Part shown: positions 1-57,163 of the stretch, piece after piece
Numbering within the stretch: the stretch's first letter is position 1
How the letters are laid out: each line of letters begins with the position of its first letter
DNA from: a bacterium
GTDB lineage: Bacteria > Patescibacteriota > Gracilibacteria > Peribacterales > Peribacteraceae
DNA length: 57,163 nucleotides
Assembly: GCA_029558515.1 (NCBI GenBank)
Contig: JAKQEM010000024.1
Span: 1-57,163, forward strand
Direction: 5' to 3'
Translations under genes and position numbers: made by a program
Notes under the pieces: model-generated
Databases searched by the model: none
What the model was told of the DNA's origin: nothing
Seen by the model: only the letters and a program-made list of their open reading frames with translations

Positions 1-221
1 GCCTGATTGACGACCGTACTTTTTAACGTGCAATGAAAGACAGGAAGGACACTTTTTTTGGGCATAAAGAATTGGGAAGAGAATTGCGCTAATCCTAGCC
101 CAAAAGTCTAAGAAACAGCATTCATAAATTCCCTATATCCCTAATTTGTTCATTTTGATACTCTCGTTTCAGGCATTGTGATCTGCCGCCACGCCACTGC
201 ACGGTGAATGCCGCGCATCGT

Positions 222-1535
222 TCACGTTCCGTTTGCCAGTGCGCGCGGGAGCATGACCCCCAACCCGATGAGTTGCACGATCTGCCCGATGGTAAAACCG
301 ATTGCCAGGCTATAGACGCCCACTACCGGAAGGAAAACCCAAGAAACCACGATGGCAATGACGCCGTTGAGCACGTTGAAAATGGCGGGCGTCGTGGTGC
401 GGTGCAGAGAATAATAAGAGCGGAGCAACAGGTGATTGACGCTCTCGAAGGGAATGCTCAGGGCGTAGCATGCAAGCGCCGTCCAAAAGATGGGAAGGAC
501 GCTCTGCAAATGCACAAGCCGCGCGGCAATGGGTCCGGCCGCCACCAAAACGAGAGCACCGAGGATGGTCAACACCACAATCATCCCGACCCCCTTCCGC
601 AGATACGTACGAAATCGATCAAACTCGCGGCGGGCGGCGGCGGCACTCAACAGCGGGAACGCAGACTGCGCGAGCGCAATGCCGACGACGCCGACAACGA
701 CTGACTGAAAGTTGCGTGCATTGGCGTTGATGGTCACGGCTCCGGCCGGAAGGTGCGACGCCAGCGCATCGAACACGAGAAGCTCCAGCTGCAACGCCCC
801 CAACGCGACCATGCGCGGCAGCATCAGCCACCCCATGCGTCTGAGATCCGGATGCCAGAGCATCCCCCGAGGACGGAATCCCGCATGCAAAGCGCCGAGG
901 AGCCGAATCAGCACATAGACCACCGCCCCGGCCACCGTGCCGATCATCGGCGCGACCTGACCGTAGACGGGCGTGAGGAACAGCGTTCCCAGGACGGTAC
1001 CGAGCGTGTACAGAATGGGCGTGAGACCGTAGACCCAGTACCGTTGGACGGTGATGAGATACTGCCCCAGAGCATTGCCGAACACGAAGAGGAAATTGCT
1101 CAGGAGCGCCAGGCGCCCAAACAGTATGTACAGATCCAGTGCTTCACCCCGAAACCCCACCAGACCGGGTGCAATCCACGGAAAGAAGATGGCAAGAACG
1201 AGCGCCAGCAACCCGAATGCAAGCGAACCGACCGCGATCACACTGCTGAGCAATGCCGACGTATCATCGTGTCGATCATGCGCTTTGTAACGGGCGAGCA
1301 GCGGAACGAGTACGGTGGAAAGTCCCGCCATGATGGTGATCTGAAAGAAGAGATCACCGGGGCGAAAGGACGCGATGTACACGTCCACGGTATCGAGCCC
1401 CGGAAACGTGCGATTGAGCGCATTGTCCCGCACCAACCCCATGAGCGAGGCCCCAAACTGCGTGAGCGCCAGGACGAACGCCCCGCCTAACAGACGGTGC
1501 TGCGCGAACGATGCCTTAAGGGAACGCAATTTCAT
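222..1535 (-). CDS. murJ: MurJ/MviN-type lipid II flippase
   Basis: Predicted inner-membrane MOP-superfamily flippase that moves lipid II to the outer face for peptidoglycan synthesis. The 437-residue protein is hydrophobic throughout, about a dozen membrane segments. Near the N-terminus it has the MurJ-like stretch 'GLVRDNALNRTF' (residues ~33-44), then 'AGLSTVLVPLLARY' and a mid-protein 'NANARNFQSVVVGVVG'. It is shorter than E. coli MurJ (about 511 residues) and seems to lack the last two helices. Its start overlaps the murC stop by 4 bp (ATGA), so murC-murJ are probably translationally coupled. Family assignment is firm; the exact substrate is inferred from the family and the murC neighbour. 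Confidence 0.92.
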   Translation of the reverse strand: MKLRSLKASFAQHRLLGGAFVLALTQFGASLMGLVRDNALNRTFPGLDTVDVYIASFRPGDLFFQITIMAGLSTVLVPLLARYKAHDRHDDTSALLSSVIAVGSLAFGLLALVLAIFFPWIAPGLVGFRGEALDLYILFGRLALLSNFLFVFGNALGQYLITVQRYWVYGLTPILYTLGTVLGTLFLTPVYGQVAPMIGTVAGAVVYVLIRLLGALHAGFRPRGMLWHPDLRRMGWLMLPRMVALGALQLELLVFDALASHLPAGAVTINANARNFQSVVVGVVGIALAQSAFPLLSAAAARREFDRFRTYLRKGVGMIVVLTILGALVLVAAGPIAARLVHLQSVLPIFWTALACYALSIPFESVNHLLLRSYYSLHRTTTPAIFNVLNGVIAIVVSWVFLPVVGVYSLAIGFTIGQIVQLIGLGVMLPRALANGT

Positions 1536-2845
1536 GCGACCAGAGTAGCATGCTCCCGCCCCAGTATCCCATCCGCGATCTTCGTCACGTCTCCCGCCCC
1601 CATCGTCATCAAGACGTCACCCGGCTGCAGAAGAGACTCGACCAACTCTTGCGTATGCGCGAGTCCGTCGCCGAAGCGACAGTCCACGCCGCTTTCCTTC
1701 CCGATTGCGGCGATGAAACGCGGCAGATCCGTCTCAGTCGTCTCGATGCCATGTCGCGCATCGTACACATTGGGGACAATGACGATATCGGCTCCGGAAA
1801 ATGCGCGCGTAAATTCGTCGTACAGCGTGCGTGTGCGGTCATGCGTGTGCGGTTGAAACACAACGATGATACGACGCTGCGGATACGCTTCTTTCATGGC
1901 CGCGAGCGTCGCGCGAATCTCCACCGGATGATGCGCGTAATCGTCGATCACGGTGACGCCCGCCTCCGTCGTCCCGCGATCTTCCATTCGACGCCATGTT
2001 CCTGCAAAACCACGCAACGCTTCCCGTGCCTCCCAGTCTTCGATTCCTAAATTTTTGGCTAAAGCAAGCGCTAATCGCGCATTCTGCCGCATGTGCTCTC
2101 CCGGGGTCTTCAGGGAAATCGCAGGGTACGTATCGGCATCGACCACCGTTCTGCCGGATCGCACAGCAATCTCCATCGCGTCCCGGTCTGCGCCATGCGT
2201 AATCACGATCCCCTTCTCCGGCAATCGACGCAAGAATGTGAGGAACGCCTCCCGGTACGCATCCATCGTCGGATACGCGTCAAAATGATCGCCGTCGACA
2301 TTCGTCATCAGCGCGATATCGGGAAAGAGAAAATGGAACGATCTGCGGTACTCGCATGCTTCCAGCACGAAGAAATCACTCTTCCCGCACCTCCAATTTT
2401 TCCCTCCCAGTTCACGCATTTTCGTCCCGACAATGACGGTCGGATCGTTGCCCGTCTCCATGAGCAAGCGCGCAACCATCGCGGTCGTGCTGGATTTCCC
2501 GTGCGTACCGCACACGGCGATGACAAATGCATCTTTGCTGATGGTCCCCAGTGCCTGAAAATAGGACTGCATCGGAATGCCGAGCTCCTCGGCCTTCCGA
2601 CGCTCAAGCGCATCGTTGGGTATCGCTTCGGAGTACACGAAGAGATCGGCGTCCAAAGGCACGGCCGACCCGTCCTGTTGCAAGGAAACAGTGATCCCCT
2701 GCGAGCGCAGATCCTGCAGGAGAGGCGAATCACTGCGATCGGAACCGGAGACTTCGTGTCCGCGGGCGGACTGCAACGATGCGTATGCACTCAGTCCGAT
2801 GCCGCCGATGCCGCTGCAGAAGATTTTCATGGGGGGAGAAGTCAT
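1532..2845 (-). CDS. murC: UDP-N-acetylmuramate--L-alanine ligase (MurC)
   Basis: Cytoplasmic ATP-dependent ligase adding L-Ala to UDP-MurNAc, the first peptide-stem step. The N-terminal Rossmann motif is 'CSGIGGIGLSAYA' (residues ~10-22). The ATP loop is 'GTHGKSSTTAMVARLL', where most MurC proteins have GKTTT, so two Thr are Ser here. Further on are 'TNVDGDHFD' and the C-terminal-domain motif 'VIDDYAHHPVEIRATL'. Length (437) is normal for the family. An internal Met six codons in (position 2830) is an alternative start. The gene is first in the murC-murJ pair and diverges from the FtsB-like gene across a heptad-repeat-filled gap. Confidence 0.95.
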   Translation of the reverse strand: MTSPPMKIFCSGIGGIGLSAYASLQSARGHEVSGSDRSDSPLLQDLRSQGITVSLQQDGSAVPLDADLFVYSEAIPNDALERRKAEELGIPMQSYFQALGTISKDAFVIAVCGTHGKSSTTAMVARLLMETGNDPTVIVGTKMRELGGKNWRCGKSDFFVLEACEYRRSFHFLFPDIALMTNVDGDHFDAYPTMDAYREAFLTFLRRLPEKGIVITHGADRDAMEIAVRSGRTVVDADTYPAISLKTPGEHMRQNARLALALAKNLGIEDWEAREALRGFAGTWRRMEDRGTTEAGVTVIDDYAHHPVEIRATLAAMKEAYPQRRIIVVFQPHTHDRTRTLYDEFTRAFSGADIVIVPNVYDARHGIETTETDLPRFIAAIGKESGVDCRFGDGLAHTQELVESLLQPGDVLMTMGAGDVTKIADGILGREHATLVA

Positions 2846-2853
2846 GATGCGTC

Positions 2854-2931
2854 ACTCGTTGTGCGATCGTCGTTGTTCGTGTGATGAATAGGGAATAAAA
2901 CGAGCAATGAACAACGATCAAACGAGTAACA
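2854..2931. repeat. Heptad-repeat array, hairpin-like
   Basis: The gap between murC and the FtsB-like gene reads as degenerate 7-bp words. First come G/T-rich words (CGTTGTG, CGTTGTT), then their complements (AACGAGC, AATGAAC, AACGATC, AAACGAG). The two halves are partly complementary (for example CGTTGTTC against GAACAACG) and could fold into an imperfect hairpin. The same words recur at 14930-15010. See findings. Confidence 0.6.
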
Positions 2932-2957
2932 TTCTAACCGCGCCTCCCATTTTGCGC

Positions 2958-2963
2958 TATGCT
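2958..2963 (+). promoter_or_regulatory. -10-like hexamer of the FtsB-like gene
   Basis: TATGCT lies 7 bases before the ATG at 2971. Transcription would begin at or next to that ATG, giving a leaderless mRNA. It favours 2971 over the in-frame ATG at 2959, which would overlap the -10. No good -35 is visible. Confidence 0.45.
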
Positions 2964-2970
2964 TGCGATC

Positions 2971-3420
2971 ATGTCTCCCCGGTCGAACATCGAACCCATC
3001 AGCAAAAAACTGACCATTGTCGTCGGTCTGACGGTCGTGGGATTCATGGCGTTCGGACTGGCGGTCTCCTTCTACCGCAACATCCTGTTTGAAGAGACCC
3101 TCGCGGAATTGGGGAAGGGAAACGATCTCATCGCCGCGGAGATCGACGCGCTCTACCGTGATCTGGAGTACGTGCGATCCGACCTGTTCAAAGACCGATT
3201 CGCCAAGCAGAACCTCGGCAAGATCAACCCCGGCGAACAACTCCTCATCATCACGAAACCCCCTCCCATCCTGCAGGACAGTCCTCTCAGCGATCCAAAA
3301 CTGGAAGAACGACGTGAGGCGGCCTACATCGAACTCCTCCGGCAAATGCCGGTCTTGGAGCACTGGAAACTCTACCTCTTCCACCGCGACCGAATTCCGA
3401 AGATCAAGGAAGCGCTCTAA
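2971..3420 (+). CDS. FtsB/DivIC-like septum formation initiator
   Basis: Predicted bitopic division protein. A short basic cytoplasmic N-terminus is followed by one membrane helix ('LTIVVGLTVVGFMAFGLAV', residues ~15-33). Then comes a charged coiled-coil-like stretch to about residue 85, ending in 'KINPGEQLLII', which resembles the 'xPGExxI' stretch after the coil in FtsB/DivIC proteins. The 149-residue length and lone promoter next to murC-murJ fit a divisome role with FtsL/FtsQ partners that are not in this window. A second hydrophobic segment is absent. Assignment rests on architecture and the post-coil motif. A generic coiled-coil membrane protein is the alternative. Confidence 0.65.
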   Translation: MSPRSNIEPISKKLTIVVGLTVVGFMAFGLAVSFYRNILFEETLAELGKGNDLIAAEIDALYRDLEYVRSDLFKDRFAKQNLGKINPGEQLLIITKPPPILQDSPLSDPKLEERREAAYIELLRQMPVLEHWKLYLFHRDRIPKIKEAL

Positions 3421-3445
3421 GTATGTCCAAGTGATATGCATTTGC

Positions 3446-3468
3446 CGCTCAGCACCCGATGCTGAGCG
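3446..3468. terminator. Intergenic hairpin, 9-bp stem, 5-base loop
   Basis: CGCTCAGCA is followed by CCCGA and its exact complement TGCTGAGCG, 26 bases after the FtsB-like stop. It sits between two convergent genes but has no T-tract on either side, so it may be a weak terminator or an RNA-stabilising stem. Confidence 0.45.
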
Positions 3469-3544
3469 ACTCGAGCATACTATTGAATGACGTAAGAACT
3501 ACCTTCATCCACTTGTGTTCGCAGACATTCAATACCAATTACTT

Positions 3545-3853
3545 TTACACTCCCAGAATCTGCTTCATTTCCGGTTGATGTGGATAGTATGCATTACAGA
3601 CAAGTTGCATAAGATCACGAAGATCATTCGTGGCAGTCGTCAAAATTTCAATTTGTCTGTTTTCATCAAGGGCTGTTTTTCCATTAAGAACAGCACGTAC
3701 TTGAAGATTTCTACCTTCACTGTTGCCCGGATGCTCAGAAAAATTGGCAGCATAACTTCTAAAATCTTCATGATCTGCCTTCAAGAATGCCTTTTCTACT
3801 CTTCTATACTCTTTCTTTACGGCATCCAATTCAGAATATCTGGATTCGTTCAT
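3545..3853 (-). CDS. Hypothetical protein, 102 residues
   Basis: Not recognised. The protein is soluble, charged and mostly helical by eye. The N-terminal half ('SELDAVKKEYRRVEKAFLKA') looks coiled-coil, followed by 'NGKTALDENRQIEILTTA' and an aromatic C-terminus ('NAYYPHQPEMKQ'). Codon use is more A/T-rich than the flanking housekeeping genes, suggesting recent acquisition or relaxed selection. It lies alone between the FtsB-like gene and the initiator tRNA. A shadow ORF cannot be excluded, but no competing gene overlaps it. Confidence 0.45.
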   Translation of the reverse strand: MNESRYSELDAVKKEYRRVEKAFLKADHEDFRSYAANFSEHPGNSEGRNLQVRAVLNGKTALDENRQIEILTTATNDLRDLMQLVCNAYYPHQPEMKQILGV

Positions 3854-3980
3854 ACAAGAAGACTGGAAGGAGATAGAGTGCCGACAGGCACGTTTATATT
3901 AGCATATTAATTTGTTATGTCAATTACCAACGGCCATCGAATTTATGCTGATATTCCATATGTAGAGTGCGCGTCCGGTT

Positions 3981-4006
3981 TTACTACTCTCTGTTCAACA
4001 GTAGTA
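3981..4006. other. Small inverted repeat in the gap before tRNA-fMet
   Basis: TACTACT and AGTAGTA form 7-bp arms around an 11-base loop. The remaining sequence between 3854 and 4081 shows no coding potential that I can support. Confidence 0.3.
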
Positions 4007-4081
4007 TTACATGGCAACTCAGTCATATGGTGTGATGATTTCGTGACCATACGGAAGTCTTGCGGTTTGCTAACTCTAATG

Positions 4082-4159
<78 letters not shown>

Positions 4160-4194
4160 CGATCTGAAGGCATTGTGAAGCAGAAAACTTCTCC

Positions 4195-4222
4195 TTGCAA
4201 GTGGAAGATTTTTGTATAGAAT
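4195..4222 (+). promoter_or_regulatory. rpmA promoter
   Basis: -35 TTGCAA (4195-4200), 16-base spacer, -10 TAGAAT (4217-4222), then 9 bases to the rpmA ATG. The 5' leader would be only a few bases and contains no Shine-Dalgarno sequence. Confidence 0.6.
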
Positions 4223-4231
4223 CTTCGGGCT

Positions 4232-4519
4232 ATGGCACATAAGAAAGCAGGAGGTACCACTACCAACGGCCGTGACAGCAATGCCAAACGACGGGGCGTA
4301 AAACGCTTCGGAGGCCAAAGAGTGAGTGCCGGAGAAGTGCTGATTCGTCAAAAGGGCTACCAATTCCGACCCGGAAACAACACACACGTGGGAAAAGATT
4401 GGACGATTCACGCCTCCGTGGACGGAAAAGTGGCATTCAGCCGCAGAAAGTGCATATCGTTCACCGGATCGCGCACCTGGGCGACGATCATCCACATTGA
4501 GCCTGTCGCGTCCAAATAG
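4232..4519 (+). CDS. rpmA: Ribosomal protein bL27
   Basis: Large-subunit protein whose N-terminus reaches the peptidyl-transferase centre. The 95-residue sequence starts '[20 protein letters not shown]' and continues with 'VKRFGGQ', '[10 protein letters not shown]' and '[14 protein letters not shown]', all diagnostic of L27. The N-terminus is the direct type: no cleavable extension precedes the AHKK sequence, unlike Firmicutes L27. The common partner rplU (L21) is not upstream here, so rpmA stands alone with its own near-leaderless promoter. Confidence 0.97.
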
Positions 4520-4570
4520 GGCAATGCAACCGCAACAAATTTTGCGTTTCTGCTTTTGGCGGCGGTCGAG

Positions 4571-4576
4571 TACCAT
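4571..4576 (+). promoter_or_regulatory. -10-like hexamer before the orphan at 4583
   Basis: TACCAT ends 6 bases before the ATG at 4583, consistent with a leaderless transcript and with ATG 4583 rather than the TTG at 4556. Confidence 0.35.
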
Positions 4577-4582
4577 GCGCCC

Positions 4583-5275
4583 ATGCAGCAAATAGGACCC
4601 GAGACGTTCGCATCGGATGAAGGCGGCGAAGGACCTGCGCCATCCGAACAAGTGAGCGACAGAGCGCGTGAGCAGTTTGCCGCGTCACAGGCGGCGGCGA
4701 AACAGGCGCAGCGCGATGAACAGAAAGCGCGCAAGCGCGATGACGGAGTGGCGCAGGTTATTCTGCAATTCCTCACGGATGCGCAGAAGACACACTATGC
4801 ACTGCTGATAGCGCGCCTCGTCGGTCGGGACTGCCCGTCCACCTTTCTCCTCGCCCTGCTCTCCCTCATCAATGAGCAGTGCCGGACGGCGGTGGAAGAG
4901 TACCTCCGCGAACAGGACGGTGATCTTGCCGTGCCGGCAACGAACGTGACTGATCTGCAACACTCATCGGCGCTCTCCGTGGAAGCCAACGACACGCTGG
5001 CACGCTGGATCGTGCGGGTGGAGCACGTGATGGCGCACGACGAACAAACCATTCTCCGCACACTCATTGTCGACGATCAAAACATCGACGGAACCATTCT
5101 GCAACTCACCACGTTCATTTTGCAGGATTTCCTTGCACAACAGGGCAAGATAGCGAATTTTGAGCAAGTGCAGACGCTGGTCGCCGGCATTCTGCAAACT
5201 CTCTTCCGTCCGGCCATGCAATCGTGGCGGGAACGTCGCTTGGCGGAACAGCCCGCCGATGAGGCGAATGCCTGA
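4583..5275 (+). CDS. Hypothetical soluble helical protein, 230 residues
   Basis: Function not recognised. The first ~60 residues are acidic then A/Q/K-rich ('REQFAASQAAAKQAQRDEQK'), probably disordered or coiled coil. Residues ~65-225 are predicted helical with Leu-rich segments ('HYALLIARLVGRDCPSTFLL', 'RTLIVDDQNIDGTILQL'). No signal peptide or membrane segment is apparent. It lies between rpmA and the convergent lepA and has its own -10-like element. Good codon bias and the absence of a competing frame support a real gene. The architecture would suit a small structural or adaptor protein, but that is speculation. Confidence 0.6.
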   Translation: MQQIGPETFASDEGGEGPAPSEQVSDRAREQFAASQAAAKQAQRDEQKARKRDDGVAQVILQFLTDAQKTHYALLIARLVGRDCPSTFLLALLSLINEQCRTAVEEYLREQDGDLAVPATNVTDLQHSSALSVEANDTLARWIVRVEHVMAHDEQTILRTLIVDDQNIDGTILQLTTFILQDFLAQQGKIANFEQVQTLVAGILQTLFRPAMQSWRERRLAEQPADEANA

Positions 5276-5336
5276 GTGCGCACCGCGCATGTATCGCACC
5301 GATGCACGTTTGCGACCCGGTATGCTGCTCTTTGAT

Positions 5337-7157
5337 TCACTCTCGCTTGAGCACGGCCAAAAACGCATCCTGACTCAACGTGACTTTTCCCATCTGCTTC
5401 ATCCGTTTCTTTCCCTTCTTCTGCTTGTCGAGGAGCTTATTCTTGCGTGTGACATCACCGCCGTAGAGGTATCCCGTCACATCCTTACGCAGAGCGGAGA
5501 CCGTTTCACGCGCCACGATCTTCCCGCCGATCGCCGCCTGGATGGGAATCTGGAACTGCTGTTTTGGCAAAACTTCCTTGAGTTTCTTGCACACAATTCC
5601 CCCCACCTGATGCGCTTCGCTCGTATGCACGATCGTGGAGAGCGCATCCGCAGGCTCACCCAAGAGGAGAATCTGCAATTTGACAAGTTGTCCCGCACGA
5701 TAGCCGAGCGGTTCGTAGCTCATGGATCCGTAGCCCGCCGTCGAGGATTTCAGCTTGTCGAAGAAATCGAGAATGATCGCCTGGAGCGGTACTTCAAATG
5801 TTAACAGGCAACGATCCGCATCCAGATACTGCAGTCCTTTGTAGATGCCGCGACGCTCCTGCACAAGCGTCATAACGGTCCCTATGTCCTCGGCGCGACA
5901 GACGATCTCCAAAGCCACCCACGGCTCGCGCACTTCCTTGATGAAGGCCGCATCCGGAAAATCTGCGGGATTGCTGATGCGCGCCGTATCGGGTTCATCC
6001 GTTTTCAGCAGGCTGGAACGGACGATGCTGGCGGGCTGACGAACGGAAAGCTGCACCTCGTAGAGCACGCTGGGCGCGGTGATGATGAGATCGCAGTTAT
6101 GCTCGCGTTCCAGGCGTTCCTGAATGATATCAAGGTGGAGAAGTCCCAAACACCCGCAGCGAAACCCATTGCCCAGCGCGGCATTGCGCTCCGGTTCGAT
6201 GGAGAGCGCCGCGTCATTGAGCGACAGTTTCTCCAACGCTTCCCGGAGATCGGGATACTGATCGGCATCGCTGGGATAGAGCCCTGCAAAAACCATCGGC
6301 TGCACCTGCGTATAACCCGGCAGCGGTTCCGCATCCTGCGAAGACGCGATCGTATCACCCACACGTACCTGCCGGACGTCCTTGAGCCCCGTCACGATGT
6401 AGCCGATCTGTCCCTCCATGAGTGCGTCGTCGGCAACGTACTTGGGAGCAAAAAATCCAACCTCCTGCACGGTAAACGGCGTCACCGTTTGCAGAAAATG
6501 CGCCTGCATGCCGGCAAACAGTCGTCCATTCAACACGCGCACATAGGCAACCACTCCCCGGTACGGATCGACGATGGCATCGAAGATGAGCGCACGCGCC
6601 TCCGCGTGCGACGAGACAGGCACGCGCGGCGGAGGAATACGATCCACGACCGCCTGCAACACTTCCTGCACGCCTTTTCCCTCCTTGGCGGAAATGCGCA
6701 GAATGTCTTCGGATGTGCAACCCAGCAGTTTGACCACTTCCTCACTGACGCGATCCGGGTCGGCGGCGGGCAAATCTATCTTGTTGAGGACGGGAATGAT
6801 GGTCAGATGATTCTCGAGCGCCATCATCAGCACCGCGATGGTCTGCGCCTGTATACCCTGAGATGCATCCACAAGAAGCACCGCACCCTCACATGCCGCG
6901 AGGCTCCGGCTCACCTCATAGCGAAAATCCGTGTGACCGGGTGTATCGATGAGATTGAGTTCCATCTCCCCAAAACGCATGCGAACGGGCGTCAGCTTGA
7001 TGGTAATCCCCCGCTCCCGCTCCAGATCCATCATATCCAAGGTTTGCGCCTTCATCTCCCGTTTTTGCAGCGTGTTCGTCTGTTCGATCATCCGATCCGA
7101 CAGCGTCGATTTCCCGTGGTCGATGTGCGCGATGATGCAGAAATTTCTGATACCCAT
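5337..7157 (-). CDS. lepA: Elongation factor 4 (LepA)
   Basis: Ribosome-associated translational GTPase. G1 is 'AHIDHGKSTLSDRM' (residues ~9-22), the switch region follows 'RERGITIKL', G3 is 'DTPGHTDF', and G4 is 'NKIDLP'. Domain II and the LepA-specific C-terminal domain follow, with 'GYGSMSYEPLGYRAGQLVKL' and the basic tail typical of LepA ('KKGKKRMKQMG'). Length (606) matches the family. The gene starts 12 bases after the pyruvyltransferase stop. A TAGGAT hexamer 9 bases before its ATG overlaps that stop and may be its own promoter. lepA is the only clearly GTP-dependent elongation-type factor here apart from infB. Confidence 0.97.
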   Translation of the reverse strand: MGIRNFCIIAHIDHGKSTLSDRMIEQTNTLQKREMKAQTLDMMDLERERGITIKLTPVRMRFGEMELNLIDTPGHTDFRYEVSRSLAACEGAVLLVDASQGIQAQTIAVLMMALENHLTIIPVLNKIDLPAADPDRVSEEVVKLLGCTSEDILRISAKEGKGVQEVLQAVVDRIPPPRVPVSSHAEARALIFDAIVDPYRGVVAYVRVLNGRLFAGMQAHFLQTVTPFTVQEVGFFAPKYVADDALMEGQIGYIVTGLKDVRQVRVGDTIASSQDAEPLPGYTQVQPMVFAGLYPSDADQYPDLREALEKLSLNDAALSIEPERNAALGNGFRCGCLGLLHLDIIQERLEREHNCDLIITAPSVLYEVQLSVRQPASIVRSSLLKTDEPDTARISNPADFPDAAFIKEVREPWVALEIVCRAEDIGTVMTLVQERRGIYKGLQYLDADRCLLTFEVPLQAIILDFFDKLKSSTAGYGSMSYEPLGYRAGQLVKLQILLLGEPADALSTIVHTSEAHQVGGIVCKKLKEVLPKQQFQIPIQAAIGGKIVARETVSALRKDVTGYLYGGDVTRKNKLLDKQKKGKKRMKQMGKVTLSQDAFLAVLKRE

Positions 7158-7169
7158 GAGGCATGCATC

Positions 7170-8111
7170 CTAGCGGAGTGCTTCGCGCAGCGCATCTTCT
7201 CCTCGCAGAACCGATGCCATCAATGCTGCAGCACCGTCGCTTTGGGCAATTGCTTCCATTTCCGCCAGCTTGTCCCCCTCCGCCCGGCTGATGACGGCAA
7301 AGGGAAGTCCGAGAGCCAGTGCAGCCACCGCTCCGTGAAAGCGCTCCGTCAGAACGAATGCCGCTCCACTCAGCTCCGAGAGAAGCGTATCGATGGAATG
7401 GACGGGGACGAGGACGGAATCCGGGATCAGGAGACCTAACTCCCGACAGTACGTCGTCTCAGAAATCGACGATGGAGCGAATGAAAGAATATGGACGCCA
7501 TCCCACTTCCTGCTACGCAGTTGTCTCATTGCGGATTCCCGAAAGGCATCTCCGGAATTTTCCCGAGGAATAAGTATGAACAAATTTTTTGTTCCTAATG
7601 ACTTTCTGCTATAAATTTCTTTATAAATTGGATCAAACGTTTGAACTACTTTGCTGTTCAAACCCCAGGATGCAACCTGTGCCAGAGACCGTGGATCCCG
7701 TACGGAAAGAAAGGAAGCGGCTGAGGCAGTCCGCCGGGCAAGCCACTCCCCTCGCCGCGTTCGAAACGGTCCGATTCCCTGGAACGCAAGAAGCACCGGC
7801 TTTCCAAACAGACGAGCAAGGAATGCATGCAGAAACCAGAGCACGCACGCATAGGGGGACTCAATGTCTGTGAAGAGCGTCCCCCCGCCGAACACCACCC
7901 GGTCCACGGAACGGTAGACACGAATCGTTCGCCACCAGGGAGTCGTACAAAGGGAACGGATGCCACCGGGCAGACGCGGCACCTCGCCGGATCCGGGACA
8001 AGCGGACACAACCGTCCAAGTCACCTCGGGAAACGTACGCAGCATATAGTGCTTCAATGCTTCATCCCCCAGATTCCCCACGCCGTAATTACCCACAAGC
8101 AGCACGTGCAT
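7170..8111 (-). CDS. CsaB-like polysaccharide pyruvyltransferase
   Basis: Predicted enzyme of the polysaccharide pyruvyl transferase family, which transfers pyruvate ketals from phosphoenolpyruvate to surface glycans. The N-terminal 'LLVGNYGVGNLGDEAL' is the typical start. Other matching pieces are 'FGGGTLFTDIES', 'AFQGIGPFRTRRGE', 'LSVRDPRSL' and the C-terminal 'LTERFHGAVAALALGLPF', which is close to the family's ERxHG stretch. In Gram-positives and cyanobacteria CsaB pyruvylates the cell-wall polymer that anchors S-layer proteins, so an S-layer link is plausible. It lies immediately upstream of lepA on the same strand, 12 bases apart. Confidence 0.8.
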   Translation of the reverse strand: MHVLLVGNYGVGNLGDEALKHYMLRTFPEVTWTVVSACPGSGEVPRLPGGIRSLCTTPWWRTIRVYRSVDRVVFGGGTLFTDIESPYACVLWFLHAFLARLFGKPVLLAFQGIGPFRTRRGEWLARRTASAASFLSVRDPRSLAQVASWGLNSKVVQTFDPIYKEIYSRKSLGTKNLFILIPRENSGDAFRESAMRQLRSRKWDGVHILSFAPSSISETTYCRELGLLIPDSVLVPVHSIDTLLSELSGAAFVLTERFHGAVAALALGLPFAVISRAEGDKLAEMEAIAQSDGAAALMASVLRGEDALREALR

Positions 8112-8138
8112 GGGGGGAGTATAGCAATGATGATGGCA

Positions 8139-8606
8139 TCAGACAGCGGCCTTCACTTCAGACGCCTCCGTCTCCTCACCGGCTGTCTCTGTCTTCGCCT
8201 CTGTCTCCGTCTCCGCCACTATCTCCTCCACGGGAACACTGTATTCCCCTTCCGTTGTGAAGCGTTCGTTCATGCGCGCAGACTTGCCGGAGCGGCCTCG
8301 CAGGAAGAAGAGCTTGGCACGACGTGTTTTGGCAACCTTCTTCACATCGATTTTCTCAATCGCGGGAGAATGAACGGAGAACACCCTCTCCACACCGATG
8401 CCTGACACGACTTTGCGCACCGTAAAGGATGCATCCGTCGGAATGTGTCCGCGATGCGTAGAAATGACCAAACCTTCGAACACCTGCACGCGCTCCTTGG
8501 CACCTTCCTGGATGCGCTCGTACACGCGGACGGTGAATCCCGGCTCGATAGCCGGAACCTTGCGCACATAACGCTTTGCCTGAGCATGAAGAGTCACGGA
8601 GGTCAT
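8139..8606 (-). CDS. rplS: Ribosomal protein bL19 with acidic C-terminal tail
   Basis: L19 sits at the 30S-50S interface. Conserved pieces are 'PGFTVRVYERIQEGAKERVQ' (residues ~22-41), 'FEGLVISTHRG', 'FTVRKVVSGIGVERVF', and 'KKVAKTRRAKLFFLRGRSGK'. About 35 residues of Glu/Thr/Ala-rich tail follow ('ETETEAKTETAGEETEASE'). The core is about 115 residues as usual, so the tail is an extension of unknown role. The usual trmD/rimM neighbours are absent. A TAGGAT hexamer lies 12 bases before the ATG. Confidence 0.95.
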   Translation of the reverse strand: MTSVTLHAQAKRYVRKVPAIEPGFTVRVYERIQEGAKERVQVFEGLVISTHRGHIPTDASFTVRKVVSGIGVERVFSVHSPAIEKIDVKKVAKTRRAKLFFLRGRSGKSARMNERFTTEGEYSVPVEEIVAETETEAKTETAGEETEASEVKAAV

Positions 8607-8678
8607 GGAAAAGTGGCGGCATCCTACAGACCGATCCCCTCTCTGTAAAGCCCTCTTCAGCGCAAACTGTCAAAACGG

Positions 8679-9275
8679 TTACTTCATGCGGGCCTCCTCG
8701 ATCTGCCGTTGAATGGTATTCAGGACAATGAGATGCCGAGGATCCTGCAAAATATCCTGCACAAACCGATCCTTCAGACTGAGGCGGTAGAGAAAGTCCG
8801 CCTCGGAAAATATGGAGTACTTCACGTTGCGCAGCGTCACATCCTGCGAGAGGAGAGCCTCCAACACCTCCTTGCGCACGTCCCCGACGATGAGGAGATC
8901 CACTTTGCTCTCCGTACCGCTCAAATTGCCCGCGAGGAGCACCAGCCGGGCACCGGGAAGCGACTTCAAACTGGTCACGAAGGGACTCTCACCCTGCACC
9001 GCCTTGCTGAAGAGATTCCGCAAATCGGTGTAGAGGGGGAAATCCGTGTCGACTTTATAGTATTTCTTCCGATTTCTATGTCTCGCCTTCACCACACCGA
9101 TGCGACGAAGATTCTCCAATTCGCGGCGGATGGAGTTAATTTGCTCATTGAGCAGTCGAGTAAGCTCACGAATGAAGTACTCCTCCTCGGGGTGCAACAG
9201 GAAGGTCGACAGCAATTTTACACGCGTTTGCGAGCTGAAAAGCGCCTTCAGGATGGATACGGATGACATGTTCAC
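8679..9275 (-). CDS. Winged-helix regulator with C-terminal nucleotidyltransferase-like region
   Basis: Probable DNA-binding regulator. Residues ~8-75 form an ArsR-like winged helix: 'RVKLLSTFLLHPEEEYFIRE', 'INSIRRELENLRRIGVV' as recognition helix, and the basic wing 'KARHRNRKKYYKV'. The C-terminal half has 'ARLVLLAGNLSG' and 'SKVDLLIVGDV', resembling the GS...DLL(I/V)VG core of minimal nucleotidyltransferase domains, though the first acidic pair is not clear. HTH-plus-MNT proteins of about 200 residues occur in CPR genomes and archaea. The regulated gene is unknown. It diverges from the VirB6-like operon across 240 AT-rich bases and could control it. Confidence 0.65.
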   Translation of the reverse strand: MNMSSVSILKALFSSQTRVKLLSTFLLHPEEEYFIRELTRLLNEQINSIRRELENLRRIGVVKARHRNRKKYYKVDTDFPLYTDLRNLFSKAVQGESPFVTSLKSLPGARLVLLAGNLSGTESKVDLLIVGDVRKEVLEALLSQDVTLRNVKYSIFSEADFLYRLSLKDRFVQDILQDPRHLIVLNTIQRQIEEARMK

Positions 9276-9481
9276 AAACAGTATTCACCAAGGGTAGAGA
9301 AGTGCAAGAAAGTTACTCAATGGAATGATCATACAATGTATTCATACAATTTGGCTTATTGAAGCCAATAAATATGATTTTAATCCTTTGTTCACTGCAT
9401 GGATGAACACAATTTATACTCGCATTGACTCTGCTTTCATGGTGCAATCATACATTCGAGGAGTGTGCAGAAGCCCGTACA

Positions 9482-9510
9482 TTGAGGAAAAAATGAATAA
9501 ATGCTACAAT
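9482..9510 (+). promoter_or_regulatory. Promoter of the VirB6-like operon
   Basis: -35 TTGAGG (9482-9487), 17-base spacer, -10 TACAAT (9505-9510), ATG at 9518. With 7 bases between the -10 and the ATG the mRNA would be essentially leaderless. The rest of the AT-rich 9276-9481 gap shows no gene. Confidence 0.6.
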
Positions 9511-9517
9511 AATCGGA

Positions 9518-11362
9518 ATGCCTGCACGTTCCCCAAACCTCACCCATCGCGCACGTTGGGCACTGAGCATCCTGGCCGGAATAGGAGGACTATGCTCCCC
9601 CATTCTGGCATGGGCGCAAGGAAATCCCTTTGGCTCCAGCTTGATCGATGTGGTTGCAACATCTACGACCCTCATCGTCACCATACTCCATGTGCTCACG
9701 TGGGTGGTGTTCTTCTATCTGAATATTCTTCTCAGTCCGACATTCATATTCGATCTGAACCCGACCACGGGAGCTCCCGGTTCATTCATGGACTTGCTCA
9801 ATGATCTCTGGATGTTCTCACGCGATCTGGTGAATATCGTCTTCGCGTTTGCCCTCGTCGGAGTCGCCGTGGTGACTATCGTCATGGCGAAGAAGGATTT
9901 CATCGTCGAACACTGGCAGAAATTCGTCCTGGCTATCATTTTCGTGAACTTCTCATGGCTCTTCCCCCGGCTCATTCTGGATGCAGCCAACGTGACTGCG
10001 GCAACCGTCTACAGCATCCCTTCGCTCATCGCAACCAATAACGTCTGCAGAATTAACTCCGTTGGATTCTATCCGAATGCCAATTGTCAGCTCACCACGC
10101 TGGGCAACAATATCTACCGGTGCGACTGCTTCTACGTCAATAACTTGAAATTGTTCATCGATACGCCGGAGTACAACGCAATCAATGGAAACGATGGCTG
10201 GGATTGTCCGCTAGCCAGCGGCGTGCTCTGCTATCAGCGAAAAGTCCTCGATCCCAATGCGGTGGCGGGGCATGCGGCCATCCTCAATGGATTGATTGTC
10301 AACCATGCGCGCCTGCAGTCACTCGCAAGCATTCCTCCCAGTACGGGAGGAACCACCGCCATCGATCAGACTCTCCGATTCCTGCTGCGGGAACTCATGG
10401 TCGTCGCTTTTCATGTCATGCTTCTCTTTCCGCTGTTTGCCCTCTTCATCGCATTCCTCATACGGATTCCGGTTCTCTGGCTCACCATCGCCGCCATGCC
10501 TTTCTACTTTCTGGGATGGGTCATCCCGGAGAAACTGACGGGTGGCTATACCCAGAAAATCATTGATCTCTTCCTGAAAGCCGCATTTCTCCCTGCCATC
10601 GTGGGTATTCCCCTCTCCGTCGGATTCATCATGGTCAACGCGGGCACCAATATCCCCCACAACGCAACGAATCGTCTTCCGGGAATGGACATCGTCATCA
10701 ATCTGCTGCCGACCATCAATACCGTCTCAGAATTGCTCTGGATGCTCATCAGCATGGGGGTGGTGTGGGTCGGCGTGTTCGCGGTGCTCAAGGATATGGA
10801 CATCATGGGCAAGGGAAGCGAGGCAATCAACGCATTCGGAAAGACACTCGGCGGCATTGCAGTCAGACTGCCTCTGGCCGCGCCGATCATCCCCGGCATC
10901 GGTGGCAAATCCATTCTCGCTCTGCCACAGATGGCAGAAGGAATTAAAACGCAGCTTAAGCAAGGGGCAAGGTGGGATGATCTTAATTTCGGGAATGCCA
11001 TGAAATCGGGAACCACCGCGCAAGCCGCCAAAGAGCTTGCGCCTCAGAACAATAAGCTCAATGACATTGCTACCTCCCTCAAAAATGTTGCCAATGATCT
11101 GAAAAACAATCCGGGATTGAGTACAGCGGAAGCGGCAAAACGCTTCAACGCCGTTACGCAACCACATGGGATAACAATCGATGAAAACAATTTGCAATCA
11201 ACCATGAATGAGTTCATCACAGGATTGAAAAATAATAAAGCTGATGCCGCCCAGGTTACAAACATACAAAACAGCCTGAATGACTGGGTGAGTGCGGTAC
11301 AAAAACGCACGACGCCGGCAGCGCCTCCCCCCGCCGGAGCCCCACCCAATCCCGCTCCGTAA
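9518..11362 (+). CDS. TrbL/VirB6-like multipass membrane protein
   Basis: Predicted inner-membrane channel-type component of a type IV secretion or pilus-like machine. The 614-residue protein begins with a signal-like helix ending 'ILAWAQG' (residues ~18-34). A cluster of membrane helices follows at ~40-75, 90-125 and 135-160. A Cys-rich extracellular loop comes next ('NNVCRINSVGFYPNANCQ', 'YRCDCFY', 'WDCPLASGVLCYQ', ~185-260), then a second helix cluster (~300-460) and a long soluble Gln/Asn/Lys-rich tail ending in Pro/Ala ('PAAPPPAGAPPNPAP'). The next gene starts 6 bases downstream, implying co-expression. No ATPase (VirB4/VirD4) is in the window, so the assignment rests on topology. Confidence 0.55.
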   Translation: MPARSPNLTHRARWALSILAGIGGLCSPILAWAQGNPFGSSLIDVVATSTTLIVTILHVLTWVVFFYLNILLSPTFIFDLNPTTGAPGSFMDLLNDLWMFSRDLVNIVFAFALVGVAVVTIVMAKKDFIVEHWQKFVLAIIFVNFSWLFPRLILDAANVTAATVYSIPSLIATNNVCRINSVGFYPNANCQLTTLGNNIYRCDCFYVNNLKLFIDTPEYNAINGNDGWDCPLASGVLCYQRKVLDPNAVAGHAAILNGLIVNHARLQSLASIPPSTGGTTAIDQTLRFLLRELMVVAFHVMLLFPLFALFIAFLIRIPVLWLTIAAMPFYFLGWVIPEKLTGGYTQKIIDLFLKAAFLPAIVGIPLSVGFIMVNAGTNIPHNATNRLPGMDIVINLLPTINTVSELLWMLISMGVVWVGVFAVLKDMDIMGKGSEAINAFGKTLGGIAVRLPLAAPIIPGIGGKSILALPQMAEGIKTQLKQGARWDDLNFGNAMKSGTTAQAAKELAPQNNKLNDIATSLKNVANDLKNNPGLSTAEAAKRFNAVTQPHGITIDENNLQSTMNEFITGLKNNKADAAQVTNIQNSLNDWVSAVQKRTTPAAPPPAGAPPNPAP

Positions 11363-11368
11363 ACCAGG

Positions 11369-12649
11369 ATGGAAGCACGCCTCCTCCATTTCGGGATGAA
11401 TGCCGGCAGCGCCGAACGCGGGCGGGAACGGGCAGAAACACCGTCAACTCGGGAACAGCTCAATCAGATGCAAGCTACGATCGATACCCAAACAAACCGG
11501 AGATTGGAGCAATTTCAGCAAGATCCGAAACGTATGTTCTCGGAAACGCTCCTGCAGCAGGGACCGGCAATGATCGACCGCATGAAGAAAACTAGCGAAT
11601 TCTATCGATCACACATTGAGGATGCGGGCATCCGCACCGACCTGCTCCGGGCGGTGGAGAACGGTCCCGAGTCTTTCGGCGAGGAGATGAGCGCCATCAT
11701 GGATGCCATCGTCGACATACCCGATTATGAAGAAGAAAACGCTCCCGTACATCGGTACTTACACCCCAAACGCATCAGAACGCGTGATGACGATCCGCGC
11801 ATGGTCACGTACTTCGAAACCAACTACAACCAAATGAACAAGGATAAAGCGCGACTGGAACAGCTCAAGCAAGTCTATCCCGCGCACGTCGAGCAGCTGA
11901 CGACCCTGCAGCAGGCCATTGACGGACTCGCAAGCGCAAATCCCGGCTATGCCGCTCAGAAATACCTCGAAGAAAATGTGAGCGGAACGGGTGAAGCCAT
12001 CAAACACTTCAGCAAAACCATGGGGTGCGGCGCACTCGCGCTCGCCGGCGTTCTGTTCACCGTCGTCGCCGTCATCAACAATAAGAAGTTCGATTGGAAA
12101 CCTCTGATTGCACTCACGGGCGCCGCTCTTATTGCGAGCCCCGGACTGCGGCGCATGCTCCTGGGGGGAAAATTTGAGAATGAAATTGCGGAAGTACGGC
12201 AATCCATCAACACAGACACCCTGGCATGGATGACCGAGCACGGCATCGAAGGAAAAACATGGGCAGCGCTCGTCGAACGCATGCAAGATCCGAATGATGA
12301 GGACATCAATGCTGCAATCACGGCCCTGGAATCAGGACGACATACCTACATCGCGCAAGAGGAGCTGGAAGAACGTGCACGCACGCTTCTCCCCGGAGAC
12401 ACCGCGGAGATACGCACGGCACGCGTCCATCTGCAGGATATGATGCGGAACGGCCGTTTCCCGAGCTTCGTGCGAAGCATGCGAGGACCAAAAAAGCCGG
12501 ATGCCCAGCAGACGGTGCGAGATTTCATCACAGTCGGCAGCGCAAAAACCACCAGAGAGCTGCAGGCGGCGGAAGAAGCGGCGGAGCAACGGAAACAGCA
12601 GGACGATACGGCAACTGAGACGTTTATTTCGTCGCCTCCCGTTTCGTAA
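11369..12649 (+). CDS. Hypothetical protein with a central two-helix membrane segment
   Basis: Function unknown. Residues 1-200 are charged and helical ('TREQLNQMQATIDTQTNRRL', 'NQMNKDKARLEQLKQVYP'), likely coiled coil. A hairpin of two membrane helices follows ('ALALAGVLFTVVAVINNKKF', then 'LIALTGAALIASPGLRRMLL', ~215-265). The C-terminal 160 residues are again charged and helical. It follows the VirB6-like gene by 6 bases, so the pair probably forms one membrane assembly. Its last 26 bases overlap the end of the convergent infB. An alternative start at the tenth codon (Met, 11396) is possible. Confidence 0.6.
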   Translation: MEARLLHFGMNAGSAERGRERAETPSTREQLNQMQATIDTQTNRRLEQFQQDPKRMFSETLLQQGPAMIDRMKKTSEFYRSHIEDAGIRTDLLRAVENGPESFGEEMSAIMDAIVDIPDYEEENAPVHRYLHPKRIRTRDDDPRMVTYFETNYNQMNKDKARLEQLKQVYPAHVEQLTTLQQAIDGLASANPGYAAQKYLEENVSGTGEAIKHFSKTMGCGALALAGVLFTVVAVINNKKFDWKPLIALTGAALIASPGLRRMLLGGKFENEIAEVRQSINTDTLAWMTEHGIEGKTWAALVERMQDPNDEDINAAITALESGRHTYIAQEELEERARTLLPGDTAEIRTARVHLQDMMRNGRFPSFVRSMRGPKKPDAQQTVRDFITVGSAKTTRELQAAEEAAEQRKQQDDTATETFISSPPVS

Positions 12650-14861
12650 ACTCGCGGAGGTAGATTTCCAGCACGTCGCCCATCTCCACGGGGATCGTCG
12701 TTTCGATGCGCAGACCGCACTCCGTCCCTTCCTTCGCCTCCTTGATATCGGTATCCACTTTACGGAGCATCAAAATTCTGCCCGTCCCCATCTGCTCTCC
12801 CCCGCGGAACAATCGGAAAGGCAACCGTTTGATGACGCCGTCGATCACGCGTCCGCCGATGATCTGCTCGCTCTTCTTGGTGAGGAATAAGCCTTTTACC
12901 TCCAGGTGACCAAGAATTTTCTCCTGCTCTTCCGGTTCCAGGAGCCCCGTGAGGAGCCCCTGCACTTCCTCGAGCAGCGTGTAGATGACGTCGTACTGCC
13001 GAATGCGCACGAGTTCCCGTTCCGCGGTCCGCTGAACGGCCGGGGGCACCAGGGCACGGAACGCCAGAACCAACGCGGAACTCGCCGCAGCCATCATGAC
13101 ATCACTCTCCGATACCGCACCCACCGCACTGTGAATCACTTTCACCTGCACATCCTCGGTCCCCAGCTTCTCGAGCGACAACTGCAACGCCTCCAGAGAA
13201 CCTTGCGCATCAGCCTTGAGAACAATCTTGAGCTGACGGAGCTTGCCCTCATGGAGCATGCTCACCAAATCGCCCATACCCTGCTTTTGCTGCATGCTGA
13301 CTCGGTCCATCACTTCCTTGAGCAACTCGCGCGCATGTCGTTCCGTCGGCATCACCTGCAGAATATCTCCCACATGCGGCACGGAACTAAATCCTGAGAG
13401 TCGTACCGCACCCGACGGCTCCACGGACGACAGCCTCTTCCCCGCCGCATCGGCCATCGCGCGTACTTTGCCAACCGTATGCCCGCAGATGAAGGCATCG
13501 CCGATGTGCAGCGTCCCCGTATTGACAATGACGGAGGCAAGCGGTCCCAAGGCGGGATCCAGATGACTCTCGATGACGGTGGCGACGGCGGCACGGTGAG
13601 GATTGGCTTTGAGACCACGCAATTCCGCAATGAGCACTATATGATCCAGCAGAGAATCAATGCCGATCTTCGTCACGGCGGAGGTCGGCACGAACGGGAC
13701 CACGCCGCCCCATTCTTCCGGTTGAACGCCCTGCGCCGCCAGCTCTCCCTTCACGCGATCCGGGTCGGCATTGGGCCGATCCATTTTGTTGATGGCGACG
13801 ATGAGCGGCACATCGGCTTCCTTCGCATGGTTGATGGCTTCGATGGTTGTCTCCTTCACGCCCTCCTCCGCAGAAACCACGAGAATCGCAATATCAGTCA
13901 GCTGTGCCCCTCGAGCGCGCATCGCGGTGAAAGCCTGATGTCCCGGCGTATCCAGGAACGTAATGGCCTTGCCGTCGTGCACGACCTGATAGGCGCCGAT
14001 GTGCTGCGTGATGCCCCCGGATTCGCCGGCAACGATATTGGACTTGCGGATGACGTCCAGAATGGATGTCTTGCCGTGGTCCACATGCCCCATGATCACG
14101 ACGATGGGAGGACGGGGAACCAAATGATCGGGTTCGTCCTTCAGAAGATCCTGCAGATTACCGCTCAGGAGATCTTCCACCTTGGCCGCCTCCAGTTCCT
14201 TCTCCACGGTAATGCCCAATTCCGACGCCACGATGGCCGCGGTATCGAAATCGATGGACTGAGTGACGGTAACCATCACCCCGTTTTTCATGAGTGTCTG
14301 AATCACTTTCGGTACTTGCACACCCACTTTCTCCGCAAATTCTTTGACGGAAATCTGCGATGGCAGTGAGACGGTCCCCGTCTTCCTCTTAATTTGCTCC
14401 TGCGCGGCGGCAGCCCCTCGATCCCGACGAATCAGGCTCGCCTCCCGCTCTTCGCGGGCACGCTCCTCCTTCTCCTCCTTGGTCAGCACCGGTGCCTGCT
14501 GCTGCATCGCCTTCGCCTGCCGATCGATGGCGGCCTTAGAAACATCTTCAAGGCTCAGTTTGCGCAGCACATTCAACGTATCGGGAGCCGCGCGCTCCTC
14601 CGTCTTCTGTGCGGGTTCCCGACTCGTCGTCTCCTTCGCTTCCACGACTCTCTCCTCGGACGATCCGTCCCCCATCGCCAGCACGGCATCCATATCGATG
14701 GGGATATCGTGCTTGCGCGCGACGAAACGAATGACGCCCTGCGCCAAATTGTCCGGAATCTCACGATCCGTCGGACGAATGCCGAACTCAACCGACTCCA
14801 GCTCCTTGCGCAGCTGCTGTCCCGTCATACCCAATGCTTTTGCCACCTGCACGAGGCGCAT
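12624..14861 (-). CDS. infB: Translation initiation factor IF-2
   Basis: GTPase that brings initiator tRNA to the 30S subunit. The N-terminal IF2_N-like helix is '[20 protein letters not shown]'. A charged linker (~90-170) and a second IF2_N-like module ('[20 protein letters not shown]') follow. The G domain has '[12 protein letters not shown]', '[15 protein letters not shown]' and 'NKMDRPNAD'. The C-terminal tRNA-binding region has '[12 protein letters not shown]' and '[16 protein letters not shown]'. At 745 residues it is a short-linker form. It is downstream of nrnA on the same strand, a remnant of the common infB-rbfA-nrnA block in inverted relative order; rbfA is not here. Its 3' end overlaps the convergent gene by 26 bp. 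Confidence 0.97.
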
Positions 14862-14929
14862 GAACAGAAAACGAAAAAGGTACGACGAAAGCCTAGCAGA
14901 CTTGCAGAGCGGGAGAAAGGTGACGATCG

Positions 14930-15010
14930 ATCGTTGTTTCGTTTGTTCGTTATTCGTTGTTAGTTTAACCCCTGCTACTTGAGCAAACGAAAAACGAGCA
15001 ACAATAAATG
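14930..15010. repeat. Heptad-repeat array, hairpin-like
   Basis: Between nrnA and infB, 7-bp words CGTTGTT, TCGTTTG, TTCGTTA, TTCGTTG are followed by complements GCAAACG, AAAAACG, AGCAACA. The two halves could pair imperfectly around a loop near 14970. The word set is shared with 2854-2931. It could function as a transcription-attenuating stem between the two genes. Confidence 0.6.
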
Positions 15011-15011
15011 C

Positions 15012-16337
15012 TTATCCGTTCCCCGTAAGATCCTGCAAAATATCTCTCTCCTGGAGCACCGGTACGGTCGGAGTGTGCGGTTTTGATTCCGGTTCGGCAT
15101 TCGGTGTCCGTTGCGCGGGCAACGGAGGTGCGGGGACGGGGACGGGAGCCGGGAGAACATCGCGCTCCTGCTCCTCCGCTCTTTGTCGGGCCAATTCCTC
15201 CTTCAACGTTCGAATACACTCGAGCACCTGCAGCTGGAAGTTATCAAATGCGGGGATCTTGAATCCCGCCGCCCGCGCATGACCGCCGCCGCCGTACGTC
15301 CTGCCCGCCAGCTGACTGACATCCACCGCCGCCGTCGACCGCATGCTGGCTTTCAATCCCCCTTCCTCCAATTCGGTAAAGAGAACGTAAATATCGGCAT
15401 CAGGAATGGTGGAAATGAGTTCATCGAGAATCCCCTGCGTCTCCTTGCTGGTCGCTTCCATCTCCGCCAAATCGTCTTTGCCGATGGATGACCACACGAT
15501 GCGCGCGACACTGTCCATCTGAATGCGGTTCAGCGCGCGGCCCCAGATTTTGAGCGTGGAGAGCGGCTTGGTCTTGTACACATGCTGAATGATTTCCTGC
15601 TGACGAGCACCCATCTCCAGGAGTTCCGCGGCAACCTCCAGAGAGCGGGGTGTCGTATTGGGATTCTGGAAGCTCCGCGTATCGGTGATCAGGCCGGTGA
15701 GAAGCAGCGTCGCGATGTCCGGCGAGATGTTGTCGCGGAATGCCGGTACCTGCAGGAACCACGCATAGAGCACCTCGGTGGCACTGGCCGCCGTCGGATC
15801 GATGAGCTGCAACTGACCGAAACGCGTATTGCTGATGTGATGGTCGATATTGAGGATGGGGACGCTGCCGAAGAGATCCGCATGATCCTTGTACAGCGAT
15901 CCAAGGAGCGCGATATCCGCCGTATCCACGGTGACGATGAGATCGTACTTGGGATCACCTTCCTTCAAAGATACCTGCTGCGAACGAATGCCGCCGTGCT
16001 TGGGCACCACGATGATGTTCACGCGGTGATCCTCCACGCTGTAGCGCAACTTATCGATCTCCATCCCTTCTTCCATATTGATGGTAATCACGAAATCCGT
16101 GTTCTCCGCAATCTCGCGCTCAAGCTTCTCAAACCCCGGCATGAACTGCAGCGACTCGGGCAGCGTATCCGGGCAAATCACCGTGACGTCCTTGCCGAGA
16201 GACTGAAAAATGGCATAGCACGCGAGTGCACTACTGAGCCCGTCAGGATCGACATTCGCGTGCGGAATGATGAGAATCCGCTGATGCTGCTCAATGACTT
16301 TGAGGGCGGCCTGTACGGAAGCTGTGGAGAGACTCAT
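15012..16337 (-). CDS. nrnA: DHH/DHHA1 phosphoesterase, NrnA-like oligoribonuclease/pAp phosphatase
   Basis: Predicted Mn-dependent phosphoesterase that degrades nanoRNA and 3'-phosphoadenosine 5'-phosphate. Metal-binding motifs seen are 'PHANVDPDGLSSALA' (residues ~25-39), 'VTVDTAD' (~136), and the DHH motif 'NIDHHISNTRFG' (~165). The DHHA1 substrate motif is 'GGGGHARAAGF' (~350). A Glu/Gln then Pro-rich tail of about 60 residues ('PAPVPVPAPPLPAQRTP') is an extension beyond the usual ~320-residue enzyme. Between residues ~70 and 130 there is an insertion including 'VPKHGGIRSQQ'. A RecJ-type nuclease is excluded by size and the DHHA1 motif position. Confidence 0.85.
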   Translation of the reverse strand: MSLSTASVQAALKVIEQHQRILIIPHANVDPDGLSSALACYAIFQSLGKDVTVICPDTLPESLQFMPGFEKLEREIAENTDFVITINMEEGMEIDKLRYSVEDHRVNIIVVPKHGGIRSQQVSLKEGDPKYDLIVTVDTADIALLGSLYKDHADLFGSVPILNIDHHISNTRFGQLQLIDPTAASATEVLYAWFLQVPAFRDNISPDIATLLLTGLITDTRSFQNPNTTPRSLEVAAELLEMGARQQEIIQHVYKTKPLSTLKIWGRALNRIQMDSVARIVWSSIGKDDLAEMEATSKETQGILDELISTIPDADIYVLFTELEEGGLKASMRSTAAVDVSQLAGRTYGGGGHARAAGFKIPAFDNFQLQVLECIRTLKEELARQRAEEQERDVLPAPVPVPAPPLPAQRTPNAEPESKPHTPTVPVLQERDILQDLTGNG

Positions 16338-16350
16338 GGGTTAACATTCC

Positions 16351-16378
16351 ATTATAACATTTTTTATAGATTATGCAA
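16351..16378 (-). promoter_or_regulatory. nrnA promoter
   Basis: On the minus strand: -35 TTGCAT (16378-16373), 16-base AT-rich spacer, consensus -10 TATAAT (16356-16351). The ATG follows after 13 bases, leaving a leader of about six bases with no Shine-Dalgarno. It is the best-matching -10 in the window. The gap to tRNA-Pro (16379-16523) shows nothing else. Confidence 0.7.
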
Positions 16379-16523
16379 GTCCCCTCCTCCGGCATCCATA
16401 CATACCCCAGACTGCACAAAAGACGAGATTGTACTCATCACGCACAATCAACGCAACCGAAACGATAAAGTAACTCCCGATTCCTGCCGGCTCTGCCACC
16501 CTTCGCTCCGGAGGAATGGAGGA

Positions 16524-16599
16524 TGGTCGGGACGGAGAGACTCGAACTCTCGGCCTCATGCACCCCATGCATGCGTTCTGCCAACTGAACTACGTCCCG
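16524..16599 (-). tRNA. tRNA-Pro (GGG)
   Basis: 76 bases including encoded CCA. Acceptor CGGGACG pairs with CGTCCCG, the D-stem is GTTC/GAAC, the anticodon stem CATGC/GCATG encloses ATGGGGT with anticodon GGG, and the T-arm is GAGAG-TTCGAGT-CTCTC. All stems pair perfectly. Confidence 0.93.
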
Positions 16600-16633
16600 A
16601 TGCTGTCACTATACAGCACAATCTTCCCCTCGA

Positions 16634-17899
16634 TCAAAACGGCTTGGCATACTGCGCATCCTTCCCCAATTCTTCTTCGATACGGAGAAGCTCATTGTAC
16701 TTGCAGACACGGTCCGTACGGCTGAGGGACCCGGTTTTGATCTGCCCCGTGCCCAGAGCGACGGCGAGATGCGCAATGAACGTATCCTCGGTTTCACCGC
16801 TCCTATGACTGACCACCGCCGTCCAACCTTGTCGCTGTGCGAGCGCGATGGCATCCACCGTCTCGGACACGGAACCGATTTGATTGAGCTTGATGAGCAC
16901 GGAATTCACTGCCTTCTCATCGATGGCACGCTTGATGCGCTCGACATTCGTCACCAGCAGATCATCGCCGACGAGCTGCAATCGATCGCCCAGTTGCGCC
17001 GTCATGTGCGCAAATCCCGCCCAATCATCCTCTGCGTGAGAATCCTCGATACTGACAAACGGGTAGCGCTCGATCAATGCCGCGTAGTACGCCGTCAAAT
17101 CGGATGCGGAAAAATCACGACCGTCCACATGATACGTACCGTCCGTGTAAAATTCCGATGCGGCGGCATCAATGCCGATCTTGACCTTTCCGCCATAACC
17201 CGCTTCATCAATGGCTCGCGCCATGAAGTCAAATGCCTCCTTCCCATCCCGCACGCGCGGCGCAAACCCACCCTCGTCCCCTACGGCCGTGATATGCCCC
17301 GCTTCCTTCAGTAATTTCTTCAAACCTTGAAAGACTTCCGCACCGGCACGCAGCGCATCACTGAATCGATCAAATCCGGCGGGAATGATCATGCATTCCT
17401 GAAACGACAAGCCGCTATCCGCATGCTTGCCGCCGTTGATGACGTTCATCATCGGAACCGGAAGCAGGGTGGGATGAGGAAAGCCAAACTGCTCCGCAAG
17501 GGACACGTACAGCGGTTTCTTCTCCGATTGAGCGCGCGCACGGCACAGCGCCATGGACACGCCGAGAATGGCATTGGCTCCCAGTTTCGACTTATTGGGT
17601 GTGCCATCCAACGCCAGAAGGGCCGCATCGATCGCACGCTGGTCTCCCGCCTTCATTCCTTGCAAGGCGGGAGCAATGACATCGCTCACATGGCGCACCG
17701 CCCGCAGCACCGATTTTCCACCGAACACTTTCTTGTCTCCATCCCGCAGTTCCAATGCCTCATGGGAACCGGTGGATGCACCGGAAGGAACGGCGGCACG
17801 ACCCGAGGATCCGTCGGAGAGAACGCAATCCACCTCGACGGTGGGTGTTCCGCGGGAGTCCAGAATCTGACGAGCAAGAAAAGTGGTGATGGTGGGCAT
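16634..17899 (-). CDS. eno: Enolase
   Basis: Glycolytic 2-phosphoglycerate dehydratase, also a possible RNA-degradosome scaffold in other bacteria. Diagnostic segments: '[16 protein letters not shown]' (residues ~10-25), '[16 protein letters not shown]', '[18 protein letters not shown]', the catalytic '[10 protein letters not shown]', '[11 protein letters not shown]', 'GDDLLVTN', and '[19 protein letters not shown]'. The 421-residue length from ATG 17899 is standard. A longer open frame upstream has no homology-like sequence. The ATG lies 6 bases after TATGAT, supporting this start and a leaderless mRNA. Confidence 0.97.
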
Positions 17900-17905
17900 G
17901 TCTTG

Positions 17906-17935
17906 ATCATACACACGCACTATCAACCAGACCAA
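17906..17935 (-). promoter_or_regulatory. eno promoter
   Basis: Minus strand -35 TTGGTC (17935-17930), 18-base spacer, -10 TATGAT (17911-17906), 6 bases to the enolase ATG. There is no room for a Shine-Dalgarno. Confidence 0.55.
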
Positions 17936-17951
17936 TACAATGTACAAAGGT

Positions 17952-17969
17952 CCTACAGGGCGTCTCTCC
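17952..17969. repeat. 18-bp dispersed repeat, intergenic copy
   Basis: CCTACAGGGCGTCTCTCC is identical to bases 41464-41481, which lie inside a membrane protein gene. Only half of the palindrome present at the other copy is kept here. Confidence 0.6.
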
Positions 17970-17972
17970 CGC

Positions 17973-18824
17973 TCACACGACATTGCTCTTTCCCCGTCCG
18001 ATCGTCCGACGATGAATGGCCGCCGACGCACCCGCGAGGAACGCGACGGCCAGCGCTTCCACACCGAATCCCGATGAGGGAAGACGCGGCGGAATGCTGT
18101 CTCCCGTGCCGGTTCGCTGCTCCAAACCCATCGAAGCGATCTGCGTTCCCGCGCCGGGAGCCGTCACATCTATTCCGACCAATCCGCCTGTTTCCCCGCG
18201 CAGGAGTCGCTGACGACGCTGTTCCATCAGTCGCAATTCGATGCGCCACTGCTCCTCCAAAGGATCGGTGGAAGAAAGGAGATTGCCCGATGCATTCGTA
18301 CCAAAAGAGTCAAAAAGCCCTTCGTCCCACACCAGGGCCGTGAGAGAGCGGTCCCAGTCGGCGAGATCACTCCATGCTCCGAGAGCCAAAAACGGCAGAA
18401 GGACAAGCAGGAGTACCGTAATGCGCCTGGCGCGCTGACGGATGACCCGCACGCAAAACACGATGAGGAGAAGGAATGCTGCAAGAACCGCCGGCCCGGA
18501 CCAACACAAGGTAAAGAGCGTCTGTGCGAATTGAAAGGAAGGCACAGCGGACGCAAGCAATTCCAACGCAAGCCAAACCAAGAGGATCAGTACGGGAACA
18601 AAATGCAGCAAGCGAAACGGATAATCGGCTCGATGAGACCGCAGCGTCGGGTACAGGAGCAGCGGGTAGGCAAGACCCAGTGTGCATGCCGTCAACCACG
18701 GCAGTGCACTGACCGATACGGGCGGCAGAAAGGCACTCACCGCGCCCGCAAGCGCGATCATCAGACCCAGAAGGATAATGAGCCGCGTTTCCGTGTCGTG
18801 CTTCAGAGGCATAGGGTCGGCCAT
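17973..18824 (-). CDS. Hypothetical polytopic membrane protein
   Basis: Function unknown. About five membrane helices lie in the first 155 residues ('[19 protein letters not shown]', '[18 protein letters not shown]', '[16 protein letters not shown]', '[19 protein letters not shown]'). An extracytoplasmic-like loop of about 100 residues rich in Gly/Thr/Arg follows. A last helix ('[19 protein letters not shown]') before a basic tail resembles a C-terminal anchor. It lies 73 bp before eno and 28 bp after corA on the same strand. Confidence 0.6.
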
Positions 18825-18852
18825 GCTCCCCTATTCACGCATCTGTGTCAAT

Positions 18853-19767
18853 CTAGAGCCATTTCTTATGGATGAAATACCCCAAGAGGCCGAGCATGAC
18901 CACTACCATGAGAGCGAGCAGTGCTTCAAACGCATAGGGGGCCTCCTGCAACGGCAGAGAGACATTCATTCCATAGAGCCCCGTCATGAACGTGAGCGGC
19001 ACCATGGTCACGGAAAAGATGGTGAGCACGCGGATGACGGAATTCGTCCGATGGCTGAGCCAAGATTCATGTGTCTCCTGCAAGGCATCACTCATCTCGC
19101 GCGCAGTATCCAAAAGCGTCCACTGCCGCTCGATGGCGTCGGTCACGTCATCGAAGTAGATGCTCAGTTCCGACTGGATGAACTCCTCACGCTTGTGTTG
19201 CAGGAGCGCCACCACGGCGCGCTGCGGGAAGATGATGCTGCGCATGGTGATGATATTGCGCTTGAGCGTCAGAATATCCCGAAGAATGTTGATCTTCCCC
19301 TCTTCCTTTTCAAAGAGTTCCACCTCGATGCGCCGGAGCTCCCGCATCATATCGTCGATGAGCGGAAAACCTGCATCGAACAGACGATCAAGCTGACGAT
19401 AGAGGAAAAAACCGGATCCCCGGCCGAGATACTCGGATGACGCGGTGTCCGATGCCTGCAGTTCCTTCCATAGTTTGGCAATGGTTTCACCCTTCCCCTC
19501 CGTAATGGTCACCATGAAAGAATCCCCCAGAAAGATATTCACTTCCTCCTTCAGTATGCGGTTCCCCGATTTGACGGGTAAATGGAGCACGCAAAAGAGG
19601 TAGCCCGGATACTCTTCGATCTTCGGGCGCTCGTTCTCACTCATGCAATCCTCGATATCCAAATCATGAAACCCGTACCGCGTCTGCAGCTCGCGCAAAT
19701 CCGACTCATCCGGATTGACGGCGTGCATCCACGTGAACCCATTGACGGAAAGAGAGGGCAGAGCCAC
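18853..19767 (-). CDS. corA: CorA-type magnesium/divalent cation transporter
   Basis: Homopentameric Mg2+/Co2+ channel of the inner membrane. The cytoplasmic domain (residues 1-~240) contains 'DESDLRELQTRYGFHDLDIE' and 'ERPKIEEYPGYLFCVLHLP', and the long stalk helix includes 'DILTLKRNIITMRSIIFPQR'. Two C-terminal helices surround the selectivity signature 'LYGMNVSLP' (GMN, ~270), and the tail is basic ('HKKWL'). Length (304) is normal. The start is GTG; no better ATG is visible. Confidence 0.93.
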   Translation of the reverse strand: MALPSLSVNGFTWMHAVNPDESDLRELQTRYGFHDLDIEDCMSENERPKIEEYPGYLFCVLHLPVKSGNRILKEEVNIFLGDSFMVTITEGKGETIAKLWKELQASDTASSEYLGRGSGFFLYRQLDRLFDAGFPLIDDMMRELRRIEVELFEKEEGKINILRDILTLKRNIITMRSIIFPQRAVVALLQHKREEFIQSELSIYFDDVTDAIERQWTLLDTAREMSDALQETHESWLSHRTNSVIRVLTIFSVTMVPLTFMTGLYGMNVSLPLQEAPYAFEALLALMVVVMLGLLGYFIHKKWL

Positions 19768-19793
19768 TTTTGTGAGAAAATGAAAAGAGTGCG

Positions 19794-20204
19794 TCAGGAG
19801 CGGCGTTTGCGCTTGGGGAGGTACGCGGCGCGCGGATCATCGGATCGATTGATCGGCAGCTCCTGGTAAAAACGAGCGCGAAACAGCCTCACCTGCAGAA
19901 ACACGAAGAGTACCGCCACCGCCGCCCAGAGCACCCACAGGAAACGCATGGCAAGAAATTGAATGGACTCCACGCGTGCGACAACCAGCAGCAGCCCGGT
20001 CAATCCGAACCAAAAACTCGCGGCGGGCCAAGAGCGGCTCAGCCGTTTCATCCGGGGATTTGATTGGCGGCCGCGCCAAGCGGAGAGCACGGGAGCAGCG
20101 ACGATGAGCACGATGCAGAAAATGAGCAATGCGAGCGCTTTGGGACTCGCGTAGCCCACCGATCCGGGATTGGGCCAGAAGAGATAGGTAAAAAAAGTGT
20201 TCAT
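19794..20204 (-). CDS. Hypothetical three-helix membrane protein
   Basis: Function unknown, 136 residues. Membrane helices are at ~22-42 ('ALALLIFCIVLIVAAPVLSA'), ~65-85 and ~88-112 ('FLWVLWAAVAVLFVFLQVRL'). The C-terminus is strongly basic ('YLPKRKRRS'). The start chosen overlaps the preceding stop as ATGA, indicating translational coupling to the gene at 20201-20566. corA follows 26 bp downstream. Confidence 0.55.
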   Translation of the reverse strand: MNTFFTYLFWPNPGSVGYASPKALALLIFCIVLIVAAPVLSAWRGRQSNPRMKRLSRSWPAASFWFGLTGLLLVVARVESIQFLAMRFLWVLWAAVAVLFVFLQVRLFRARFYQELPINRSDDPRAAYLPKRKRRS

Positions 20205-20566
20205 GGCGCGGGAGGGGAAAGAGGTGCATCCGCGTGTGTGTTGCCTGCTTGATGTGGCGACCCTCCCCCTTGCTCCGCACAGAAACGGTTCCAAAGATCT
20301 TCAACCCTCCGGTCGGTCTGCCGCTGCACAACGGTGCGGGCGGGTCGGATCAGGAGATAGAGAAAAAAACCGACGACGGGGAACACCGCCACCAGCACAA
20401 TGCTGCAGAATTGATAGATCAGGGAGTGTGAGCGCTGCAGGATATCCCGTAGCGCATAGAACAGAAAAAAGAGCAGGAGAACGGCAACCATCACGATGAG
20501 TATCTGCGAGCCGAGCAGGAATGGATCGGAGGAAGCGCCGTTCAGAAGGGAGGAAAGTGCGAACAT
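20201..20566 (-). CDS. Hypothetical two-helix membrane protein, PLDc_N-like
   Basis: 121 residues from Met 20566. Helices are at ~20-42 ('ILIVMVAVLLLFFLFYALRD') and ~50-72. The second, 'VFPVVGFFLYLLIRPART', resembles the 'P-hydrophobic-G-hydrophobic-Y-hydrophobic-RP' pattern of the small N-terminal membrane domain of cardiolipin synthases (PLDc_N), but no catalytic HKD domain follows. The rest is a polar Pro-rich tail. It is coupled (ATGA) to the next small membrane gene. Confidence 0.5.
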   Translation of the reverse strand: MFALSSLLNGASSDPFLLGSQILIVMVAVLLLFFLFYALRDILQRSHSLIYQFCSIVLVAVFPVVGFFLYLLIRPARTVVQRQTDRRVEDLWNRFCAEQGGGSPHQAGNTHADAPLSPPAP

Positions 20567-20601
20567 GGAACAACGGGAAACGAAGACCACCGGCACTGCC
20601 G

Positions 20602-21531
20602 CTACAAATGCGGATGTCGGCGTCGATGGATCACAACGTACACGATGGCTCCCAGAAGCGCCAGTATGGACAATAGTTGACTGAAGCGCAGTTCGTAGGA
20701 CGTGAGCGGCAGCATGCGCCGGAAGAAGATGTACACTGCGCAGAAGACGGTAATGACGATCTCGCTGACGAGAATCCAACGCGACGGGATGAGAATCTCG
20801 ACGGCGGCGAACACGGCCAGACTGACGAAGAGCAGAATGAGGAGGATCAAATCGAGGGACGTTGCGAAGACCGGAATGCCAAAGTCTCCCCGAAAGAACT
20901 CAAAGACAAAGGTCGCGACGGCCGCGAGCACGATGCCGATCAACGTTTCCGCTCCCGCCCTGCGTGCATTCTTACGAACGACCAAAAGCAGAAATGTCAG
21001 AATGAAGTAGAAGAGTGCGTAGTAGAGCTGCACGGGATGGATGGGTACCGCAAACCGCACGCTGATGGCGTCGTAGGTGACGGACCACCAGTGATCACTC
21101 GGACGACCATACGCCTGTCCTGCGGCGAATTTCCCAAGCCAATCGAACGTAAGTCCGAACGCCGTCGCCGGCAAAAGGACATCCAGCCACTGCAGAAAGG
21201 TGATCCGCGAGGTTTTGCGCGTGAGCGCGAGCACCACGATGATACCAACGCTCATCCCCAGAAAACTGAAGTTACCGTCATGCACCATGAACATACGCAG
21301 CGGATCCTCCCACTTCAGATACACGCGGTACTGCTCGAGAACGGCGAAAACGCGCCCTCCGAGGAACGCTCCCCCCAGGTACCACCACGGATGATCCCGA
21401 AACGGCTGCAACGAAAGACCCGCGCTCTGCGCCAAACGGAAAAAGAATTCGGATGACGTCCAAATGGCAATCAGCAGAAACAACAGGTGCGTCCAAATAA
21501 TGAGAGGCCCGAGCTGGAATGCTTCGAACAT
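20602..21531 (-). CDS. Divergent Lgt-family membrane protein, probably non-catalytic
   Basis: Lgt (prolipoprotein diacylglyceryl transferase) fold inferred from landmarks shared with the canonical copy at 39842-40621: 'GGRVFAVLEQY' against 'GGRIGYVLFY', 'IHPVQLYYALFY' against 'RHPTQLYAVV', and 'FEFFRGDFG' against 'IEFLREQPYG'. The catalytic histidine motif SSHGG is 'SFLGM' here, and GRIGNFIN is 'DWLGKFAA', so the residues equivalent to E. coli His103, Arg143 and Asn146 are lost. The frame is intact with seven or more helices and an extended C-terminus. Start ATG 21531 is chosen because upstream codons lie in the heptad-repeat tract. A changed substrate or a structural role is likely. Confidence 0.7.
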   Translation of the reverse strand: MFEAFQLGPLIIWTHLLFLLIAIWTSSEFFFRLAQSAGLSLQPFRDHPWWYLGGAFLGGRVFAVLEQYRVYLKWEDPLRMFMVHDGNFSFLGMSVGIIVVLALTRKTSRITFLQWLDVLLPATAFGLTFDWLGKFAAGQAYGRPSDHWWSVTYDAISVRFAVPIHPVQLYYALFYFILTFLLLVVRKNARRAGAETLIGIVLAAVATFVFEFFRGDFGIPVFATSLDLILLILLFVSLAVFAAVEILIPSRWILVSEIVITVFCAVYIFFRRMLPLTSYELRFSQLLSILALLGAIVYVVIHRRRHPHL

Positions 21532-21540
21532 AGGATGAGT

Positions 21541-21606
21541 ATAGAGTATTGAGTATTGAGTATTTTTGGAAGTCATACCGATACCCAATACTTCATACCC
21601 AATACA
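21541..21606. repeat. Heptad-repeat array
   Basis: ATTGAGT twice, then a T-run, then TACCCAA-TACTTCA-TACCCAA-TACAAAC at an exact 7-base period. The first half (GAGTATTG) is roughly the complement of the second (CAATAC). It separates thrS from the Lgt-like gene. Confidence 0.65.
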
Positions 21607-21609
21607 AAC

Positions 21610-23427
21610 TTATTCTTCTCCAAAAGCCTTCTCCAACCGCCTTTCTTTGATATCCTTCACCGTCCTCTCCACAAACTCCTGCAACGGCACCGTCACCTGA
21701 TTCTTCGTCCGGACATTGCGCACCGCCACCGACCGTTCCGCCTGCTCGCGATCACCCAAGACGAGAAGATAGGGAATGCGTCCCGTCTCCCCTGCACGAA
21801 TGCGCTTGCCCAGCGATTCCTCCGCGTTCATGTAATCGATGCGGATTCCGGCATTGAGGAGCTGCGTCGCCACTTCGCAGGCATACTCTTCGTTGGCTGT
21901 GGACACCGGCAACACCGCCGCCTGCACGGGCGCAAGCCAGAGCGGGAAGTGTCCCGCGAAGTGTTCGATGAGAAATCCGACCAACCGTTCGTGCGTGGAG
22001 AGCGGCGCACGATGAATGCACAGCGGCACTTTGGCGCTTCCATCACGATCGGTGTAGTGCAGACCCATCTTCCCCGGCACATCGAAATCCACCTGGTTCG
22101 TCGCCAACGTGAATTCACGCCCGATGGCGCTCCAAATTTGCACATCGATCTTGGGACCGTAGAACGCGGCTTCATTTGGCACTTCAATGAAGTTCACATT
22201 TTTTTTCTTCATGGCTGTCCGTACCATATCCTCCGTCCGTAACCAGAGTTCCGGCGCATCGACGTACTTCTTCCCCAGTTCCTGCGCATCATGCAGCGAG
22301 AGCCGCATGACGTATTTGTTGATATTGAAAATGCGAAAGTACTCGATGTAGAGATCGATCACCGCATTGAATTCCTGCTCAAACTGTTCCTCGGAAACGT
22401 AGATGTGCGCATCATTCATGCAGAGGGAACGTACGCGCATCAATCCGAAGAGCGTACCGCTGTCCTCGTATCGGTAGCAGTGACCATATTCCGCGAGACG
22501 CACGGGCAGATCACGATAGCTCTTGGGTGTGCTCGCAAAAATTTCATGATGGTGCGGGCAATTCATGGGTTTCAGGTAGTACTCCTCCTCCCCGTCGAGC
22601 TTCATGGGCGGAAACATGGATGTTTTGTAATGCGCCAGATGTCCTGTTTGCGCGTAGAGCTTGCCTTTGGCAATGTGCGGTGTGCGCACCCGCTGGTACC
22701 CGCCCTTCTCCTCCATCTCCTTGCCGAGCGTCTCGATGGCATCCACGATGATGGTGCCGCGCGGCGTCCAGAGCGGCAATCCCGGCCCCACCTTCTCACT
22801 GAAGGCAAAGAGGTCCATTTCCTTGCCGATTTTGCGGTGGTCACGTTTTTTCGCTTCTTCCTGCTGCAAAAGGTACGCATCCAAATCTTTCTTGGACCCG
22901 AAGGCCGCTACGTACACGCGCGTAAGCTGCTCCCTCTTCTCATCTCCGCGCCAGTACGCCCCCGCCAAATTCGTCAGCTTGAATGCATCGACCGGAATGT
23001 CCTTGGTATTCTCCACGTGTCCCCCGCGGCAGAGATCGACGAATGCATCCTCGCCCTTGGGTCCGATGAGCGTGTGATGCGTGACCTCCCGCACGTTCTC
23101 GTTCTTCTCCAGATCTTCAATCAACTCGACTTTGAACCGCTGGCCGCGCTTTGACCAAAACTTTTTGGCATCGGCAACCGAAAGCGTATCGACGCGGAAC
23201 GTCTGCCCCTGGTAAATAATCTTCTTCATCTCCTTCTCGATCTTCGGCAAATCGGCATCCGTCAATGGCTCGGTGAAGAGAAAATCGTAGTAGCACCCCG
23301 TATCGATCGGCGGTCCGATGGTGATCTGCGTGTCGGGCCAAAGCCTCTGCACCGCCTCCGCAAGCACATGCGCCAGAGAGTGACGAAGGCGGAAAAGCTG
23401 ATCGATTTCGGGTGATTGCGCAGCCAT
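21610..23427 (-). CDS. thrS: Threonyl-tRNA synthetase lacking the TGS domain
   Basis: Class II synthetase charging tRNA-Thr. The protein starts at the editing domain: 'RHSLAHVLAEAVQRLWPD' (HxxxH, residues ~14-31) and 'DLCRGGHVENT' (~140) give its zinc-site residues. Catalytic motifs are 'KPMNCPHHHEIF' (zinc Cys), 'YRYEDSGTLFGLMRVR' (motif 2), and 'HRAPLSTHERLVGFLIEH' (motif 3). The anticodon domain follows ('VLPVSTANEEYA', 'YLLVLGDREQ'). From ATG 23427 it is 605 residues against ~640 in E. coli, the difference being the N-terminal TGS domain. A -35/-10 pair (TTGGTG, TACCCT) places the -10 nine bases before this ATG. Confidence 0.96.
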   Translation of the reverse strand: MAAQSPEIDQLFRLRHSLAHVLAEAVQRLWPDTQITIGPPIDTGCYYDFLFTEPLTDADLPKIEKEMKKIIYQGQTFRVDTLSVADAKKFWSKRGQRFKVELIEDLEKNENVREVTHHTLIGPKGEDAFVDLCRGGHVENTKDIPVDAFKLTNLAGAYWRGDEKREQLTRVYVAAFGSKKDLDAYLLQQEEAKKRDHRKIGKEMDLFAFSEKVGPGLPLWTPRGTIIVDAIETLGKEMEEKGGYQRVRTPHIAKGKLYAQTGHLAHYKTSMFPPMKLDGEEEYYLKPMNCPHHHEIFASTPKSYRDLPVRLAEYGHCYRYEDSGTLFGLMRVRSLCMNDAHIYVSEEQFEQEFNAVIDLYIEYFRIFNINKYVMRLSLHDAQELGKKYVDAPELWLRTEDMVRTAMKKKNVNFIEVPNEAAFYGPKIDVQIWSAIGREFTLATNQVDFDVPGKMGLHYTDRDGSAKVPLCIHRAPLSTHERLVGFLIEHFAGHFPLWLAPVQAAVLPVSTANEEYACEVATQLLNAGIRIDYMNAEESLGKRIRAGETGRIPYLLVLGDREQAERSVAVRNVRTKNQVTVPLQEFVERTVKDIKERRLEKAFGEE

Positions 23428-23436
23428 AACGAACGG

Positions 23437-23466
23437 AGGGTAGCAGAAGATCATCTCCATCACCAA
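23437..23466 (-). promoter_or_regulatory. thrS promoter
   Basis: Minus strand -35 TTGGTG, 18-base spacer, -10 TACCCT (23442-23437), then 9 bases to the ATG. The rest of the 172-bp gap to dnaA (to 23599) shows no gene. Confidence 0.45.
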
Positions 23467-23599
23467 ATGCAACCAAGAAACGGGTATGCCGGACTGTGGA
23501 GCCAAGGGGATGCAACCCGACCGGAAGATCTCGAGCCTGCGGCTGCAATCCGGAAAATCGATCTCGCCACCCAAGAAGATGATTTTCCTTGCGGCAGAT

Positions 23600-25037
<1,438 letters not shown>

Positions 25038-25063
<26 letters not shown>

Positions 25064-26147
25064 AGAGCGTAACGAGAATGATGACGAAGAGGAGAACGCC
25101 GAATCCTACGGTATTCGTGATGAGTTCCACCCGGCGACTGCCCGGCCGAATGAAGAGTTCCGAGAGCACGAAGAGCAGTCGGCCGCCATCGAGCGCAGGG
25201 AACGGCAGGATGTTGAGGATGGCGAGGCTCAGGCTGAGCAGCGCGACCAAGCGGAAATACACCGCCGCTCCCCCCTGCACCGACGTATAAGTAAGCTGCG
25301 CGATCCCCACGATGCCCGTGACGCCCTCCGGCACGACGCCGCGCTGTGCCAGAGAGGAGAAGAGACGAGCGATCCCCAGCACCGTCTGCTCGGTCACCAC
25401 GGATGTCTCACGAATGGAGAGGAGGAATGCTTCTCCCGGTCCGCGACGGGGCGCAGTGACTTCCATCGGTACGGTCCGCAGGTAGACACCGGTCTTGCCA
25501 TCTTCCACGGCAACTCGAACCGTTGTGGGCGCGTCATCGGGACCGGCGGCGTACGTGTAGGTCACAGAGCTCTTCCCCTGCTGCAGCTTCACGACATCAT
25601 CGGGTCTGCTGACGGGGACATCGTCGACCGCGTACAGGATGCTCCCCGCCAAAACGCCAGCATCCAGCGCCGTGCCTCCGGCGAGAACATCATCGATCAC
25701 CACCGCCAGATGCATCGCGATTTCTCCGCGCGACGCCGCGTCCTCCATTTCATCCAGGGAAAGATACGTCGGAATCCAACCACCGACCGCAAACCCGTAG
25801 AAAAAAATGCACATCGCAAGCAGAAAGTTCATGGTGACGCCCGCCACCAAAATCACGCAACGCTTCGCAATGCCGGTACTCGCGAAGCTGCCCGGCGCAT
25901 CCCTCTCGCTTTCCTCTATCGCGCCCTCACCTTTCAGCCGCACAAATCCGCCGAATGGTATCCAATTGAAGGAGAAGATCGTTCCCTTCCAGCGGAAGAG
26001 CGACTTAGCGCGCGGCGGCAAGCCGAAGCCAAATTCCTCAACTTCCACCCCCGCCCAACGAGCGGCGAAGAAGTGCCCGAGTTCATGGATGAGGATGAGC
26101 CCGGTGATGAGGAGGAAGAACGCGACCGCTGTGATGAGGATAGTCAT
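25038..26147 (-). CDS. rseP: RseP/RasP-type site-2 zinc metalloprotease (M50)
   Basis: Intramembrane protease for regulated proteolysis or signal-peptide remnant removal. The zinc motif is 'LILIHELGHFFAARWAGVEV' (HExxH at ~21-25). A PDZ-like domain is at ~140-215 ('AGGTALDAGVLAGSILYAVD', 'VPVSRPDDVVKLQQ'). The third motif, 'LNILPFPALDGGRLLF' (~318), carries the N/D residues of the active site. Length 369 is typical of the Gram-positive type. Its last 26 bp overlap dnaA. A TAGGAT hexamer sits 9 bases before the ATG, and an inverted repeat with DnaA-box-like arms lies just upstream. Confidence 0.94.
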
Positions 26148-26156
26148 GGGACACGC

Positions 26157-26162
26157 ATCCTA
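26157..26162 (-). promoter_or_regulatory. -10-like hexamer of rseP
   Basis: Minus-strand TAGGAT ends 9 bases before the rseP ATG. The same TAGGAT (often TAGGATGC) precedes lepA, rplS and the 5'-3' exonuclease gene. Confidence 0.45.
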
Positions 26163-26168
26163 GCGCTG

Positions 26169-26196
26169 GTGTGGAAAACAAAAAAACTTTCCACAC
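26169..26196. promoter_or_regulatory. Inverted repeat with DnaA-box-like arms upstream of rseP-dnaA
   Basis: GTGTGGAAA and TTTCCACAC are perfect 9-bp arms around ACAAAAAAAC. The minus strand reads TTTTCCACA (one mismatch to the consensus DnaA box TTATCCACA) and the plus strand CTTTCCACA (two mismatches). It lies in the rseP promoter region, so DnaA feedback is conceivable. A comF terminator is the alternative: the stem is followed by no T-run, but the loop is A/T-rich. Confidence 0.45.
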
Positions 26197-26258
26197 GATT
26201 CTTGTTGCACCGATGCATGAACTGATTGTCGGTTACAAAATGCATACCCAACTCGTCA

Positions 26259-26906
26259 TCACCCCAGCGCAAGAACGAGTGCGGACACATTGCGCACGCC
26301 TGCAGCCTTGAGCACCGCCGCACAGGCATCGAGTGTGGCGCCCGTCGTGCACACATCGTCGATGAGGACGATTGAAGTCGGGAGAGGACGTGCAGTGGAA
26401 GTGAGAGCGAACGCACCGCGTATCGCCCGCATGCGCTGCGCCCTCCTGCGATGCGCCTGGTGCCCTGTCATCCGCGTACGTCGCAGCAGATTCATAGGCT
26501 GCCAGCCCCGCGCATCGGAAACGACGCGCGCGAGCATCTCCGACTGATTGAACCCGCGTGCATACTGCCGCGTCCAATGGAGCGGCACGGGGCACAGCAC
26601 CGTCTCCGCGGGTGCAACGAGGAGCGGAGCGGCACGCAGGAGCAGCGTACCCAGCGGCACGGCGAAGTGCCGAATGCGACGATACTTGAACATCAGTATG
26701 GCTGACTTGAGGAGTGGCGTCGCGTCGTACTCCCCCGCCGCAGCAATGCAATCCAGAGACGCAATGTCACGGTGACGCAGAGCTGCCGTATGCAGGAAGA
26801 CCGGTTCCGTCTGCATGGCTGCCAGTTCTTCCGGCGTCATCCACGCACCGGGCCGACCGCCGAGGGATGTGCGAGGAAAGAGCGTATCAAGCAATGTCTG
26901 CCACAT
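26259..26906 (-). CDS. comF: ComF-family phosphoribosyltransferase-like protein
   Basis: Competence-associated PRTase-fold protein; ComF acts in single-stranded DNA handling during uptake. The 215-residue protein shows 'LMFKYRRIRHFAVPLG', 'VLCPVPLHWTRQYARGFNQS', 'TGHQAHRRRAQRMRAIRGAF', and the PRPP loop 'IVLIDDVCTTGATL'. The usual N-terminal CxxC zinc finger is missing: the start is 'MWQTLLDTLFPR' with no Cys pair. Natural uptake of DNA is widely proposed for CPR bacteria. TATACT 6 bases before ATG 26906 supports this start. Confidence 0.88.
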   Translation of the reverse strand: MWQTLLDTLFPRTSLGGRPGAWMTPEELAAMQTEPVFLHTAALRHRDIASLDCIAAAGEYDATPLLKSAILMFKYRRIRHFAVPLGTLLLRAAPLLVAPAETVLCPVPLHWTRQYARGFNQSEMLARVVSDARGWQPMNLLRRTRMTGHQAHRRRAQRMRAIRGAFALTSTARPLPTSIVLIDDVCTTGATLDACAAVLKAAGVRNVSALVLALG

Positions 26907-26912
26907 ACCAGC

Positions 26913-26918
26913 AGTATA
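26913..26918 (-). promoter_or_regulatory. -10 of comF
   Basis: Minus-strand TATACT lies 6 bases before the comF ATG. The -35 is weak. Confidence 0.5.
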
Positions 26919-27057
26919 GAGCGATCGCACCGTCCGCTTGTGGACCCGGAGCGAACTTGGTACCCTGCGCACGCGTTTCACAAGGAAAGACAGCCGTGAA
27001 ACGCCGTTCTTTTCTCCGAAAGAACACCCGGAATATTTCCACCTCATTCACATCATC

Positions 27058-27134
27058 GGGCAATTAGCTCAGCTGGCTAGAGCGCCACATTGACATTGTG
27101 GAGGTCACTGGTTCAAGTCCAGTATTGCCCACCA
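27058..27134 (+). tRNA. tRNA-Val (GAC)
   Basis: 77 bases with encoded CCA. Acceptor GGGCAAT/ATTGCCC, anticodon stem CCACA/TGTGG with loop TTGACAT (GAC), T-arm ACTGG-TTCAAGT-CCAGT. All stems pair. Confidence 0.95.
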
Positions 27135-27142
27135 TTCGACTC

Positions 27143-27161
27143 GCACTTGATATGCAAGTGC
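27143..27161. terminator. Hairpin after tRNA-Val
   Basis: GCACTTG-ATATG-CAAGTGC, a perfect 7-bp stem 8 bases after the tRNA end. No T-run follows, so a processing or weak termination role is possible. Confidence 0.4.
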
Positions 27162-27223
27162 TCGCTCATGGTAAACCACGATAAACTACAGAGGCTGTTA
27201 TTGCGGAAAACTGAGAGTCGAAT

Positions 27224-27257
27224 GACCCTGAGCGGAGCGTAGCGAAGTCGAAGGGCC
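27224..27257. repeat. REP-like motif
   Basis: The stretch contains CCCTGAGCGGAGCGTAGCG and ends in GTCGAAGGG. It belongs to the 'CCCTTCGACTTCGC...GCTCAGGG' class of imperfect palindromes that I recognise from intergenic repeats in many unrelated bacteria. Only one copy was noticed in this window. It separates tRNA-Val from the toxin gene. Confidence 0.55.
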
Positions 27258-27298
27258 CAACCAATACAAACAACGGCGCATGATGCACATCAAAACGA

Positions 27299-27535
27299 TC
27301 ACTGATGATCATCAATTGAAAATACGATCAATGTATCCTTCTCGCGAATGCAGAGTGCCCTGTACTGCTTATTGATACGAAAGTACCAAACACCTGCAGG
27401 TTTCGGATTTCTTTTCTTCAACGATACTGCACCGAACAAATCGTCTGAAAGAAGACGTTTCGCTTTTTGATACCGTTCCGTCAATCCGCGTTTGTGGAGA
27501 TAATCCACCACTCTTTGATGCTCCGTCACTTTCAT
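27299..27535 (-). CDS. RelE/HigB-like toxin
   Basis: Predicted type II toxin, likely a ribosome-dependent mRNA interferase. In its 78 residues, the central 'GVWYFRINKQYRALCIRE' and terminal 'TLIVFSIDDHQ' match the RelE-fold pattern (R-I-x3-Y-R, final beta strand with D-x-H). The upstream antitoxin gene overlaps it by 4 bp (ATGA). Target and catalytic residues are not established from sequence. It lies 164 bp from the end of tRNA-Val. Confidence 0.75.
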   Translation of the reverse strand: MKVTEHQRVVDYLHKRGLTERYQKAKRLLSDDLFGAVSLKKRNPKPAGVWYFRINKQYRALCIREKDTLIVFSIDDHQ

Positions 27536-27741
27536 AAATCGGCAAAATTTGATGCATCCTTGTCAAATTCCTCTCGAGTCTGCCGCGCTAATTTTTTCAC
27601 TTCATCCGTTACCTCATCCTCTGCCAACTCATAAAGCATCACAAAGAGATTCTCTTCCTCCAAAGCGGAAAAAAGCTCCGCCACATTGCCAAATTCCCTA
27701 TGTTTCAAAGGAAGATCTTGTTTGATGGTAATGGTAGTCAT
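27532..27741 (-). CDS. Antitoxin of the RelE-like pair
   Basis: A 69-residue acidic protein directly upstream of the toxin with ATGA overlap. The N-terminus 'MTTITIKQDLPLKHREFGNV' looks beta-type, followed by helical 'YELAEDEVTDEVKKLARQTR' and a 'FADL' end, as in antitoxins that wrap a RelE partner. No HTH or ribbon-helix-helix is obvious. Start ATG 27741 is preferred because TACTAT (27755-27750) with -35 TAGACA and a 16-base spacer ends 8 bases before it. Confidence 0.65.
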   Translation of the reverse strand: MTTITIKQDLPLKHREFGNVAELFSALEEENLFVMLYELAEDEVTDEVKKLARQTREEFDKDASNFADL

Positions 27742-27774
27742 ACGAACGAATAGTACTCTTATCCTCAAAATTGT

Positions 27775-27812
27775 CTACTAAATACCCAATACACCATACA
27801 CAATACTTTCCT
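27775..27812. repeat. Short heptad-repeat array
   Basis: TACCCAA-TACACCA-TACACAA-TACTTTC at exact 7-base spacing, in the gap between the divergent antitoxin and membrane-protein genes. The first word, TACCCAA, is the same as in 21541-21606. Confidence 0.6.
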
Positions 27813-27877
27813 GCAACCTCCTCCCCGTGCCGAATAGTGCGATTTCCGCTATACTAAATGGATTTCCTCACACTCAC

Positions 27878-28360
27878 ATGCAATCCATTCCTCCTGCCGA
27901 AGAAGTGCTGGCCACCTGGTCGGCCCCCGTCATGCCCCGGCATCACCGGTCCGTCCGCTGGTATGTGATCGCCACAATCATCATAGCGCTCTGCGTGACG
28001 TACGGTGTGCTGCGCGATTCGATCCCCTTCGCCGTAGTCGCGGTACTCACGGGCATCGTCTACGCACTGCTGCACAGGCACGCTCCGCCCGACCGCACGT
28101 TTTCGATCACATCTGCAGGCGTGATATTGGAAAATCGAAGCGTCTCCTGGGCACAGCTGCAGGGGTTTTGGTTCTTCCCCACGCGCGAGTACACCGAATT
28201 GCACTTCGTCTTCCGGAAGGCACATCTGCAAGATCTCATCATCCAGACGGGTACGCAGGACATCAACATGCTCCGTGCCATTCTCCAAACACGTCTTCCT
28301 GAGCTCACGGACCGCAAGGAACGCCTTCTTGACACTTTTATCCGTATCTGTAAACTATAA
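27878..28360 (+). CDS. Membrane protein with PH-like C-terminal region
   Basis: 160 residues from ATG 27878. Two membrane helices ('YVIATIIIALCVTYGVL' ~29-45 and 'FAVVAVLTGIVYALLH' ~52-67) form a hairpin. A beta-rich domain follows ('RTFSITSAGVILENRSVSW', 'QLQGFWFF', 'TELHFVFRKAHLQDLII') and a final amphipathic helix ending 'DTFIRICKL'. Helix hairpin plus 'W-x2-L-x-x-F' resembles bacterial PH-domain membrane proteins. TATACT at 27850-27855 is the probable -10. The next gene starts directly after the stop. Confidence 0.6.
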   Translation: MQSIPPAEEVLATWSAPVMPRHHRSVRWYVIATIIIALCVTYGVLRDSIPFAVVAVLTGIVYALLHRHAPPDRTFSITSAGVILENRSVSWAQLQGFWFFPTREYTELHFVFRKAHLQDLIIQTGTQDINMLRAILQTRLPELTDRKERLLDTFIRICKL

Positions 28361-30931
28361 ATGCTGTTCAAGAACAGCCACTGGCGCTTCGCCTTTGAAC
28401 GGAATCCCGAAAGGGAGGCCAGATTGCTGTGCATGGCAAAGTCCGCCGGAAGCCCCGATCCACTGGCTCCGGATGTTAACAATGTAGGCGCAGGTTTGAA
28501 TCCGGACGGAACGCCGCAAGCAGTGGACACACCGCAGACCGACACAGCCTCTCCGGAAGCAGTGCAGGAAGGAACGCGCAATCGAATGAATGATTTGTTG
28601 GATGAAGAAGCTGGTGCGACTGAAACAGCGGAACAACGAAAGCCACTGCATACAGAAGCGGTGGAATTGGCTCGTGAAGTTAATTACATCTTCAAAGATA
28701 TTGAAGAAAATTTGCACCATAAAGATGTGCAAGCATTCATCAAGGAACAACCTCCGATCGTACAAGAAAAATACGATTCGGTACTGCGATTTATAGAAAC
28801 CGAACAGAACAAGATTGCCGGACATCTGCTCCATGCAGAAACAATTGCGGAATGGCTGGATGGCAATCTCGATAATCCGGACACATTCTTCATTACACTA
28901 CAAGACGCCTACAGAGGCGAAGAGGGAGGAGAAGAAAAAGTACGACGCATGCGAGACGTGTACGAGCAGAATGGAGCGCAAATTTCTCACTGGGACGAAT
29001 TGGAGGAAACAGAGAAGAAACGCATCATAGGCGCACTGGCACAAGCGGGAGGTATTTATCAAAAATTGGAACACATCAAAGCAGTGATGGAAATCTACAA
29101 AGAGGAGGCGGAAAGACATCGCAATGTCCTTGCGATCATCAACGGACAACACACGACACACATGGACATGCTGAAACAAGTGGAGGGTTCTCACATGAAA
29201 GGTATGGGGTTGAGAGGTATGCTCCGACGTTTCTATGGTGAGATTGGTATTGAGTTTTACTCACCATTCGAAGTGTGGGAAGCATTCAAATCCATCAAGG
29301 AAAACTATGTCAAAGCATTCAAGGATAAAGCTCAGCTCAAATCAGCCGTGTTGGCCAAGGCAATCGGAGGAGCCGTAAAATTTGGCCCCTATGGTGAAGA
29401 AGTAAACATCGCACTTGAAAGAGACGTGGAAGCAAAGCACGCAAGCGCATCCAAAGAACACCAAGAGAGCTTGGAAACCAGAAACCCTACTTGGATACAG
29501 CTATTTGAGAACGGAGGGGAGTTGGATCACCTCATCCATTTGGGTCAGCGAGACAAGGCAGTAGGTGTTTTGGAATATGCAGCAAAGCATGGTTGGCTCT
29601 ATGACATTGATGCATGTGGCACGGTAAGCCCTGCAAAAAGAACCATCATCGGAAGAACTTTGGGATCTCTCTGCCCAAGAGATTGGGATGAGTCCAGAAT
29701 TGACCGTTTCTACGATAATTTGCGTGCCACCAATATGAGCGGCATGAATTCCGAAATCGAAGACAATACGAAGAAAGTGCAAGGCATTGAAAATACTCCT
29801 TTCTTCATTCAGGAAATCGATAGTAACCTCAATGAAGGAAATCTATGGGCGGCGGTGGGTGTCGCCGCACGCGCCATTGATCGCGGATTGAAACCGGAAG
29901 TTTCTCCTTGGGTCATGGCCACAGTCATGCGACACCTTCGCGACAATCCCATCGTGCGACGTCATGCAAGCCTCACATTCTTGGATAAAATCGGCAAGCT
30001 CGCCGCATACCGCAGCGCATTTACAACCGGCCTCATCCAAAATAATCGTCCCGCCATGATGAAATGGCTCAAGAGTGGCGAATCTATTCGCAGCGCACCA
30101 GATGTGGGAGAAATTCTCTTCAAGCTGGAGCATGACATTCTCGATGCTTGCACGGATGGGACCACGATCGATACAGTTGACAAAAAAGAATTGGACCGTG
30201 CCGTTGCCTATGTGCTCTCCGCCAACCTATTTGATGAAGCTGCGGTGGAAAAACTGGGATTTAAAACTATACGACTAAAAAAGGGAAAATCAATCACGAT
30301 CTACAGCGATCGCTACACCTTCTACCGCAATAGCAACGCTGTGACTGACATTAACCCAGCGCATCCAGGCTTGGGACAAGAAGACACGGACTACGTCTTC
30401 CAAACGACGGAAAACCAGTACGGCGGCCTGCTCACCTACGATGCCATGTTGGCAGTCGATGGCCGTGGAGATTTTACGCTCAAAGACCGTGTACCAGAAT
30501 ATATAGGACAAATACTAGAACAGTACTACAAATTGACAGATGCAGGCCTAAAGAATGAAGCCGAACTTTTCCGGTGGGAAACAGGGCAAAAGCTTAACAA
30601 GATTTTGGTGAAAAACGCACTCAGCGACTCACGCACAGGCGGCACCTACTTAATTACTCTCCGCGGAAATAATCGATTCGCAGGAAAACTTTTATTGGCC
30701 ACACTGATTGACCAAGGATTCTTTAACATCAAGGATATTGCAGATACTATTTGGACGGGTCAACAGGGTAGACAGACTGCAATTAACATATTGCACCAAA
30801 TTAATCCGGATGTAGCAGACAAACTAGTGAAAGCAAAAGAACAAAAAAACAAGGCCGAGTTTGATAAAATACTCGGTGAAATTTCGATTCAAAGAAAATT
30901 CCTGGAACATAAGCCAACAGGCACTGTATAG
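28361..30931 (+). CDS. Large orphan protein, 856 residues, A/T-rich gene
   Basis: Not recognised. The N-terminus (~1-70) is polar and disordered ('SPDPLAPDVNNVGAGLNPDG'). The rest is largely helical with repeated charged segments ('EAVELAREVNYIFKDIEENL', 'KYDSVLRFIETEQNKIAGHL', 'LIHLGQRDKAVGVLEYAAKH', 'RHLRDNPIVRRHASLTFLDK'). No membrane helix, signal peptide or nucleotide loop was seen. Base composition is clearly more A/T-rich than flanking genes. Start ATG 28361 abuts the preceding stop; ATG 28433 (a GGGAGG lies 14 bases before it) is an alternative. The TPR/HEAT-like helical look suggests a scaffold, but this is only an impression. Confidence 0.7.
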   Translation: MLFKNSHWRFAFERNPEREARLLCMAKSAGSPDPLAPDVNNVGAGLNPDGTPQAVDTPQTDTASPEAVQEGTRNRMNDLLDEEAGATETAEQRKPLHTEAVELAREVNYIFKDIEENLHHKDVQAFIKEQPPIVQEKYDSVLRFIETEQNKIAGHLLHAETIAEWLDGNLDNPDTFFITLQDAYRGEEGGEEKVRRMRDVYEQNGAQISHWDELEETEKKRIIGALAQAGGIYQKLEHIKAVMEIYKEEAERHRNVLAIINGQHTTHMDMLKQVEGSHMKGMGLRGMLRRFYGEIGIEFYSPFEVWEAFKSIKENYVKAFKDKAQLKSAVLAKAIGGAVKFGPYGEEVNIALERDVEAKHASASKEHQESLETRNPTWIQLFENGGELDHLIHLGQRDKAVGVLEYAAKHGWLYDIDACGTVSPAKRTIIGRTLGSLCPRDWDESRIDRFYDNLRATNMSGMNSEIEDNTKKVQGIENTPFFIQEIDSNLNEGNLWAAVGVAARAIDRGLKPEVSPWVMATVMRHLRDNPIVRRHASLTFLDKIGKLAAYRSAFTTGLIQNNRPAMMKWLKSGESIRSAPDVGEILFKLEHDILDACTDGTTIDTVDKKELDRAVAYVLSANLFDEAAVEKLGFKTIRLKKGKSITIYSDRYTFYRNSNAVTDINPAHPGLGQEDTDYVFQTTENQYGGLLTYDAMLAVDGRGDFTLKDRVPEYIGQILEQYYKLTDAGLKNEAELFRWETGQKLNKILVKNALSDSRTGGTYLITLRGNNRFAGKLLLATLIDQGFFNIKDIADTIWTGQQGRQTAINILHQINPDVADKLVKAKEQKNKAEFDKILGEISIQRKFLEHKPTGTV

Positions 30932-30972
30932 GGGGAATATCCGCACCCCTCGCTGCCTGACCCCCTCTGCTC

Positions 30973-30978
30973 TACACT
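30973..30978 (+). promoter_or_regulatory. -10-like hexamer of dut
   Basis: TACACT ends 6 bases before the dut ATG, consistent with a leaderless transcript. Confidence 0.45.
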
Positions 30979-30984
30979 GCATAC

Positions 30985-31413
30985 ATGCAGGTACGCATCC
31001 GGCGCATCGATGCCTCCCTTCCCCTTCCCCGCTATGAATCACATGGCGCGGTGGGATTTGATCTGATCACACGAGTGACGACGACGATCGAACCGGGAGC
31101 CATTGCGCTCATTCCGGGCAACGTCATCGTGGCGGTGCCGGAAGGATACGCACTCTTGATCGTCCCGCGCTCTTCTCTGCCACGAAAGAAAGGACTTATC
31201 TGCCCGCATTCCGTCGGCGTCATCGACTGCGACTACCACGGTCACGACGACGAAATTCTCGTGCAGGTGCAAAACGTCACCGATGCGGCGGTCACCGTGG
31301 AACGCGGCGAACGCGTCGCACAGGGACTGTTTGTGAAGGTGGAACGCGCGCAGTGGGAGGAAGTCGACAACCACGGAAAAGAGTCCAGGGGGGGATTTGG
31401 ATCGACGGGGTAG
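30985..31413 (+). CDS. dut: dUTP diphosphatase
   Basis: Trimeric dUTPase converting dUTP to dUMP and pyrophosphate. All five motifs are present: 'HGAVGFDLIT' (1), 'VPRSSLPRKKG' (2), 'VGVIDCDYHGHDDEI' (3, with the catalytic Asp), 'GERVAQGLFV' (4), and 'RGGFGSTG' (5, C-terminal). Length 142 is standard. Position 3 motif has YHG where Y-R-G is usual, a conservative change. The gene ends in a heptad-repeat tract convergent with ftsZ. Confidence 0.95.
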   Translation: MQVRIRRIDASLPLPRYESHGAVGFDLITRVTTTIEPGAIALIPGNVIVAVPEGYALLIVPRSSLPRKKGLICPHSVGVIDCDYHGHDDEILVQVQNVTDAAVTVERGERVAQGLFVKVERAQWEEVDNHGKESRGGFGSTG

Positions 31414-31525
31414 GGATTGGGGATTGGTGTATTGGAGATTTGGAAACAATGGAAGTGTCTTTCATCAAAAGACGCAGCCGAAGCCGCGTCCTAATCCCAA
31501 ATTCCAAATTCCAAATCCCCAACCC
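31408..31525. repeat. Heptad-repeat array between convergent dut and ftsZ
   Basis: ATTGGGG-ATTGGTG-TATTGGAG-ATTTGG words are mirrored 60 bases later by ATTCCAA-ATTCCAA-ATCCCCA-ACCCCTA. The halves are complementary (GGGGATTGG against CCAAATCCCC) and could form a long imperfect hairpin serving both convergent genes as a terminator. Confidence 0.65.
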
Positions 31526-32803
31526 CTACTTACTCAGCGGCTTTCTCATGAACGCGGGCACTTCCAATTCTTCATCATCGATTCTGGCAGCGGGTTGATT
31601 GGCCGGCAGCGGAGCCGGACGCTCCGTCTCCTCACGCAGGGACTTTCCGTCACGTGGGCTGCGCAGCTGCTGCTCGCCGGATGATTTGGTGAGATAACGC
31701 TGCGCGGGCGTCTGGAAGGCGGGCACCTGCGCGCCGTCGACGAGATCAAATCCCGTGGCGATCACCGTGCACTTCACCTGTCCGGTGTAGTTCTCATCGA
31801 TGACGGAACCAAAGATGATGTTGGCTTCGGGAGCCGCCGTTTCCGTGATGATGCGCGCGGCTTCGTCCACCTCGAACATGCTGAGATCGTTGCCACCGGT
31901 GATATTGAAGAGAATGCCGCGAGCGCCGTTGATGGAAAGCTCGAGCAAAGGACTGTCGATGGCAGCCCGAGCCGCTTCCGCCGCACGGCTGTCGCCCGTG
32001 CCGTAGCCGATGCCCATGAGCGCGGTGCCGGCGTCCTGCATGATGGTCTTCACGTCTGCGAAGTCCACGTTGATGAGTCCGTGCTGCGTGATCATGCTCG
32101 TGATGCCCTCGATGGCGTGCTGCATGACTTCATCCACGACCTCGAACGCTTCGGTGAGAGGCGTGGTTTTGTCGATGAGGGAAAGAATTTTGTCGTTTGG
32201 AATCGTGATCAACGTATCGACTTTTCCCTTGAGCTGCTCCAGCGCATCCTCCGCGTTCTTCTTGCGCTTCAGCCCCTCGAAGCTGAACGGCTTGGTGACG
32301 ACCGCGACCGTGAGAATGCCCATGCTGCGGGCCATCTCCGCCATGGGGACGATGCTGCCGTTGCCGGTGCCGCCGCCCAGTCCCGCCGTGATGAAGAGCA
32401 TGTCCGTCCCCTCCAGAGCCGCTTTGATTTCTTCCGTGCTCTCTTCCGCCGCGCGCTTGCCGATCTCCGGATTGGCTCCCGCACCCAGTCCGCGCGTCGT
32501 GCCGCGACCGATCGTAATCTTCTTGGGAGTAGGATTGTGATAGAGAGCCTGCACATCGGTATTCACCGCGATGAAATCGACACCCTGGACTTTGGCATTC
32601 ACCATGCGCGCCACCGTATTGCCGCCGCCACCGCCCGTCCCAAGCACACGAATCACCGCGCCGGGTATGGCATCCGGGCGCACTTCTCTGGGGGAGGTAC
32701 CGTCATCACCGATGCCGCTGCCGGAGCCGCCGGCGGGAGGACGCTGGCCGCCGGCTTTCTGCTGGCCGGAGCCGGAGAAGAGGGAGCGAAACGTGTCAGA
32801 CAT
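31526..32803 (-). CDS. ftsZ: Cell division protein FtsZ
   Basis: Tubulin-like GTPase forming the Z-ring. Seen are 'RVLGTGGGGGNTVARMV' (residues ~52-68), 'NTDVQAL', the GTP signature 'GLGGGTGNGSIVPMAEMAR', 'LITIPNDKIL', and the T7 catalytic loop 'LINVDFADVKTIMQDAGTAL'. The C-terminal peptide 'LEVPAFMRKP' would bind FtsA. The signature normally reads GGGTGTG; here the second Thr is Asn (codon AAC verified on the minus strand). A Gly/Pro-rich N-terminal tail of ~45 residues precedes the core. It follows ftsA by 65 bp. Confidence 0.96.
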   Translation of the reverse strand: MSDTFRSLFSGSGQQKAGGQRPPAGGSGSGIGDDGTSPREVRPDAIPGAVIRVLGTGGGGGNTVARMVNAKVQGVDFIAVNTDVQALYHNPTPKKITIGRGTTRGLGAGANPEIGKRAAEESTEEIKAALEGTDMLFITAGLGGGTGNGSIVPMAEMARSMGILTVAVVTKPFSFEGLKRKKNAEDALEQLKGKVDTLITIPNDKILSLIDKTTPLTEAFEVVDEVMQHAIEGITSMITQHGLINVDFADVKTIMQDAGTALMGIGYGTGDSRAAEAARAAIDSPLLELSINGARGILFNITGGNDLSMFEVDEAARIITETAAPEANIIFGSVIDENYTGQVKCTVIATGFDLVDGAQVPAFQTPAQRYLTKSSGEQQLRSPRDGKSLREETERPAPLPANQPAARIDDEELEVPAFMRKPLSK

Positions 32804-32831
32804 GGGAGAGAAGGAAGGAGAAGTGAGAAAA

Positions 32832-32858
32832 GGCAGAAAGGGCAGAAAGGGCAGAAAG
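32832..32858. repeat. Three 9-bp tandem repeats between ftsA and ftsZ
   Basis: GGCAGAAAG occurs three times in a row in a purine-rich tract 10 bases after the ftsA stop, ahead of ftsZ. A related 9-base periodic tract on the opposite strand lies inside a glycosyltransferase gene at ~42684-42748. Confidence 0.7.
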
Positions 32859-32868
32859 GAAGAATGAT

Positions 32869-34101
32869 CTAGGGGAGGAGACTCTTGAACCACGAACCGA
32901 CCTGTTGCACGGTGCGCTTCATCTGGAAGGAGCTCATCGGGGAGTACTGGCTGCCCTCCCGAAGCCCCCACACCAGCGTCCCGAGAGCGGTGGCGTACGC
33001 CGGATCATCGACCTTCTCGATGACACCCCCGACTTCGACGGGGAAACCCATCTGCACGGGAAGTCCCAGCACATCGCGCGCGAGTTCCAGCACACCGGGA
33101 GCTTTCACCGCCGCGCCCGTGAGCACTGCGCCGGCCGGGAGCATGCCGCTGCGTCCAAGGCGCGTCAGTTCGGCCTTCACCATGGAGAAAATTTCGTAGT
33201 AGCGCGCCTGCATGATTTCGGCCATGTAACGCTTGCTGACAGTCTGCGTATCGATGCGGCTGATCTGCGAGAGATCGATGGTTTCGCGCTCGTTGATCTC
33301 CTGCGGCAGTACGGAGCCAAACTCGATTTTGATACGTTCGGCCGTATCCACCGATGTCCTGAGTCCGATGGCGATGTCGTTGGTCACACTCTCCCCCGCA
33401 ATCGGCAGACCGATGGAGTGCAGAATGGTCCCCTCCTCAAAGACGGCGACACTGGTGCAGCCGGCCCCGATGTCGATAACGACGACTCCCAGCTCCTTCT
33501 GTCTCTTGGAGAGCGTGGACTCCGCCGCGGCGATGGTGGACGGAACGATGGCATCGATATCGACACCCGCTTGAGAGATGCACTTCTCGACGTTCTTCAC
33601 ATGCTGGACATGCCCCGTGATGATGTGCGCTTCCACCTCCAACCGAATGCCAGTCATACCGTTGGGGTTCTTGATGCCCCGTTGCTCATCGACGGCGTAG
33701 GCTTTGGGTTCGATGTGAAGGATGCGGCGGTTGGGAGGAATGCTCACGGCCTGCGCCGCTTCCAGAACGCGGGCGACGTCATCCACGGAGATTTCCGAAC
33801 CCGAGATGGCGATGACGCCGCGGCTGTCAAACGATTCGATGTGCGATCCGCTCATACCGACGAAGACGTGGTTGATGGGCACACCGGCCATGCGCTCGGC
33901 GTCCTCCAGGGAAGAAATGATGTTGTGAATGAGTTCCTCCACATCGATCACCTGTCCCTTGCGAATACCCAGTGACGGCGAAATGCCGACACCGATGACA
34001 TTGGGAATGGCATGCTCCTGCGCGCCGCCCGTGACGGCAACGACGGTGCGGATCTTGGAACTACCGATATCCAAGCTGGCCAGTACGCGTTCTTTGGGCA
34101 T
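32869..34101 (-). CDS. ftsA: Cell division protein FtsA
   Basis: Actin-like protein tethering FtsZ to the membrane. 410 residues from ATG 34101. Phosphate-1 motif is 'LASLDIGSSKIRTVVAV', followed by the SHS2/1C-domain 'VFVGMSGSHIESFDSRGVIA'. Phosphate-2 is 'VVVIDIGAGCTSVAVFEEG' and the adenosine motif 'AVLTGAAVKAPGVLELA'. The C-terminal amphipathic helix 'VQQVGSWFKSLLP' is the expected membrane-targeting sequence. It is upstream of ftsZ on the same strand. A minus-strand TACACT about 50 bases upstream of the ATG is a possible -10. Confidence 0.95.
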   Translation of the reverse strand: MPKERVLASLDIGSSKIRTVVAVTGGAQEHAIPNVIGVGISPSLGIRKGQVIDVEELIHNIISSLEDAERMAGVPINHVFVGMSGSHIESFDSRGVIAISGSEISVDDVARVLEAAQAVSIPPNRRILHIEPKAYAVDEQRGIKNPNGMTGIRLEVEAHIITGHVQHVKNVEKCISQAGVDIDAIVPSTIAAAESTLSKRQKELGVVVIDIGAGCTSVAVFEEGTILHSIGLPIAGESVTNDIAIGLRTSVDTAERIKIEFGSVLPQEINERETIDLSQISRIDTQTVSKRYMAEIMQARYYEIFSMVKAELTRLGRSGMLPAGAVLTGAAVKAPGVLELARDVLGLPVQMGFPVEVGGVIEKVDDPAYATALGTLVWGLREGSQYSPMSSFQMKRTVQQVGSWFKSLLP

Positions 34102-34194
34102 GGGAGGGAAGGGGGGAAATACGCTCTCGAAAGCTCGTGCTCCGGATTGGTGACCAGTGTAGAGATCAGGCGGGGAATCGTGCAAGAGCCATGC

Positions 34195-34211
34195 GTATAC
34201 CTTTGGTATAC
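34195..34211. promoter_or_regulatory. Palindrome upstream of ftsA
   Basis: GTATACC-TTT-GGTATAC, perfect 7-bp arms, about 95 bases before the ftsA start. It could be an operator, or supply TATACC-type -10 elements on the minus strand. The remainder of the 34212-34381 gap is A-rich and shows no gene. Confidence 0.35.
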
Positions 34212-34381
34212 ACGCCCGGTATATGCGAACACAAATAGTACGCAGATGTATCCGCTTCAGAAAAACAGAAACCAAGAAATGTATTCTCTCAAATTGTCCC
34301 AAAACAAAAATGGATACTAAATGTGATCGTCATGACAAGATGGAAGAAGCATGGACGCACGCAGGTCCCCTGCTGCAATTC

Positions 34382-35344
34382 TCAAAAAAGACTTTGCTGA
34401 GTATCCGGTGGTACGGACGCCGTGACGGGTGCGAACACATCGGCGACGCGCAGGAAGGTGCGGCTTGCAAACGGCGTCCGAAGGAAATCGGTGAATCGCC
34501 TGCTAAGTAGGCTGAATTCCAGTTCGCGGAAGATGGCGAGAATGGCATCGGCGGGAAGATCGGCAAGGCGCGTACCCGAAAGCGGCACCGAAAGCGGCAC
34601 ATCGCAAATGAGGAGCGCCATGTGCCGGCAGAAGAACGCCTGCTCCCGATCGGCTTCCAATTTTGCACGCACGGCGGGACGGATCTCCCCCAGATGATCG
34701 TAGAGGTTCTCCAGGGTGTCGTACGTTTGCAGAAGTTGCGCCGCAGTCTTCGGTCCGATTCCCTTCACACCCGGCAGATTATCGGACGGGTCTCCCGTCA
34801 GTCCTTTGTACGCGGGTACCTGGTCGGGACGGATCCCGTACTTCGCGATGATCTCCGCCGGACCCAGATATTCCGCCTGAGCGTAGCCGCTGTGGGGAAT
34901 CGCGATGCGCACGCGGTCGGTGGCCAGCTGAAACGCATCCCGATCCCCCGTCACGATGGTCACGCGCATGCCGGCCTTCTCCGCTTGGAGAGCGTAGGTA
35001 CACAGCAGGTCGTCGGCTTCGAACCCCGGGTGACTCTCCATCGACAGACCGAACGTTTCGACGAGCCGGATGATCCGGGGAATTTGCGCGATGAAGTCAT
35101 CGGGGGTCTCCGCGCGTCCTTCCTTATATGTCTCATTTTCCTGATGCCGGAACGTGTCGCTCCCCGCATCGAAACAAACGACCATATGCGTCGGTTCCTC
35201 CGCCCGCAGGATGGAGAGCAACATGGACGCCATACCGAAAACGGCGTTCACCTGTTCACCGCTCTTGGTGGAGAGCGTCCGGGGAATCGCCCAGTACGCC
35301 CGATACATCAGGTGATGGCCGTCGATGACGACAAGGTGATCCAT
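34382..35344 (-). CDS. Free-standing 5'-3' exonuclease (PolA N-terminal-like)
   Basis: FEN-like nuclease for Okazaki-fragment primer removal. 320 residues corresponding to the 5' nuclease domain of DNA polymerase I only. Motifs: 'LVVIDGHHLMYRAYWAIPRT' (residues ~4-23), 'VVCFDAGSDTFRHQ', 'GFEADDLLCTYA' (metal-binding acids), 'VTIVTGDRDAFQLA', and the helix-hairpin-helix 'DNLPGVKGIGPKTAAQLL'. No polymerase domain follows, so it is a split PolA or an ExoIX-like paralogue; the polymerase could be elsewhere. Minus-strand TAGGAT lies 6 bases before the ATG. Confidence 0.9.
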   Translation of the reverse strand: MDHLVVIDGHHLMYRAYWAIPRTLSTKSGEQVNAVFGMASMLLSILRAEEPTHMVVCFDAGSDTFRHQENETYKEGRAETPDDFIAQIPRIIRLVETFGLSMESHPGFEADDLLCTYALQAEKAGMRVTIVTGDRDAFQLATDRVRIAIPHSGYAQAEYLGPAEIIAKYGIRPDQVPAYKGLTGDPSDNLPGVKGIGPKTAAQLLQTYDTLENLYDHLGEIRPAVRAKLEADREQAFFCRHMALLICDVPLSVPLSGTRLADLPADAILAIFRELEFSLLSRRFTDFLRTPFASRTFLRVADVFAPVTASVPPDTQQSLF

Positions 35345-35350
35345 GCGCCC

Positions 35351-35356
35351 ATCCTA
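35351..35356 (-). promoter_or_regulatory. -10-like hexamer of the 5'-3' exonuclease
   Basis: Minus-strand TAGGAT ends 6 bases before the ATG at 35344. Confidence 0.45.
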
Positions 35357-35416
35357 CCTTTTGCATGCTTTGATAAAAAATAAGCGACTTTGACAAAATA
35401 CGCATGAGGATGCAAC

Positions 35417-35674
35417 ATGCTCGACATGAGTAACAACGTATTTAGTATGGTGAGAGAAAACATCGGGGAAACGGTCAAAATCGAAACAAACCCTCGAAAG
35501 ATACCGGGCTATCTTGCATTAGTGACAGCATTAGCCATCTATCTATCATGCAATGGAGAAAATCCAACACCGGAGCAGAATAGTGAATCTAAGAATTACC
35601 CAAGCGCTGTAAAAGCCCCCTTCGATCCAACACAAGCCACTGCTGAATCTAATATTTCTGAAGCTGAACAATAA
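35417..35674 (+). CDS. Small candidate lipoprotein or anchored protein, 85 residues
   Basis: Residues ~28-45 form a hydrophobic helix 'IPGYLALVTALAIYLSCNGE'. A Cys right after it (YLSC) resembles a lipobox, though position -3 is Tyr where Leu/Val is usual. The C-terminal 40 residues are polar and disordered ('PTPEQNSESKNYPSAVK'). The charged region before the helix is about 27 residues, long for a signal peptide. If lipidated, the canonical Lgt at 39842-40621 would process it. Function unknown; A/T-rich. Confidence 0.45.
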   Translation: MLDMSNNVFSMVRENIGETVKIETNPRKIPGYLALVTALAIYLSCNGENPTPEQNSESKNYPSAVKAPFDPTQATAESNISEAEQ

Positions 35675-35746
35675 GCATCTATCCATACACTGCAAACCTC
35701 TGCCAAATGCAAGGCATCGCGTCTTCCCCGAAAGCGAGTTTTGGGC

Positions 35747-35752
35747 TATACT
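35747..35752 (+). promoter_or_regulatory. -10 of the glycogen-synthase-like gene
   Basis: TATACT, 23 bases before the ATG at 35776. The leader would be ~16 bases and shows no Shine-Dalgarno. Confidence 0.4.
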
Positions 35753-35775
35753 GTAACGATACCTGCACCCACACC

Positions 35776-36384
35776 ATGACCCCCTACCCCTCCGCTGCAG
35801 CGACGACCAAATCGGGCAGCGAACTGCTGCACATTCTCGAACAGAAAGCGCCCGCCAAACGTGCGCTCCAGGAGGAACTCGGCTGGCCGACGGAACCGCG
35901 TCGCGCACTCCTCTGCTTTCCGACAGGCGTGAGTGACGGCCTCGGCGGCGCACTCCTGAAAGAACTGTTGCCGGGGCTCCTGCAGATACCGGTGCAGATC
36001 GTGATCCTGGGAAAAGGCCCTGCGTCCTACGGCGCATACTTGACGGAAATCGCAGCGAAGCACAACCATCGCCTGGCGATTCTCCCGCACGACGACACGT
36101 CCCTGGAGCGCATGCTCCTGGCCTCGGACCTGTCCCTCTTCCTCGTCGATCCCTCCGCGCTTCCCGAACTTTCCCGCTGCCTGCGATCCGGCGCAGTGCC
36201 CGTCGCCCCCGCGATGCCACTGCTGAAGAACTACGATCCCAATCAGGAGAACGGCAATGCCTTCCTGTACGAAGCACAGACACACTGGCAAGCCTTCGCC
36301 GCGGTCGTGCGCGCACTGGAAACCTACCGGTTCCCGTATGACTGGAAGACGATCCAGAAGGAAGGGATGGCACATGCATCCTGA
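35776..36384 (+). CDS. C-terminal half of a glycogen/starch synthase-like GT-B protein
   Basis: 202 residues that align by eye with the nucleotide-sugar-binding half of GT5 synthases. 'ALLCFPTGVSDGLGGALLKE' sits where 'GRLxxQKGxDLL' occurs, followed by 'IPVQIVILGKGPASYGAYLT', 'MLLASDLSLFLVDPSALPEL', 'SGAVPVAP', and 'NGNAFLYEAQTHWQAFAAV'. The N-terminal acceptor half and the KxGGL motif are absent, and the family's ExxG acid near 'PSxxEPCG' is 'PSALPEL'. It is probably not a working synthase: a sugar-binding adaptor or a decayed gene with an intact frame. A heptad-repeat tract follows. Confidence 0.55.
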   Translation: MTPYPSAAATTKSGSELLHILEQKAPAKRALQEELGWPTEPRRALLCFPTGVSDGLGGALLKELLPGLLQIPVQIVILGKGPASYGAYLTEIAAKHNHRLAILPHDDTSLERMLLASDLSLFLVDPSALPELSRCLRSGAVPVAPAMPLLKNYDPNQENGNAFLYEAQTHWQAFAAVVRALETYRFPYDWKTIQKEGMAHAS

Positions 36385-36470
36385 ATTTAGAATCATGAAT
36401 GTTGAATGTTGGGTTTTGCTGAGCGGGATCCCAAAATTCTAAATTCATATCCCACAATTCAACATACGTA
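36383..36470. repeat. Heptad-repeat array, hairpin-like
   Basis: AATCATG-AATGTTG-AATGTTG is followed by AAATTCT-AAATTCA-TATCCCA-CAATTCA-ACATACG. GAATTTAGAAT and ATTCTAAATTC are complementary arms, as are TTGAATGTTG and CAATTCAACA. It lies between the GT-like gene and the riboflavin kinase promoter. Confidence 0.65.
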
Positions 36471-36475
36471 AGTGG

Positions 36476-36481
36476 TATACT
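36476..36481 (+). promoter_or_regulatory. -10 of the riboflavin kinase-murE operon
   Basis: TATACT ends 6 bases before the ATG at 36488, immediately after the heptad tract. Leaderless arrangement. Confidence 0.5.
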
Positions 36482-36487
36482 GATCGC

Positions 36488-36895
36488 ATGCCATCGATAT
36501 GCCAATTCTCCGCCCGCATCGTCTCCGGCTCCGGTCGCGGTCGCACCATCGGTTCGCCGACCATCAATGTGCATCTCCACGATGTGCCGGCCGATCTTGC
36601 AACAGGCATCTACGCTTGCAGAGCAGTACTCGATGGCACACCGTACCCCGCCGCGCTCTTCTTTGGTCCGCGTCCCGTGTTCCACGATACGCCGTCTTGC
36701 GAAGTATATGTGATCGATACGGTACCGTTGATCACCGCACGGACGCTGACCGTTGAGGTGGTCGGATACATCAGGGAAGTGCGCGACTTTGCGACCGTCG
36801 CCGATTTGCAGAAACAAATCGCAATCGATGTGACCGCGGCCCGTGCTATGCTGGCGATCGATGATACTGCAGAGATGCAAAGCGCTGATTCCTGA
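36488..36895 (+). CDS. Stand-alone riboflavin kinase (RibF C-terminal domain)
   Basis: Predicted to phosphorylate riboflavin to FMN. The 135 residues correspond to the flavokinase domain: 'GSGRGRTIGSPTINVHLHD' (residues ~13-31, the glycine-rich loop plus PTxN metal/ATP site), 'LATGIYACRAVLDG', 'ALFFGPRPVFHD', 'CEVYVIDTV', and 'GYIREVRDFATVADLQKQI'. The usual N-terminal FAD synthetase domain is missing, so FAD must be made otherwise or imported. The 3' end overlaps the murE start by 35 bp, implying coupling. Confidence 0.85.
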   Translation: MPSICQFSARIVSGSGRGRTIGSPTINVHLHDVPADLATGIYACRAVLDGTPYPAALFFGPRPVFHDTPSCEVYVIDTVPLITARTLTVEVVGYIREVRDFATVADLQKQIAIDVTAARAMLAIDDTAEMQSADS

Positions 36896-38132
36896 CCGCA
36901 GTCCCCTCCGCCTCGCATGGCATCGCGCCAAGGCATGCTTCGCGGCCGTGTGCAATGGCTTTCCCGCGCGCAAACTCATCGTCACCGGCATCACCGGAAC
37001 GGATGGCAAAACGACGACGGTCGCCATGCTGGGGCACATCTTGCAGATGGAGGGCATCAAGACCGGCATCCTGACGACCACCCACTTTTCCATCGGAGAG
37101 ACCGTTGAGCGCAATGTCACGCAGAAAACATCCATCAGCCCGATGAAATTGCAGAAGCTGCTGCGACGTATGGTTCGGGCCGGCTGCACTCACGCCGTCG
37201 TGGAAATCTCCTCACACGGGCTGGTGCAGGGTCGCACCAATCATCTGTATCCGGCGGTGGCCGCCGTCACCAATCTCGCGCCCGAGCATCTCGATTACCA
37301 CAAGACAATGGAACAATACACGCGGGACAAGGGATTGCTCTTCGCGATGCTCCGAGGCAGGGGCACCAAAGTGATCAATCAAGCTGATGCATCCTACGAG
37401 ATCTATCGAACGATTCCCTCCAAAAAAACCATCACGTACAACGCAAGCGGCGCCAGTCTGTGGGCCACGCGCATCCAAACGAGTGCCGGAGGCGTCACGG
37501 CTGAAATCCACCGCGCATCGGAAGAGACGCTGCCACTCACGCTCACCATCGCGGGTACCTTCAATGTGGAGAATGCGCTCTGCAGCGCCGGATGTGCGCT
37601 GGCATTGGGGATCCCCCTGCAAAAATCCATCAACGCCCTGGCGACGTTTACCGGGGTGCCGGGACGATTGGAGGAAGTGAACGAAGGACAGTCGTTTCGC
37701 GTGTTTCTCGATTTTACCGTGACGGTGCAATCCTATGAAAAAGTGCTGAACACACTCCGTGCCATGGCGGAGGGAAAGCGCGTCTTGGTGCTGACGAGCG
37801 CCTGCGGCAATCGCATGCGAGAGAAGCGGCCGGAGCAGGGGCGTGTCTGCAGCGCGCTTGCGGACGTGGTGGTGGTCACGAGTGACGAAACCTACGGCGA
37901 ACCGCACGCGCAAATCATGGATGACCTCTGGTCGGGCATCGATCAGTCGCAGACGCAGGCGCATCGCATCGAAGATCGAAAAGAAGCGATCGCCTTCATT
38001 CTGAAGCAAGCAGAACCCGGTGACATCGTGGCCATCTGCGGCATGGCGGGCGTCACGACGATGATGACGGCACGCGGGCAGATCCCCTGGGATGAAGGCG
38101 CCATCGTCCGCAAAGCGTTGCGCTCCAGGTAG
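36861..38132 (+). CDS. murE: MurE-like UDP-MurNAc-dipeptide ligase, atypical motifs
   Basis: Mur ligase expected to add the third residue to UDP-MurNAc-Ala-Glu. ATP loop 'GITGTDGKTTTVAML' (~residue 45), 'VVEISSHGLVQGR', 'TNLAPEHLDYHKTMEQY', 'GTFNVENALCSAGCALALG', and the end 'RIEDRKEAIAFILKQAEPGD' identify the MurE group. Only ~40 residues precede the ATP loop (E. coli ~110), so most of the uridine-binding domain is lost. The usual DYAHTPDAL is 'DFTVTVQSYEKVL', and the meso-DAP-type DNPR motif is replaced by 'TSDETYGEP', so the added amino acid cannot be predicted. Start ATG 36861; an in-frame GTG at 36843 also exists. Confidence 0.85.
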   Translation: MILQRCKALIPDRSPLRLAWHRAKACFAAVCNGFPARKLIVTGITGTDGKTTTVAMLGHILQMEGIKTGILTTTHFSIGETVERNVTQKTSISPMKLQKLLRRMVRAGCTHAVVEISSHGLVQGRTNHLYPAVAAVTNLAPEHLDYHKTMEQYTRDKGLLFAMLRGRGTKVINQADASYEIYRTIPSKKTITYNASGASLWATRIQTSAGGVTAEIHRASEETLPLTLTIAGTFNVENALCSAGCALALGIPLQKSINALATFTGVPGRLEEVNEGQSFRVFLDFTVTVQSYEKVLNTLRAMAEGKRVLVLTSACGNRMREKRPEQGRVCSALADVVVVTSDETYGEPHAQIMDDLWSGIDQSQTQAHRIEDRKEAIAFILKQAEPGDIVAICGMAGVTTMMTARGQIPWDEGAIVRKALRSR

Positions 38133-38202
38133 GTCGCACCACGCACTGTCGCCGTTCGATCATGCGGAAAACATCCGACGACGGTGACGATGCCAAAGAG
38201 CA

Positions 38203-38232
38203 GGCCGCACCATCACGAAGGATGATGCGGCC
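38203..38232 (-). terminator. Hairpin terminator-like stem after the 41-codon gene
   Basis: GGCCGCACCATC-ACGAAG-GATGATGCGGCC. As minus-strand RNA all 12 positions pair (one G-U) around a CUUCGU loop. It lies 12 bases after the small gene's stop. Only a weak T stretch follows. Confidence 0.55.
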
Positions 38233-38244
38233 TAAAAGTCGGTT

Positions 38245-38370
38245 TTACCGTTCCCCTTTCAAGCGACGATACAATTTCATCGCGAGACCGGCGAACAGCA
38301 GTCCGAAGACCAACTGGAGAATTTCTCCATTCGGCCCGAAGACTTCGTACAGGGTTTCTTCCGTGAACAT
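38245..38370 (-). CDS. Small single-helix membrane protein, 41 residues
   Basis: The frame starts 'MFTEETLYEVFGPNGEIL' and continues with the hydrophobic 'QLVFGLLFAGLAM' (~residues 19-31) and a basic end 'KLYRRLKGER'. An N-out or amphipathic start, one helix and positive-inside end is a standard small membrane protein layout. GGGGAG lies 7 bases before the ATG as a plausible Shine-Dalgarno, and a strong hairpin lies just after the stop, giving a complete mini-gene in an otherwise empty gap between murE and rnhB. Function unknown. Confidence 0.55.
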   Translation of the reverse strand: MFTEETLYEVFGPNGEILQLVFGLLFAGLAMKLYRRLKGER

Positions 38371-38449
38371 GGGCGTTCTCCCCGAAAGGTAGCCCCCCTG
38401 TGAAACCGACAGGCAGAAGCGCGATGAACGTGCGCCCGCCCGACGGTTC

Positions 38450-39106
38450 GTGCCATACTATGAAAGATCAAGAATCTATTATAGAACATTTATTATTAAA
38501 AGCAACCCTCCAGCGGCCCCGATCATCGCCGGCATCGACGAAGCCGGCCGCGGGCCGCTGGCCGGTCCGGTGGTCGCCGCAGCGTGCATCCTCCCCTGTC
38601 CCGTCACCCCCATCGGCGAGGGGCGATGGCAACTAAAGGCCGAGCGGGGCGCGGGCTGTATCGTAGGAGACAGCAAGCAATTGTCAGCGCGGCAGCGGGA
38701 AGCTGCATTCTCCGTGCTCGATGCCGTTTGCGTTCATGGCATCGGCATCGTGGACGCTCCGATCATCGATCGAGTCGGCATTCTGGAAGCAACCCAGCTT
38801 GCCATGCAGCAGGCAGTCGCCCGACTCGCCAAACGCTGCAAGCCGACGTACCTCCTCGTCGACGGCCGCGACCGGTTCTGGTTCGACGTGCCGCACAGCT
38901 CCGTCATCCGCGGGGACAGTCTGGAACCCGCCATCGCCGCGGCATCGATTCTTGCGAAGGTCACGCGGGATCGCCTCATGATCGAGGCCGATGCGGTGTT
39001 TCCTCACTACGGATTTGCGCGGCACAAAGGCTACGGCACGCCGGAGCACCGGGAGGCGATGGAACGACATGGACTCTGCGTGCTGCACCGCAAGACCTTC
39101 TGCTGA
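38450..39106 (+). CDS. rnhB: Ribonuclease HII
   Basis: Removes RNA from RNA-DNA hybrids and misincorporated ribonucleotides. Signature 'IIAGIDEAGRGPLAGPVVAA' (~residues 25-44) carries the first two catalytic acids. 'GDSKQLSARQR', 'YLLVDGRDRFWFD', and 'AAASILAKVTRDRLM' follow with the remaining acids, and the end is 'KGYGTPEHREAM'. GTG 38450 is the only standard start in frame before the signature. The A/T-rich codons just before the domain ('IYYRTFIIKSN') look like non-conserved spacer, so the true start is uncertain (even ATT codons near 38484 are possible). Confidence 0.93.
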   Translation: MPYYERSRIYYRTFIIKSNPPAAPIIAGIDEAGRGPLAGPVVAAACILPCPVTPIGEGRWQLKAERGAGCIVGDSKQLSARQREAAFSVLDAVCVHGIGIVDAPIIDRVGILEATQLAMQQAVARLAKRCKPTYLLVDGRDRFWFDVPHSSVIRGDSLEPAIAAASILAKVTRDRLMIEADAVFPHYGFARHKGYGTPEHREAMERHGLCVLHRKTFC

Positions 39107-39182
39107 CGTCACGCGTGCGGCAGAATGGGTTGACCACAAGAAGAACTGTTCTACCATAGCTAACCTTTGTTCCCCCCTTTCC

Positions 39183-39824
39183 ATGGACTCCGGAATCAAA
39201 ATGACTGCAGATGAACAGGGTGTATCAATGCCCCCACCTCAAGAAGAAGAGATTGTACAATTGGAATCGGCAACAAAGCATGAACCCGGCCCGATCGAAA
39301 CGGCATGCACATTGAATTCAGATGAAAAAGATGCTGTCCACACTGCAGAGCTCCTCTTGGAACTTCATTTAAAAGCAGTGTCCGGATCTACGCTGGAGAC
39401 AATCAAGATCCTTCTGCAACTGGCTCCAAGCGGTTTGGTAAGCGTCATGCCAGATCACCGTACGCCACGAAATGTGATACATGTCATTAAGGATAATCCA
39501 ACCGGTTGGGCAGGACTCATTGCCCTGGAACGTTTGTGGAAGAAAGTCAGCTGCATCAAAGATCCCCATGAACGTGTGGAACAGTACGCAATCCTGCTCC
39601 AGGAACTGCTCGCGCTTCCGCCCAATGGGAGAATGAATAGCACTGAAAAAAGTTCATTACGCAAAGAGCTGCCAAATACACAGGGCATTAGCCGCATCCG
39701 TTCCGTATGGATAAAAAATGATCCGCAGGAACAGGAAGAGGAATTTCTTGCTATCTGGCAGGAATGGACCGCAGCAATGACCACTCCCCCAGACAGCACG
39801 GACGACACAAGCAAAGACCGGTAA
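39183..39824 (+). CDS. Hypothetical acidic protein, 213 residues
   Basis: Unknown. The N-terminal 50 residues are acidic and disordered ('MPPPQEEEIVQLESATKHEP'). A helical body ('AELLLELHLKAVSGSTLETI', 'RVEQYAILLQELLALPPNG') follows, and the tail is polar ('TTPPDSTDDTSKDR'). No membrane segment. ATG 39183 is chosen because a longer frame overlaps rnhB and has unnatural composition there. It converges on lgt, with 17 bp between the stops. Confidence 0.55.
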   Translation: MDSGIKMTADEQGVSMPPPQEEEIVQLESATKHEPGPIETACTLNSDEKDAVHTAELLLELHLKAVSGSTLETIKILLQLAPSGLVSVMPDHRTPRNVIHVIKDNPTGWAGLIALERLWKKVSCIKDPHERVEQYAILLQELLALPPNGRMNSTEKSSLRKELPNTQGISRIRSVWIKNDPQEQEEEFLAIWQEWTAAMTTPPDSTDDTSKDR

Positions 39825-39841
39825 AATGTCCTGCTGCACGC

Positions 39842-40621
39842 TCACGCTCGCACACGCCGACTGCGCCAGATCCAAACGCCGATGACAATGAGTGGCAGCG
39901 TGAGCAGTTGCCCCGGCGTCAGCGTCACAAAGCCAACCTCCCACACGCCGTAGGGTTGCTCGCGCAGGAATTCGATCAGGAAGCGCAGCACGCCGTAGAG
40001 CATCAGAAAGAGCGCAAGCGTGCGACCGGGACGCGAGGATGCGTGGCGCACATGCAGAAAACAGACCGATGCGATCAGCACATCCTTCACGACGGCGTAG
40101 AGCTGTGTGGGATGGCGCAGTCCTTCGACATCGGGAATGGCAATGCCCCACGGCAACGTCGTGACCGTTCCGTACACTTCCAGATTGATGAAATTGCCGA
40201 TGCGACCGAATGCGAGACCGATGGCTGCAGGAATAACCAGAATATCGGCGATGGCAAGCATGTCCCTGCGCGATCGGTGACGCAGCGCCCACCCAATCGC
40301 CACCGCCACGCCGATCATGCCCCCGTGCGACGACATCCCTCCCTGCCATACCGCAACGATCTGCAGTGGATGCGCGATGTAATAGGCGGCAGCATAGAAG
40401 AGAACATACCCGATTCTCCCGCCCACAATGACGCCGACGACGGCCCACGAGAGCATGCGTGACCACTCATCGGAGGAGAGCTGCAACGAACGGAAATGCT
40501 GCAAACGCGGCACCAAGAACCATGCAAGAAGAAACGCTGCGAGGTACAGCAACCCGTACCAATGCACCTGCCAACCGAAGAGGTCGAGCGCAACCGCCCG
40601 CGAGGGAAAGAGATCAATCAT
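39842..40621 (-). CDS. lgt: Prolipoprotein diacylglyceryl transferase
   Basis: Transfers diacylglycerol from phosphatidylglycerol to the lipobox Cys, first step of lipoprotein maturation. 259 residues, about seven helices. Catalytic landmarks are intact: 'QGGMSSHGGMIGV' (His103-type), the signature 'GLAFGRIGNFINLEVYG' (Arg143/Asn146-type), 'RHPTQLYAVV', and 'RFLIEFLREQPYG' (Arg239-type). ATG 40621 overlaps the end of the upstream GT-C-like gene by 8 bp, so it is the last gene of the glycosyltransferase operon. A degenerate paralogue lies at 20602-21531. Confidence 0.95.
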   Translation of the reverse strand: MIDLFPSRAVALDLFGWQVHWYGLLYLAAFLLAWFLVPRLQHFRSLQLSSDEWSRMLSWAVVGVIVGGRIGYVLFYAAAYYIAHPLQIVAVWQGGMSSHGGMIGVAVAIGWALRHRSRRDMLAIADILVIPAAIGLAFGRIGNFINLEVYGTVTTLPWGIAIPDVEGLRHPTQLYAVVKDVLIASVCFLHVRHASSRPGRTLALFLMLYGVLRFLIEFLREQPYGVWEVGFVTLTPGQLLTLPLIVIGVWIWRSRRVRA

Positions 40622-42149
40622 GGGGAAGGGTGGGACACTCGACGCGCAGCAGGAGCGGCTCCACGGAGGGAACGAGGCATGGATCGTGCAGCAGAGAAAC
40701 CGCACGGTCGCCATAGTACGAACGGAAAAACGGTGAAACGAACAGATACGTGGAAACGGGGAGTGCTCGCAGAAATGCCTGTCTCTCCGCATCCGTTCCC
40801 AGCAAAAACTTCTCCCACTCCGCGTACGACCACGACGCATCGAAGAGCCCCGGTCCGCCGACCCGGTGATACGGCAGCCAGCCGCGCAGCACGACGACGG
40901 ATTGATTCTCCAGGCTCAGTACCAACGCATCGGCCGGGAGGAGGGAAGGCAATCGCTCGATGGCCGCAAATGTCTGCGCATCCACGATGGGCCCGCGCGT
41001 GCGCACGACGAGCACCATCACCATGCCCTGCGCCACCAATGCGGCAATGAGACATACGCGGACGGCACGGCGCTGGTAGCGCACCCAAAGATCACGAATG
41101 CCGATGGCGACAAACGGCAGAAGGAAGAAATCGAGCTGAAGGAGAAAGCGGCGGTAGAAGAGCAAACGCAGACACACGAACACCGCGCTCCACAGGAAAG
41201 CAAGCTGCCACACGGTCCAGCGTTCCCTGCGAACGTCGCCGACGAATCCGATGATGCCAAGCAGCAGAAGGACGCCTGAGGTTTGCAGATAGAAGAGTGG
41301 CGGAGGAAAGCTGCCCGCAGCCGCAACCGAACGATCGAGAAGCGCGGGAATGTGGACGAGTACGGCATCCTGCCAGATGGGTGCGTAGGTCGCGGCACCG
41401 ATGAGCACAATACACAGGCCGACTACCACCATCATCACACTCTGCCTCATCGTGTAAAGACGCCCTACAGGGCGTCTCTCCTTCTCCATCCGCATGGCAA
41501 TGGATGACAGAATAATCCACGTCCCAAACACGAGGCCAAACAGCAACCCCGTCTGATGGTGCGTGGCGACGGTGAGAATGCCCAGCGGCACGCTCCACCA
41601 GGAGCGATGCTCCAAAGCGGCGAAGGTGAGGATCATCCAGAAGAGCGCCGCGTACGTCTTCCAGTACATCGCCGCGAACCCATCGAAGAATGCAATCGAT
41701 AGCAAGGCCGCGAGCAACGTGAGCACGCCGACCGTAAGTCCGTATCTGCGGCGGATGATCCACGCGTAGATCGCGGCGAGGATGACGGGAACCAGATTCC
41801 ACATCCAACCGATGAGCCAATCGACGGGCAATCCGGCCTTCAGGAGAAGACTGGAAAAAAAGAAGAGTCCCAGCGGATGGCCGCGCGCCCACGGCGCCAG
41901 GTCCGGCAGGACAAAGGGCGGAAGCGCCTCCGCATGATGCACGAACAGATAGCGATAGAACCCCGGATCGTATCCCAGCGGCACATCAAAAACGAATAGC
42001 GGCCACAGAAACTTGATCAGAAGTCCGATCATCGCGGCCACACCCAGTACAGACGTTTCGGTGGAACGTCTCATGCCCCATCGTATCCAAGGCCCACGCA
42101 CCACGACATCCCACATCGTGAGCGCTGACGGAATGATGCGCGTGATCAT
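40614..42149 (-). CDS. GT-C-like polytopic membrane protein, putative glycosyltransferase
   Basis: 511 residues with about eleven membrane helices. The first extracytoplasmic loop contains 'FDVPLGYDPGFYRYLFVHHA', with the Asp-containing motif expected for lipid-sugar-using GT-C enzymes, and 'APWARGHPLGLFFFSSLLLK' follows. The C-terminal ~110 residues are soluble and extracytoplasmic. It starts as ATGA overlap with the upstream GT4 gene and ends overlapping lgt, so it is translationally linked to both. An 18-bp repeat palindrome is embedded at 41459-41481 in the loop coding 'EKERRPVGRLYTMRQ'. Substrate unknown; lipoprotein or surface-polymer glycosylation is inferred from context. Confidence 0.65.
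   Translation of the reverse strand: MITRIIPSALTMWDVVVRGPWIRWGMRRSTETSVLGVAAMIGLLIKFLWPLFVFDVPLGYDPGFYRYLFVHHAEALPPFVLPDLAPWARGHPLGLFFFSSLLLKAGLPVDWLIGWMWNLVPVILAAIYAWIIRRRYGLTVGVLTLLAALLSIAFFDGFAAMYWKTYAALFWMILTFAALEHRSWWSVPLGILTVATHHQTGLLFGLVFGTWIILSSIAMRMEKERRPVGRLYTMRQSVMMVVVGLCIVLIGAATYAPIWQDAVLVHIPALLDRSVAAAGSFPPPLFYLQTSGVLLLLGIIGFVGDVRRERWTVWQLAFLWSAVFVCLRLLFYRRFLLQLDFFLLPFVAIGIRDLWVRYQRRAVRVCLIAALVAQGMVMVLVVRTRGPIVDAQTFAAIERLPSLLPADALVLSLENQSVVVLRGWLPYHRVGGPGLFDASWSYAEWEKFLLGTDAERQAFLRALPVSTYLFVSPFFRSYYGDRAVSLLHDPCLVPSVEPLLLRVECPTLPHD
41459..41481. repeat. Palindromic 18-bp repeat inside the GT-C-like gene
   Basis: GACGCCC-TACA-GGGCGTC is a perfect 7-bp palindrome. Bases 41464-41481 are identical to intergenic 17952-17969. 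Confidence 0.65.
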
Positions 42150-43264
42150 GCTGCGATTGTACAGGAATCGTACGAGGCAACGAGTGCTCTCGCCGACCGC
42201 GAAGCATCGAACCGAATCCGCGCTTCCTCAAAAGACGCATGCGCGAGACGATCCCGCAGCGCATCATCGAAGAGAAGTCGTACGATCGCAGCGGAGAGCG
42301 AAGGGGCATCCCCCGCGGGAACGAGCAATCCGGTGTGTTCGTGCACAATCAGGGAACGTAATCCGTCGACGTCCGATGCAATCACCGCCGTCCCCGCCGC
42401 CATCGCCTCCGCGGCCGCCAGACCGAATCCCTCCAGATACGCGGGGCACAGCGCAATTGCCGCCTGCAACACCAATGCCTGCAACTCCGTTTGCGGCAAG
42501 TGCGGCACACGTCGTACCGACGGACCGACGGTTGCAATCAAGCGATCGATGCACCGTGCCTGCTTCCCTCTGCCGACGATCACCAATCGCGCATCGGGAA
42601 CGTGCTGCACGACGATCTTCCAGGCTTTTAGCAGCACCCGCACCCCCTTGCGTTCCTCCAATCGCGCGATGCACACGCACAAACCTTTCTGCCCTTTCTC
42701 CCTTTTCTTACTTTCCTGCCCTCCCTCACATCCCTCACCTTTCCATGCAACCGCATGCGGCAGCACCCGCACCTTCTCTCCCGCAATCCCCATGTTCTCA
42801 CGCAGCACCCTCGCCGTATCTTCACAGAAGCAAAAAATTCGTTCCGCCCGACGGAGCATCCGCCGCTCCAACGGTACGAACACACGCTTCCAACGCTGAC
42901 CGGGAACCGCCCGCCACTGCTGCAAATAGGTGTGGTAGACGACGGCGTCGAAGGGCATCGGAGGACGCCCCCAAAGCAGGACGCCGCCCGGACCGACGGG
43001 CAGGAGCAAACGATTGACACCGTTGCGAGCAATCCATCGTCGCAGCACAGGAGGCAGCAGCAGCGAAAAGAGCAAGTGTCCGCCGATGCATCGCGTCACG
43101 GGGAGCAGCGCCCTTTCCGTGTCACCGACGACCGGTGACCCCACGCGCACAACGATGCCTCCCTCACGCAACGCGGATGCAATCCATGCAAGCGACCGTC
43201 CCATCCCTCCTTTGCGCAGAGCAAAATCCCAACTGATGAGGCCGACGCGGTGCGATTCACACAT
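42146..43264 (-). CDS. GT4-family glycosyltransferase
   Basis: Cytoplasmic GT-B enzyme, 372 residues from ATG 43264. N-terminal 'VGLISWDFALRKGGMGRSLA' carries the glycine-rich acceptor loop. The donor half has 'RVLPHAVAWKGEG', 'IARLEERKGVRVLLKAWKIV', 'DARLVIVGRG' and the EX7E motif 'LEGFGLAAAEAMAAG', followed by 'DVDGLRSLIVHEHTGLLVP'. A Glu/Lys/Gly-rich insert ('GCEGGQESKKREKGQKG') before the donor half is encoded by a 9-base-periodic tract. Overlaps the preceding GT4 gene by 8 bp and the next gene by 4 bp. Sugar and acceptor unknown. Confidence 0.85.
   Translation of the reverse strand: MCESHRVGLISWDFALRKGGMGRSLAWIASALREGGIVVRVGSPVVGDTERALLPVTRCIGGHLLFSLLLPPVLRRWIARNGVNRLLLPVGPGGVLLWGRPPMPFDAVVYHTYLQQWRAVPGQRWKRVFVPLERRMLRRAERIFCFCEDTARVLRENMGIAGEKVRVLPHAVAWKGEGCEGGQESKKREKGQKGLCVCIARLEERKGVRVLLKAWKIVVQHVPDARLVIVGRGKQARCIDRLIATVGPSVRRVPHLPQTELQALVLQAAIALCPAYLEGFGLAAAEAMAAGTAVIASDVDGLRSLIVHEHTGLLVPAGDAPSLSAAIVRLLFDDALRDRLAHASFEEARIRFDASRSARALVASYDSCTIAA
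42684..42748. repeat. 9-base-periodic pyrimidine tract inside the GT4 gene
   Basis: TTTCTGCCC-TTTCTCCCT-TTTCTTACT-TTCCTGCCC-TCCCTCACA-TCCCTCACC on the plus strand. On the coding strand it is G/A-rich and related to the GGCAGAAAG repeats at 32832-32858. A 9-base period keeps frame and gives the Lys/Glu/Gly-rich insert. Confidence 0.6.
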
Positions 43265-44294
43265 CGAACACGAGGGCTTGGTAACGGTGAATGAGCGCCT
43301 GCCAGCCAAACCGCCCCCACGCGCTCTCGGCCACCATCGCGCGTTCCGGCGGCGCATGCAGCAACTCACGGATCGTGCGCAAGCAATCCTGTACGTCGCC
43401 GGGTGCAAACAGCCGGCCCGTTTCCCCGTCGATGACGGCATCCGGAATGCCCTCCATGCGCGCCGCCACCACCGGTAGTCCCCGCCCCGCCGCCTCGATG
43501 CAGACGATTCCGAACCCCTCCATGTCCCCCGCCACGGGAACATTGGGCATCAGCAAGAGCGACGCATGCTCCATCAGCACATCGCGCTCACCGTCGGTAA
43601 GTGCATGGCAGAGAGTGACGCGGCGACCAAGACCTTCCCGATGAATGATCGCCTCGATGCGCGCCCGATCCTGCCCCTCTCCCACGATGGTGTAGGTGAG
43701 ATCCGGAAATTCTTCGGCAAGCGAAGGGAAGACGCGTTCCAGAAACCACGCCACTCCTTTGCGCGGGATGAGACGCCCGACCGAGAGCAGCGCGGCACGG
43801 CGTCGTTGCGACCCCGCTGCTTCCGTCGTGACATTCGATGGGGAAATGCCGGGCGGAATGATGACGATGCGCTCCTCGGGCACGCCCCGCGCTTTGACCT
43901 CCCGCGCCGTCGCATTACTGATGCACACGATCCGCTCGCAGTATCGCAGACTGAAACGCAGCATCCGCTGATACCACGGAGCAGGATACACCACATCCAA
44001 CCCGCACGCGGTGACGCTGAGGGGGGCGCGCGTGAGAAAGTGAAGCAGCACGCCGAGCGGCAGCAACGCGCAATCCCCCACATGCAAACGCCAGCCGGCC
44101 CATCCGTCCCGCAAACCCGACCGGAGCGAACGGAAGAGGAAGCTCGCCTGCCCGACCCTTCCCGGTCGCAGTGGATGTTCGCAGTGAAAACGCATGCCGT
44201 ACGCGGTGCCGAGTTCCGAACACAGATCGCGGCTGAAGCGCTGCATACCGCCATATCCGTACCAGGATCGCGTGAGGAAGAGAATGGATGTCAC
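43257..44294 (-). CDS. GT4-family glycosyltransferase, first gene of the operon
   Basis: GT-B enzyme, ~345 residues. N-terminal 'FLTRSWYGYGGMQRFSRDL' is a typical acceptor loop. 'VTACGLDVVYPAPWYQRMLR', 'RIVCISNATAREVKARGVPE', 'IIPPGISPSNV', 'LLSVGRLIPRKGVAWFLERV' and the EX7E motif 'DMEGFGIVCIEAAGRG' follow. The start is uncertain: GTG 44294 gives the best-fitting N-terminus, while ATG 44354 would overlap the divergent tsaD start. It heads a tightly overlapping GT4-GT4-GT-C-lgt set. Confidence 0.83.
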   Translation of the reverse strand: MTSILFLTRSWYGYGGMQRFSRDLCSELGTAYGMRFHCEHPLRPGRVGQASFLFRSLRSGLRDGWAGWRLHVGDCALLPLGVLLHFLTRAPLSVTACGLDVVYPAPWYQRMLRFSLRYCERIVCISNATAREVKARGVPEERIVIIPPGISPSNVTTEAAGSQRRRAALLSVGRLIPRKGVAWFLERVFPSLAEEFPDLTYTIVGEGQDRARIEAIIHREGLGRRVTLCHALTDGERDVLMEHASLLLMPNVPVAGDMEGFGIVCIEAAGRGLPVVAARMEGIPDAVIDGETGRLFAPGDVQDCLRTIRELLHAPPERAMVAESAWGRFGWQALIHRYQALVFDV

Positions 44295-44343
44295 AATACG
44301 TGGATTATGAAGAGTGAATGCGTGATAATGCAATCCTATTCCA

Positions 44344-45363
44344 TTGCTTGCCATTGAAACATCGTGCGATGAAACATCCGCCGCCGTCGTGCAAGAGGGT
44401 CGCGACGTCCTGAGCTGCGTCATCGCCAGTTCCCAAACAGTGTTCGAACATGCGGGCGGCGTGATCCCGGAAGAGGCGGCGCGGGAACAGGTGCGATACA
44501 TACTGCCCGTCCTGCATCAAGCCATGGAGGAAGCGAAGATGGAGCCTCGCAACCTCAGCGCCATCGCGGTCACCCGCGGACCGGGACTGCTCGGGTCCCT
44601 CCTCGTCGGCACCACAGCCGCCCGGACACTCGCCCGGATGTGGCGCAAACCGATCATCGGCGTCCATCATACGCTGGGGCATCTCAGTTCCCCCTGGCTC
44701 GACCTCCCGCAAGCAGACGAACCGCGATTCCCCATTCTGACACTCTCGGCTTCGGGCGGACACACGGATCTCTGGCTGCGCACAACGCACCTCACGGGAC
44801 ATCTCATCGGCAGAACGCGTGATGATGCCGTCGGCGAGGCTTTTGACAAAGGCGCGCAACTGCTCGGCCTCCCGTATCCCGGCGGACCGGCCATCGCCAA
44901 ACTTGCGGAAGGAGGCAACCCGGACGCCTTCGCCTTTCCGATGCCGCTGAAACAGGAAGACACGCTCGAGTTCAGCTTCTCGGGATTGAAGACGGCGCTG
45001 CGGTACCTCCTGCGTGATACGGAAAACGCCGACCATCGCGACATGGCCGCCTCCTACCAAGCGGCCCTCTGCCGTCACCTCATCGATCGCATCATCCGCG
45101 CAATGAAGCGTCACCCGGAGATCCGAGAACTCCACCTCGTCGGCGGCGTCTCTGCCAATGCCGTTCTCCGCACGATGCTCGCGGACGCGCTCCCCTCCGT
45201 GCGCATGCGCTTCCCGATGAAACTGACGTACTGCACGGATAATGCAGCCATGATCGGCGCAGCGGCTCAGTGCATGATCACTGAAAGGAAGGACGTCGCC
45301 TTCGCTCCGTTTGAAACGCACGCATCGCTGCCACTGGCTTCTGCAGTGATGAGTGATGAGTAA
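44344..45363 (+). CDS. tsaD: tRNA N6-adenosine threonylcarbamoyltransferase TsaD
   Basis: Catalytic subunit of the t6A37 modification complex acting on ANN-decoding tRNAs. N-terminal 'LAIETSCDETSAAVVQ', 'EHAGGVIPEEAAREQ', the metal-binding 'GVHHTLGHLSS' (HxxxH), 'SGGHTDLWL', 'DDAVGEAFDKGAQLLGLPYP', 'FSFSGLKTALRYLL' and 'TDNAAMIGAAAQC' are all diagnostic. Start is TTG 44344 (no ATG/GTG in frame before the motif). The last codons run into a GTGATGA-type heptad tract, which makes the C-terminus 'AVMSDE'. TsaB and TsaE partners are not in the window. Confidence 0.95.
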   Translation: MLAIETSCDETSAAVVQEGRDVLSCVIASSQTVFEHAGGVIPEEAAREQVRYILPVLHQAMEEAKMEPRNLSAIAVTRGPGLLGSLLVGTTAARTLARMWRKPIIGVHHTLGHLSSPWLDLPQADEPRFPILTLSASGGHTDLWLRTTHLTGHLIGRTRDDAVGEAFDKGAQLLGLPYPGGPAIAKLAEGGNPDAFAFPMPLKQEDTLEFSFSGLKTALRYLLRDTENADHRDMAASYQAALCRHLIDRIIRAMKRHPEIRELHLVGGVSANAVLRTMLADALPSVRMRFPMKLTYCTDNAAMIGAAAQCMITERKDVAFAPFETHASLPLASAVMSDE

Positions 45364-45387
45364 TTGGTGGTGAGAAACGAGAAACGC
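45352..45387. repeat. Short heptad tract at the tsaD 3' end
   Basis: GTGATGA-GTGATGA-GTAATTG-GTGGTGA-GAAACGA-style 7-base words spanning the tsaD stop codon. The downstream promoter (-35 TTGGTG, 45364-45369) lies inside it. Confidence 0.5.
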
Positions 45388-45393
45388 TACAAT
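45364..45393 (+). promoter_or_regulatory. Promoter of the membrane protein at 45401
   Basis: -35 TTGGTG (45364-45369), 18-base spacer, -10 TACAAT (45388-45393), 7 bases to the ATG. Confidence 0.5.
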
Positions 45394-45400
45394 CCCTTCC

Positions 45401-45964
45401 ATGGAACTCGCCCTCACTTGGGATCTCCTCGTCATCGTCTTCTTCGCCGTCGTCGTCGCATACAGTTTCATCGTGGGAAAGGACGAAGCCGTGAAGATCA
45501 TCATCGCTTCCTACATCGCCATCGTCGCGGTGCAGGCTGTCGGCAACCTGATGGCGATGCTCGTGGGCGATGCACAATCCTTCGCTCAGTTTGTGGGACT
45601 ACGGGTCGATCACTCTGTCATTTCGATCATCAAACTGGCGCTCTTCGTCGCCGTCATCATCGGACTGTCCGTCAGCGGCGGCTTCGATACCGACTACCCG
45701 CACGCGCTCCCCGGTTTCTGGGAACCCGTGGCGACGGCGATCTTCGGACTGCTCACGGCGGGGCTGCTGCTCTCCGCGCTCCTCACCTACATCGGAGCCA
45801 CGCCGATTTTGGACGGCAACCTGGCTAACGCCCCGTTCCTCACACCCATCGTGCAATCCAGCCCGCTGGTTCGCATGATGGTGGAGTACCAGAATCTCTG
45901 GTTCGCACTGCCGGCCGTCCTCCTTTTCACCATCGGCATCCTCAGCAAACGTTCCTCCTCGTGA
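45401..45964 (+). CDS. Hypothetical five-helix membrane protein
   Basis: 187 residues, function unknown. Helices are at ~8-25 ('LLVIVFFAVVVAYSFIVG'), ~32-54, ~74-92 ('SIIKLALFVAVIIGLSVSG'), ~107-130 and ~163-182. 'GKDEAVKIIIASYIAIVAVQ' and the layout are loosely CvpA-like, but no diagnostic motif is present. It precedes the pilin-like gene on the same strand with a 127-bp gap, so the two are not clearly co-transcribed. Confidence 0.6.
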   Translation: MELALTWDLLVIVFFAVVVAYSFIVGKDEAVKIIIASYIAIVAVQAVGNLMAMLVGDAQSFAQFVGLRVDHSVISIIKLALFVAVIIGLSVSGGFDTDYPHALPGFWEPVATAIFGLLTAGLLLSALLTYIGATPILDGNLANAPFLTPIVQSSPLVRMMVEYQNLWFALPAVLLFTIGILSKRSSS

Positions 45965-46091
45965 GTAATCACAAAGACACCAAATCATTTTCGGTCAATA
46001 GAATGTCACCCCGCATCGGCGCGAATCACTTGCTTGTAGGACGGTGTTCCACAAAACTAAACGCATCCACTCACTCTCTCCCCCTTCGTTT

Positions 46092-46487
46092 ATGATCGCA
46101 CCTCTCAAGCGCATCGGCGCATACGCTCTGACCTCCGGAACGCTCGTCATGAGTTTGGCATCTTCTGCTTTTGCACAATTTGGAGGAGAAGACCCGGAAC
46201 TCGAAGGCACACCTGGAGCAGGAACCGATGAAGGCACAATTCGAGAAATCATCGTTAATGTAGTGAATGTTGTCCTAAATTTCCTTGCACTCATTGCGGT
46301 TATTGTTATCGTCATCGCAGGTATCCGCCTCATCATTTCACAAGGAGAAGATGAAGCGAAAGACAAGGCAAAGAAGACGATTTTCTATGCTCTCATCGGA
46401 CTGGTGATCGTCCTGTTCGCACGCGTCATCGTTGGTTTGATCACCAACATATTGGCAGGAGAAGTCACAGGGGGAGTCGCAGAGTAA
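46092..46487 (+). CDS. VirB2/TrbC-like pilin
   Basis: 131 residues. Signal peptide (~1-28) ends 'ASSAFAQFGG' with an AFA/Q cleavage site. A Gly/Glu-rich linker follows, then two membrane helices: 'VVNVVLNFLALIAVIVIVIAG' (~60-80) and 'TIFYALIGLVIVLFARVIVG' (~98-117), separated by the polar 'LIISQGEDEAKDKAKK'. Signal plus two helices with a short basic loop is the architecture of type IV secretion major pilins (VirB2/TrbC), a family frequently found in CPR genomes. It could be the surface partner of the VirB6-like protein. A strong terminator follows. Confidence 0.75.
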   Translation: MIAPLKRIGAYALTSGTLVMSLASSAFAQFGGEDPELEGTPGAGTDEGTIREIIVNVVNVVLNFLALIAVIVIVIAGIRLIISQGEDEAKDKAKKTIFYALIGLVIVLFARVIVGLITNILAGEVTGGVAE

Positions 46488-46514
46488 AACAAGACTGCTT
46501 CTTCATCAGAAACT

Positions 46515-46539
46515 GCAGGGCTTCGGCCCTGCTTTTTTT
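46515..46539 (+). terminator. Rho-independent terminator of the pilin gene
   Basis: GCAGGGC-TTCG-GCCCTGC followed by seven T. Perfect 7-bp stem with a UUCG tetraloop, 27 bases after the pilin stop. The best terminator in the window, fitting a highly expressed gene. Confidence 0.92.
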
Positions 46540-46609
46540 GAACAACAAATAATCGAAAGAATGAAACGCTCGTCCCTGTTCCTCTGATATTCCGTTACTC
46601 TGTTATTCT

Positions 46610-47140
46610 TCATCCTCCCACCAAATCCACCCCCGGCAGGAGCGTCGTTTTCTCTGCGGTCTCCTGCAGCAGTACGGCTTCCCGCACCACCACGGCATCC
46701 GACCGGACTTCCACGATGGACGATGCGGGAATGGCTCGTCCCCATCGCAGCATTCTGCGCGGAAAGATCCACTCCAGCTGGAACTGCTTCGTATCAAACT
46801 GTATGTCCTTGCACGTTCCCAGAGACACCCCTCCCTCACTCACGATTCGCTGCCCCAGCACGGGACGACGCTCCTCCAAGAGACGCTCCAGTCGGATGAC
46901 ATCTCCCACCGGAATGAGCACGTTCTCATCACGAATGCGGATGCTTTTCCCCCAGTGCAGAATATCCATCGTTTGCAGGAAGCGTTCCTCCGCATGCAGA
47001 AACCCCGGCACAGCCACGAAGAATCCCTCGATCTTCCCCGTATCGGGATGGAGGAGAACGCCGCGAACGGCGGCACAGGAGGATCGCGCATGCTCCTCCT
47101 GCACGGGCAGACCGACGGCGGTGGAGAAACGGATGTGCAT
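46610..47140 (-). CDS. PRC-barrel domain protein
   Basis: 176 residues with two PRC-barrel-like halves. The first shows 'GVLLHPDTGKIEGFFV' (~27-42) and 'IPVGDVIRLERLLEERR'. The second has 'GVSLGTCKDIQFDTKQFQLE' (~104-123) and 'IPASSIVEVRSDAVVV'. PRC-barrels occur in RNA-processing factors such as RimM and in photosystem and archaeal division proteins; no RimM N-domain is present. Role unknown. It diverges from prs across only 20 bp, with a shared palindromic -10 region. Confidence 0.7.
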   Translation of the reverse strand: MHIRFSTAVGLPVQEEHARSSCAAVRGVLLHPDTGKIEGFFVAVPGFLHAEERFLQTMDILHWGKSIRIRDENVLIPVGDVIRLERLLEERRPVLGQRIVSEGGVSLGTCKDIQFDTKQFQLEWIFPRRMLRWGRAIPASSIVEVRSDAVVVREAVLLQETAEKTTLLPGVDLVGG

Positions 47141-47144
47141 CTGC

Positions 47145-47155
47145 TATACTATACT
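47145..47155. promoter_or_regulatory. Overlapping divergent -10 elements
   Basis: TATACTATACT gives two overlapping TATACT hexamers toward prs (ending 10 or 5 bases before its ATG). On the minus strand it gives TATAGT (47153-47148), 7 bases before the PRC-barrel ATG. Both transcripts would be leaderless or nearly so, and the two polymerase sites are mutually exclusive. Confidence 0.6.
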
Positions 47156-47160
47156 CGACC

Positions 47161-48087
47161 ATGTACCTCTTCGCAGGATCTTCCCATCCGGCCCTCAGCG
47201 GAAGCCTTGCAGAGGAATTGAAGGTGCCGCTCGGTCACATCACCCTCAAGAAGTTCGCGGCGGGCGAATGCTACGTTCGGTACGAACAGTCGCTGCGCGG
47301 ACAGGAGGTTTTTCTGCTGCAGGCCGTCGGCCGCGACCCCCACGACGCGCTCTTCGAACTCTTCCTGATGTGCCAGGCGGCCAAATTGAGCTTTGCCTCG
47401 AGCATCCACGTCGTCCTCCCCTACTTCCCCTATGCGCGGCAGGATCGCGTGTCGGAACCGCGGGAGCCGATCTCCGCCAAATTGATGGCACAGCTTCTGG
47501 AGGAAGCCGGCGCCGATCACGTCATTACGCTCAATCTCCATTCCAGTCAGATCCAGGGATTTTTCTCCGTGCCCGTGGACGCACTGGATGCGCGTCCGAT
47601 TTTTGCGAAGTATTTCCGCGGTAAACGAATCGACCGCCCCGTCGTCATCGCACCCGACATCGGCGGCGCCAAACTGGCCAAGAAATTCGCCGATGACCTG
47701 CAGGCGGATCTCGCCATCATGCACAAAGTCCGCAGCGCGCACCACCAGGCGGAAATCATCGATATCGTGGGCGAAGTGGAAGGACGCACCTGCATTTTCT
47801 ACGATGACATGATCGATACCGCAGGCACGCTCGTCGCCGCGGCGGAAGCACTCCGTGCGCGTGGCGCGGGAAAGAATGTGTATGTGGCGGCCACCCATGC
47901 CGTCTTTGCAGGTCAAGCCATCGAGCGGCTGTCGAAAGCTCAATTTACCGAAGTCGTTGTGACGGACAGCATTCCCAACACCGCCACGTTCCCGGGACTC
48001 ACGGTCCTCCCCATCGCCCCTCTGCTCGCCGAGGTCATCCACCACATCGAGCGCAAAGAGAGCGTGACGGATATCTACAAGAAGTAG
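47161..48087 (+). CDS. prs: Ribose-phosphate pyrophosphokinase
   Basis: Makes PRPP from ribose 5-phosphate and ATP for nucleotide, His and Trp synthesis. 308 residues: 'YLFAGSSHPALSGSLAEEL', 'LPYFPYARQDRVSEPREPIS' (ATP-binding flexible loop), 'VITLNLHSSQIQGFF' (usually DLH, here NLH), 'VVIAPDIGGAKLAKKFA', 'RTCIFYDDMIDTAGTLVAAA' (PRPP loop), and 'ATHAVFAGQAIERL'. Class I enzyme. The Asp-to-Asn change in DLH is conservative. Confidence 0.95.
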   Translation: MYLFAGSSHPALSGSLAEELKVPLGHITLKKFAAGECYVRYEQSLRGQEVFLLQAVGRDPHDALFELFLMCQAAKLSFASSIHVVLPYFPYARQDRVSEPREPISAKLMAQLLEEAGADHVITLNLHSSQIQGFFSVPVDALDARPIFAKYFRGKRIDRPVVIAPDIGGAKLAKKFADDLQADLAIMHKVRSAHHQAEIIDIVGEVEGRTCIFYDDMIDTAGTLVAAAEALRARGAGKNVYVAATHAVFAGQAIERLSKAQFTEVVVTDSIPNTATFPGLTVLPIAPLLAEVIHHIERKESVTDIYKK

Positions 48088-48167
48088 ACGCGAGAGAATA
48101 CCTTCGCACCGCAAGCGAAAATAACGGTCATGCATGGTAAGCTGATTTCTCATTTCCCCTCTCTTCC

Positions 48168-48764
48168 ATGGTACAGAAACTCCTCCTTCCCTTCAGCCTT
48201 GCGCTGATGCTCATAGCTGCACCGACCTTCGCGCAGGATGCAGACAGTTCATCTTCTTCGTCATCCTCCGTGGAATCCTCTTCATCTTCGTCATCCTCCG
48301 TGGAATCAGCTTCCTCCGAAGCATCATCAATCGAATCGTCATCGTCCTTGTCGTCCTTGTCGTCCGTGTCATCTTCGTCTTCTTCGTTCATTCGCCCCTG
48401 CGCCACACTGACCGGAACCGAGCACGCACAATGCGTTCGCACGGAAGCCCGCGAGCGCGTCCGCCGACACTTCTTGCTCTTGCGCCAACGCTTGCAGGAA
48501 CGACGGGACGCACGCCTGCAGCGCCGAGAGGCCTGCGCGGAAAAAACAGGGCTCGACCAGGCAACATGCGTCCAAACGCAGCAGCAGATGCAAATGGAAC
48601 AACGCACGGAACTGATGGAGAGCCGCGAAGAGAAGATGGAAACGATGCACCAGACCATCCAAACGAGAAAGGAAATGCTGCGCGAACGCCAAGAGAAGCT
48701 CCGTGCCATCCGCTTGGAAATCAAAGAACGCCGCCGGACCCATGTGGAAACGGAGGAAGACTGA
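48168..48764 (+). CDS. Secreted Ser-rich protein with repeated Cys motif and coiled coil
   Basis: Signal peptide 'LLLPFSLALMLIAAPTFAQD' (~4-23). A ~50-residue Ser/Glu linker follows (coded by a 30-bp period repeat, unit copies 48255-48277 and 48285-48307). Then come two matching Cys motifs, 'CATLTGTEHAQC' and 'CAEKTGLDQATC' (pattern C-A-x2-T-G-x3-A-x-C), each followed by Arg/Glu-rich helices ('RERVRRHFLLLRQRLQERRD', 'REKLRAIRLEIKERRR' class), probably coiled coil. The two Cys pairs suggest disulfides outside the cytoplasm. Function unknown. A terminator follows 27 bases after the stop. Confidence 0.65.
   Translation: MVQKLLLPFSLALMLIAAPTFAQDADSSSSSSSSVESSSSSSSSVESASSEASSIESSSSLSSLSSVSSSSSSFIRPCATLTGTEHAQCVRTEARERVRRHFLLLRQRLQERRDARLQRREACAEKTGLDQATCVQTQQQMQMEQRTELMESREEKMETMHQTIQTRKEMLRERQEKLRAIRLEIKERRRTHVETEED
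48255..48307. repeat. Direct repeat in the Ser-linker coding region
   Basis: A 23-bp unit (begins TCTTCGTCATCC, ends GTGGAATC) occurs at 48255-48277 and again at 48285-48307, period 30 bp (10 codons). Confidence 0.85.
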
Positions 48765-48791
48765 GTCTCCTCGCTTCATCTCAATCGAAAG

Positions 48792-48812
48792 GGCGCCGCA
48801 AGGCGTCTTTTT
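48792..48812 (+). terminator. Rho-independent terminator of the Ser-rich protein gene
   Basis: GGCGCC-GCAA-GGCGTC then five T. Six-bp stem (one G-T) with a GNRA loop, 27 bases after the stop. Confidence 0.8.
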
Positions 48813-48920
48813 GGTGGAAGATGGGTATTTAGCTCATTGAAGTGCCGAAAGAATAGATTGAAGGGCCGGGGGCAAATGGGTATCATGCACCCACTCGCGG
48901 GCATGTGTCCGTGTGTCGTT

Positions 48921-48961
48921 TCTCATCCCGGGCGACTATCCGCCTGAGGCGGATGATGAGA
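48921..48961. other. Nested stem-loop upstream of tRNA-Ile
   Basis: Outer arms TCTCATC (48921-48927) and GATGAGA (48955-48961) enclose an inner perfect hairpin ATCCGCC-TGA-GGCGGAT (48938-48954). A 10-base bulge lies on the 5' side only. It ends 19 bases before the tRNA. No gene is visible in 48813-48980. It could be a leader element, a processing site or a small RNA end. Confidence 0.45.
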
Positions 48962-48980
48962 GCGCGTCCATTCACATGAA

Positions 48981-49057
48981 GGGCGACTAGCTCAGCTGGT
49001 TAGAGCGCGACACTGATAATGTCGAGGTCGGAGGTTCAAGTCCCCCGTCGCCCACCA
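48981..49057 (+). tRNA. tRNA-Ile (GAT)
   Basis: 77 bases with encoded CCA. Acceptor GGGCGAC/GTCGCCC, anticodon stem CGACA/TGTCG with loop CTGATAA (GAT), T-arm GGAGG-TTCAAGT-CCCCC (one G-A or slipped pair). A single tRNA, not in an rRNA spacer. The toxin stop codon begins at the very next base. Confidence 0.93.
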
Positions 49058-49315
49058 TCACCGATACACATCATGATCACCGATAGCGAGGAGATGGGCA
49101 TGCTCTTTCCCCTCAAATCGAAAAACGATCCGGTAACGGTAGTTCACGGAAAAGCTCCAGCGACCGCACAATTTGCCTTGCAACTTGTGCGTCTTGAGTG
49201 AAGGATCAAACGGATCCTGACGAAAAAGCGTAATGCTTCCCAGCGCTTCGTGCTGAAGCGATGGAGGAAGCTTCTGCAGTGCACGTACGAAGGAGGGTTT
49301 GTAGGAGAGCTGCAT
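49058..49315 (-). CDS. RelE/ParE-family toxin
   Basis: 85 residues: 'LSYKPSFVRALQKLPPSLQH', 'FDPSLKTHKLQGKLCGRWSF' and 'SVNYRYRIVFRFEGKEHAHL', ending 'IGDHDVYR'. 'HKLxGKLxGxWSFSVNYxYRIVF' is the classic RelE-like core of mRNA-interferase toxins, with final H-D-x-Y-R. Stop abuts the 3' end of tRNA-Ile with no spacer (convergent). The antitoxin gene is 6 bp upstream. Confidence 0.85.
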   Translation of the reverse strand: MQLSYKPSFVRALQKLPPSLQHEALGSITLFRQDPFDPSLKTHKLQGKLCGRWSFSVNYRYRIVFRFEGKEHAHLLAIGDHDVYR

Positions 49316-49321
49316 ACCTGA

Positions 49322-49528
49322 TTAGATTTTTTGCATCAATTCCTCCAGATCTCCCGTCAGCGAAGGCTCTTGTTCCGCACGCAAAACCGCTTCCACCGCC
49401 TGATCCTCGACATACTTCTTCAATGCCAAGCGCATGGCCTCGGCCTTATTGGGAGCCACCCCCTGCTGTACCAGAGCCTCCAGAGCAAGCAACAGATCTG
49501 CCGGTAAGGGAACAGAAATCGTGGTCAT
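49322..49528 (-). CDS. Ribbon-helix-helix antitoxin
   Basis: 68 residues. 'MTTISVPLPADLLLALEALV' is the ribbon strand and first helix of a MetJ/Arc (RHH) fold, and 'NKAEAMRLALKKYVEDQA' the second helix. The C-terminal 'VLRAEQEPSLTGDLEELMQK' would bind the toxin. RHH antitoxins bind palindromes in their own promoters, and one lies directly upstream (49530-49559). TAGTAT six bases before the ATG is the likely -10, inside the palindrome. Confidence 0.82.
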   Translation of the reverse strand: MTTISVPLPADLLLALEALVQQGVAPNKAEAMRLALKKYVEDQAVEAVLRAEQEPSLTGDLEELMQKI

Positions 49529-49529
49529 G

Positions 49530-49559
49530 GTATGATACTATCATATGATAATATCATAC
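49530..49559. promoter_or_regulatory. 30-bp near-perfect palindromic operator of the toxin-antitoxin operon
   Basis: Outer arms GTATGATA and TATCATAC enclose the palindrome ATCATATGAT, with only one mismatch in 30 bp. It starts 2 bp from the antitoxin ATG and covers the -10 (TAGTAT on the minus strand). The TATGAT/ATCATA repetition gives several half-sites suited to cooperative RHH binding. Confidence 0.75.
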
Positions 49560-49584
49560 GCAAGACTGACTTACCTTCATGAAA

Positions 49585-51012
49585 CTATTCAAGCTTCTCC
49601 CCCCTCACCCACCGCACATACCGATCCAGTGGAAGACTGTACGGGAGTAGCTTGCCATCGACGCCGATGCGAGAAACGGTATTCGTAGCGGGATTGAAAG
49701 AAAACTGCACGACCTGATGCCCTTTGGGCGTACCCAGCACGATATCCCGCACCGCGACGGACGAACCTTCGAGTTCGATGTACGTTCCCCCCGTAAACAT
49801 GAACCCGGCGTCGCGCAGGGCTCTGTCCGCATCCGCCAGGAGAGTAGGATCCGGCGTAACCTCCGCGGGTATCGGTCTGTCAACGGGCCGAGTGGAAAGT
49901 GAGGCATGGAGAGGAATGGTGAATCGAGGAACGGCATCTGCAAGAATCGATCGCAACGATGTCACGACGGATCCGAATTGAACGGGAGCATGCTTCTCCA
50001 ATGCAAGCAGACGAGTGGCGTACCGTTTGGCTCTGTCGGGGTATCCGGCTTGACTCAAATGCGCGATGGCAGTTGTGATCATGGGAAGACGATCTGCCAG
50101 CAACGCACCGGAGGCATCCGCGAGAATCGCAGCGGCGTCCTGAGCCCACCACGAGACGATCTGTTCGGGAACTGCAACGGAACCGCGATCACTGAGCGGC
50201 AAGAGTTCGATGCGCCGGATGCGATCTTCGACGGTGGCGGAGGACGGTGCGGGCAGCGACCAAACGGCATTCCGGACGGCCAAATGGAAGGAAAGCAGCA
50301 TCCAGTCCTCCGCTCGCTCTATACAAGGCAGCAGAAGCGAACCTGCGGTTCCCTGTGATGCTGCGGAAACCAAATGCAAGCCGCAATCCGTTCCCCGCCC
50401 TGCTTCTCTGTTCGCTCGGTCGCGCGCGGCGGGAAACCGGAGCGCGGATACGACGGCCGAAGGCGGAGCACTCTCGAGGGAGAAGGATGACTGCGGAAGG
50501 CGATCCTGCAGCATCACGATGGCCGGCTGGTTCTCGCGCAGAAAATGCTGCGGCACGGCCACGATGGCTGCATTGGAGAGCGTGGGCACCTGCGTGCGCA
50601 CCGGCACAATCATCGTCCCGCCATCACGATCGATGCGTACGGGCGTCGTGAGAGCGGCGATACTGATGCGATCACCGTGCGCCGTCACATGGAATCCTCC
50701 CGCCCACCCGGAAATATCCGCATCACTCACATGCAGGACCAGTCTTCCATCGGCGACGGCCAACGCAGACCCACGCTCCAACTCCGCCCCGTCATCGGTG
50801 ATATGGAGGATCGACTCCTTCCCGAGACGGACGATGCCACCGGGGATCTGCACGATGCGTTCGCCTTCCGTCACTCGGAGGGTGGTACCGGGTAGATCGG
50901 CAACGGGCGACGGACCCGCATGCACCATCCCCCCCACGACACTCCAGACGAGACAGAACGCAAAAACCGGCACGGCTATGAACAGTCGATGGCGGGGAAT
51001 TTGTTTGTGCAT
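49585..51012 (-). CDS. Secreted or anchored protein with FecR-like N-terminal region
   Basis: 475 residues. N-terminal helix 'LFIAVPVFAFCLVWSVVGGM' then 'VHAGPSP' looks like a signal peptide (or anchor). Residues ~40-135 are beta-rich with alternating hydrophobics ('TLRVTEGERIVQIPGGIVRL', 'SILHITDDGAELERGSALAV', 'GFHVTAHGDRISIAALTTPV'), loosely resembling FecR-type domains. Residues ~280-400 are helical ('LSQAGYPDRAKRYATRLLAL'), and the C-terminus returns to beta ('GTYIELEGSSVAVRDIVLGT'). No catalytic motif found. TATACT 8 bases before the ATG gives a leaderless start. Confidence 0.6.
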   Translation of the reverse strand: MHKQIPRHRLFIAVPVFAFCLVWSVVGGMVHAGPSPVADLPGTTLRVTEGERIVQIPGGIVRLGKESILHITDDGAELERGSALAVADGRLVLHVSDADISGWAGGFHVTAHGDRISIAALTTPVRIDRDGGTMIVPVRTQVPTLSNAAIVAVPQHFLRENQPAIVMLQDRLPQSSFSLESAPPSAVVSALRFPAARDRANREAGRGTDCGLHLVSAASQGTAGSLLLPCIERAEDWMLLSFHLAVRNAVWSLPAPSSATVEDRIRRIELLPLSDRGSVAVPEQIVSWWAQDAAAILADASGALLADRLPMITTAIAHLSQAGYPDRAKRYATRLLALEKHAPVQFGSVVTSLRSILADAVPRFTIPLHASLSTRPVDRPIPAEVTPDPTLLADADRALRDAGFMFTGGTYIELEGSSVAVRDIVLGTPKGHQVVQFSFNPATNTVSRIGVDGKLLPYSLPLDRYVRWVRGEKLE

Positions 51013-51020
51013 TTCTCTTC

Positions 51021-51026
51021 AGTATA
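51021..51026 (-). promoter_or_regulatory. -10 of the secreted protein gene
   Basis: Minus-strand TATACT, 8 bases before the ATG at 51012. No good -35. Confidence 0.5.
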
Positions 51027-51105
51027 GCAGATACTACCGCTAAATTCGAGGTGCACATGCCGTTTGTCCCCGGTGACTTCGGAATCCTCGGTTTCCTCCC
51101 CTCTC

Positions 51106-51591
51106 ATGCGTATCCTCGGTATCGACCCCGGCTTGGCAACCATCGGCTTGGGGCTCCTCAACGCCCCGTCCCGCAGCAACCTGCACGTGGTCGAATGGCT
51201 GACGATCACGACGCCCGCAGGCATGCCCCTCCCCGATCGACTCTGCGAGATCCGGACAGATTTGAGCGCGTATCTGGATGATCAAAAACCGGAATTGGTG
51301 GTGATCGAGCGACTGTTTTTCGCCACCAATGAACGAACGGCCATTGATGTCGCCCAAGCGCGCGGCATCATCGTGCAGACGGTGGCGGAACGGGGGCTGC
51401 CGATCATCGAACCCACGCCGCTCCAGATGAAACAAGGCATCACGGGCGACGGCTCGGCGGATAAATCACAAGTGCAAACGATGCTCGTGACCGAACTGAA
51501 ACTCCCCTCCGTCCCCCGGCCGGATGATGCCGCCGATGCATTGGCTCTGGCATTCTACGGAGCCTTGGTCTATCCAAACAATACGAAATGA
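51106..51591 (+). CDS. ruvC: Holliday junction resolvase RuvC
   Basis: Dimeric endonuclease resolving recombination junctions. 161 residues from ATG 51106: 'MRILGIDPGLATIGLGLL' (first catalytic Asp at 7), 'PELVVIERLFFATNERTAID' (Glu), 'ARGIIVQTVAERGLPI', 'PLQMKQGITGDGSADKSQVQ' and the final acids in 'RPDDAADALALAFYG'. ruvA and ruvB are not adjacent. The upstream in-frame ATG at 51064 gives non-conserved residues. Confidence 0.95.
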   Translation: MRILGIDPGLATIGLGLLNAPSRSNLHVVEWLTITTPAGMPLPDRLCEIRTDLSAYLDDQKPELVVIERLFFATNERTAIDVAQARGIIVQTVAERGLPIIEPTPLQMKQGITGDGSADKSQVQTMLVTELKLPSVPRPDDAADALALAFYGALVYPNNTK

Positions 51592-51664
51592 CCAAGCCAC
51601 AATGACCAATGACCAACACTCGTCGAAGAAATTTGGTCATTGGGATTTGGTTATTGGTCATGAT
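51588..51664. repeat. Heptad-repeat array between convergent ruvC and recF
   Basis: AATGACC-AAGCCAC-AATGACC-AATGACC-AACACTC is followed by TTGGTCA-TTGGGAT-TTGGTTA-TTGGTCA, all at a 7-base period. CCAATGACCAA (51606-51616) and TTGGTCATTGG (51633-51643) are perfect 11-bp arms. The tract starts in the ruvC stop and extends into the last codons of recF. Probable bidirectional stem. Confidence 0.75.
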
Positions 51665-52760
51665 CAACCATCCATTCCCCATCCCTCATCCTCCACACCG
51701 TCGCTTCCTCCACGTGCGCCGGTGCACGCACCGCCGTCATCAACACCTGGCAATCCGTCAATCGATGAAGCAGTGCCGACTGATGAGCGTCATCCAGTTC
51801 GGAAAAGACGTCATCGAGGAGGATGACCGGACGCTCCCTGCGTCGCAGCTGCAGATACGACACTTCCAGGAGCAGGAGAGCCACCACCGCCACCCGCTCC
51901 TGTCCGCGCGATGCAAAAGTCGAAAGCGGTCTGCCGTCACACAGAATGTGCCAATCCTCCCGATGGGGACCCACCGTCGTCGACTGCAGGGCTATATCGC
52001 GCTGACGGGCATGCAAGAGGAGTTCCAGAAGCTCCCTTTTGAGATCCTCCAAGTTCCGACCGGTCGTCTTCCGCACAGGGCAGAGCGTTGCCTCCCCCCA
52101 CGTTTCCCCGAGTCCCGCCATTTCCGCCGCAAACGAGAGATCCAGAGCGGCCAGAAGCTCGAGCCGGGCCAGCGTGAGAGGAGCACCTTTCTCCGCGAGT
52201 TCCCGATCCCACACATTGAGCGCGGACGGCGGATAACGGCCATCGGCGATTTGTCGAAGCAGTGCGCCGCGTTGCTTGAGCACCTTCTGATACGCGGCGA
52301 AAGCGGGAACGTAGGATTGATCTGCCTGACTGAGGAGCTGATCGAGGAACCGTCGACGATCCGCCGGCGCCCCGCTGAAGAGCTCCAGATCCTGCGGGAG
52401 GAAAATCACAACCGGCACCGTTCCGATTGCATCTGTGAGAGGAATGCGCACATCATTGAGGAAAGCAGCCTTACGACGTCGCGGCGTGATTTCACTGAGC
52501 ACTTCGATGCGGCTGCGTTCCCCGACATCACTGCGAATCTCCGCGCGTAAGCGGTAGAACGATCGGCCCCAGTGCACCAAGTCCCCCTCTTCTTTTCCCC
52601 GGCAGGACTTGCCGAGAGACAGAACGGACATCGCTTCCAGCAAATTTGTCTTGCCGCTGCCATTGGGCCCGATGAAAAGCTGCACATCACGATCGGACAG
52701 GAGGACGGTCTGCCGCACATAACTGCGAAACTGCTCGAGCTGGAGACTGACGATACGCAT
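51651..52760 (-). CDS. recF: Recombination mediator RecF
   Basis: ABC/SMC-like ATPase loading RecA at gaps. 369 residues from ATG 52760: 'MRIVSLQLEQFRSYVRQTVL', Walker A 'FIGPNGSGKTNLLEAMSVLS', 'VVIFLPQDLELFSGAPADRR', signature region 'STVGPHREDW' and 'FASRGQERVAVVALLLLEV', Walker B 'VILLDDVFSELDDAHQSALL'. Not in the classical dnaA-dnaN-recF order. The start overlaps the NUDIX stop by one base (TAATG). The last codons are altered by a heptad-repeat tract. Confidence 0.95.
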   Translation of the reverse strand: MRIVSLQLEQFRSYVRQTVLLSDRDVQLFIGPNGSGKTNLLEAMSVLSLGKSCRGKEEGDLVHWGRSFYRLRAEIRSDVGERSRIEVLSEITPRRRKAAFLNDVRIPLTDAIGTVPVVIFLPQDLELFSGAPADRRRFLDQLLSQADQSYVPAFAAYQKVLKQRGALLRQIADGRYPPSALNVWDRELAEKGAPLTLARLELLAALDLSFAAEMAGLGETWGEATLCPVRKTTGRNLEDLKRELLELLLHARQRDIALQSTTVGPHREDWHILCDGRPLSTFASRGQERVAVVALLLLEVSYLQLRRRERPVILLDDVFSELDDAHQSALLHRLTDCQVLMTAVRAPAHVEEATVWRMRDGEWMVDHDQ

Positions 52761-53248
52761 TAGGATTCGTGACGGATCAAGGATGCCGCCTCCCTGTACA
52801 GCTCCTCCACAATGGAACGATACTCCTTTCTGACGATGTACTGCGACAGCGCCGAGGGCAACAGCCACACATAATCATCCACTTCTTGCTGATCGACCGT
52901 CACCTGCGCTTCGCGGCTGATCAACGCAAAGACGAAACGGATCCGCTGCCCCTTGATGTGGTCCGGCCGGAACCGACGAAAGGAGGCGGGGAAATCATAC
53001 CGGTACGTTGCACCGCTCTCACCAAAAACCGTCACGTGCTGCAATCCCGCCTCCTCGGCCAGCTCACGGACCGCCGTCTGCCCCACCGATTCCCCTTCCT
53101 CCATCCCACCTTGAGGCAGTTGCCAGGCATCACGCTTGCGCGGCTTGTGCAATAGGAGCATCTCCAAGCCGTCCTCGCGGGACTTGGTGTCGCCCGATGG
53201 TCGAAGCACTAGAATTGCCGCGGCTTCGCGGTAGGTCTCTTCAGGCAT
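52760..53248 (-). CDS. RppH-like NUDIX hydrolase
   Basis: 162 residues. The NUDIX box 'GGMEEGESVGQTAVRELAEE' plus 'AGL' (GX5EX7REUXEEXGU, residues ~47-69) is complete. 'RDAWQLPQGGMEEGE' and 'KGQRIRFVFALIS' are close to RppH/dinucleoside polyphosphate hydrolases, which remove 5' pyrophosphate from mRNA. N-terminal 'REAAAILVLRPSGDTKSRED'. The final ~20 residues are helical. It is coupled to recF by TAATG. TATTCT 6 bases before the ATG implies a leaderless start. Confidence 0.85.
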   Translation of the reverse strand: MPEETYREAAAILVLRPSGDTKSREDGLEMLLLHKPRKRDAWQLPQGGMEEGESVGQTAVRELAEEAGLQHVTVFGESGATYRYDFPASFRRFRPDHIKGQRIRFVFALISREAQVTVDQQEVDDYVWLLPSALSQYIVRKEYRSIVEELYREAASLIRHES

Positions 53249-53254
53249 GAACTG

Positions 53255-53260
53255 AGAATA
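53255..53260 (-). promoter_or_regulatory. -10-like hexamer of the NUDIX-recF operon
   Basis: Minus-strand TATTCT, 6 bases before the NUDIX ATG. Confidence 0.45.
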
Positions 53261-53308
53261 TCCGATGATCGCAAAAAATGCATTCCCAATACCGTATGCC
53301 GAGAAACA

Positions 53309-53503
53309 TCACGAGGAGTGCTTCTCCTCCTTCAATTTCACCGTCACGCGACGGCGAAGCTTCGGGCAGTACTTCTTGAATTTGGCAGCATGCTCCTTCC
53401 ACGACCGCCCCTGCTTATCCTGCTTGTGCAGGCGCACGGTGCCCAGCCGCAGACCGGTTTCGGAGCAACTGACGGTGAAAACGGTACGCTTTCCTCTTGG
53501 CAT
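53309..53503 (-). CDS. rpmG: Ribosomal protein bL33
   Basis: 64 residues from ATG 53503: 'MPRGKRTVFTVSCSETGLRL', 'AAKFKKYCPKLRRRVTVKLK'. The 'L-KKYCPxxRKH-T-HKE'-like end identifies L33. The zinc-type CxxC pairs are reduced to single Cys (SCSETG, KYCPK), so this is a zinc-independent (C-minus-like) form with a longer middle loop. It has a good promoter: -35 TTGTCA, 16 bases, -10 TACAAT, 9 bases to the ATG. Confidence 0.88.
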   Translation of the reverse strand: MPRGKRTVFTVSCSETGLRLGTVRLHKQDKQGRSWKEHAAKFKKYCPKLRRRVTVKLKEEKHSS

Positions 53504-53512
53504 AGTGGGGGC

Positions 53513-53540
53513 ATTGTAGGGAGATTTGCTCTGCTGACAA
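53513..53540 (-). promoter_or_regulatory. rpmG promoter
   Basis: Minus strand -35 TTGTCA (53540-53535), 16-base spacer, -10 TACAAT (53518-53513), 9 bases to the ATG. Confidence 0.65.
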
Positions 53541-53582
53541 GGGGAAATGTTCATCCGTTCTCTCGTTCTCTCGTTGATGGAA

Positions 53583-54530
53583 TCACCCCGCCTTTGCAAT
53601 TCCCTTCCCCGCTCCATTCCCCTGTAAATAGCCAAAAACGCTATTGGCTGCCACCGCTCCCTCCCCGGCGGCCGTGGCAAATTGCGCGAAGTAATTACTG
53701 CCATTGGTGATGTCTCCGGCCCCGAATACCCCCGGCACGGACGTCCTCATCCCCGCATCCACCTGCAAATAACCCTTGGCATCCACTCTGCATCCGATCG
53801 TCTGCGCCAGTTCCGTCGCAGGATCAGCCCCGACTTCGATGAAGACGCCATCCACGAGGAGACTGTCTTTCCCGTCAAACGGCTGGTCCAGCAGTACGCC
53901 CGTCACACGCTCCGATCCGAGAATCTGCCTCACATTGCGTTCCAGTACGAAGACCACATTCTGTCTCTTCTTCACCTCATCAATCCAATAGGGCTCCGCA
54001 CGGAAGGAATCACGCCGGTGAATGAGGTACACGGTCCTAGCCACCTGCGCGGCAATCGCCGCACCTTCCACCGCACTGTCTCCCCCGCCGATGACCGCCA
54101 CATCCTTGCCACGGTAGAAAAACGCATCGCACGTCGCGCAGTACGTCACGCCCTTTCCTGCAAACTCCTCTTCCCCCGGCACGCCCAAGTGCCGCTTCTT
54201 CGATCCCATGGCGAGGATCACCGCCTTTCCTTCCACGATCTGTCCGTCATCCAGATGCATCGCAAAGACTCCGTCCTTCTTCTCGATCTTCGTCACCCGC
54301 GCATTCTTGTGTGTCACGTTCTCAAAACTCAACGCGTGATCTTTGTACGACTGCATGAGGTCAGGTCCGGTGATCTCCTTCGTTCCGGGCCAGTTGCCCA
54401 CCTCCGCCGCCGTCATGCCGAGCCCACCCTCCTCCATCCCCACGATGAACGTGCTGAGCTTGTAGCGCGCGCTGTAGATGGCCGCCGTGTACCCGGCGCA
54501 ACCGAGCCCGATGATGAGAACATCGTACAT
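53583..54530 (-). CDS. trxB: Thioredoxin reductase
   Basis: FAD/NADPH enzyme reducing thioredoxin. 315 residues from ATG 54530: FAD loop 'VLIIGLGCAGYTAAIYSARY' (usual GSGPAG is GLGCAG), redox motif 'VTYCATCDAFFYRGKDVAVI' with CxxC 'CATC' (~133-136), NADPH loop 'GGGDSAVEGAAIA', C-terminal FAD motif 'GVFGAGDITNGSNYFAQFAT'. Length is normal for the low-Mr class. Promoter: -35 TTGTCG, 17 bases, -10 TACCCT, 6 bases to the ATG. Confidence 0.95.
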   Translation of the reverse strand: MYDVLIIGLGCAGYTAAIYSARYKLSTFIVGMEEGGLGMTAAEVGNWPGTKEITGPDLMQSYKDHALSFENVTHKNARVTKIEKKDGVFAMHLDDGQIVEGKAVILAMGSKKRHLGVPGEEEFAGKGVTYCATCDAFFYRGKDVAVIGGGDSAVEGAAIAAQVARTVYLIHRRDSFRAEPYWIDEVKKRQNVVFVLERNVRQILGSERVTGVLLDQPFDGKDSLLVDGVFIEVGADPATELAQTIGCRVDAKGYLQVDAGMRTSVPGVFGAGDITNGSNYFAQFATAAGEGAVAANSVFGYLQGNGAGKGIAKAG

Positions 54531-54536
54531 GCAACA

Positions 54537-54565
54537 AGGGTACCGACGCCCCGCCTCCACGACAA
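54537..54565 (-). promoter_or_regulatory. trxB promoter
   Basis: Minus strand -35 TTGTCG (54565-54560), 17-base spacer, -10 TACCCT (54542-54537), then 6 bases to the trxB ATG. Confidence 0.6.
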
Positions 54566-54656
54566 GAATGATGTGTGTCTAACATGCAACCTTGTCTCCG
54601 CTCATACTCTGCAGCTTTCTTACGATCTGAGAAGGCAGCCTTCGCGATGCGAAGGC

Positions 54657-54742
54657 TGGTGCCATGGGTGGGACTTGAACCCACAATCCCTTGCGAGAAC
54701 GCGATTTTGAGTCGCGCGCGTATACCATTCCGCCACCATGGC
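54657..54742 (-). tRNA. tRNA-Leu (CAA)
   Basis: 86 bases with encoded CCA and a class II long variable arm. Acceptor GCCATGG/CCATGGC, anticodon stem CGCGA/TCGCG with loop CTCAAAA (CAA, decodes TTG), variable arm around TTCTCGCAAGGGA, T-arm GTGGG-TTCAAGT-CCCAC. Confidence 0.95.
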
Positions 54743-54803
54743 AAAGAGTGGAAGAAGACAAGGGGATGATAGCAGAAAAATGCGCGGAGGAAGGAACGGA
54801 AAC

Positions 54804-56222
54804 ATGGATACTCACACACGACTCCGATACGATGGTTTCGTGCAACCCTTCAACCGCTTCACCTTCGACTCGTACGGCTTCGATCCTGCAACCGGCAAGA
54901 TCGCGCTGCGCTACAGCCTGGATGATGTCATTCGTTTCACCGAAACGCTCACTCTTCCGCAATCTTCAACCTACAGCCTAGAACCTACCCCCTCCCTCGA
55001 CCGCGCGCTCTTCGCCCTGCACCTCATCGGCGGCATCAGCTACTTCAAGACATGCCTGCCCAAAACCATCGATATCCGTTCCGGCAGCCTGACCCGGGAG
55101 CAAGCGGAATTCTGGAACACCGTCTACGAGCAGGGGCTGGGAGAATTTTTCTATAAAAATAAGATCGATCCGAAGGGGAGAATCCGGTTCCCACATACCT
55201 CCACCCCCCGACCCCCTCCTCCACGAGAGGAGGGGGGGCATCCTCGTGAGATGCGCTTGATGGTGCCTGTCGGAGGCGGCAAAGATTCCGCCGTGACCAT
55301 CGAACTTCTGCGTAAAGGAGGATACGACATGACCCTCTTCAGAGTAGGTGGCCACCCGCTCATCGAACGCTTCGCCGAGGAAGCTCGCAAACCGCTGCTC
55401 ACCGTCAAACGCACGCTCGCTCCCGCCCTCTTTGACTTGAACGCCCAAGGCGCGCTCAACGGCCACGTCCCCATCTCCGCCTACCTCTCCTTTCTCGCAG
55501 TTGTCATCGGAGAACTGCAGGGCTTCACGCACGTCGTCTTCAGTTCGGAGCGCAGCGCCAATGAGGGAAACGTGCACGTGGGCTCCTCCATGATCAATCA
55601 CCAGTGGAGCAAGAGCATCACATTCGAACGCATGCTGCAGGACTACCTGCAAACGTTCGTCACCGGGAACGTACGATTCTTCAGCCTGCTGCGCCCGCTC
55701 TCGGAACTGCACATCATGCAGATCTTCTCGACGTATCCGCAGTACTTCGACCGCTTCACCAGCTGCAATAAGAACTGGAAGATTGCGAAAGCTACGAGTG
55801 ATCAGTTACGAGTGACCGGTGAGAAATTGCAGACTCAAAACTCAATAGGATTATGGTGCAATCACTGTCCCAAATGCGCATTCACCTTTGCGCTCCTCTC
55901 CGCCTTCGTGCCGCGGGAACAACTGCTGGCGATCTTCGGTGCCGATCTCTTTGCCGATGCGACGTTGCTGCCGCTCTACCGCGAACTGCTGGGTCTCACA
56001 GGCATCAAACCGTTCGAATGCGTCGGCACGCCGGAGGAAGTGGCTGCGGCACTTCTCCTGGCGGATGAAAGGGGTGAATGGGGAGATGCAGCGGTGCTGC
56101 ACATGTTCCGCACGGAAGCACTCGACCGTTTTGCTTCTGCGGATGCCATCATCAATGCGCTCCTCCTCCCTTCGAAAGATCATGCCATCCCCGAGGAATT
56201 CCTCTCTGTTCTCCCCACATGA
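54804..56222 (+). CDS. murL: MurL: UDP-MurNAc-L-Ala-L-Glu epimerase
   Basis: Predicted ATP-dependent epimerase that inverts L-Glu to D-Glu on UDP-MurNAc-L-Ala-L-Glu, the MurD2/MurL alternative to glutamate racemase (described in Xanthomonas). Identification rests on the adenylating loop 'MVPVGGGKDSAVTIELLRKG' (~150-170), 'SSERSANEGNVHV', 'SITFERMLQDYLQTF', the Cys-rich 'GLWCNHCPKCAFTFALLSAF', and overlap with murD (ATGA). ATG 54804 is chosen: it follows a GGAGGAAGGA Shine-Dalgarno, and earlier ATGs overlap tRNA-Leu. It contains heptad tracts (54964-54993, 55793-55852) and a 10-bp-stem palindrome (55212-55236) coding 'STPRPPPPREEGGHP'. Confidence 0.85.
   Translation: MDTHTRLRYDGFVQPFNRFTFDSYGFDPATGKIALRYSLDDVIRFTETLTLPQSSTYSLEPTPSLDRALFALHLIGGISYFKTCLPKTIDIRSGSLTREQAEFWNTVYEQGLGEFFYKNKIDPKGRIRFPHTSTPRPPPPREEGGHPREMRLMVPVGGGKDSAVTIELLRKGGYDMTLFRVGGHPLIERFAEEARKPLLTVKRTLAPALFDLNAQGALNGHVPISAYLSFLAVVIGELQGFTHVVFSSERSANEGNVHVGSSMINHQWSKSITFERMLQDYLQTFVTGNVRFFSLLRPLSELHIMQIFSTYPQYFDRFTSCNKNWKIAKATSDQLRVTGEKLQTQNSIGLWCNHCPKCAFTFALLSAFVPREQLLAIFGADLFADATLLPLYRELLGLTGIKPFECVGTPEEVAAALLLADERGEWGDAAVLHMFRTEALDRFASADAIINALLLPSKDHAIPEEFLSVLPT
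54964..54993. repeat. Heptad tract inside murL (first)
   Basis: AACCTAC-AGCCTAG-AACCTAC-CCCCTCC at a 7-base period. Codes the 'TYSLEPTPS' stretch near residue 60. Confidence 0.55.
55212..55236. repeat. Perfect 10-bp inverted repeat inside murL
   Basis: CCCCCTCCTC-CACGA-GAGGAGGGGG. Codes a Pro/Arg/Glu/Gly linker just before the adenylating loop. Confidence 0.8.
55793..55852. repeat. Heptad tract inside murL (second)
   Basis: ACGAGTG-ATCAGTT-ACGAGTG-ACCGGTG-AGAAATT-GCAGACT-CAAAACT-CAATAGG. Codes 'SDQLRVTGEKLQTQNS' immediately before the Cys-rich motif. Confidence 0.6.
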
Positions 56223-57163
56223 GCATCGAAGAACTCAACGGCAAAACCGTGTGCATCCTCGGCTTCGGACGGGAGGGGAGAGCGATGCTCGACGCCATCG
56301 AACGGGAACGGATTGATTGCCGTGTCACTGTGGCGGATCAGAATGAGGAATGCAAAACGCAACATGCAACATGCAACATGCAAGTGGGAAAAGAATGGCT
56401 CGATGATCTCGATCGTTTCGACGTCATCATCAAATCCCCGGGCATCCCACCGAACACAGCACTCACAACTCATCACTCAAAACTGACCAACTCAACCCAG
56501 ATCTTTCTCGACACCATCCTCGCTCGAGGCGCCCTCGTCATCGGCGTGACGGGCAGCAAGGGGAAAAGTACGACTTCCAGCCTCATCCACGCCATTCTTC
56601 AAGCACACGAACGGGAGCAACACCCTACAACCCACCACCTACAACCTACCACCTTTCTCGTCGGCAACATCGGCGAACCCTCCATCGCGCACATCGATGA
56701 AGCAAATCCACACACGATCTTCGTGCTGGAAATGAGCAGCTACCAACTGATGGATCTGACGACGAGCCCGCCGATCGCGGTCATCACAAGTTTTTTCCCG
56801 GAACACCTCGATTACCACGGCGGTCTGGAAGCCTATCGGGATGCGAAGGAACACATCTCGCGCTTCCAGGATGACGAAGACATGGTCTTCTTTTGCGCGG
56901 ATTCACCCGGAGCGGTCGCAATCGCACAAGAGGGCGACGGTCGCAAGATCCCCTTCTCCGGTACGGATGCGCCCGTGCCCATCGAGCAAACGCACCTCAT
57001 CGGCGCGCACAATCTCCGCAACATCGGAGCAGCCACGTTGGTGGCGCGAGAGCTGGGCATCCCGGACTCAACGATCGTCACCGCAATCAAAGAGTTCCAC
57101 GGACTCCCCCACCGCCTGCAGCGCATCGGCGTCATCGGCGGCATCGAGTGGATCGATGATGCG
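56219..57163 (+). CDS. murD: MurD-type UDP-MurNAc-L-Ala--glutamate ligase (partial, 3' end outside)
   Basis: Open to the window edge: 315 codons from ATG 56219, which overlaps the murL stop (ATGA). N-terminal 'NGKTVCILGFGREGRAMLDA', 'VIIKSPGIPPNTA', ATP loop 'GVTGSKGKSTTSSLIHAILQ', 'VGNIGEPSI', 'FVLEMSSYQLMDL' (MurD's E-(L/M)-SS-(F/Y)-QL), 'FFPEHLDYHGGLEAYRDAK', and 'GAHNLRNIGAATLVARELG'. In MurL systems the partner MurD2 adds L-Glu rather than D-Glu; adjacency suggests that here. Three heptad tracts are in frame (56348-56386, 56455-56500, 56622-56656) and give insertions such as 'QHATCNMQ' and 'HPTTHHLQPTTF'. Confidence 0.93.
   Translation, partial: MSIEELNGKTVCILGFGREGRAMLDAIERERIDCRVTVADQNEECKTQHATCNMQVGKEWLDDLDRFDVIIKSPGIPPNTALTTHHSKLTNSTQIFLDTILARGALVIGVTGSKGKSTTSSLIHAILQAHEREQHPTTHHLQPTTFLVGNIGEPSIAHIDEANPHTIFVLEMSSYQLMDLTTSPPIAVITSFFPEHLDYHGGLEAYRDAKEHISRFQDDEDMVFFCADSPGAVAIAQEGDGRKIPFSGTDAPVPIEQTHLIGAHNLRNIGAATLVARELGIPDSTIVTAIKEFHGLPHRLQRIGVIGGIEWIDDA
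56348..56386. repeat. Heptad tract inside murD (first)
   Basis: AAAACGC-AACATGC-AACATGC-AACATGC-AAGTGGG, exact 7-base period, three identical copies. Confidence 0.8.
56455..56500. repeat. Heptad tract inside murD (second)
   Basis: CACTCAC-AACTCAT-CACTCAA-AACTGAC-CAACTCA, degenerate 7-base period. Codes 'LTTHHSKLTNST'. Confidence 0.55.
56622..56656. repeat. Heptad tract inside murD (third)
   Basis: CTACAAC-CCACCAC-CTACAAC-CTACCAC at a 7-base period, between the ATP-loop helix and the 'VGNIG' strand of MurD. Confidence 0.65.

Follow-up and report, generated by a model that had tools for sequence, protein, structure and literature searches.

The window, by which we mean the whole stretch of 57,163 nucleotides analysed here, contains an exact 18-bp repeat, CCTACAGGGCGTCTCTCC, at positions 17952-17969 and 41464-41481. 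The second copy lies inside a gene on the minus strand (40614..42149) coding for a 511-aa membrane protein, described as GT-C-like in an earlier note on this DNA. The protein has no Pfam match at E<=0.001, and a search of solved structures with it returned nothing useful. The first copy is intergenic, between eno (enolase, 16634..17899, minus strand, start set at 17899 from the Enolase_N match) and an upstream ORF of 283 aa (17973..18824, minus strand) without Pfam match. The earlier note had reported the two copies as identical and as unlikely to arise by chance, and both statements are borne out. Scanning the window with up to three mismatches yields these two matches only, and dinucleotide-preserving shuffles of the window contain on average 0.02 matches to the 18-mer, none of 100 shuffles reaching two.

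The 18-mer as such is nevertheless not the repeat unit. Throughout the genome (1.31 Mb in 49 contigs, 99.3% complete) it occurs in exact form just twice, both times in the window, and its looser genomic matches (up to three mismatches) are not significant alone, because the reversed control has four of them. In the gene, the perfect palindrome GACGCCC-TACA-GGGCGTC is present at 41459-41476, as had been noted before, and extends to an 8-bp stem, AGACGCCC/GGGCGTCT. The unit that recurs is a 28-bp palindrome, (GTAG)AGACGCCC-loop-GGGCGTCT(CTAC), of which the 18-mer is one end. We rejected the 18-mer as the unit because it has no third exact copy and the palindrome has more.

In the membrane-protein gene the palindrome takes the form GGAG-AGACGCCC-TGTA-GGGCGTCT-TTAC, spans 41454..41481 on the minus strand and is in frame, encoding KERRPVGRLY. 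It is predicted to form a DNA hairpin of -9.2 kcal/mol (z -2.99, DNA parameters) with an 8-bp stem and a 4-nt loop. The copy near eno (17942..17969, minus strand) is half-decayed: 17952-17969 is intact, the other arm is degenerate, and the computed fold gives no hairpin any more. It is located 43-70 bases upstream of eno and three bases from the stop of the 283-aa ORF at 17973. The earlier reading was incomplete in that it treated the 18-mer as the unit, missed the decayed palindrome and named no mechanism. Since the GGAG foot and the TGTA loop are common to both window copies, they probably represent one sub-lineage.

Next, we examined the distribution of the palindrome over the genome. The pattern GTARAGACGCCCTATAGGGCGTCTYTAC, with up to three mismatches, was found at four places, C35:58862, C38:69825, the window gene (41454-41481) and, as a GCGC variant, C23:15478, and its reversed control at none. 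A sister palindrome, GTAGAGACGTTCCGNCGGAACGTCTCTAC, occupies six places (control 0), and a further copy, found at C38:52870-52900, contains two extra bases. Further copies do exist, though as members of palindrome families and not as a third exact 18-mer. Over both families, the half-decayed eno copy included, we counted 12 copies, which is low for such a family; they are scattered over many contigs and have different flanks. The two families, AGACGCCC-TATA-GGGCGTCT and AGACGTTCCG-N-CGGAACGTCT, are closely related; the inner stem differs between them and symmetry is kept. Most non-coding copies have GTAG as the foot, both window copies have the variant GGAG, and the double foot GTAG...CTAC is present at C44:134868 and C47:634. 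Compensatory change among the 11 GCCC-type copies was weak: a single pair had changed in both partners, and 411 of 500 shuffles did no worse.

Each palindrome family lies at or inside a RAYT (REP-associated tyrosine transposase) gene of its own, the association referred to as REPtron. On contig C35 a RAYT ORF of 172 aa has the palindrome across its 3' end and takes its TAG stop from it. On contig C47, palindromes are found before, inside and near the end of a RAYT ORF of 228 aa, the inner one (C47:634-662) being in frame between HuH and Y. The C35 and C47 ORFs match the REP-associated tyrosine transposase model NF047646 with E-values of 3e-16 and 4e-18 and scores of 59.5 and 65.9 bits, which fall below the cut-off of 80 bits, and both are just under the Pfam Y1_Tnp cut-off as well. 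The Pfam search of the genome for Y1_Tnp reported one domain alone, within the leucyl-tRNA synthetase (LeuRS) gene discussed below; the stand-alone RAYTs came to light when the surroundings of the palindromes were read. The C35 palindrome is followed at the RAYT gene end by tandem half-repeats, CGTCTCTAC (L008:1501-1570).

At least five of the 12 copies lie within coding sequence. In-frame copies are found in the membrane-protein gene of the window, in trmD, dnaE and cysS (all three identities supported by Pfam) and in the C47 RAYT, so that four of them are in host genes without evident common function. In the membrane protein, dnaE and cysS, the reading frame would turn a GTAG foot into a stop (xxG-TAG). 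As an observation on small numbers, and not as a test, we record that the feet at these three places are GGAG, GGCG and GAAG, respectively, giving sense codons (GAG, GCG, AAG) in three cases out of three, and that where the frame leaves the foot open GTAG is kept in three of four copies, namely in the C47 RAYT and in genes of two relatives, with trmD (CGGG) as the exception. Because the non-coding eno copy also has GGAG, this foot may be older than the insertion of the copy in the membrane-protein gene. In the two relatives (L099 and L103) the same kind of palindrome is in frame and retains its GTAG foot; judging from their sequence, we take the ORFs to be TrpF-like and riboflavin-synthase-like.

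Comparison with relatives bears on the earlier suggestion that the segment in the membrane-protein gene is an insertion. The earlier note had also named two findings that together would speak against its reading, a lack of further copies and conservation of the segment as protein sequence; neither was obtained. The window copy is read through as ERRPVGRLYT, and this segment is absent from all 29 homologues aligned (own gene aside), these being drawn from the best 30 places among matches in 46 genomes. At the segment, 27 of the 29 are shorter by 6-14 residues and the remaining two have an unrelated long loop. The segment indeed looks inserted. The clearest case is trmD: exactly at the palindrome, TrmD is five residues longer than in 12 of 12 relatives, a net gain of 15 bp; one of the 12 has a different insertion just before this place. 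In cysS (nine relatives) and dnaE (six relatives) the palindrome falls in a loop or linker whose length varies, so that insertion is not demonstrable by alignment. The inserts are not clean additions of 28 bp, the gain in the window gene being masked by loop variability, and the relatives compared include no same-genus genome giving a true empty site. The host loop may face the cytoplasm, judging just by its basic residues between two hydrophobic stretches. A tolerant basic loop, together with the open frame, would account for survival of the copy.

Beyond this genome, matches to NF047646 (E<=0.001) are present in 88 of the 144 genomes searched, own genome included. The palindrome is rare, being found in seven of the 144. 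One relative (G049) contains 14 palindromes of the GTAGAGACGCCCGATCGGGCGTCTCTAC type; most relatives have none. In-frame TGA is seen in genomes of the same class, which suggests placement of this genome in a candidate phylum close to Peribacteria or Gracilibacteria. In a collection of 84,980 species, the core pattern RAGACGCCCTNNAGGGCGTCTY was detected in 39 stretches outside this genome, belonging to many phyla. The double foot GTAG...CTAC accompanies it in 17 of the 39, the search pattern having left those bases largely free. Some of the other stretches with the core pattern are flanked by an A-run and a T-run and resemble ordinary terminators. One viral stretch contains the core pattern, too. 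In other phyla, too, the palindrome was expected to have RAYTs next to it. The HMM search revealed none in 52 palindrome-bearing stretches from outside the window genome (L099-L149 and L228, up to 8 kb each), although positive controls for the HMM worked (3/3, and 30/30 at loci from which 19 training sequences came). This result counts against tight local linkage outside this genome.

How do these palindromes relate to known elements? GTAG-tagged REPs, their RAYT genes and REPs located inside genes, dnaE and tRNA synthetase genes among them, are treated in the relevant passages of Di Nocera et al. 2013 (PMC3733652). Those REPs and ours have in common a palindrome of 20-40 bp with a GTAG-type foot, dispersal, proximity to RAYT genes and the occurrence of some in-frame copies, DNA polymerase and tRNA synthetase genes included; a stem of ~6-13 bp with a short loop is typical of such REPs, in agreement with the 8-bp stem and 4-nt loop of the window gene copy, and our palindromes recur in multiple dispersed copies. 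They differ in that the copies number only about a dozen and carry a foot at both ends. The passages on GTAG REPs in that paper make no mention of candidate-phylum bacteria. The part of PMC6006769 on TnpAREP subclass 2.4 describes REPs with a double foot, as well as REPs that lie in frame within the transposase gene, after HuH and before Y. Similarity to this subclass extends to the GT[AG]G...C[TC]AC double foot, the in-frame REP between HuH and Y (C47) and the WQ motif, which is present in the RAYTs here. The motifs given there are NH[IFV]H and YIxNNP, whereas here the HUH motif is DHLH / DHMH and the Y motif YIDENP / YILHNP; because the HUH motif differs, we refrained from assigning the RAYTs to subclass 2.4. 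Rickettsia palindromic elements are likewise palindromic, inserted in frame into genes and read as protein, but, as characterised in the passages on them in PMC3733652, they are CGTC-tagged and reported without a dedicated transposase. With their GTAG-type foot and with RAYTs present, the palindromes studied here were not identified with them. PMC8266576 reports that REPs are processed in vitro by the TnpAREP belonging to them. A literature search for REPs in Patescibacteria, in those words, returned no paper.

Taken together, we are confident that the repeat is a double-foot GTAG-tagged REP, a non-autonomous mobile palindrome of the kind that a RAYT can recognise, here inserted in frame. In such a process, a single-stranded REP would fold into a hairpin, the RAYT (a tyrosine HUH transposase) would recognise the hairpin together with the foot, cut, and move or copy the REP elsewhere, and each of the two REP families would be served by its own RAYT gene. 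Mobilisation of these palindromes by the RAYTs is suggested by their association. Intragenic GTAG REPs and RAYT genes with in-frame REPs have already been published, and this system adds a case.

Other origins of the palindromes were considered. Copies are found immediately upstream of eno, def and rpsH, as might be the case if the palindrome served as an operator to which a regulator binds and its presence in coding sequence were incidental. We regard this as very unlikely in view of the share of copies in coding sequence and the lack of an evident shared function of the four host genes, of the inner stem that differs by family while symmetry is kept, and of the copies at and within RAYT genes. 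Very unlikely, too, is preservation as an RNA hairpin acting as terminator, attenuator or mRNA stabiliser. It would agree with the strong stem-loop predicted (with DNA parameters) in the window gene and with the eno copy beginning three bases past a stop codon, and REPs can have such side effects, as mentioned in part of PMC6006769; the window copies, however, have no T-run after them, the eno copy has no hairpin fold now, and in-frame positions inside genes are no place for terminators.

It is also conceivable that REP-like palindromes arise or spread through template switching during replication or through gene conversion, with no RAYT acting now. The net gain of 15 bp instead of 28 in trmD, the lack of RAYTs near copies in the 52 outside stretches and the foot and loop variant common to both window copies are all in line with this, yet the genome has two RAYT genes with matching palindromes, and we consider such an origin improbable. 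As to chance identity or an assembly artefact, to which the mere two exact occurrences of the 18-mer might point, it can practically be dismissed with shuffles and reversed-pattern controls at or near zero and with copies on many contigs in different flanks.

We turn now from the double-foot GTAG-tagged REPs to the transposase domain that the Pfam search had reported. A Pfam Y1 domain is present inside leuS (995-aa ORF, L037:1160-4147, contig C8), the only LeuRS match in this genome. Alignment search of 353 class genomes combined with locus reading revealed a RAYT-like HUH (Y1) insert in frame in LeuRS in 13 genomes: G000 (own), G031, G040, G002, G021, G064, G010, G046, G058, G027 (truncated at the end of its contig), and G339, G336 and G079, the last three from other families (loci L037, own, and L150, L188-L199 and L202). 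The insert is positioned between the catalytic core and the editing domain. The distance between the two LeuRS motifs is 164-219 residues with the insert, as measurable in nine of 13 loci, versus 18 without it (three loci). An HUH motif could be read in 12 of the 13 inserts; in L192 the pattern found none. Three genomes of the class (G079, G109, G100; L151, L152, L153) have an in-frame Y1 insert in what we take, from reading the sequence, to be isoleucyl-tRNA synthetase (IleRS), Pfam giving class I synthetase domains. A perfect palindrome, likewise in frame, is located between the HUH and Y motifs of these inserts. All ten proteins tested with Pfam (nine and own LeuRS) display both synthetase and Y1_Tnp domains. 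For three pairs of inserts dN/dS was 0.16-0.25, synonymous sites being close to saturated in two of the pairs. A search of open-licence papers for tRNA synthetases that contain a transposase domain yielded nothing relevant. At two further loci from two genera (L154, L155) a RAYT ORF is continuous with downstream sequence which, judging from its letters, is presumably HAM1/RdgB-like.

The insert of own LeuRS contains, at its 5' side, a perfect 30-bp palindrome in frame. Elsewhere in the genome this palindrome has two exact copies and one with two mismatches (control 0). The four dispersed copies of this leuS-type composite palindrome (C8:9447, C24:1251, C35:46526 and C19:4152; L229-L232) have in common a second, short palindrome located close by on one side. 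Perfect palindromes, counted when their arms are at least 13 bp long, were found in 12 of the 16 insert-bearing synthetase loci versus none of 19 synthetase-edge loci lacking an insert, four of 58 other gene loci and eight of 30 stand-alone RAYT loci. In 11 of the 12 loci the palindrome is within the longest ORF, and in G064 it is just before the ORF. This comparison of loci is the test that counts for the synthetase palindromes; their pairing and covariation are not independent evidence, because they were picked for being perfect. From these sequences, we tentatively propose as possible, if still doubtful, that in this bacterial class essential enzymes have taken up REP transposases, with an HUH domain in the editing-domain hinge of LeuRS (and in IleRS in another family) that may be under purifying selection, retain its HUH motif and still serve its own perfect palindromes.

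The palindromes and RAYTs described here contribute, from a small genome, a REP/RAYT system with two families and few copies, and they show how coding sequences absorb such elements. If the proposal concerning the synthetases is true, a synthetase gene would permanently house a system that mobilises REPs, and transposase domains in essential tRNA synthetases, together with the palindromes that accompany them, would be an unusual case of domestication or parasitism.

Follow-up and report, generated by a model that had tools for sequence, protein, structure and literature searches.

Rickettsia palindromic elements, reportedly treated by Ogata in 2000, are among the described systems closest to the tracts analyzed here. 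They measure 105 to 146 bp, carry terminal inverted repeats, form long stem-loops, and occur in frame in protein genes (PMC2229807). Heptameric repeats form a second described kind: TAACTGA repeats occur in the Beggiatoaceae and cyanobacteria, and those inside genes mostly lie in hypothetical genes or at the termini of proteins (PMC4679880), and GGGAATC repeats occur in Xanthomonas/Nostoc (PMC4692102). The tandem repeats of Borgs have in-gene units divisible by three, often in extracellular or membrane proteins (PMC9879509).

The tandem 7-nt units (heptads) found in murL and murD of a member of the Peribacteraceae resemble each of these systems in part. Like Rickettsia palindromic elements, they are dispersed in spacers and fused in frame in conserved protein genes, where they are apparently tolerated; unlike them, heptad runs are mostly 30 to 45 nt long and direct, do not fold within genes, and differ in sequence by genome. 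The analogy with these elements drawn by an earlier sequence-only reading thus stands with regard to in-frame occurrence in genes and spacers, and fails on size, terminal inverted repeats, and stem-loop. With the heptameric repeats (TAACTGA, GGGAATC, and the cyanobacterial STRR), the heptads share a unit of 7, dispersal through the genome, greater frequency in noncoding DNA, and the presence of some copies in reading frames; those reports, however, concern one or a few words per genome, whereas here many words coexist, at internal core-enzyme sites and across genera. Like Borg tandem repeats, the heptads originate independently in genes and spacers and are genome specific, but their unit remains 7 nt inside genes and is indivisible by three. 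The inverted-pair heptads of spacers can form hairpins, as in REP/BIME and MITE-like elements, but heptads lack a conserved body or ends; the CCCTCTCCC palindromes beside DUF559 genes (see below) fit that comparison better.

Heptameric repeats are, then, a known kind, and the new aspect is that genome-specific words recur at internal core-enzyme sites across genera; we found no earlier report of genome-specific heptads at the same internal core-enzyme sites in the open-access literature. Genes would be expected to purge repeats with a unit indivisible by three, yet here such repeats are recurrent in core enzymes. This opens the question of how selfish or by-product DNA makes its way through coding sequence and renews protein loops; the arrays would also constitute a natural record of insertion-tolerant enzyme segments, and they bear on the dominance of heptamers among bacterial tandem repeats, for which the cited papers offer no mechanism.

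Heptad tracts in murL and murD

The window (the whole stretch of DNA that was analyzed, 57,163 nt) comprises bases 1 to 57163 of a 163,926-base contig (C44) from a genome (G000) of 1.31 Mb and 54% GC; it ends in a murL-like gene followed by murD (Table 1). MurD matched solved MurD chains, which were used for alignment only, and its single-sequence AlphaFold model had a pLDDT of 38.7; no solved structure matched MurL. The sole Rfam match in the region was a tRNA.

Table 1. Features of the window and of the adjoining part of murD (positions are those of the window unless stated)
Feature	Position	Strand	Remarks
GAGTATT array with inverted CAATACC partner just downstream	21537..21564		Fold z -2.9
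TGACCAA inverted pair, hairpin between convergent genes	51585-51690 (heptads 51590..51664)		RNA fold -33.2 kcal/mol, z -3.8
murL-like gene	54804..56222	+	UDP-MurNAc-L-Ala-L-Glu epimerase family; NCBIfam NF041275, E=5e-119 (397.7 of 700 bits, under the curated cut-off)
murL tract 1, CAACCTA-type, weak	54960..54996	+	Residues 53-65; score 12
murL palindrome, CCCCCTCCTC-CACGA-GAGGAGGGGG, in frame	55212..55236	+	10-bp stem; peptide PRPPPPREEGG
murL tract 2, degenerate composite heptads, ACGAGTGATCAGTT / ACTCAAA	55793..55852	+	Lag-7 score 7, lag-14 score 11
murD	56219..57163, continuing past the window	+	TIGR01087, E=3.5e-55 (in-window part); full length 448 aa
murD tract 1, AAATGCA/AACATGC array	56341..56383	+	Residues 41-55; score 24
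murD tract 2, ACTCAAA-type array	56448..56484	+	Residues 77-89; score 12
murD tract 3, CTACAAC/CTACCAC array	56620..56654	+	Residues 134-146; score 16; peptide PTTHHLQPTTF
murD tract 4	Contig 57416-57448, past the window, same gene	+	Score 12

The sequence-only reading had claimed heptad tracts in both genes with the frames kept open, three exact AACATGC copies encoding QHATCNMQ in murD, and a CTACAAC/CTACCAC tract lengthening the loop before VGNIG, all of which hold. Both frames are open through all tracts, of which murD has three in the window and one beyond, and murL one weak and one degenerate. The AACATGC copies in murD tract 1, which encodes that peptide, lie at 56361 to 56381 (shuffles expect 0), and the site is variable in length, with heptads in 11 of 30 genera. 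At the site of murD tract 2 (residues 78 to 93), the loop is 16 aa long in 26 of 30 genera, and arrays are present in 12 of the 30. The loop between the P-loop helix and VGNIG, which contains murD tract 3, measures 21 aa, versus 10 aa in most relatives (+11 aa). The loop at murL tract 1 has a length inside the family range, and that at murL tract 2 (residues 326 to 352) has ~15 aa inserted versus a 12-aa base loop.

Judged by loop length, murD tract 2 is a replacement at constant length, and murD tract 3 and the murL 326–352 loop are real insertions. Since the length of murD tract 2 is constant and that of tract 1 lies in the normal range, some tracts are not indels. The insertion model put forward for the tracts, with its expectation that indels would coincide with them on alignment to relatives, therefore fits murD tract 3, the murL 326–352 loop, and long loops at large, which usually hold heptads or palindromes, but not murD tracts 1 and 2.

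Period-7 arrays throughout the genome

Arrays were defined by a lag-7 score of at least 12 in genome scans and at least 10 in the comparison of murD/murL orthologues. The first 1.2 Mb of G000 contain 183 period-7 arrays, versus 4 in a Markov-3 control. For the whole genome, the number is 207, i.e., 73 coding, 49 straddling gene ends, and 85 intergenic (as split by a simple hexamer gene caller over all but ~1 kb of the genome), so heptads do occur in spacers as well as genes, as had been suggested. Array density is 6.8 per 10 kb in noncoding DNA, with straddling arrays counted as noncoding, versus 0.66 in coding DNA. At least one array is present in 57 of 1,188 called genes, among them genes for SecA, CarA, triosephosphate isomerase, archaeal/V-type ATP synthase subunit A, a phosphohexomutase, an RsmF-like methylase, and a MutY-like glycosylase, although several family scores of array-bearing genes fall under curated cut-offs. 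Coding arrays roughly equal spacer arrays in length and purity (median, 33 versus 34 nt; purity, 85% versus 82%) and so do not look older. Among other periods, periods 5, 10, and 11 yield 3 to 5 arrays each and period 13 yields 12; period 8 accounts for a second set, comprising 55 arrays of the AACGGAGT/AACAGAAT type, and 8 is likewise no multiple of three.

The genomes used are mostly metagenome assemblies, which might suggest chance or an assembly artefact, but we find this explanation scarcely credible given the large excess over Markov and synonymous-shuffle controls. Period-7 arrays are also carried by the relative G030, a single contig (with array data covering about half of that genome), and the ATGCAAA family is present in isolates, e.g., Tumebacillus avium and Anabaena sp. 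4-3.

Recurrence at the same sites across genera

Thirty murD orthologues, each from a different genus, contain 37 period-7 arrays versus a mean of 4.95 in synonymous-codon shuffles (periods 5, 8, 10, and 11 produce 0 to 2 arrays), and 22 murL sequences contain 13 versus 1.35. This excess over synonymous shuffles places the signal at the DNA level. Protein coiled-coil heptad periodicity is out as a source, the period being 7 nucleotides and the signal falling on such shuffling. Nearly all arrays in murD sit at residues 41 to 56, 77 to 93, 129 to 146, or 400 to 416, and their words vary by genus (AAACTCA, CCCATAA, AAGATGC, CTCACAG, CAAATCG, and others). The simplest reading of this recurrence would be that permissive sites acquire arrays independently or turn them over fast.

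Net lengthening accompanies the arrays at several of these loops. At murL 326–352, heptads or palindromes are found in 9 of 12 long loops versus 0 of 10 loops of base length (p=0.0004), and heptads or hairpins are similarly distributed at murL 128–150 (6 of 9 versus 1 of 13), murD 396–416 (9 of 14 versus 2 of 14, p=0.009), and murD 128–148 (2 of 4 versus 0 of 25, p=0.015). Within G000, 20 in-gene arrays lie in genes whose alignment to a single relative (G030) spans the array; 12 of these arrays coincide with a net insertion of 4 aa or more, versus 8.4% of segments drawn at random from those genes (p=8e-9).

It is conceivable that the tracts are functional, either as protein linkers or as regulatory sites under selection of their own. 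Spacer arrays are scarcer between divergent genes (0.44/kb, versus 0.93 and 0.84) and, between tandem genes, cluster just past the upstream stop codon, which would suit terminators. We nevertheless hold function to be highly improbable: both words and peptides at the MurD sites differ between genera, many genera have no array at a given site, and the composition of in-gene arrays follows from stop avoidance, as set out next.

Reading frame and coding strand

Because 7 and 3 share no common factor, each of the three frames on a strand translates a heptad array into one and the same cyclic peptide: for AACATGC, whose 21-nt cycle visits all three frames, that peptide is NMQHATC, and the frames differ only by rotation. 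On either strand an array is thus open in all frames or in none, leaving selection to filter only stop codons and total length. The supposition that each net insertion must have been selected for frame is correct insofar as total length is filtered, but does not extend to the array itself. The sense strands of coding arrays are A+C-rich (mean, 67%). For words such as ACTCAAA and CTACAAC this is the stop-free strand, and we attribute the composition of coding arrays to stop avoidance. We judged phase variation unlikely for a general reason: a slip of one unit would frameshift an essential gene. Two G000 loci (C19:9759-9907 and C38:70467-70573) have both arms of an inverted heptad pair inside one gene; these arms belong to the AAATGC family, whose word is stop-free on both strands.

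Shared words and the origin of the arrays

Two arrays of G000 belong to one family with a probability of 0.020 (null, 0.0027), and two from the covered part of G030 with a probability of 0.111 (null, 0.0065), both nulls being composition based; for array pairs between the two genomes, the probability is 0.0007. Six murD/murL words, each taken from one genome, were sought in 40 genomes, and each was found in just 2 to 5. Five of the six were also found elsewhere in their source genome: GCTCACA, for instance, has five further sites in G018, and CCCATAA has five sites in G030. The exception was CTCAAAA, from the murD of G006, which had no exact recurrence elsewhere in G006. On this pattern of word sharing, heptad families are genome specific. 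Some words do seem to be favored beyond a single genome, as over 117 stretches from many phyla contain 28-mers of the ATGCRAM family, versus ~0.002 expected from base composition alone at equal base frequencies.

Unit similarity along arrays declines from 0.76 at distance 1 to 0.28 at distance 11, which argues for unit-wise copying with errors, though weakly, since array detection itself favors similar neighbors. No MutS was detected in 19 of 20 family genomes, including G000 (99% completeness), and was found in 11 of 14 control genomes. Absence of MutS should free slippage and recombination between diverged arrays. Under purely local slippage, heptads arising by chance would act as seeds and expand where they stand, at sites of low constraint and without exchange between loci, and MutS loss would make this common. 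Such an account would suit the missing MutS, the decay of unit similarity, and the word-by-word shifts within composite arrays. We rate this account as rather unlikely, however, because independent seeds should give unrelated words, whereas within-genome collisions reach 7 to 17 times the composition null and between-genome collisions fall below it. As slippage alone leaves the words shared within a genome unexplained, we propose copying between loci.

We think it probable, with some reserve, that each genome spreads copies of its heptad DNA among its loci and that such copies last within genes only where they are stop-free, keep the frame, and are tolerated. The tracts belong to a set of degenerate tandem 7-mers that spans the genome, and each genome has dominant words of its own. 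These words would be copied between loci, mutating as arrays grow, through slippage during replication together with template switching or ectopic conversion from other arrays. Missing mismatch repair would favor such copying, and a near-neutral effect on the enzymes is assumed. In spacers, about a third of arrays form inverted pairs able to fold into hairpins; in genes, single arms would persist given a stop-free strand, a frame-neutral net length, and a permissive site. The need for these three to coincide would explain why the same few MurD/MurL sites are colonized repeatedly across genera, with either a longer loop or a replaced sequence of constant length.

The constant length of murD tract 2 argues against simple insertion. 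These cells may even have a copying activity that proceeds in fixed 7-nt steps (with a minor 8-nt mode) and overwrites or extends DNA from a near or distant heptad template, although we regard this as a long shot; if true, it would alter sequence at constant length and thereby spread in coding DNA without frameshifts, renewing permissive protein segments.

Inverted pairs, palindromes, and DUF559

Among 38 neighboring array pairs less than 200 bp apart, 26 matched best in inverted and 9 in direct orientation, and 31% of noncoding arrays have a complementary partner within 120 bp, versus 0% with shuffled flanks. Many spacer arrays being inverted pairs, the heptads might be carried by a dedicated mobile element, as proposed for Rickettsia palindromic elements, perhaps via an endonuclease such as DUF559; palindromes like those flanking DUF559 genes occupy the same loops in frame, and two MurD proteins carry DUF559 itself as an in-frame insertion. 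We consider such an element distinctly unlikely: the murD heptad arms fold no better than shuffles (z 0.85 and 0.11), heptad arrays have no fixed ends or constant body, and heptads lie near just 1 of 12 DUF559 loci. DUF559 was set aside as the heptad driver on this last count.

The murL loop with the in-frame palindrome of Table 1, a feature absent from the sequence-only reading, carries other hairpin or heptad sequences in relatives. GC-rich in-frame palindromes, including this one and those in the murL genes of L039, L040, L041, L050, and L052, lie in murL loops that hold heptads in other genera.

The DUF559 nuclease-like domain (PF04480) is present in 28 of 36 family genomes and is inserted whole and in frame in the MurD of two genera (L018 in G025 and L020 in G023). 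The two insertions occupy different C-terminal loops and are adjoined by GC-rich palindromes, on both sides in L018. Across the 12 DUF559 loci (L325 to L336), most stand-alone copies are flanked on both sides by CCCTCTCCC-loop-GGGAGAGGG hairpins, and the stand-alone gene with its flanking hairpins looks like a mobile unit with palindromic ends.
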